From Chromera velia (Eukaryota; Sar; Chromeraceae), in NCBI GenBank assembly GCA_018398765.1, contig JAHBMJ010001987.1, forward strand, positions 1-35,000: a stretch of 35,000 nt of DNA, read 5' to 3'. Every line of letters starts with the position of its first letter. Positions within the stretch are counted from its first letter, which is position 1. This document shows, one piece after another, positions 1-35,000 of the stretch. A model generated the notes under the pieces. That model saw only the letters and a list, made by a program, of their open reading frames with translations. It was not told where the DNA came from and did not search any database. A program made the position numbers and the translations under genes.

Positions 1-1045
1 CCCCGGAAAAAGCCATTTCTCTGTATATCTGGGTAAGCGGGCCTTTCTGACTGTCTTTCTCAAGAGTCTCTTTACAGTTCTATTTGGTCTTTCTACTTGT
101 CCCTGTACTTGAGGACAGTAGTCTGGTCCTCTCTCATGATGCACTCCCTCTCTTTGCAAAAAAGAATCGTATTCCTTCTCGAACTCGCCTCCGTTGTCTG
201 TCTTAACGATCTTTGGTTTCCCTTTCCCAAGTCTCTGCCACTTCCTTGTCCAGTGGATCATTGCTCTCTTTGCCTGACTTTTTCGAGAAAGAGTCTCTCC
301 CTGCATGAATCTCGTTTTTCCATCAACAAGGAGACTGGCTGGCACACCCCCCGCAAGCATACAGAGGTCATGCACAACAACATCATTGAATTCTTCTGCC
401 CTCCCCCCTGGTGTTTGTCTTGCTGGAATTCTTCTCATGGTTGCATTTACTTCTCTACACTCGCGACAGTCAATCATCTCTATACAATCCTTCACGCGAA
501 CACGGTGAGCCATTCCTTTTTCTCTCAGGGTCGCATACAAACGCTTACCTATCGAGTGTCCAAAACGGCAGTGCCACATGTTCAATTCTCTCTGGGTCAT
601 CTGACCATCTTGAGCAAGAGAAAAAGAATCGGGTCCGGAGGGTTGAGAGGCTCCCGCCTGCTCTCCACCTGCCATCGCCTTTTCTATCGGGGGGGAGACG
701 GGATCATCACCAGAAGAAATCTTCTCTTCCTCGGTGACTGCCAGGCAGACACATTTATTCACTCGTTTAGAAGAAAAAAAAATAAAAGAAGAAGAAGAAG
801 AAAAAGAAAATGCACGAATTATATGTATACCGTCTTTCTCTTCTAACAACGTTTTAACTTTCTTTCCGTCTCTTGATGAACGCAATTTGACCCAATAAGG
901 CTTGTCGACTTTCTGCAGACGGAGACCCCGAACAGACAAAAGAGAAACAGGAACCAAACGCGAGTATGCACCTTCTATGTACACCTCCTCGATTTCATTT
1001 TCTGGAGACAAAACACTGACATGTGCACGCACGTATCTGTCTGTC
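1..1045 (-). mobile_element. Ty1/copia-type retrotransposon pol fragment (GAG-pre-integrase and integrase core), broken
   Basis: Read on the minus strand, the stretch from about 590 down to the window edge is one open frame. It starts with a zinc-binding pattern (WHCRFGH, then DCREC, an H-x-H ... C-x2-C arrangement as in GAG-pre-integrase). It then shows an integrase core with DLCMLAGG, VKTDNGGEFEKEY and QGQVERPNRTVKRLLR, which are the positions of the catalytic D, D and E. Upstream, about 1045-790, a second frame resembles the linker before the pre-integrase domain (EVYIEGAYSRLVPVSLLSVR, then LLEEKDGIHII). The two frames are offset across a poly-T tract near 775-800, so the element is frameshifted. 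The reverse transcriptase and RNase H would lie beyond position 1 and are not visible. No LTR is seen on the right side. The copia class follows from the integrase style and the HHCC motif; it is likely dead in its present form. Confidence 0.8.
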
Positions 1046-1189
1046 TAAAAAGAATCTCCCTCAGCCAAGCATTGCGATTCTCTAACAAATGACAGAGTTC
1101 GAGCTATCTCCGAGTAGCCGACTTTAAACTCATTTGAGAGGATGTGGGGGAAATCCAATGGGAGGGATTTACTGATTTAAAGAACGTCG

Positions 1190-2088
1190 ATCACCGAGTA
1201 TTTTCTGAAAAGCCACTACGAGAAGGTCTTTGACGCCTTTGGGGGGCTGAAAGATGCCATATATGACCCCAGCAGAGGCCGTCCAGGGTCTGTGCACCAA
1301 AAAAAAATACAACACTACCTGAAGACGCTCGTAATAGAGCCGGACCCATCCTATACCCGTCTCCCTACGAAAGATACCGCCACACCCCTTCCCCAATCCT
1401 CACCCACTCCATGATCGAGTGTGCTGGCAGGCGGCCCCGGGGGGACGGTGAAGGACATATACTTGGTGAATGATGTCCAATAAGTAAAAGACCATGTAGA
1501 GGAGAACTTTCTGTTCAGCATAAGCTGGACGGGGAAGAACGCGGGGGAGGGGAAGATCCCTCAGACGAAGGTGAAGGAGGTGAAGCTCATGATCGCGCCC
1601 TATTTGGCCGCGCAGTTTGTGGCGTATAAAGAGAAAATGTACACAGTAGACGCAGACCAACTCAAACGCCAAGATATGCGCTTCTCTGCCACCTTCCCCT
1701 GAATGCGGGAGGCGCCGGGGATGTCTCTGCAGGAGAAAAAGGTGATCGCAGTTCGAAGTGGCCCAAAAACGTGTGCTGAGAGGGCTTTAAGCCCTCTAAG
1801 TCGGCGGAGGGGAGGCAGATGTTCGGGCAGGGGGTCTACTTCGCTGAGAACGCCTCAAAGGCAGACCAGTATGCCTTTAGGCTGTAGGAGAGAGATGACC
1901 CGACAGACGACAAGGAAGTTTTCCTCTGCGTTGTCTTCATGAGCAAATCGTTCCCTGCAGAAGAGGCAGACAACAAGCGGACCACTGCTCCCGCAGGTTT
2001 CGACTCCATGATAACGCGATCAAAGAAGGACATCGCTTGTGCTTCCGTGAAGCACCGGGAGTGGTGTATGTATGACCTAGATGTATGA
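1190..2088 (+). pseudogene. Decayed PARP-like ADP-ribosyltransferase domain
   Basis: The frame through 1819-2088 contains MFGQGVYFAENASKADQYAF, a good match to the conserved G-x-YFA-x-x-SKA block of PARP catalytic domains. It is followed by a hydrophobic strand (KEVFLCVVFMSKSF) and a terminal HREWCMYDLD like the C-terminal 'REYVVYD' of PARPs. Just upstream is EGFKPSKSAEGRQ, the usual 'GF..S..G' run before the YFA block. The region 1550-1700 (KVKEVKLMIAPYLAAQFVAY) may be the domain start. The copy is broken: an in-frame TAA at 1481-1483 and TGA at 1700-1702 in one frame, a frame change before 1780, and a TAG at 1885-1887 inside the catalytic block. I could not find the usual nucleotide-binding His-Gly. 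All three stop codons occur, which argues against recoding. An unusual multi-intron gene is less likely. Stretches at 1190-1400 are open but not recognised. Confidence 0.6.
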
Positions 2089-2537
2089 CAGTGCAGCGAT
2101 CTTTCCCTTCGCCACAGTCACTGTGACTTACAGTCACCTGGCAGGGTATGACTGTGTGGCCTGTGTGCCATGAGATCTGCCTTATATACATCATGCATGG
2201 GATATCATGGTGGACAAACTACATATTTTATGGTGTCTGTACCTCCTTTTTGACTAATTCACATGCAGAGCCGGACGTACAATCTCTATAGTAGATTCTC
2301 TACCACTATTAGTCAGTAAACAATTTTTTGTAAGATCTTGTAGACTTCGTTTTAGGCTTTTCCCTGGTACAAATAAATAGGATTTTAATTTAGAATTTGA
2401 TTCTAACATGGTGGTGATATCACAATTAATATAATTTTAGTGTTTTGTTAATTATTGTTAATGAAACATTACATTAATTAGGATTACAATTTAATTAAAA
2501 AAAGTTGATGTACGAGGGTTTTAGATTCTGACGACGG
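2089..2537. other. AT-rich spacer
   Basis: No gene or conserved motif is visible between the PARP relic and the inverted-repeat transposon. Base composition falls sharply to AT-rich with short poly-A and TTAAT runs. Confidence 0.5.
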
Positions 2538-2855
2538 CCTTAATGAATTGGGAGTTGAATTGGGCGTCGAATTGGTAGTACTACCAATTTTTTACCGCCA
2601 GTAACTCCTAATTTTGAAAAATTGGTACCTAGTCTAGTGAAAGAAGTACATGAAGTTTGAAGCTAAAATTTTGTGTACGGGTTAGACAGGGGCTCACTAG
2701 TCTCTAGCCGCAGTCATTAGACTCTAATTCATTACTAAGAACAAATTCTATGAACACTTAGAGTCACCTAAAAATTGGGAGTTACCAATTTTTAAATAGG
2801 AATTTTTTAGGACCGCCGAAAAAAAAATTGGTAGTACAAAAAAAAAATGGGACTC
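2538..2855 (+). repeat. Left terminal inverted repeat of the 2.46-kb transposon
   Basis: Inverted copy of 4673-4994. It is AT-rich and studded with AATTGG/CCAATT words. The inner end degenerates into poly-A interrupted by TTGGTAGT. Confidence 0.85.
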
Positions 2856-3589
2856 AACTTGAAACTTTTGTTTTGTATGTCATAGTGTACCGCTAACGCA
2901 ATACAAAACGGACAGTGGACAGCTCTACACAAGCTGCACGTACCAGTACAAAAAACAGAGCGAAAATCGATCTAATTGACCATGTAAACCTACCAAAATT
3001 CATAATCCCTCCATATGCCGGACAGTGGCTGCTGATTTTTGTTCAGATCATGCTCCTCTTTCCCAAACATCTCTCACTTAATGGTTCCCAGACGTCTCAA
3101 ATGGAGATTATAGTCCTTCTTCTTCTCCTCTGATAGATTTTGGGGGGGAACAACATGGGTGTACTGAAAAACGACCAAAGAATCATCTAGGAAAATTCTG
3201 ATGTCTGCATTTTTTCTGTGATTATCTGTGAGCTCTTTTAGCTCCAAAATCTTCACGGTGAACTTGACATCTCAAAACATTGCATGAGCGATGTTCAGCT
3301 CTCTCCCTACAGTGAATCTCTCCCGAAACTCGGTGGGGATAACAAATCCATCCTTGTCCATTTCCTTTGACCTCTCCCTGTGTCGGCTTTGTGCGACCAT
3401 GGTTGCAAAGCACTGGGGAGGAGGGGGGCACTGACAAGAACTTTCACTTTTCGATTTCTTCTTTTTTTTTCATTCTTTCCCTTGATCTGTTTCGTTCTCT
3501 CTCCCACCTTAAGGTTTACGGAGACTAGCAGCTGCCGACTGAATTGAGCCTGCCGCAGCGGTAACAGACGACTCGGGGACCCCTTCTTC

Positions 3590-3907
3590 TTACTTCTGTT
3601 TGAGGGTTGTCTGCATATCTTTCAGGAGTAAGAGATCATTTAGACGGGAAAGACGTGCTTTCTCTCTTTCAAGAGTCTGAATTTTTTCCTCTACAACCCC
3701 TAGATCACTCTGAAATAACTCTTCTTCCTCTTTCTTTCCCTCCTTTTTTGCTCTTTCAATCTCTGTTCTGAGGGATTCTCTTTGTTCCTTCACAACCTGA
3801 AGGGCCTGAAAGACTTTGATCTTCTCTCTCAATCTGATTACTTTTCTTTTCCATCCTGCGGTCCGTTTAACATGATATTTTGCATATCGCAGACGAGCGT
3901 GAAGCAA
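3590..3907 (-). CDS. Coiled-coil, lysine/glutamate-rich transposon protein fragment
   Basis: A 105-codon frame inside the inverted-repeat transposon. The middle is a clear heptad-like charged helix: repeated E/K runs with leucines, for example EQRESLRTEIERAKKEGKKE and VVEEKIQTLEREKARLSRL. The N-terminal part is basic (KYHVKRTAGWKRKVIRLREK). Layouts with a coiled coil after a small DNA-binding domain are common in transposases, but no zinc-finger residues are visible here. It points away from the plus-strand transposase-like frame; the two are separated by only about 30 bases, so it may be the second gene of the element or an antisense piece. The function is not recognised, and it could be part of a decayed larger frame. 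Confidence 0.4.
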   Translation of the reverse strand: MLHARLRYAKYHVKRTAGWKRKVIRLREKIKVFQALQVVKEQRESLRTEIERAKKEGKKEEEELFQSDLGVVEEKIQTLEREKARLSRLNDLLLLKDMQTTLKQK

Positions 3908-3939
3908 AAAAATAGCTGGGACTTTTTTTTGTTTGGGCA

Positions 3940-4559
3940 GTGAATGAGAAGAAGCTCTTTCAGATGGAGGAATTGAATTCGTTTTTGTTTGATTCAGATA
4001 TGTGGCGAAAAACAGGGCTGCCCCCTACTCAGTGGGTCCGAGGGATTCCGAAAAATAATAGAAAGATTAAATTGGGGGCTGCAGATGTCAGACACGTTTT
4101 CCCTCGTATGGTTGAGTTCATGGAAAAAAGGTGCCCGGACATTTTTGTTGCAGAGAACCCTCCTGCTTGTTTTTTTTATAGTTGCATTCGTGGATCCTTT
4201 CCACGTTGACAGGTTCAATCATGGATGAGAAACTTGCAGAGCTGAAGACGGTGATAAAGACTTGGCAAGACCTTTTTTGCAAGTCTTATGGGTGGGCGGT
4301 CCTGAAGATTCACTTCTACTCGCACTTCCCAGTGTGGATCCACCGGTTTAGGGGGTTGAACACAGCGAAATGCTACGGCTTTGAATCGTATCATAAGAAG
4401 GTTTGCAAACGTTTTGTCCTACAGGGGGGACGTTATTCATATGATGGTTTTATTCTGAAAGATCTGGTTTTTGCATGGTTGTGCAAGAGAAAGAAAGCCA
4501 TGCAAGCATATTTTACCGATGTGCAGTGTCACGCCAGGAGGGACTTCGAGCATGAATAA
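3940..4559 (+). pseudogene. Transposase remnant (CACTA/Plavaka-like C-terminal region), frameshifted
   Basis: Two overlapping plus-strand frames (3940-4209 and 4182-4559) together look like the C-terminal half of a DDE transposase. The second frame contains KIHFYSHFPVWIHRF, then about ten residues later GFESYHKKVCKRF. That fits a K-x-H ... H-x-P-x-x-I-x-RF pattern followed by a Glu-Ser-x-His-K block, which I associate with CACTA-superfamily (Plavaka-type) and related transposases; the Glu would be the catalytic one. The first frame (LPPTQWVRGIPKNNRKIKLG) is not recognised. The two frames overlap out of register around 4182-4209, so either one indel broke the gene or a small intron is present. 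The catalytic Asp residues are not visible. The family assignment rests on one motif and should be treated as tentative; the location inside long inverted repeats supports it. Confidence 0.5.
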
Positions 4560-4672
4560 CACTATGAAACTATATAAAACTTATAGATTGATGAAGTTCT
4601 ATACAGCCGCAACACTGTTCTATTACAGCGTTCTTTCTTTCCACATATACTTTACTTTCTAGGAGAAGTTAT

Positions 4673-4994
4673 AAAATTGGTAGTCAAAAAAAAAAATTGG
4701 GTGTTGATTTTCTTAAAAAATTGGTAGTTAGTCCTAGAAAAAAATTGGTAACTCCTAATTTTTAGGTGACTCTAAGTGTTCACAGAATTTGTTCCTAGTA
4801 ATGAATTAGAGTCTAATGACTGTGGCTAGAGACTAGTGAGCCCTCGTCTAGCCCATACACAAAATTTTAGCTTCAAACTCCATGTATTTCTTTTACTAGA
4901 CTAGGTACCAATTTTCAAAATTGGGAGTTACTGGCGGTAAAAAATTGGTAGTACTATCAATTCGACGCCCAATTCAACTCCAAATTCGTTAGGG
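4673..4994 (-). repeat. Right terminal inverted repeat of the 2.46-kb transposon
   Basis: Inverted partner of 2538-2855. Substitutions such as GGGTTAGACAGG against GGGCTAGACGAGG show that the two arms have diverged since insertion. Confidence 0.85.
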
Positions 4995-5819
4995 GGATTG
5001 AAATTCATTTAAATTGAAATCAAAATCTTATATACCTCGTCTAGAACCCAGCTGATTTAATTTTTTCGAACTTTAATAAGTGTAACTTGAAAGAATAGAA
5101 TCAAGATAATCCGTATGTGCGGCACCCTTTTTTAAGAGACCATGTGCGCATGCGATACTGATGTATAGTCCAGTCACCGAACGTCCGGATGTCTGGCTTA
5201 GATTTTTAAAATAGTGTAAGCGATCTACGGCAATTCTACGCCTGTGACGCTTTATTAATTGTAAAAACTACTACCGTAACCCGGTAACCGTTATTTCTAG
5301 TGTTATTTTTATTATACCCTGGGTTAATTATAGTGAATTAAACCCTAGATTAAACCACGCGGCTGTCAAGGTATAATATGTCATAACATCGTTATTTCCT
5401 AACTGTATAGAGTACTTAATTAATTAAGACCCGAGAATCCGGGCAGGGATTCAATTCCAATGTAAGTAAAACGGCAGACATGCTGGCTTAAATCCTGCTA
5501 GCTCTCAGTGTCATCACATTTTGAAAACAGAGCTCATTGTCAATGATTCGTCATGCGGTTCGTCAAACTTTCAGACACAGCTAGAGCATCCCTGCTTTCC
5601 ATGTCTTGCTGCTGCTCGTTTTCCTGCACAAAAGTGACAAAACAAGATGACCCAACTGCCCTCCTTCCCGTTCCTTCGCAGCGTCCTTCTGCCCTGCCGC
5701 CCACCCGGACCCCCACCTCCTCCCCCTGTTCATCTGCGACGTTGAAATGCTTATTTTGTGCTTTTCCTCTCGTATTCGGATTCAGTGGCTTTCCTCACTC
5801 AGCGTACCCTTCTCCCAGC
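4995..5819. other. Spacer and 3' flank of the inositol polyphosphate kinase gene
   Basis: AT-rich up to about 5480, then mixed composition. No coding region is supported. The 3' UTR and poly(A) site of the minus-strand kinase gene should lie in 5500-5819. An open plus-strand frame from 5553 to 6185 lies largely opposite the last kinase exon and is treated as a shadow. Confidence 0.5.
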
Positions 5820-6322
5820 TCACAGCCGAGTAAGAGACGGCTGAAGCACCCTCTTCCGTCCCCCCGTCGCATGGTCGGGTGCCATATCCTCTGCGAGCTC
5901 TCTGGCCATTTCCTCTCCTGCCGCCCCTGCACCAAGCCGCTGGGGCTCCGTTACCCCCCTCTGTATGGCCTCCACACACTGGGTGAGCCCAAACGCCCCA
6001 GCCCGCCCTGCACGCGCATGGGGTGTGGACACAGTCCCTGCGGCCGCCAGCCCTCCAGCCGCCGTGACGGTTCGGGGACTGCCCGACACGGCAGCAGAGC
6101 GAACCGTGGCGGCAGCATCCCGAGGCTCCGACACGGTGGAGAGGCAGAAATCCCCGAAGGTCTGACCACTCGGAATGTCCCATGAAGTCTGCATACACAC
6201 ACACACACACATACACACACAGAGTCACATTCGCACAAACGCACACACTCACACTCAGACTCTTGCTCACAATCCCTCTCTCTCTCTCTCTCTCACTCTC
6301 ACCCTCACTCTCTCTCTCTCTG

Positions 6323-6359
<37 letters not shown>

Positions 6360-9300
6360 TTCGCTCACTCTCTCTCTCTCTCACTCACTCACTCACTCAC
6401 TCGCTTTCGTGATAATTCAAATGTACAGCTCACTACGTGTACGAAAAGACAGAGGGCTTTTGCAGGCAGAGACGACGGATGAAGTATAGATATCAGATGA
6501 CACTCCTTCAGGACACTACCGGAAGGATTCACAGCAGACACCCAGACAAGAAAGACTGAGACTCACATTGACAGGAAGGAGAACAGACAAGGGCAGACCA
6601 GAACGACAGGTAATGAATGCAGACTGTCCACACAATATCGATAAATCCAAAAACAACTTCCCATCCATCCCCCCCTCTCCATGCACACCAAGTAACTAAC
6701 CAACCGACTGAATGACTGACCATCTGGGGTCCGTGCAGCTTCACAGCCTCCTGCAAGACCTGGAGGTCTCTGATGATGGCCCTGACTCCCGTCAGGTACC
6801 CGGTGTCAATCGCCCCCTCCTCATCTGGCAAGCTGCAATTAACATTTTCACTCAAACACAAGAGCGGGGCATGCAGTCAACATGCAGCGAGGAAGAGACA
6901 TTTCCTTCTCTCCCCAGTACTCTTTCACGTTGTCAACGAAGGACAGACTGAACATTGCGCGCGGGCTTCCTCTACCGAAAGACACATTCAGCCATGACTG
7001 CTTGATGCCAACTCTTGCATTCCTGCGTCCCTCTCTCCCTCCCGCTTTGTTCCTGCCTTGCTTCTTTCTGTCTGTCTGCCTATCTATTCCCCTCGCCCCC
7101 CTCCCCCCCCGGTATACTCCCTTTCGACACGAACTGCGCAGCTGCAGGACCCCTCTATTGTCCATCCATCCATCCATCCATCCATCCACCCAATCTCTCG
7201 CAAACCCATGCAGCACGGACCGGGTCGTCTTTGCGAAATCGATCATCACCAGACGGCACGAAGTCTCGCGGACCTGCACAGACAGACAGCATTGCGACCG
7301 GAAGACCTTTTGAAGGACACACACAAATACACCGCAGACAAAAATGAAGGACAGAAGATGTGGACAAAACATCCAGAGGAAAGCAAGGCCACAAGGCAGT
7401 CAGCTGCAAGGCTTGCCTCGTCGGGGAGGTTGCCTTCTAACCCAATAAATTGGCATGCATGTATGAGCAGGTCTCGAGTACGAGTCGCTGAAGACAGAAA
7501 AGGAATGAATTTGCACGAAACAGGCGAGAGTATTACAATGCAAGAAGCCGCAGAAGGACGAACCGTCTGAAGGAGCTGTTTGCGCTTCATGGCCCACACG
7601 AGGCCGCCCCCTCCTCTCATCCAGGTCTTCGATCGGTTCGGCAATGTTGGCTTTCCCCCCTCAGTATTTCCCGACGGCAAGGCAGGCTGGGTCTTCGAGA
7701 ACGCGGCAGCGAGGCCTGTCGGACCTCTGCCCTGCGTGGTGGCCGCAGCGGCATCGTCTACCTGGGGGGGGGGCGTGGGGCCTGTGGGAATGGGTATCGG
7801 GGCAGAGGCGGCAACGGGCAGAGAGCCGGGCGGAGGGGGGGAGGCGGGAACTCCCTCGGCAGCGGGTTGAAGCACGGCCCCCCCCTCGAGGACCTGGTCG
7901 ATGTTCACCTGGCTCTTTCGCATTTCCTTGATCCGGTCTACAGCTGACTGGAGACGGGCAGCTGTCTTCTGAGCTGCCTTCAGGGACCTGAGGGGAAGAC
8001 AATTCATTTTATTTTATTTTGTGTGTGTGTGTGTGTGTGCGTGTGTGTGTGCGCGCGCGCGTGTGTGTGTACATTAGAGGGTGTCAGATGCAGTACACAT
8101 AAGGTTTGCAAAGAATTCAAGTGTGCTTCACTGACGTGTGCTCCGCCCATGAATGCATTCCTCCATTGCATTCATTCACTCGTCCATTCATTCGTTCGTT
8201 CGTCGGGACAGTCTTCAACCCAGCCAGTAGGCCTGTCAGTGAGTCGCTCTCTGACTCAGTCTATCTCTGCATGATTTCAGCCCCCACAAACTGACTCCCA
8301 GCACAGACCTTGTGCCGTCATACACGAGAAGAAGGGAGGACCCGATGAATTTGTACTTTGTCTGTCTCTCAAAGTAGTGGGCCAGAGCCTCTAGAGAACT
8401 CAGGAATGCAGCAATGATCTCGGACCGGAGCCACTCGCCTGCATGCATGCGTGCAAGTTTGGCGACAGAAGACAACGTACAGGAATGAAGAGAAAGCACG
8501 CAGGGAGAGATGAGGGACGCAGTATGATCTCGAGCCGCAGGGACAGCATGTGTTAATTCGAAAGGAAACTCACGATGAATCCTGTGCATCGTGCCGACTG
8601 CTTGAGAGAAGAGAAAAGGAGAAGGAACAGAATATTTCGAAAGAGCAGAATGGAAGAGAAACAGCTTAGCAGGCATGGACAAATGAAGCTCTTGTCAGCC
8701 AACAGAAGCACTCAACAAACAAAAACAAAGAGTGAGAGGAGCCTTGCTCTCTCACTGGCTGATGGACAGACCATCAGAGAGGTAGAGGGCGAGGTAGTGC
8801 TCCCTGAAAAAGAATTCTGTATTTAAAAAAAGAAAAAGACGGACAGACCATCAGAAAGGTAGAAGGCGAGGTAGTGCAACAGATCCCCGCCCTTCATGAG
8901 GGAGTGCATGAACGCCTTCTTTTTGTTCATCTTGAACCACCCGCTCGCTTCGCCCTGCAGTCTCACAACGCGATGCACCAACTAAACCATCCAACCAGCC
9001 ATTGAATCAAAAACAGTCCCGTTCCTGGAAAGGCTGTCAGGGAGGCAACCGACAAGTGAGTAGAGGGGTATGGAGAAAAGCAGTGATGGAGCAGGCAGGA
9101 GGGGGGCGTGTAAAAGAGGGATGACCGCTGACAGTGCTTCGAAAGAAACAGGGGCGGGATTGGAGAAAATCCCACTGAAGAGACAAAACAAGCGGGCCGA
9201 TCCAAACCTTTCGAGAAAACAAATGGGCTTCGGGAAAATGGGGTAGACGGGTGGAAGGAGGAATGAGAGCAGACTGAAGAGGAAAGCAGCAGCAAGAGTC

Positions 9301-9866
9301 AGTTTTCACACAGAAACAAAGCACGCAAAAGCAGCGAAGAACAACAGAGAGGCAGAGAGACGCACCCGAGGATGGTAGACGGAGAATCCGACCACCCGAA
9401 CTCCGTCCTGTGCAGTTCCCGTCAGTCTGTCCACAACCTTCATTTTAATTTGTTTGGCAAACGAGTCACAGTGCTCAACAGACTCTGTGCCTATCTTCAG
9501 GTCCATCACGCAGGGCCTCTTGTATCCGTGTGTGACGTCCTCGAGGCCTATCTTCTTCTTCCCTCCCTCTACTTCTTCCAGGATTCCGTAATACTTCGGC
9601 AAAAACACCGGCGGCCACTCTTTGGCTTCATAAAAGTTCACTTCCCTGTCCAGAGCACTTTTCACAATTCTGTCTGGGGTCTCCTTACTGAAATCTTCTG
9701 CGTGTCCCCCCACTTGTGCGTGTCCCTTCTGGTCTGCTTTCGCCATTTGCGCGAAGGACTTCACCTCCTCTCTGAACATCACGTCTCCACCCTCCTCCGC
9801 CCCGTACATCTGCACAGAGGGCTTGCTGCTCTTGCAGGTCAGCATTCGACAAGCCTTCGCACCCAT
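5820..9866 (-). CDS. Inositol polyphosphate kinase (IPK family, IPMK/IP6K-like), 7 exons
   Basis: Phosphorylates soluble inositol phosphates (family knowledge; which inositol phosphate it uses cannot be told). Exons by eye: 9866-9366, 8954-8849, 8438-8309, 7987-7564, 7273-7206, 6832-6721, 6188-5820. All borders are GT-AG, phases agree, and 1710 nt give 569 aa. Motifs in order: QVGGH at residues 51-55, DREVNFYE at about 73-80, FLPKYYG at 88-94, LEDVTHGYKRP at about 108-118, the inositol-binding PCVMDLKIGT at 118-127 (P-x-x-x-D-x-K-x-G), GVRVVGFSVY at about 155-164, SSLLLVYDG at 236-244, MIDFAKTT at 397-404 (metal-binding Asp 399) and DTGYLTGVRAII near 420. A Pro/Ala/Gly-rich insert of about 140 residues separates SSLLLVYDG from MIDFAK. 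A 122-residue tail with no recognised domain forms the last exon. The family usually has IDFAH; Lys replaces His here. The start is the ATG before MGAKAC; a 3' splice-like site at 9908 suggests a 5' UTR intron. Insert length, tail and start are less certain than the core. Confidence 0.85.
6193..6410. repeat. (CA)n/(CT)n compound microsatellite in the last kinase intron
   Basis: Long CA, CT and CACTCA tracts on the plus strand. In the sense of the kinase gene they read GA then GT repeats ending directly at the 3' splice site (acceptor at 6189-6190). Confidence 0.9.
7158..7191. repeat. (CCAT)n microsatellite
   Basis: About seven CCAT units in the intron between kinase exons 5 and 6. Confidence 0.85.
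8021..8072. repeat. (TG)n/(CG)n microsatellite in kinase intron 3
   Basis: TG repeat with a GCGCGCGC core, just upstream (in gene sense) of the 3' splice site of exon 4. Confidence 0.85.
8764..8877. repeat. Duplicated 37-bp exon end with 5' splice site
   Basis: The 37 bases 8841-8877 contain the end of kinase exon 2 and its GT donor. They recur at 8764-8800 with only two differences, 77 bases further into the intron. Both copies keep the sequence CTGATG followed by GTCTGTCC in gene sense. Confidence 0.85.
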
Positions 9867-10697
9867 GTCGTTGTTTGATAAACTTTTCAGTCGGGGCGAT
9901 GACCTGAAGTGGATTGGGAGAAAGTAAGACAGACAAACAAAGTGCTCTCAGTTTCAACAACACCTCGTTTGATGGAGGCGAACAGGATTCAGTTTCGTTC
10001 TGTAAGGTTTTGCGCGTGCATGCATACACTCTGCATGTCCGACGGCTTCTACAGCAAAGATTCACTTTGACCACACAGCAGAACTCGCCCAGTATGCTGT
10101 CTTCCTGTAATCTCCTGTATCTAAAATTCGTATGGTCAGTGTATCGTCAGTGTCAGTCTGTCAGAAAGATTCATGCGCATGTATCGATATATGCAGAGCC
10201 ATTGCATGCAGAGCCCTTCCGAGCTGCACGCAGCGCGGCCACGGCCCGCGCGTCGGGACCGTGGACCGCATGCACCCCGCGCCGCCCCGCGCGCGCGGCG
10301 CGCGGTGGCAACTTCGGGTTCGGCGTTAATTGCGCGGTTCACATTCGGGAAGGTGAACTTTTGTGGAGACTCACTTCATTCAGTTCAATCATTGTTTTCC
10401 TTCTTTAACTTCAGACGCTTGCTTTGGTCAGTCCAAAAAATTAGAGTGTGCTCTGAGTTTCCTTTCGAGCGCTATTGCTTCCACTTGTGGTCAGAACTCT
10501 TCCCGTAGGAAGAAATAATTCGTAAAGCTCGCCTTTCTTGCAGTGCGTGACTGACTTTTCGCACACGTGTTTCTTCACATTCTTGCCGGGGTTTCCCGTT
10601 AGTTTTCTCACAATCGTTTGAATTGTGTCACTTCAATGAATCGTTTGAATTGTGTCACTTCTTCTCTCTTTAGCGCTTGTTTATAAATAGTTCAAGG
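9867..10697. promoter_or_regulatory. Divergent promoter region with GC-rich island between kinase and HEAT-type genes
   Basis: The two genes point away from each other with about 830 bases between start codons. The middle (about 10218-10335) is strongly GC-rich with alternating CG runs (for example CGCGCGCGGCGCGCGG), in contrast to the flanks. TGCATGCA occurs at about 10017 and GCATGC words near 10204 and 10268. A pyrimidine tract ending in AG at about 9908 (minus sense) could be the acceptor of a 5' UTR intron of the kinase. No TATA box could be assigned. The regulatory role is inferred from position only. Confidence 0.5.
10610..10661. repeat. Short direct repeat upstream of the HEAT-type gene
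   Basis: AATCGTTTGAATTGTGTCAC occurs twice, starting near 10610 and near 10638, just 5' of the start codon at 10698. It could be a 5' UTR feature or a simple duplication. Confidence 0.75.
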
Positions 10698-13600
10698 ATG
10701 AGTTCCAAAAAGACCGAAACCTTTGGGCTGGTCGGGTCCTTTCCCGGAGACTCGGAGGCCTTGGAGACGGCAAAGAAACTCTCAGCGAGACTGAAGGATG
10801 CAAGGCAGCACTCCAGTGTGTCTGTGGACGAGTGCGTGGCTGTCCTGCAGTCTCTCCCCTTCAATGGCCGCTTTGCATTTTTGGGTCAGTGAGTCTCCCA
10901 GCTAGTGAGGTGAAAAAAGGACCAAACCTCCAGCGAGTGAGGGCCGTCTCTCGACCTGCAGAAGAGATGCACGCTCTCCCCGGCCTGCATGTGTGTCGAA
11001 CTGATCTGGCGTTCTTTTGGATCGTTTCATTCCTGCTCCTTTCTGTGTCCTCTCCCAGTCTTTTCGTCTGATGTGTCAGCCCATGCCTCCAGGACCTTTC
11101 CGCTTCTTTCACCTTCTGCCATCAGCATGTGGGATACAGAGAATGATACACCCCCTTTGTGCCTTTCTCTTTCCTCTTTGCAGCTGAAAGTCTTCTCTCG
11201 AGTCCCTCCCTCGACCGACTCGCTCGGGGTCTCTTCGCGTGGGCGTTCCAATCTGGAGACGAGGAGGAGGGGGACGACGACTTCATCATTGTCGGACTGG
11301 GAAGGGCGGCAAAGACCTTGGTCTCGCACAGGTCTGTCAGACAAGACAGAGGGGACGCTCGCAGGGAGGGAGGGGGTGGTTGACAGTGGAAGCTCTATGC
11401 TGTCTCTTCCCGTTTGTTGGACCCCGGCATGTTTTCCTTCTCTCTTTCCTTTTGTTGGACCCCGGCATGTTTCTTTCTCTCTTTCCTTTTGGACCCCGGC
11501 ATGTTTTCCTTCTCTCTTTCTTTGTGGTCCCCGGCATTTTTTCGGACTGTTACGACGGAGACATGCAGAGACGTCTGACATTGGTGTTCAGGTACGCAGG
11601 AGAAGGAAAAAAAAATCTCTTCTCCCTCCGTCTCCTCCGTTGCGTCTGTCTTTGTGTGTATGTGCAGGCAATTTGCCCTGCAGTGCCTCCTTCCCCTGAT
11701 CCCAAAGCTGAAGAAGACCGGCGTGGACCTCTTTGAAGAGTACAGAGCGACCACCAGCACGGCCTTCCTTACTCAGTTCCTTCGAACAATGGTCAGCTGG
11801 CAGTCTTGTTCTGTCTCTGTCTGCCGAAACCGTGCGTGTGTTTTTGAAAGCAATTGATCCCCTTGTTTGTCAAATTGTGGGTTGGGAGAAGAGAGACACC
11901 GAGGGCCAGTCAAAGGTCCTGCAGGAAACGGCACCCTTCTTCTCATTCAGATCCGCCCCCCCCCTCTCTTCTCAGGTGTCCCTCCCCACCGCGGAGTTTC
12001 CCGACGCCACCCTCAAGTCTGTCTTCGACTCCTGCGTGACCTCCGCAAGGCAGACGATCCTCTCGCAGACCCTCAAAACCCACCACAGGGCCCCCTTCCT
12101 GGCCTCCATCCTCAACGAGCCTGACGTTCCGAAGGCAACCGCTGTCTACCTGTGTCCCCCCGACACCGTAGAGAAGCACGTGACCGTATACGGCAAGAAC
12201 CAGACACCCCCCACCCTCTGTTTGTGGAAGAGGAACGCACCCATTTATCTGCAGATGCTCAGAAAGTCAGTCGATCATTAGCATCAGAGAAGACGGGAGG
12301 GCAGCAAGCGCGGACTTTCTGTGAAAAGAAAAGAAAAAGACAGAAAGCAGCACAGAGCCCTGAGCACTTTGGACGGACCCTCACGACCCGCGCCTCTCTC
12401 TGTTTCTTAGACTGAAGGATTGACGGACTTCCAGACACGCTGGTAGGCAAGAAAAGAGAAAAATGGGCAAACACATGTAGAGAAAAAGACAAGACAAGCA
12501 AGACAGCCAGCAGACCTTGTATACTTAGACTGAAGGATTGACGGACTTCCAGACACGCTGGTAGGCAAGAAAAGAGAAAAATGGGCAAACACATGTAGAG
12601 AAAAAGACAAGACAAGCAAGACAGCCAGCAGACCTTGTATACCATTTCGTGTTCCCTTCCTCACCTAAATGTTTGCAGAGAGATGACCGCCAAGAAGCAC
12701 GACCCCCTGGCCAGAGGTACCGCATTCAGAGCTTTTGAGGGCAGGCTCCCCTCTGCCAAGCGGAAGGGCAAGGAGAACGACCCTCTGGGTCCTGAGAACG
12801 CCCTGGAGATCTTCCGCATCGTTCAGGAACATCGTCCTTTGGAGATGTCGGGGGGAAGCTCTGCGGGACAGTGGCAGCTGCAGTCTTGGTCCTCTCAGGG
12901 CAAGCTGTCGGTTGACGAGCTGATCAAGTATGAGGGCGTGAAGCTGTGTGTGCCCGGTCAGAGGGTCTTGAGTGAAATCTCCGACTCCGCCCGTCTTCTG
13001 TTGTTGAACGAGTTCTTTGATAAGGGAGGCGGTGTGAAGGGCTCAGGTCCCTTCTTGAGGGAGGAGACCCCCCAATTCTGCTTCAAGAACCTATCGCAGG
13101 TCCCCATCACCAAAAGTGCAGCTGCTGCCCTGGTCAACTGGGCGTGTGATCGTCTCAAAGAGTTCCCCTCTGCGGCTGTGTGGGACTATCTTCGGTCGAA
13201 GGAACCCCAAACACCTCAGGTCGGTAGAGGGAGGGTTTTGCTGATCTCATCATGAAAAGGGGTGTTTCGGCCCTCTTGGCCCAGGAGTGTTATTTCGTTT
13301 TCGGAAATGTAGATGTCAGGCAGGGAAAAAGAAATCGTTGCGCGGGTGGGTCTCTGACCTTCCTTCCTCTCCTCCCTCTCTTCCTTCTGGTATCACATGA
13401 TTCTCTCTTCTGTGCTTTGAAGCCTTGAGCTTTCCGCATTGACTACAGCCTGGATAGGGCAGAGCTTGAAGGTGAAGGACTCTTTCAACAGGCAGTTCAG
13501 AAATGCCATTCGATTATGACTGACCTTTGCTTGCTTCTTGCATGCAGATGGTGATGCTGGGCGGAATCGAGCAGCTGCTCTCGAACATGAAGTCCGACAA

Positions 13601-15292
13601 GCGGGCCCTTCTACTCCAACTTCTGGACGCCTACCTAGCCCTCCTCTTCAAGTGCCCCCCCCAAGCCAACGAGGCCGGCCGGACCTCAACCCAGAGAGCG
13701 GCAGACTGGGTGAAGTGGACCCACAAGGCCCAGTCCGTCCTCTCAACGGCACTCTCGAAAGTTAGCCCGGGAGTCAACGTCGCCATCACAGGGCACACGC
13801 CCTCGGCAGTGCATGCCGGAGAGCTCGCTGCCGTCTCCAAGATCGTGAACCACGCGTTGCTCTTCATGCAGGCTGTGGAGAAGGGAGGCAAGGCCGACAA
13901 GGAAGCCCAAATGAACGCCGAGTCCATTGTGAAGAGCCTGGGCACCCCGTTCGTGGGCACGATGCACACGTTGTTGAATGCCATCAGCCAGGAGGGTGGT
14001 CCGAGAATTTCAGGAAAGGCCAATGGCCTGTGGAAGGACTTGTTGGACACCAGCGTCACGCTTTGGCGTCTCTGTTCGAAGCTTCAGGTGGAGGCCCTTT
14101 CCTTCGACCCAACCGACGTTGCGAATTACATCACCAACGCTCATGCTTCGAATCTTCGGAGCTGGTTCCGCCAGACTTGGCTCAGCAATTCTGGTGTTCC
14201 TGAGGGGGGGGCGGTCACGATCAAGACTGAAGATGCGGAATGCGTCGGGGTGAGTACGGTAGCGACGCTGCGAGAGGAAGTGTTTGCCTACGCTGAGACT
14301 TTGATGAAGAAGTCAAAGCCGACTCCCCAACAGACGTCAGGAGCGTTGCTGCAGGTCACTCACAAGAACGGGAAGATCGGGTTCGTGCAGTACCGTCCGG
14401 ATATCCACACTCAGTTTCGGAACCTCTCGATGGATCTCTTGAGTTTGCTCGTGAAGGGGGGAGACGTCAAGGGGCGCCATAACAGAGCATGGAATCTGTG
14501 GAGATCTGAGAAATTGGCTGAGAAGCGAAAAGGGGGGATGGGCACCTACTCAGCCATCGAGAAGACCCTCGAGCAGATGTTCGCTGACCCCGACACGCCG
14601 TTTTGGAGCAACATCTCCTCCGACGCCACGACCTTCATCAACCTCGCCTGTTACCTCAACAAAGAGAGTGCAGCCTTCAAGAAGGATGCCCCCACCCTCG
14701 TTGCCCTCTCGGTCCAACTCCTCAAGAGAAAATCTCTCGAGGATGTCAGTTCCTCTCTGAAGAAGGTGGGCCTTCTGGAGGAAGTTCTCAACCACCCCAA
14801 GGCCCCACGTCTCCCGCAAGACGAGAAGGAGAAATGGAGTTTGAGGTCCAAGGGCATTGCAGATATCCAAGTGAGGTACAGTCTGCAGAACGCGATGGAC
14901 GACCGAGACCCCCAGACCCGGTCAAGGGCGAGGCAGACACTTTTGGGACACTCGACCGGCTCCTTGAAGGATTTCGCCCTCTCTCTGGCGTTCATCACCA
15001 AGAGGCTGAGGAACGAGGCGGGATACCTGAGAGCAGAATTCCACCAGTCAGTCAAACATGCAGCAGGAGAACGCCAGAACATGGATGCATGTATGCGGGT
15101 TTTCATTCTTATTGGATCATTTCCTTCCTTCCTGCCTCTTCGCAATTGCATTGCATGCGCATCTCGATCTTTTGTGCTCCTTGTTGCTGCATCATTTGGG
15201 GTTTTTTGGGTTCTCTTCGTCTTTCTTCAGACAGAGGTGCGAACGCTTTGTCTCCCTTTTCTCGAGAGCCTGTGCCTCCTGTGAAGCAGCTG

Positions 15293-15334
<42 letters not shown>

Positions 15335-16682
15335 GTTGTCAGTTTTGCATTGCCCATTTGCCCAATTGATTTGTTTGTGCCATGCATGCAGAGTTGTGAA
15401 GAGCCACATCAGTGGAATGATCCAACTGAGTCTGGACGCGCCAGAGAAGGGAGGGGCAGAGGCGGAGAAGGCGAGGGAGGAGAGTGCGGAGATTGGGGCC
15501 CTCCTGGAGGACCTCGTGGCACAAGACAGGTGGGAGAAAGTCGGAAGGGGGGGGATCTCACCAGACAAATAGGAAGCTGAAATGAGAGAGGGAGGTGGAG
15601 GAGCGAAAAGCTGTGGAAGAAGAGTGAAATATTGGGGCAGAGAAACCAGTGAGGGACAAAGAAGGAAGGATCTACCCCCGTTGAAGGAACACAGCTGTAT
15701 AGACAGACGCACAAAGAAAGCCAGCCAGTCACAGAAGAAGCAGACGAACTTTCACACAGGATGCACTTACAAAACTTTTCCCCGCTCTCCTCTTTCCTGT
15801 CTGCTTTGTCGAGGAAAGTCGAACAGGCATTCACTCTCTCTTGTTCTGCTTTCGCGCAGAACCAAAACGTTCCTTCTCGCCCCCTTCTGTTTGCAGGTCT
15901 AAGAACGACGCTTCTGACCACGACTCGATTTTTGGTGGGATGGCCCAGGCGATCATCTGTGAGGCTTTGACTTACAAGATTGGGGTGAAGGCCGAGGAGA
16001 CGAGGAGGCAGTGGGTTGGATGTGCGGCCAGATGTGAACAGGTGAGCGGGGGGGGGAGAAGGGCGACGAGGCAGAACGACAGCAAATAAGTCTTCCTCTT
16101 CCTGCAAGTTGTCGCTGTCTTCTGCCCGATTTTTGGATCTGAAAAGGAAAGCCGCAGCGCGAAAGAGTCCTGAAGAAAGAAAGATAGAAAGAGAGTTAGT
16201 TTTGACCCCTTGAGAGAGAGCTTTGAAGAGAAGCAGCAGATAAGCTCTGTAAGAGACCGGAGAGAGGAGGGAACGTGACAATACTTTTTGCTTTCTCTTT
16301 CGCGTGTTGTGCTTTTAGTAGACTCTCCATATCTTTCCTTTTCATCGACCGAGTGACCTTTCAAAGTCGATGGACGAGTTCTTCTTTCCTTCTTTCCGTA
16401 TCTACCTTTCTTCCTTCTTTTAATGAATGCAGGCTCGCACGAGACTTGGACACGGCCACAAGGCCTGGGAGGCCTACGCTTTCTCGATGATCTACTCATG
16501 CGGCGAAGGGGATATGTCTCCAGAGTCCCTCCGGTTCAGTGGAGTCGCCTCTGCTGCAGCAGTGGAGGAGCTGTTCGAGTTCTTCCTTAAAGAGTGCAAC
16601 AACGGTCAGTGGGTTGGCTGGGTGGGGTGGGGTGGAGGTCGTAAGGGCGAAAAGTTTGTTGAACGTCTCAGATGGGCGGTTT

Positions 16683-16735
<53 letters not shown>

Positions 16736-19700
16736 CATGGCGCGTGTGCACTTATCTTGTTGATGTGCGCGTGTCTCTGCAGGGCAAAATCTGAAGCATC
16801 AGTTCCAGCGGATGTTGGTGAACAACGTCCTGATCGAGAAGAAGAGTGCCGGGGCCCCCACTGCCCTGTGCAACGCAGGGGGCCTGACTCTCCAGGACGC
16901 CGTCTCGATGCTTCTGAGGGCCCTCACAGACGCCAGAGACGGCTCAGACCCTCTGTCTCTTTCCCCTCGGGACCTCTTCCCGGAGGATCAGGCGCCTCTC
17001 AAGAGACTCAAAGCACTGGTGGGTCCCTTCTTCGGTTGGTGGAATGTTCTGTTGGCAAGAGAGAGAGAGGGAAGACAGTCCTTCATTTCTGATCTAAAGT
17101 AGACTTTCTGTCCAAGGTGTGGCAAGCTCTCGCATTCAGGATCTGGCGTGCGTCGATGGGTTTGCCGTCTCTCTGAATTCTTCACTTCTGCATGCATGGT
17201 TTGTCGCGTTCCTCTTTTCTCTTCTTGCACACTGACTGTTTCATGAGCGCGTGCCCAAATTATTCGGTGCAGATCAAATACTGTGGCCCTTCATGGATTG
17301 CCGTCCCGACTCTGACTGACCTGGTTGCTCGTGTGGCCTCCTCTCTGGCGAATGCCATTCCTTCAGTTGAGGAGGGGTGGACGGAGACGGCAGAGACGGG
17401 AACCGGCAGGGGATCCGTTGGGGACTTTGCGGCCTCATTGGGAGATGACTTCCTTCCGGTCCGTCTGCTTCCTTTCTGTGTGTGTATGTGTGTGTATGAT
17501 TGAGAGAGAGGAGGGGGGGCAAAGTACCTGTTTTTCGTTCTGAACCAGGGGCGTGATTTTCTTCTGCTGTTGCTCGACTGAAAGAGAGCTAGAGAGCTCT
17601 CTTGAGACCGAAGGATCGGGGAGGCAACTGAAAGCGACAGAGAGGCGGTGTTCTTCCCAAATGCAGAAGGTCAAGTGCGTTCCACATGAATACATCAAGT
17701 GTCCGCACGCACATGTGATCACGTGCTTGTGTGAGAATGTACGGTGTGTGCAGCTGGAAACGCACTTCACGCAGTGCCTCTCTTTGTTCACCTCATTGTG
17801 CGACGCCCTGAAAGTCGACGAGGACACCGAAAACTCCGTCAGGCTCCACGGCGGGGAGGGTGGGGGGGGTGGAAGGTCGAGGTGGGGAGGTGGAGTGAAG
17901 ACTAGCAGAGGAAGAGGGGGCAGAGGGGGAAGAGGGGGGAGAGGAAGAGGAAGCGCAGCTGCAGGGAGGCGGAGAGGAGGAGGAGGCGGAGGCCGGAAAA
18001 AGGGGGGGAACCTGGGAGGGGGGGAGGAAGGAGGGCAGATGGTGGGACAATGGCACCTTCCGGAGTTTCCTCAAGTCCTTTGGTTTGAGGTGAGTAATTT
18101 TCTTCTTTTCTCTGTTGCGGGTTCTTCAATTCGATTATCTTCAAGTGTGAAAGATTTTGTCAGTTTCGTTCTGTGGGCAAGAAAGTTGTGACTCTTTCTC
18201 CATGCCTTGTTTGCATCGTCAGCTTTTCTTTTCCTTTGTCTCTTCCTCCTCCACGGCTTTGTTTCTATCTGTGTTCGTGCGCGCGTGTGTGTGTGTGTGT
18301 GTGGGTGTGTGTGTGAGCGCTCATAATACACAAGAGCTCTGTGTGTTCGTATGGAAAGGTAACCTTGCTCCCTCACCCTGATCCCTCCGTGTGTTCAGAT
18401 CGCTCCTCTGGCCTCTCTCTGCGACGCCCTCTTCAAAGCCTCGGTCCGTCTGAAGACCGGAGATACTGCCAAACAGATGCTCCCCTACTGGCAGGAGCTG
18501 AGGAGGTGGAAGGGCGCCCTCCCTGGGTTCTCCTCCCTTACCGAAGAGGCGAAGCTTCTTTTGATTGTGCAGTCTCCCTCGATGCTCTCGCACTCGAAGA
18601 TCCCCTCTGTGATTCCGAAGAGAAGCCCCATCAGAGGAGACATCGAGACGAGGGAGTGCGAAAACGCGAAGGAACTTTTGAGCCTCGATAGGAGTGCAGG
18701 GTTCCTCACAGACGTCTGGGTAGGTCCGCTGGATGGAGTCTTTTTTCTTCGGGTGTCTCGATGCAGCCTCTTGCTTCTTTTGCGTTTTTCGTTTTCTTTT
18801 TATTCCTCATTCCTCTTTTTCCTTAGTTTCTCAGTCTGTCAGTTCGCCTGAAAACTTGCTCATGAGTAGAACCTGTGTGCTGCACTCACACCTGCGCGTC
18901 GCCCATCTGTCTGTCGATCTGTGCTTCCACTCTTGAATTTGCAGTTTGTCCTCCAGTCCTTCCGAGACGACAGAGTGGAGCCTCTTCTGGGCACAAGGAG
19001 GGGAGGACTGTACGGTCTCTTCGATCCTCTCTGGCAGGGTCCGGGGGCAAGGGGCAGACTCGCGGAGGATGTGGCAGAGGAGCCATCACCCCTGATGCTG
19101 AAACCCAAACAGATGGCGAGGTTGAACGAGACAGGGGCGAGGACCGTGACGGCCAGATTGATGGCACAGGCAATGGACGAGGACATGAGCACCTCCAAGA
19201 GAGTGACTGCGGTGACCAGACTCGTGAAGGCCCCCGTTGTGGGGCATGCGGGGGTGATTGCTCTTCTTCGTCAGCTGCTGGCTCGGGATGCCGAGACTGA
19301 CGGAGGTGACATGGCTGTGAGGAGACTCCACGAGGCCGCGGTGTTGAGCATCATGAGGACAGACGGGCTCTGGCATGTCGTCTCTTTCCTTCTGGGACCT
19401 GAGGTCGGTCGGTCTTCTTTGCATCTCTTGCGTGTGGTAGGGGGGGGGGGCGCGACTTTTCTTTTTGTTCTGGGAGAGCGTGGGGGCCTTCTGAGGGTCT
19501 GCGTACGTGTCGGTCTTCTGCAGTTCCCTTCAGTATCTTGTTTCGGCAGTCTTCGTGTCCCTCTACATGTGTTTTGCATATCCTCATTTTGTGCAACTCT
19601 TGCAGTGATTCGAACAGCAGTCTCCCAAGAATTCCCCGGCCTGATATGAAATTTTTCTATTTTCCTCCCCCATTCCTTGGTCATCTGCAGGTCTCCCAGA

Positions 19701-22700
19701 CAACGTCCCAGCGCACAGCCGCCCACGTCCTCTCGAGTCTGATCACCCACGTGCCTACAGACGCAGCAGTGAGGGCGTTCAGAGTGCTCCTCAAGGTCGG
19801 TCGGTCGGTCTGTCTGTCCTGTCCTTCCAGCTCGCAAAGTTTTTGCTTTTCTCGTTCTGCTAAATAAACTTTTCCTTCCGTTCTTCCCCAAGTTTTTGCA
19901 CGGATCGTCGGAGAATCGGATAGAAGACCTTTTCGTTGACTCTTCTTCTTTCTGTGTTCCTCCTCGGTGTGTGCAGAGCAAGCGGAGGCGGTTCCTCCCC
20001 ATGTTTGTGCACAAGCAGCTGGTGAAGCTGCTGTTCGAGTGCGGCACCGCCCTGGCTGCAGAAGCCCTCTCGGAGGAGTGGGAGAGGTGGAAGGTCACGG
20101 AGGACGCCCCCGCCCCTGCACAGCCACTGCCCCCCCGGGCCCAGGCAGCAGTTGAAGGGGACAAAAAGGGCTCTGGATCTGCAGTGGGGTCGACAACAGA
20201 ATTGGGGGGTGCTGCTGCAGCGGCTGCTTCTGCGGGAGGGGAGAAGGAAGAGGGGGGTGGAAGGAGAAAGAGAGAGAGAGCAACGAAGCGTCGTTCATGG
20301 GGGGAGAAGAGAACCAGGGACGACCAGGCAAGGGAGGACATTGTGATGCAGATAGTTCAGATGGCATTGAATCGTATTCTCGGCTCGAAGTCCCGATCCA
20401 GAGACTCTGCCCCCCAGACTGTCTGTGCCTCTACCAGCCCTCTGTACGATTTCTGCTGGAAGGTCATCAACGATCTCGCCATGGCCCCCCGCATGCCTGA
20501 GTCCTTTGCCTTGTTCCTCATCCGACACGCATGGACTCCTCGGTCCCTCATGTGGCACTGCGGAGGGCCTGTGACGAGGGAAAGGAACCCAAACTACAGG
20601 TCCTCGCGCACAAGTGCCCAACTGCTGGCTGCCACGTGCGACCTCACACCGCTCCCCAAGGACCAGAGGCCGACGGAGGAACAGGAAGACTTCATGACCT
20701 TCCACAAGTGAGTGCACGAGTCCATCTTTAGTATGTTGTAGTGCTGCATGCCCATGCAGTCGTGTGCCTACGTGACCGACTTTACGGCTGAATTTCATAA
20801 CCCCTTTCGCAGGTGGATGCACTTCCATGCCTCGACTTGCTCTGAAAGAGAGAGTGAAAACAAAAAAAGTGATCGAGTTCCGAAAGTCCATTCATCGGTA
20901 GGCAGACGGGCAGACAGTAAAATCGATTTTGATTCATCCGTTTGTCTTGCTTTGAGGGTGTTCACCGTTTTTGCGTCTCTCCCATCTACTTACCTGTTGA
21001 GTCGTGAATGAACATGTCTGAGTGACTACAGTCTGCATTCTGTGCCATAGCACTTTTTTTTTGTCATGTCATCGAACGATTGTTGCAGGCACATGAAGGA
21101 GCAGGAGTCGAAGAACACGTGTCACTTGGAGAGTGACGGCGTCGAGGAGGCAGCGAAGTGGGGGAACGCGATGCATCTGGTGATGAAACACTGGGCAGAC
21201 ACTCCAGCGGCCGTCTTTGCCGAGTTGCGCGCACTCTGCTTCTCTCCCGCTGAGGTCTGTCTGTCCTTTTTCCTTGCCTGTGTTCATCCTGGTGGAAGCC
21301 TTGTCTTTGTCTCATTCAGGCGTAGAGTGAAGGGGATGAAATCTAGCTGGTGTGACGAGACGAAGATAGATGAGGGGGGAAAAAGATAGACAAGAATCGT
21401 GACTCGAATGTCGCCAAAACACACAAGGAAGGACCGTCTGTTCTTTATGTGTAGACTGCTGCTGAAGAAATAATATATAAATTTGCTTTCTGCTTTGTTC
21501 CCCCCACATCGTTCCTTCCCCATTCATTCATTCGTCCCCCTTCTCTTCCCTTCCCTCCCCTTGCATGCCTGCCTGCAGATCGGTCAGGATGATTTCACAG
21601 AAATCGAGAAGGTGGCGGCGCAACTCAGAGAGGAGACCCTGAAGGAGGGCGGCGCCAGGCCCCTGGACCCCTGTGCGGAGTTTCTCCTCAAGCAGAGGAG
21701 CTCTCTTGTTGGCCGTCTCCTCTCGAAGTGTCTCCTCTCTGCCCTCTTCTCGGCCATGAAGAAACACAAAGGAGACGGGTGGAGCAACTACCAAGTCGGT
21801 TGTCAAGGTAGTCAGTCGTAGGGGGGGGGTGCCGAAACGTTATTATTAATAAAACAGGCACAGACACTCTCAGTGAGTGCGGTTACGTCGCAAACACGAG
21901 CAGCACTGGAAGCGGGCCGTCTTGTTCTTTTCCCTCCATCGTTTCTTCTCTCCTACTTCGTCGTCGCCGTCGTCTTTTTCTCCTTCTTCCTCTGGGCTCG
22001 ACAGAATGTCCCTGTCTTTCTTTCCCGGAGTGCGTCACTTACTCAGCATGTAGATCTACGTGCATGCTTCTCTGCATTTCCGGCGCATAAATTTCTGCAT
22101 GAATTCTTGCACGTGCATGTTCCGGTTGTCATGTCCATTTCTGCAGATGGCCGACAAGGATTACTTGTCCATGAAGGAGGTCCAAGAGGCTCTGCAGGCC
22201 GACAAGAGCGCCGAGTGTTTGTCCGGTCTGATCTCCGATCTGTTGGAGGGCGTCATGGAGGTGCACGTCAGGGAGACCGCCAAGAGAAGCCGCATCGCTC
22301 TGGTACTCTCCAACCTTCTGCAGGCGGTCAGTCAATTACGTCACTGTACATGCAAAAATGACAGCGTGCTTGTTCTGGGGTGGGGATACAGACAGTCTTC
22401 TTAGGGGAAAGAGAGCACAGGGGGCAGCAGAGCGCACGTGATGTGCAAGGGGAAAATGGGTCGAGGTGTTTCTTTTTGACTGTCCTACTCTTCTCCTCCT
22501 ATCATTTTCTCTTTTCTTCCTGCCGGTCCTGCATTTTCACTTACTTGCAGGCCTTGCCGTCATTTCTCTGTGGAAATTGATCGCGTTGCGTGTGTCCATC
22601 TGAGCTGAACGATACTGAGAGTCCACATCCATTCTCTCCCTTGTGCGTTGGCCGACTGACTGCAGGTCCAGACGGCGACTTCCGATGCGACAGGGTTCCG

Positions 22701-22833
22701 TTTGATCAACAAGGACAAGAATCTGACGCACGCGGTGGTCAAGAAGGAGGTCAGGGACGCTCTCAAACTGTTGGGAGACGACCAGAAGACCATGGGAGGG
22801 GTCACAGCACTGGGAAGGAAATTTACCTCCTGA
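10698..22833 (+). CDS. Giant alpha-solenoid (HEAT/ARM-like) protein with RG-rich island, 20 exons
   Basis: Exons by eye: 10698-10884, 11184-11331, 11668-11791, 11976-12265, 12679-13219, 13548-15090, 15394-15529, 15897-16041, 16433-16604, 16783-17018, 17273-17458, 17754-18089, 18399-18719, 18945-19403, 19691-19795, 19977-20707, 21089-21254, 21579-21794, 22147-22326, 22666-22833. All junctions are GT-AG, phases agree and the sum is 6390 nt (2129 aa). The protein is almost wholly helical, with repeated amphipathic helix pairs typical of HEAT or ARM repeats, for example SKRVTAVTRLVKAPVVGHAG and DFALSLAFITKRLRNEAGYL. Residues about 1269-1332 form a Gly/Arg island with repeated RGGRGGRG, like RGG boxes that bind RNA. 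Residues about 1685-1745 are a Pro/Ala/Gly then Arg/Lys/Glu low-complexity linker. No signal peptide, membrane helix or catalytic motif is seen. The family is not recognised; a scaffold or transport-type role is only a guess. Least certain is the exon 6/7 junction, which needs an acceptor AG at 15392-15393 rather than the preceding AG. Exon 10-11 and 12 borders are supported by phase only. Confidence 0.8.
11419..11540. repeat. Minisatellite, about 35-38-bp unit, four copies, in HEAT-gene intron 2
   Basis: The unit starts GGACCCCGGCATG followed by a C/T-rich tract. Copies start near 11419, 11457, 11491 and 11526; the last copy has diverged (GGTCCCCGGCATT). Confidence 0.9.
12407..12642. repeat. 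Perfect 118-bp tandem duplication in HEAT-gene intron 4
   Basis: 12407-12524 and 12525-12642 are identical by eye. Each copy begins TTAGACTGAAGGATTGACGG and ends CAGACCTTGTATAC. The duplication lies entirely inside the intron between exons 4 and 5. Confidence 0.95.
15293..15334. repeat. (TG)n microsatellite in HEAT-gene intron 6
   Basis: About 18 TG units followed by TATGTATG, about 60 bases before the 3' splice site of exon 7. Confidence 0.9.
16683..16734. repeat. (CT)n(GT)n microsatellite in HEAT-gene intron 9
   Basis: A CT run passing directly into a GT run, about 50 bases before the acceptor of exon 10. Similar (TG) tracts lie before other acceptors of this gene. Confidence 0.9.
18271..18318. 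repeat. (TG)n microsatellite in HEAT-gene intron 12
   Basis: GCGCGTGTGTG followed by TG repeats, 80 bases before the acceptor of exon 13. Confidence 0.9.
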
Positions 22834-24378
22834 GCACCCGAGCTTAGATGATCGAGAAAAGAGACTGAGAAGACGAGAGGTGTTTGTCTGTCTGAGGTCA
22901 GAGAAGGAAGGAGAAGACAGCTAGGAGGACAGAGACTGAAAGCGCATGAATGGGAGGGCCCTCAAGTTTGAGGGGGTTGGAGCAAAAAGCTGGTGGAGTG
23001 CTTTCATCTGGGAAGCCCTTTTGAGTTGTCTGCCGTACGTAACTGTTTCTCTCTCTGCGTTTGTTTGAGGCTTTCATCCTGAGGCTGTCTCCGTGTCGAA
23101 ACTACAGCGCTGATTAGACGTATATCATCAGCTAGATCATCATTCAAGAGCCGTTTCCGGGCAAACTGAACAGAAACCTGTATTTGTATCGTTTCTGCCT
23201 GTCCAAAGTGTTGTCTCGGTGCTCCTAGCGTTCCTCATGTCAGAGTGGAAATCCAGCAAGGATTAGTAAACCACCAGCTGCCGAGCATCAACATCAGGAA
23301 GTGCGATCGAAAAAACGGGTCTCAAAGCGTGGTTACAAGCTTTAGAAATCCAGTTGCGGCAAAATTGACTAATAATGACTTTGACGTACTTTGACGCACT
23401 TAGTACTGCTTGCACTAGTGCTTGCATGCATGCGGGTACCAATAAATCTCTTATTAGACGCAGGAACGCTATGCCTAAATTGCAGCCTAATCTAACAACT
23501 GGTCTAAAAAAATAGGCGTTAAAACTTGAACGTTCCAATTTTTTAGTAATTTTTTATGTCAAATTCATGCAACCGCGATTAATAATTTGATTTAAGTTCA
23601 ATTTATACAATTACAATTTTTAATTTTATGTAGTGATCGTGATTTACCATAAGGTACTAAGGGTAAATGATTTTCTTTTTTTTTTTGTAATGTTGTATGA
23701 TTTATTGTTTTTCTAATACTATAGTTCCTATATAAATCTTTCAAGTTCATTTACGAAAGTGAAGGAATACGTGAAATTCGATTAAAAAGCTAGGTTTTTA
23801 AATAAGTTTTTAAACTAGTTTTTGACAAAAACCTAGGCGTAGGCCATTAAAAAAAAAAAAAACCTAAAAAAAAAATTTAAAAAACCCTCGAATAAAATTT
23901 ATTTACAAAAATACCCCCCCTGCAAAAACTAAAAGAGGCTCAAACAATTTAAGACCGGTTTTAAGCTTCTAAAACCCCAACGAGTTTTTTTAAAATACTT
24001 TAATATGCATGGCCCGGGTGACCAAAGAGTGTTTGTCTACCCAGGTGCGTACCCAGGAAGCGTGCATAGTACAAAAACAAGCACTGCGTACCTCAGAGAT
24101 TTGACGCAGTCATTGGACCTCGCCACAACCTTCCTTAATTGTACTGCGGCAGACCTGCAAATAAACAGAGGGGCAGGATTCATGCAGAGACGCTAAAACT
24201 GTCTATGCACGACCTTCGATTGGAATAGATGCGCAACAACCTTACCCTTTTCTGGACCACTTCGGACTTAGTTCATGAAGAAGGCAGACCTAGTGAAATC
24301 CTATCGACATGCCCCATTTCCACTCTAGACCCCGCTCTCACTTTGCGCTCCGCCTCTGCTCTGCAGCCTGGTCCCAAA
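22834..24378. other. Spacer after the HEAT-type gene
   Basis: The 3' flank of the HEAT-type gene, then from about 23520 a very AT-rich stretch with poly-A/T runs (for example 23851-23882). A minus-strand open frame at 23263-23538 has no recognisable features. No RNA gene is seen. Confidence 0.5.
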
Positions 24379-25067
24379 ACAGAGTGGACTCCAAAGTAGG
24401 ACTTAGTGGAATTCAAAGTGACTTTTAAATTTACTATATTCTAGCTTCATTATAAAGTAAAACTAGGTTACTTAAAGCAATCTAAAGTTTTTTAGAGCAT
24501 TTAAAATCGTTACTTCTGTGCAAATCTGCTCACATGTGCTCAAATCTAAAGACTGGTTGATTAGCTAGGGTGCATGGTGGGAAAAATTACGATTACCGCG
24601 GCATGTGGAAGTTAGTGAATATTACCTATAAAGAAATACACAGGCACAACACCAATGGATACGCTCAACAGCAACGTTTAGCGCCGCCAATCAAGTACAA
24701 AGAATTGCTTCTTCTACAAGGGAAACAGTGCAGGAAGGAGGGCTTCACAGCCAGGCTGGTCAGACCGGACAGGAGGTGGTCAGCAGGGGTCGGAGAGGAT
24801 TCCAAAGAACAAAACACAGAGACAACATAATTCTATTCACAAAGAACTCACACTACATGGCGTAAAAGCATTCTACGTGTGTCAATAAGAAACTGTGAAA
24901 AAGAAGGACAGGTCTGTAGGTAGATCCAGATGTTCAGAGGGAGAGCAGTACGGAATGCCACAAATGAGAAAGGATGAACGAGTAAGGAGCACTTACATTG
25001 GGATAGTATGGACCACTTTTAAAGACTGACACACATAGAGCAAGTGGAAGACATTCAAATGCATGAA
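24379..25067 (+). repeat. Inverted repeat arm A
   Basis: Paired with A' at 26971-27663. It carries an open frame at 24570-24830 whose counterpart in A' (27217-27432) is also open. The two differ at many amino-acid-changing sites, so coding is doubtful. Confidence 0.9.
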
Positions 25068-25771
25068 TTTGAAAGCTGAGCGATTGGTCTGGGTAGAAAA
25101 ATGTCTGGCACGACTGAGAGCTATGCAAAGCTTCAGAAGAGGCAGTCAAAAAATGGAGACTCTCCATCGATCCTCTCTTAGTGACCTCCCTTGTGCGTTT
25201 CTGTCAAGCTCCTAGCAGAACAAAGAAGCTGAATGCTAAGCAAATCATCATACAAAGCGAGAGAGCACGCCGCACTTCCTTAACTGACCTGCAGGTGTTC
25301 CCAAGTCTCCATCCACCAACACCTGCAAACATGGAGAAATAGGCGTTCACGCTTTGTGCAGTCAAGGAAGCACTTCTGTCCAGCTTATTCTGCACGCATA
25401 AGGTTCCAAAGAAACAACCAAGAGCCTAAGAAGCAGCGGGTCCGGATAAGCTGACCTAGGGGTTGATCCTGGGGCTCCCAAGACTGTGACCTGCAAGGAA
25501 AGAGTAAGGAGAGCGATGAGGGCAGCAGTACTTTAATATCTAAATAAGGCTGGCAACCCTTCCCCGCTTGAATAGGAGGAACAGCAGCAAGCAGAAAGAT
25601 GTTGGAAACAAGACTAAAACGGCTGGTGTCCACTGGACCCACCTCCAAGCTCCACTTCGTACCGACCCGAGGTGACCCAGCAACACCCATCTCGTCCAGA
25701 GCCCCGAAAGTGCACTCCCCCTAAAAAAATCAAAACCAAGAAAACGCTCTGTCACACATCTTCTAAAACCA

Positions 25772-26108
25772 TTAGAAAACATCTGACAGAGCACTTTTTG
25801 TGGTAACGTTTATGTGGCAAAAATCCGTTTGCTCAGAGGTTCAAGACTCCGCAGTTTTAAACCTGTAGACCTTTAAGAGACTTCAGACCCGATTATTGGC
25901 CGACAGAGGCAAAGTTGGCTGTGTGCGTCGAAGGGGCAGGGTCCCCTCTGGCCCCGTGGCGGCGCCTCTCAGACCCATGATGAGCCTATGTCTGGACCTG
26001 GCGGCGGGGGGGTTTGACCCCCCTTGCCCAAGGTTCAGAAGTGCGGATTTCTGAACCTCAGGGGGGAGGGGGGGTATCCGACCCAACTCGAGGTCCCTGA
26101 CCCAAAAC
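25772..26108 (+). repeat. Repeat R, copy 1 (empty-site copy)
   Basis: Inverted copy of 28887-29701. It begins TTAGAAAACATCTGACAGAG and ends with TCGAGGTCCCTGACCC. At about 26026-26035 it keeps the uninterrupted TTGCCCAAGGTTCAG, where the other copy carries a 459-bp insert. It contains small palindromes such as AGGTTCAGAA ... TTCTGAACCT. Confidence 0.85.
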
Positions 26109-26130
26109 ACTCACAGAACACGTTTCTATA

Positions 26131-26616
26131 AAACTGGAAATACAGACAGTCACTGAGTATATGCATACAGCGTATGCATGACTGCTGTGAAGTGAAATAA
26201 ATTCAATCTTCCAGTCACTGTGTGGTGGTACCAGCAGACTGTATAGTATGTGGAGTGTTCGTCTGAAGGGCTTCCGCCCAGAGCTACTGTGTACAGCTTC
26301 CTCACTGTAGCTCTGTACCGTATATGTGTTCCTCAATCACCAGTACGCCCCCTGAAAGACCCACATCCTGATCCATGTACCTGATGGAGCGGCCCAGTCT
26401 GGCACCGTGGCTAGCCCACGTGCATACATATACATTGATGCGTCATGCGTGATCATGCATGCATGCAATTTGAGCAATAGATTCAGAGTCACAGAATTCA
26501 GTTGATTTACAACGAACAATCGGATGTTGTAAAGACACACAGACTTACAGTCTTGTTAAGACAAGACCCGGCTTCATGTAACTGAGCTAGCAGAGCCCAA
26601 AGGTATCTAATTCACA
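26131..26616. repeat. Direct repeat D, copy 1
   Basis: Same orientation and about 486 bp long, matched by 28387-28875. Shared blocks include CAGACAGTCACTGAGTAT, AGGGCTTCCGCCCAGAGC and GATTTACAACGAACAAT. It lies 22 bases from R1, just as D2 lies 11 bases from R2. Confidence 0.9.
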
Positions 26617-26853
26617 TTAGTGCAATCCCAGGCAGGGCAGACAGTCCCGCAAAATTGGGGTTCTGCTTGAATAGAAACATTGAAGTCGATATCCCTCTCT
26701 ACATATACCAAGCGCAACTCAATTTGGCACGATTACAATTGTGATTGCAAATGTGAAAAAGATTTTTATCATGCAAACAGTTTTTTAAGACTTGTGATAT
26801 GTTTTTGATAATATTTGTAAAGTCTGTACAAATTTTTAAGTTCGTACGCACCA

Positions 26854-26951
26854 CCGATTACGTTTGCGAAAAATATGAAAATTCAAAGTTAGGATTCGTT
26901 TTCCGGGGCCGCCCGACTTTGAATTTTCATATTTTTTGCAAACGTAATTGG
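26854..26951. repeat. 36-bp-arm hairpin at the inner edge of arm A'
   Basis: Arms 26854-26889 and 26916-26951 are inverted copies with about two mismatches (core ACGTTTGC and AAATATGAAAATTCAAAGT), around a 26-base GC-rich loop. A' begins 19 bases further on. Confidence 0.85.
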
Positions 26952-26970
26952 TCATGCGTGCCTGCGTGCT

Positions 26971-27663
26971 TTCATGCATTTGAATGTCTTCCACTTGCTC
27001 CGTGTGTGTCAGTCTTTCAAAGCGGTCCATACTATCCCGACGCAAGTGCTCCTTACTTATTCATCCTTTCTCATTTGTGGCACTCTGTACTGGTCTCCGT
27101 CTAAACATCTGGATCTACCTACGGACCTGCCCTTCTTTTTCACAGTTTCTCATTGACATATGCAGAACGATTTGCAAGCTTTTGCACTGTGTAGTATGAA
27201 TTCTTTGTAAAAAGAATTATGTTGTCTCTGTGCTCTGTTCTTCGGAATCCTGTCCAACCCCTACTGACCGCCTCCTGTCTGGTCTGACCAGCCTGGCTGT
27301 GAAGCCCTCCTTCCTGCACTGTTTCCTTTGCAGAAAAAACAATTCTTTGTAGTTGATTAGCGGCGCTAAACGTTGCTTTTGAGCGTATCCATTAGTGTTG
27401 TACCTGTGTATTTCTTTGCAGGTAACATTCACTAACTTCTACGTGCCGCGGTGATCATAATTTTTCCTACCGTGCATCCTAGCTAATCAACCAGTCTTTT
27501 GAGCATATTTGAGCAGATTCGCACAGGAGTAACGATTTTAAATGCTTTAAAAGGCTTTAGATTGCTTTAAGCAACCTAGTTTTACTTTATAATGAAGTTA
27601 GAATATAGTAAATTTAAAAGTTACTTTGAATTCTACTAAGTCCTACTTTGGAGTCCACTCTGT
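26971..27663 (-). repeat. Inverted repeat arm A'
   Basis: Inverted partner of 24379-25067. Its outer end directly abuts the gag-like reading frame that starts near 27664. Confidence 0.9.
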
Positions 27664-27705
27664 TCAACCTCCTTTGGCAAAAGGAAAGATGAAGACGACA
27701 GAGGA

Positions 27706-28263
27706 GTGATGGAGACGGGACCGCTGAAAGCAGTCCTGAAAAAGGTAGTAAAGAGAGGCGAGAAAACCGAGGAAGGAGAAGAGAGGGCAGCGAAAGGAAG
27801 ATTCGCTGGGTCGGGGGGGAAGAGCAACGACTCGGACGACGATACAGAATCAGGCGTGAAACCGATTTTCAAGTCTATCCTCGATCGCCTCGCAAAGAGA
27901 TGTATGAGATGTGTGGAAGAGGGACATCATCAAGCGTCCTGTTCCTATTCTGATGACACGATCGCAAGGTAGATGGTGAACGCAGCAGAGTTCAGAAAAA
28001 AGAAATGGACAGAGAGGGAGAACGGAAAGGAGAAGAAAGAAAGCAACAAAGTGAAAGAGAAGGAAAAGGAAAAGGAGAAGGAAAGAGGAAAGGATAAAGG
28101 GGGGAAAGCAAAACTTTCCATCAAGAGATTAACCTCTATCTCCTCGATTGACTCCTATAAGAGGTATGGCAAAATGTGGAAATCTGACTGTGAGTCTCTC
28201 ATTGACTCAGACAAGAGTACAGATGAATGGGAGGCACTCAAGCGACTTGTCAAGAAGAGATGA
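27706..28263 (+). pseudogene. Gag-like frame with CCHC zinc knuckle, split by one TAG
   Basis: One frame runs from a start near 27709 to 28263, broken only by a TAG at 27970-27972. The first part is acidic then basic and ends with CMRCVEEGHHQASC, an exact C-x2-C-x4-H-x4-C zinc knuckle as in retrotransposon gag/pol proteins. The second part is a strongly charged K/E run (NKVKEKEKEKEKERGKDKGG) followed by a Ser-rich segment and a stop. The frame stays open upstream to the border of repeat A', so the N-terminus may have been cut off by that insertion. No protease or reverse transcriptase is visible. Either it is a decayed gag, or the TAG separates two parts of a domesticated or non-autonomous element protein. 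Confidence 0.5.
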
Positions 28264-28386
28264 TGAAAAGGTTAACAGCAAGGATGGGGGGTGAATTGAC
28301 CTTTTGTCTTTTATTGGAATTTGCTCACCCAGTTTCAGTGTACAAGCTTGTTTTCGAAAGGCCATTGCGCTTGGTGGGTGAATGTG

Positions 28387-28875
28387 AAACTAGAAATGCA
28401 GACAGTCACTGAGTATGTGTATGCAACGTGTGCATCACTGCTGTGAAGTGAAATGAATTCAATCTTCCAGTCAGTGTATGGTGGTACCAGTAGATTGTAT
28501 GGTATGTGGAGTGTTCGTCTGAAGGGCTTCCGCCCAGAGCTACTGTATACAGCTTCCTCACTGTAGCCCTGTACCGTATGTGTTCCTCGATCACCAGTGC
28601 GCCCCCTGAAAGACCCACATCCCGATCCATGTACCTGATGGAGCGGCCCAGTCCGGTACCGCGGCTGGCCCACGTGTATACATATACATCGATGCGTCAT
28701 GTGTGATCATGCATGCATGCAATTTGAGCAATAGATTCAGAGTCACAGAATTTGGTTGATTTACAACGAACAATTGGATGTTGCAAAGACACACAGACTT
28801 ACAGTCTTGTTAAGACAGGACCCAGCTTCATGTAACTGAGCTAGCGGAGCCCAAAGGTAGCCTATCTAATTTACA
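28387..28875. repeat. Direct repeat D, copy 2
   Basis: Direct copy of 26131-26616. It differs by substitutions and small indels (for example CACATACGG against CACATATACGG), enough to break any shared reading frame. Confidence 0.9.
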
Positions 28876-28886
28876 GTTTCCTGACT

Positions 28887-29701
28887 GTTTTGGGTCAGGG
28901 ACCTCGAGTTAGGCCGGACACCCCCCCCTCGCCGAGGTTCAGAAGTCCGCACTTCTGAACCTTGCATGCTGGGGGCGAGTGGGGTGCTTTTTGCCCCCCC
29001 TTCTGCATAGGAGACCGGTGCTTTTCCGCAAAAAACTCGTTCTCATAATTGGTAAGGAGTTAGAAACTGAAACTTTATATAAGAAGACGTTATAATCATA
29101 GGAAAAAAACTATATAGAACAGATTGTTTATATCATTTCTAGAAACATAGGCTGCCATACAAATTATGTGAGTTTTATACCGTTTTTTTTATTGTTAAAA
29201 ACTGTTAAAAAATGGCCTAAAACTCATAAAATTTGTATGGTAGCCTATGTTTCTAGAAATGATATAAAAACTAGTCTGTTTTATAGTCCTTTTTCTATCA
29301 TTTCAACGTCTTTTTACACAAAGTTTCAGCTTCTAACTCCTTACCAATTATGAGAACGAGTTTTTTGCGGAAATGCGCCGCTTTAGGGGGGTAAAAAGCT
29401 CCCCACTCGCCCCTGGCATGCGCTTGGGCAAGGGGGGTCAAACCTCCCTGCCGCCGCATCCAGACATGGGCTCATCGTGGGTCTGGGAGGCACCGCCACG
29501 GGGCCAGAGGGGGTGGCGGCACCCTGCTCCTTCGACGCACACAGCCGACTTTGCCTCTGTTAGCCAATAATCGGGTCTGAAGTCTCTTGTCCATCTTGAA
29601 GGTCCACAGGGTTCAAAACTGCGGAGTTCTGAACCTCTGAGCAAACGGACTTTTCCCACAGAAATGTTGCCGTAAAAAGCGCTCTGTCAGATGTTTTCTG
29701 A
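28887..29701 (-). repeat. Repeat R, copy 2, interrupted by a foldback element
   Basis: Inverted copy of R1 (25772-26108). Its two halves, 28887-28963 and 29423-29701, flank a 459-bp insertion. Confidence 0.85.
28964..29422. mobile_element. 459-bp foldback (near-perfect palindrome) element with CTT target duplication
   Basis: Left end GCATGCTGGGGGCGAG and right end (reverse complement) CGCATGCCAGGGGCGAG start a palindrome that runs almost to the centre near 29197. Inner arms include TTCCGCAAAAAACTCG, CATAATTGGTAAGGAGTTAG and ATTTCTAGAAACATAGGCT, with their complements. The duplicated triplet CTT (28961-28963 and 29423-29425) flanks it. The paralogous copy at 26020-26035 has the joined sequence with a single copy, which is the expected empty site. 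There is no coding capacity, so it is a non-autonomous, MITE-like element that depends on an unseen transposase. Confidence 0.9.
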
Positions 29702-31810
29702 CGGTACAGGCCTCTGTGTAGCGCCACTATTAGTAAGTTGGGAGCACACACACAGGCTTTTCAAATTTCTTCCGTTCATTAGGCAGCACCAATCTTGATA
29801 AGTTAGGTGCGCCTTTCTACCGTTCTCGATCTCTTCTCTCTTTTCATGATCCCGCTCTTTCTCTTTATTCTTTTCTTCTTCTTCTCCTTAATTCTTTCTT
29901 CTTTTTGTTTGATTTCTTCTCGTCCTTCTACTCTTCTTTATCCATTCTCTCCTACCGGGCGCCCTCACACAAAGTGAGTACTGAGGATTTCCAGGCGCTC
30001 TCACTGACTGTCATTTCCCGTCTCTTCTTTTTTTATTCTATGAAAATGGAAACACAGGAACAATGCGCACCTACAGTCAGCTCACTTGTTCTCTTCTTGT
30101 CTGGAGTCCTGTCCGGGCGACCAGGTGTTCTCACACCCTGCCGTCTCCTCTTCCTTCGTCGCTCTTCATGACACGCCACCTGCCTCCACGGGAGGCAGCC
30201 CAACCTCACAAGAGTCTACGCGAAAGGAATCAGAAAGACGCAGACTCGTGTCTTCATGCACAGGTCGGCACGACCGAAAGTGCGGTCTATGCTCTGTCTG
30301 CCTGTTTCCTTAGTCACCCCTTGTTCTATCGTGCCCTATCCTCTCTGGAGTCTACAGCAAGCAGCTCCTTCTCCCGAATCGGATTTGCGCAGGTCCCTAC
30401 ACAACATGACAAGATGACTGAGAGGAGCACGTACAGAAACACTTCCTCTGCACTCCGATCTCACGCGGGCTTTCCATCGATCTGCCGTGTTGAGTCCTCA
30501 CCATCAGACTGACAACAGTCCGAATTGACAACAGCGTCTCACCCTTTTCGGACTCACTGTTTCTCTTTTCCTTCCTTCGCTCTCGATTCACAGAGTCACC
30601 TGCCTCCCTCTCCTTCTATTTCTGTGGAAGCAATCTTTAGAGAGCTTCTCAGGGGACCAGAGAGAGGTTTTCCATCAGCACGCTCGATCTGCCATCAACG
30701 AGGCCTTCGTTCAATCTCATCTTCCTGAGGTTTACATTTCAGGGAACACTAAGTCTTCCGAGGCTGACAGAACCTCACACACAGCCTCGGCAGAGTACCA
30801 ATCACTACGGTGTTTTCCTCTTCCTCTGTGTTTCCATGGCAACAATCCACGTACACCAGTGGTCTGGCTTCATCTGGTTCTACCCTTCCTCGAAAAAAAC
30901 TTCTCTCTCTGTGGATCACCATTCACAGTCTCTTTCCACAGGCAGTTACATTCTCTTCAAGCACAACACTTTCTCTCGTGCGGCTCGCAAAGGAAGGACC
31001 AGATCAATCCATCAGATCAACTGTTCTATGGAAGCACCACACTCAGTTTGAACAGGGAGAAATCTGTGACTCCGTCTGCCTTGGATTGAGCCATCTGTTT
31101 GAACAAAGCTGTGCTATCCACCTGAAATGAAACCATAGCTAGCACGAGGCTCAGATAACAGATTAGAAAGTCTGTTCCCAGAAGCGTTCCCTAGAAGTCC
31201 TAATTCAAAGTCCAGTTCTCCTGATAGTCAATCTGGATGCCATGAACAAAAGCCGTCCTGAAGCTGTATCGATTGGAGTGGCTACAGGCGCGCGCGTTTC
31301 CGTTCGGTCCCGCAAGGCAGGCTCATGCATTCTCTCAATGCCACCGACCGGCCCACGCCAACGCTTAGAGGCGGCGCGGCCATGAGCATTCACGTCACAC
31401 GGTTGCTAGTCTCCCGACCAACGCCACCTATCATATCACATGTTTTGATTGATTGTTTAGAAGAATCTAGGAAATAAATCTAAAAAAACATAAAAGAATT
31501 AAAAAACCTGGCAGTATGATTTAGAGAAACACAATGGAGGGCCTTGAAGGCTTATATCTCAGAACCATAATGAGTTCTATAATAAGTTAGAGCTTGCATT
31601 ATACTACAGATGCAGATAAAAACCTAGATAAAAACATATGATAGAACTACCACATGCAACACCACGACGCCGTGACGACAGCGACGTGACCACGAGCATA
31701 ACTTGCAGCATAATCTCTCAGGCTTCCCCTGCTGCTAGCCCTGTTGCCACAAGTGATTGATGATTTCCTCATTGAATGCTTTCCCGCCATAACTGTTACT
31801 CTGCAGGCGT
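29702..31810. other. Long stretch without a supported gene
   Basis: 29815-29945 is a pyrimidine-rich (CTT/TTC) tract. 29950-31130 has mixed composition, with only short open frames rich in Ser, Thr and Leu that show no motif. 31190-31440 contains a short GC-rich patch (GGCGCGCGCG near 31288). 31440-31640 is AT-rich. The 3' UTR of the ankyrin/LRR gene should lie just below 31811. No tRNA, rRNA or transposon ends could be assigned. Confidence 0.5.
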
Positions 31811-34666
31811 TCACCATGTCACCCGCAGCCACGGGTGGTCTTTCAACCTCTTCTCGATCGACCTTGTTTGAAGAGCGTCAAGGGAAAGAGGGGTTCTCCC
31901 CAAGTGGATGGTAAGCGGTGTGCTGATGATGTCGGAGACTCCATCGGCAAGATCTGCAATGCCGATCAACAAAGCACCACACTCCGGGAGGAAGTACTCA
32001 CACTCTTGCAAGTACACTTCCTCCAACCCCGCCATCCCGCGCATCTCAAGGTTCTTGTGTAGGGCTCTGAGCACAGGCGCACCCACCCCTGCATTTCCAC
32101 TCAAATTCAGGACCCTCAGCCGTTCAGCATTCTTCAGTGATTTCAGCACGTCCACATAAGTGTGTGACTTCGTGTTCCTTAAATCGAGTCGTTCAAGCGA
32201 ACAAAGATGCGACAGACACCTTTCCCTACCCACTGCTTGTTCTTCTTCTTCTCCTGCATCCTCTTGCCCCTTTGATTGAAACGGCAATTGAGAAAGATAG
32301 TCGAGGAGACGCGCTAGGCGGCGTACCGCTGACGCATCGAAAAACTGCTGACCAGCAAACGAAATTTCACGCAAACGGCTCACGGTCCGTCTCACGAACT
32401 GTCGATACAGCCTTTTTACCCTCGCGACGTCCGAATTGTTCGTGAAGGTCTTTCCATCAATCACGCGGTCGAAATCCAAAGGAGCGGCAGGGGTCGGAGA
32501 GACGGTTCTCTCGTCCTCTATCTGTGCTCTAGGATCGGGACCAGTCCCGGTCGGAAGGTTATGGATCATTCGAAGAAACTTGAAACCTGTGAGGAAAGTC
32601 TCGAAGGTCGTCCAACCGCGTTGGTCGAAGGGAGCGCTGTTGTGTGCATCAGGGGGAGTGCCGGTAGATCGGAAGACGCGTGTGTGGGGGCTGCTGTAAA
32701 GGAGGTCTAGGCGACTGAGGGCTTTGTCAAACCTCTCCTGACTGAATTCGTTCTCCTCGTTTTCTTCTATCTCACCACTGTGACCCCTCGATCTCTGAGG
32801 AATGGCCATATAGTCCCAAAAAACAAATGTGCGATCTGACTTGTCCTTCCACCCCCACCAATGCCGCTCACACTCCTCCACCAAAAGACGGAGGTGAAAG
32901 AGGTTCGGGTCTGGGTGCTCTCTAGAGAGCCACCCATATGAGAGACACACAACCGTAAAGGCTCCACGTAAAGGACAGTCAAGCTGAGCAAACTGGTCTG
33001 CGCTATTCGTTGCGGCCTCGACATCTTCCCGGGGCATGCCTAAGCCTTGCAGCACGGATGGCACGTCTTGACGTCTCGGAACTGGCCGCCCTTTGTCAAG
33101 AAGGAAACGGAGCACTGAGAGGGGCCAGAGAGCGATGAAACGTTCTGAAAATGCGGTAGCGAGCGGCTTCCACTCTCTCTGCGTCTCTGCTTTGCTCTCA
33201 AACAGCTGCAAGACCTCTGTGTGTGTGTTTTGCAAGGCTAGTGAGATGGCACTTTCACCAGACTGCGAGGTGATATCTGGATCCCCACCTCCCTGCAACA
33301 GACAGGCGGTAACCTCACAATGCCCTTCCTCTGCTGCAATCATCAACGCTGTCCAGCCCCGAAAGTCCTTCGCGTTGACATCTGCTCCCGCACGAAGCAG
33401 CAGATCAACCACCTCATTCCAACCCTTCGCCGAGGCGGCCACCAGGGCCGTGCTTCCGTCCCCCCTCGTCGCATTGACGTCTACACACGCACGAATCAAC
33501 GAATCAACGACCCTTGCGTGTCCCCTCTCGGCTGCCACCATCAGCACCGGGCGGGTCTGCTGATCTTTCGCGTTTACATCTGCACCTGCGCGAAGCAACA
33601 AGTCAACCACCTCTCTGTCCCCATTTTCCGCTGCGAGCATCAGCGGCAACCCCCCAGCCCTCCCCTCTACGTTGACATTCACACCCGCACGAATGAGCAA
33701 ATCAGCCACCTCACAATGTCCCTTCTCCACTGCAGACATCAATGCAGCCCCCCCAACAGCAGCTTCTGCGCTGTGAATTGAACCAGCACGAATCAGCAAA
33801 TTGACGACCTCACTGTGTCCGTTCTCCGCTGCAACCACCAACACCGCCCGCCCTTCCCGATCTTTCACGCTCACATCTGCACCTACACGAATGAGCAAAT
33901 CCACCACTTCTGTATGTCCTTTCGTGGCCGCAGCTATCAGCGGCATCCCCCCGCCCCCCACGAAGGGAAACCGTGCGTTGACATCTGCCCCCGCACGAAT
34001 CAACAAATCAGCAGCGACGGCCTGTCCTCTCTCTGCTGCACATGTCAGAGCCTGGGTGAGGTCTCCACCCCCACGAACCAGTAGTCCCTGTGTCCCTTCT
34101 CTGCTGCAATCATCAACGCTGTCCGGCCCCCAAAGTCCTTCGCGTTGACATCTGCACCCGCACAAAGCAGCAAATCAACTATCTCTCTGCTACCCTTCTC
34201 CGCTGCAACCATTAAATTCGTTCTGCCGCCCGTCCAACTTGCTCTCACATCTGCACCCGCACGAATGAATCTGTGCATGGACCAGCCTGCCGTCTCCCCG
34301 TGAGACTGCATCTCTCAGGTGTTGGGAGGCTGTGATAATAGCCTCAGTTGCACCTTCACGCTGCCCTCTGCTGCGAGCAGATGCCGTCAGGATACACCAC
34401 CGAGAGCGTCCAACAAAACTCCCAATGTCAATCCCATCGCAGTTCTCCCTCCCACCTCCCGTGATGATATTCTTCCGCCTTCCTCTGATTCCAGCCCCAC
34501 TCTCTCCTTCAGGCCTGTAGTCATTGTGTGCTTGTTCGGCTGACAGCTCAGCGGGAGAAGGCAGAGATACAGACTCACCTACCCTCTCATTTCGGGCGCT
34601 ATTGGAGACGGCCGAGCCAGAGGAGATCTCCGCCCTGCAGCGACCACCAGTGCATGAAGCTCCCAT
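31811..34666 (-). CDS. Ankyrin - SHRW-like domain - leucine-rich-repeat protein (NLR-like layout), with a frame-shifted or intron segment
   Basis: Exon model by eye: 34666-34283 joined to 34087-31811 (886 aa), with a 195-bp GT-AG intron; alternatively two compensating frameshifts. The first ATG of the upstream frame gives MGASCT, which fits an N-myristoylation site (G2, T6) with a possible palmitoylated Cys 5. Counting residues of the long frame from the TTG at 34165: ankyrin repeats at about 28-330 (about nine, each with DLLIRAGADVNA and AAEKGH-type motifs). A domain follows at about 400-530 with VVCLSYGWLSREHPDP, TFVFWDYMAIPQ, RFDKALSRLDLLY and QRGWTTFETF. I know this pattern (SHRW / DY-x-x-PQ / RGW-x-x-FE) from uncharacterised algal and stramenopile proteins. 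Leucine-rich repeats come last, at about 650-765 (CSLERLDLRNTK, AERLRVLNLSGNAGVG). Between 34282 and 34088 the frame contains a TAG (34190-34192), while another frame there encodes two perfect ankyrin repeats. The role is unknown; a sensor or recognition protein is inference. Confidence 0.7.
34088..34282 (-). other. Ankyrin-coding segment in a shifted frame (putative intron or frameshifted block)
   Basis: In gene sense it starts GTCCATG after GGCAGGCTG and ends ACACAG before GGACTACTGG, so GT-AG borders exist and splicing would keep the frame. Yet the segment encodes RFIRAGADVRASW, EIVDLLLCAGADVNAKDF and RTALMIAAEKGH, good ankyrin repeats, in a frame shifted from both flanks. Confidence 0.55.
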
Positions 34667-35000
34667 CTCGATCGAATGACAAGAAGAAGACGCTACAGCC
34701 GAAAGAAAGAAGTGAAACCTGCAGAGAGAAACGCAGCTCGGCCGGATTAATTGACCCACTTGCAAGGAGAGCTTTGTCCGAGCAGCAGGATGGAGCAAAC
34801 TCGTCCGATCAACATTGGCGGGACCGTCGCGCCATCGATCCCGCGGCGCGCGTCAGTTTTGGGTCGGTCCCCGAGTTCCATCATCGGACCATGCAGGCGC
34901 GGCCGGGAGGCGGCCCGCGCGCGCGGTCATGCAAGCTGCCATGCAGTGCATGGAGCTGATTGATCGCGGGCCCCGGCCAGTCCCCAACATGTGTTTCAAA
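34667..35000. promoter_or_regulatory. Upstream region of the ankyrin/LRR gene with GC-rich patches
   Basis: 34825-34930 is GC-rich with palindromic CG runs (CCGCGGCGCGCG, GGCCCGCGCGCGCGG) and CATGCA words, much like the island at 10218-10335. A pyrimidine tract ending in TCTCTCTGCAG (minus sense, near 34720) could be the acceptor of a 5' UTR intron. The promoter role is inferred from position. Confidence 0.4.

Follow-up and report, generated by a model that had tools for sequence, protein, structure and literature searches.

Positions 28963-29422 of the window, the whole 35,000-nucleotide stretch of Chromera velia DNA that was analysed, are very probably a non-autonomous foldback MITE that inserted into segment X of one copy of a larger palindromic repeat, and the uninterrupted copy of X in the same window (R1) keeps the empty site, as do others. 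The family is best read as a foldback MITE that is old and apparently an orphan, mobilised by a transposase of the cut-and-paste type that would make cuts staggered by 2 bp with little sequence preference. Fixed inverted ends, a duplication of fixed length, a clean empty site and dispersed copies together make up the anatomy of a cut-and-paste element moved in trans. The original prediction of a foldback transposon with its empty site preserved is thus upheld by a dispersed family, its fixed ends and the uninterrupted R1. The element comprises the following features.

28963..29422, plus strand: foldback MITE copy of 460 bp, the consensus of the family being 455 bp, ends set against 39 other copies
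28963..29188, plus strand: left inverted arm, inner limit approximate, from inverted repeats and the terminal consensus
29207..29422, plus strand: right inverted arm, inner limit approximate, from inverted repeats and the terminal consensus
28961..28962, plus strand: CT, 2-bp target duplication on the left side, from family comparison, single in the host repeat
29423..29424, plus strand: CT, 2-bp target duplication on the right side, from family comparison

Ends, structure and target duplication of the element

The assembly searched comprises 178 Mb in 4040 contigs, and its 58 matches to the chlorophyll-binding family are those of a photosynthetic eukaryote. A whole-genome search with positions 28964-29422 reported 84 matches, a number that counts both strands because the element is palindromic, and 40 copies were scored out of 347 first-look candidates. 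Thirty-nine further copies were taken with their flanks and, together with the window copy, were compared side by side. The family is a non-coding palindrome of ~455 bp with fixed ends (CGCATGCCGGGGGCGAGTGGGG), dispersed through the genome; across the 40 copies it ends in CGCATGCCGGGGGCGAG... and the complement, the inverted ends are of the CGCATGCCGGGG type, and the terminal sequence is CGCATGCC. In the window copy the first base has mutated from C to T, so that it starts TGCATGC against CGCATGC in the family, which places the limits at 28963-29422 and makes CT the duplication.

Both ends lie within 6 mismatches in 38 of the 40 copies (L044 and L046 were dropped), and in 34 of these 38 the flanks are identical over exactly 2 bp, compared with none over 3 to 6 bp. 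The remaining four (L009, L021, L023 and L027), which count against the MITE reading, carry one mismatch, at the first base of the 2 bp only. Fourteen kinds of dinucleotide are duplicated among the 34 exact cases, most commonly AA (8) and TA (6). At 37 sites the AT content is slightly raised, to 62% within 20 bp from 57% at greater distance. This fixed-length 2-bp duplication accompanies the MITE and is missing at empty sites.

An element of 459 bp with GCATGC ends and a 3-bp duplication, CTT, had been proposed from the window alone; the 39 other copies correct both its length and its end. A transposon with a 3-bp target duplication, Harbinger-like, would account for CTT being single in R1 and double in R2, but we regard it as almost certainly wrong: the genome search with flanks listed, suggested earlier as a check, gives a 3-bp match with the family ends in 0/38 copies and ends that differ from those claimed, and the apparent CTT arises because its third base, the additional T, is really the element's own first base, mutated in the window copy and taken for a duplicated one.

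The strong palindrome originally noted at 28964-29422 is borne out by its arms and by its predicted folding energy, which for the single strand of DNA is -175.7 kcal/mol, where 100 shuffles average -42.8 (z = -32). Arms, folding and consensus agree that inverted repeats span nearly the entire element. Compared with its own complement, the window copy shows 79% identity, and the arms of the consensus differ at 5 of 185 aligned positions, with 11 additional gap columns. No frame of at least 150 aa, stop to stop, overlaps 28963-29422, and no structured RNA in the window matches Rfam at gathering scores. No host function of the element's own is apparent.

The host palindrome and its empty site

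The insertion lies within a composite of nested repeats.

24378..25067 and 25068..25767, plus strand: outer arm and inner arm, respectively, of the large palindromic repeat
25768..26113, minus strand: R1, inverted and uninterrupted, a copy of host segment X whose empty site is 26031-26032
26122..26126, plus strand: GTTTC, left target duplication of the LTR retrotransposon
26127..26616, plus strand: 5' LTR of the retrotransposon splitting the large palindrome (TG...CA ends in relatives, TA here)
28383..28875, plus strand: 3' LTR of the same retrotransposon
28876..28880, plus strand: GTTTC, right target duplication of the LTR retrotransposon
28882..28962, plus strand: host repeat segment Xl, left of the insertion
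28935..28962, plus strand: small hairpin AGGTTCAGAAGTCCGCACTTCTGAACCT, belonging to the host repeat and not to the MITE
29423..29705, plus strand: host repeat segment Xr, right of the insertion

The uninterrupted target ascribed to R1 is indeed there, with the same flanks as the occupied site. Host-repeat junctions were examined in 22 loci, cut at the first listed places of the hairpin motif, and in R1; once 5 short secondary matches had been excluded and any place covered by overlapping loci was counted a single time, all 21 distinct readable junctions (21/21) are without insert and read ACCTTGGGC or a variant by one or few bases. In most copies the halves of X overlap by 2 bp where they join, and these are the 2 bp duplicated. 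R1 might instead be the product of precise excision from a formerly occupied site, an event named originally as one that would undo the prediction. Precise excision is traceless, so R1 by itself is uninformative, and nothing was seen in favour of this explanation; since every readable host-repeat junction is uninterrupted, the empty state appears ancestral, and excision is both unneeded and highly improbable.

The insertion lies at the very edge of a 28-bp hairpin, from which it had been proposed that the MITE targets hairpins and that the site was picked for the one next to it. This, too, is very unlikely, and hairpin targeting was rejected as a general rule on the following comparison. When 38 empty sites were rebuilt, the longest hairpin arm found within 40 bp had a mean length of 4.66, and in 296 control windows drawn from the flanks of the same copies that mean was 4.78 (permutation p 0.76); an arm of at least 8 occurs in 1/38 sites, that of the window, against 12/296 controls. 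The hairpin belongs to the host repeat and adjoins the empty site in other copies as well. Its motif has 213 forward and 212 reverse matches genome-wide at up to 2 mismatches, many places being palindromic and hence counted on both strands. The hairpins of X consist of GGTTCARAA, an 8-bp asymmetric core and TTCTGAACC (in the window at 28936-28961, 29610-29635 and 26032-26057), and two of them stand 211 bp apart in several intact copies; X itself is found in both orientations. We take this layout to resemble, by analogy, the core sites of site-specific recombinases.

The original description of a repeat R present twice in inverted orientation holds for one part of a composite: 25768-26113 is inverted relative to 28882-29705, and the next part, 26131-26616 and 28387-28875 (~490 bp), is a direct repeat, namely two LTRs. 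The direct segment is identified as an LTR by TG...CA ends, equal 5-bp flanks and GTTTC around the window pair. Thirty-six LTR candidates were found genome-wide, with TG...CA ends in many copies; among copies in which no interior was detected, the 5-bp flanks are identical in L071, L080 and L089 and differ by one mismatch in L076. A frame between the LTRs (27901-27942) reads CMRCVEEGHHQASC, with the zinc-knuckle spacing usual in Gag. The retrotransposon with this Gag-like motif thus occupies 26127-28875, ~2.7 kb. Comparison with other copies suggests that a stretch at ~26706-27664, ending exactly at an outer end of the large palindrome, has replaced part of its interior. Several LTR copies directly abut MITE sequence, and one MITE sits within the interior of an LTR element (L074, L075, L079, L084, L072/L077), a mutual nesting.

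The most plausible reading of R1 and R2 is that a single larger palindromic repeat, with these as its two arms, was split by the LTR retrotransposon; this would explain why an occupied and an empty site stand in one window. If the LTR element is left out, the centre in the window reads CACTCACAGAACACGTTTCCTGACTG; the unsplit copy L068, in which X inverted and X direct are joined by a 14-bp centre, reads CACTCACAGAATATGTTTCCTGACTG, with two differences from the window centre. Arm, mid and X co-occur in this order in other repeat copies, X being the inner part. Three findings stand against the two-arm reading: the right half of the palindrome ends at 29705, without outer arms beyond it; a copy of the outer arm (26971-27664) lies inside the LTR retrotransposon; and X in R1 and R2 is ~85% identical, no closer than many copies elsewhere. 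Given the first two, the two-arm reading rests on the shared centre. The larger palindromic repeat forms a family of its own (L048-L069; in the window 24378-26113 and 28882-29705) with ends AACAGAGTGGACTCC, arms of ~1.4 kb (arm plus mid), a central X in either orientation and one side often truncated. No frames of at least 150 aa were seen in 24378-27664. Flanking CAA in the window and ACGA in L051 are candidates for the larger palindrome's own duplication.

Three further features of the window lie apart from these repeats. An inverted-repeat element at 2538-4994 has arms at 2538-2801 and 4732-4994 that are 92-94% complementary, with ends CCTTAATGAATTGGGAG/CCCTAACGAATTTGGAG; a perfect tandem duplication of 118 bp lies at 12406-12641; and on the minus strand 31811-34174 holds a 787-aa open frame with ankyrin repeats, whose best match is an Ankyrin-1/Ankyrin-2 chain.

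Family history and the search for an autonomous relative

The family size is roughly 200 copies, from a left-arm tag that at up to 3 mismatches matches 112 + 89 = 201 times genome-wide (0 for a reversed-pattern control), a count in which a few copies hold the tag in both arms and from which more diverged copies are missed. The tag occurs in both orientations ~350 bp apart at G000:C3552:29650-30033 and G000:C3791:24184-24580, and L038 consists of three MITE pieces joined head-to-tail. Identity to the consensus within the element ranges from 92.1 to 96.7%, with a mean of 94.8%, over 38 aligned copies (L038 and L044 left out), and is 92.5% for the window copy. Since the copies differ from the consensus by 3.3-7.9%, the burst that gave rise to them was probably not very recent. 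Comparison of 80 flanks gave 11 similar matches, the flanking sequences being for the most part unrelated, so that most insertions look independent. Complementary changes common to both arms of one copy number 39, against a mean of 30.8 and a maximum of 45 in 200 shuffles, which gives no clear signal of arm-to-arm conversion inside the copies. The contrast between the closely matching arms of the consensus and the 79% self-complement identity of the window copy suggests that the two arms of a copy have diverged independently after insertion.

An autonomous relative with the same ends, which the original prediction had proposed to look for, was not found by pattern searches with a 22-bp end, the inner arm edge and a 17-bp end. 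The 22-bp end followed by positions excluding the MITE interior, at up to 2 mismatches, led to 5 places, all of them variant or deleted MITE copies, and the inner arm edge followed by positions excluding the loop led to 1 place, a half MITE. When up to 3 mismatches were allowed, the 17-bp end was located at 11 places (2 for a reversed control); BLAST found no MITE homology in these 11 loci, and a scan for a partner end in two of them (L105 and L106) found no autonomous element. The loci inspected were ~3 kb each, and the patterns are blind to an autonomous element that shares fewer than ~17 terminal bases, or that shares the end plus the sequence just inside it. Domain searches gave 0 matches to PF02992 (Transposase_21), which is no proof of absence as there were 0 in control genomes too, and 2 matches to PF13359 (DDE_Tnp_4); at neither DDE_Tnp_4 locus does an end with fewer than 7 mismatches occur within the 3.4-3.5 kb inspected.

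Because no transposase-bearing element with matching ends was found, mobilisation in trans is something we infer. When the MITE entered segment X in one copy of the larger palindromic repeat, a cut-and-paste transposase acting in trans would have recognised its inverted ends and linked them to target strands with cuts staggered by 2 bp. The source of the transposase may have been lost, may be too diverged, or may be missing from the assembly.

Relation to known superfamilies

The terminal 17 bases are printed in no paper of the open paper library searched, and the family is an ordinary but unnamed small palindromic element. The analysis supplies exact ends, a duplication length and an internal empty site for it, which helps repeat annotation and opens no large question. 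It also illustrates how nested palindromic repeats mislead, as the apparent 3-bp duplication and the hairpin target both vanish on family comparison.

CACTA-type ends are the hallmark of CACTA/CMC elements; the ends here do not begin with CACTA and read CGCATGCC, and in this respect the family does not fit CACTA/CMC. Among the other superfamilies, ISL2EU duplicates AT within AATT (PMC4482050), Tc1/mariner MITEs duplicate TA (PMC10045372) and Harbinger elements have a 3-bp TWA duplication (PMC4482050, PMC10045372). The duplication fits neither ISL2EU nor Tc1/mariner, with AT duplicated in 2/34 exact cases here and TA in 6/34, nor PIF/Harbinger, with 0/38 at 3 bp.

An autonomous member present in the genome may have escaped detection, in which case the family would derive from one of the known superfamilies that make 2-bp duplications, CACTA/CMC or ISL2EU; we consider this possibility real if rather doubtful. 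The 2-4 bp duplications given for CMC in PMC4482050 and the two DDE_Tnp_4 matches favour such a derivation, but the rarity of AT speaks against ISL2EU, the ends are not of CACTA type and the two DDE_Tnp_4 loci have no matching end in the stretches inspected. It is distinctly unlikely that the family, with its variable 2-bp duplications and its ends, lies outside the tested eukaryotic superfamilies and owes its movement to a transposase, in this algal lineage, that is undescribed or has gone unrecognised.

Likeness to described systems is partial in each case. The 2-bp duplication is shared with ISL2EU of the PHIS group (PMC4482050), although the dinucleotide is fixed as AT within AATT there and variable here; with CACTA/CMC MITEs (PMC4482050) the short duplication is alike and its length fits, but the ends differ; and with Tc1/mariner MITEs (PMC10045372) the 2-bp length is alike, but TA makes up a minority of the duplications here. 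The introner elements of Amoebophrya (PMC7789003) were considered as an analogue. The Tm1 MITE-like group of root-knot nematodes (PMC3169594) resembles the present family in that its copies are dispersed and have long inverted arms, a paralogous site lacks the element and the targets show no clear consensus; it differs in that Tm1 has mostly 9-bp duplications and some of its members encode a putative transposase, whereas here the duplication is 2 bp and no such member was found among the loci inspected.
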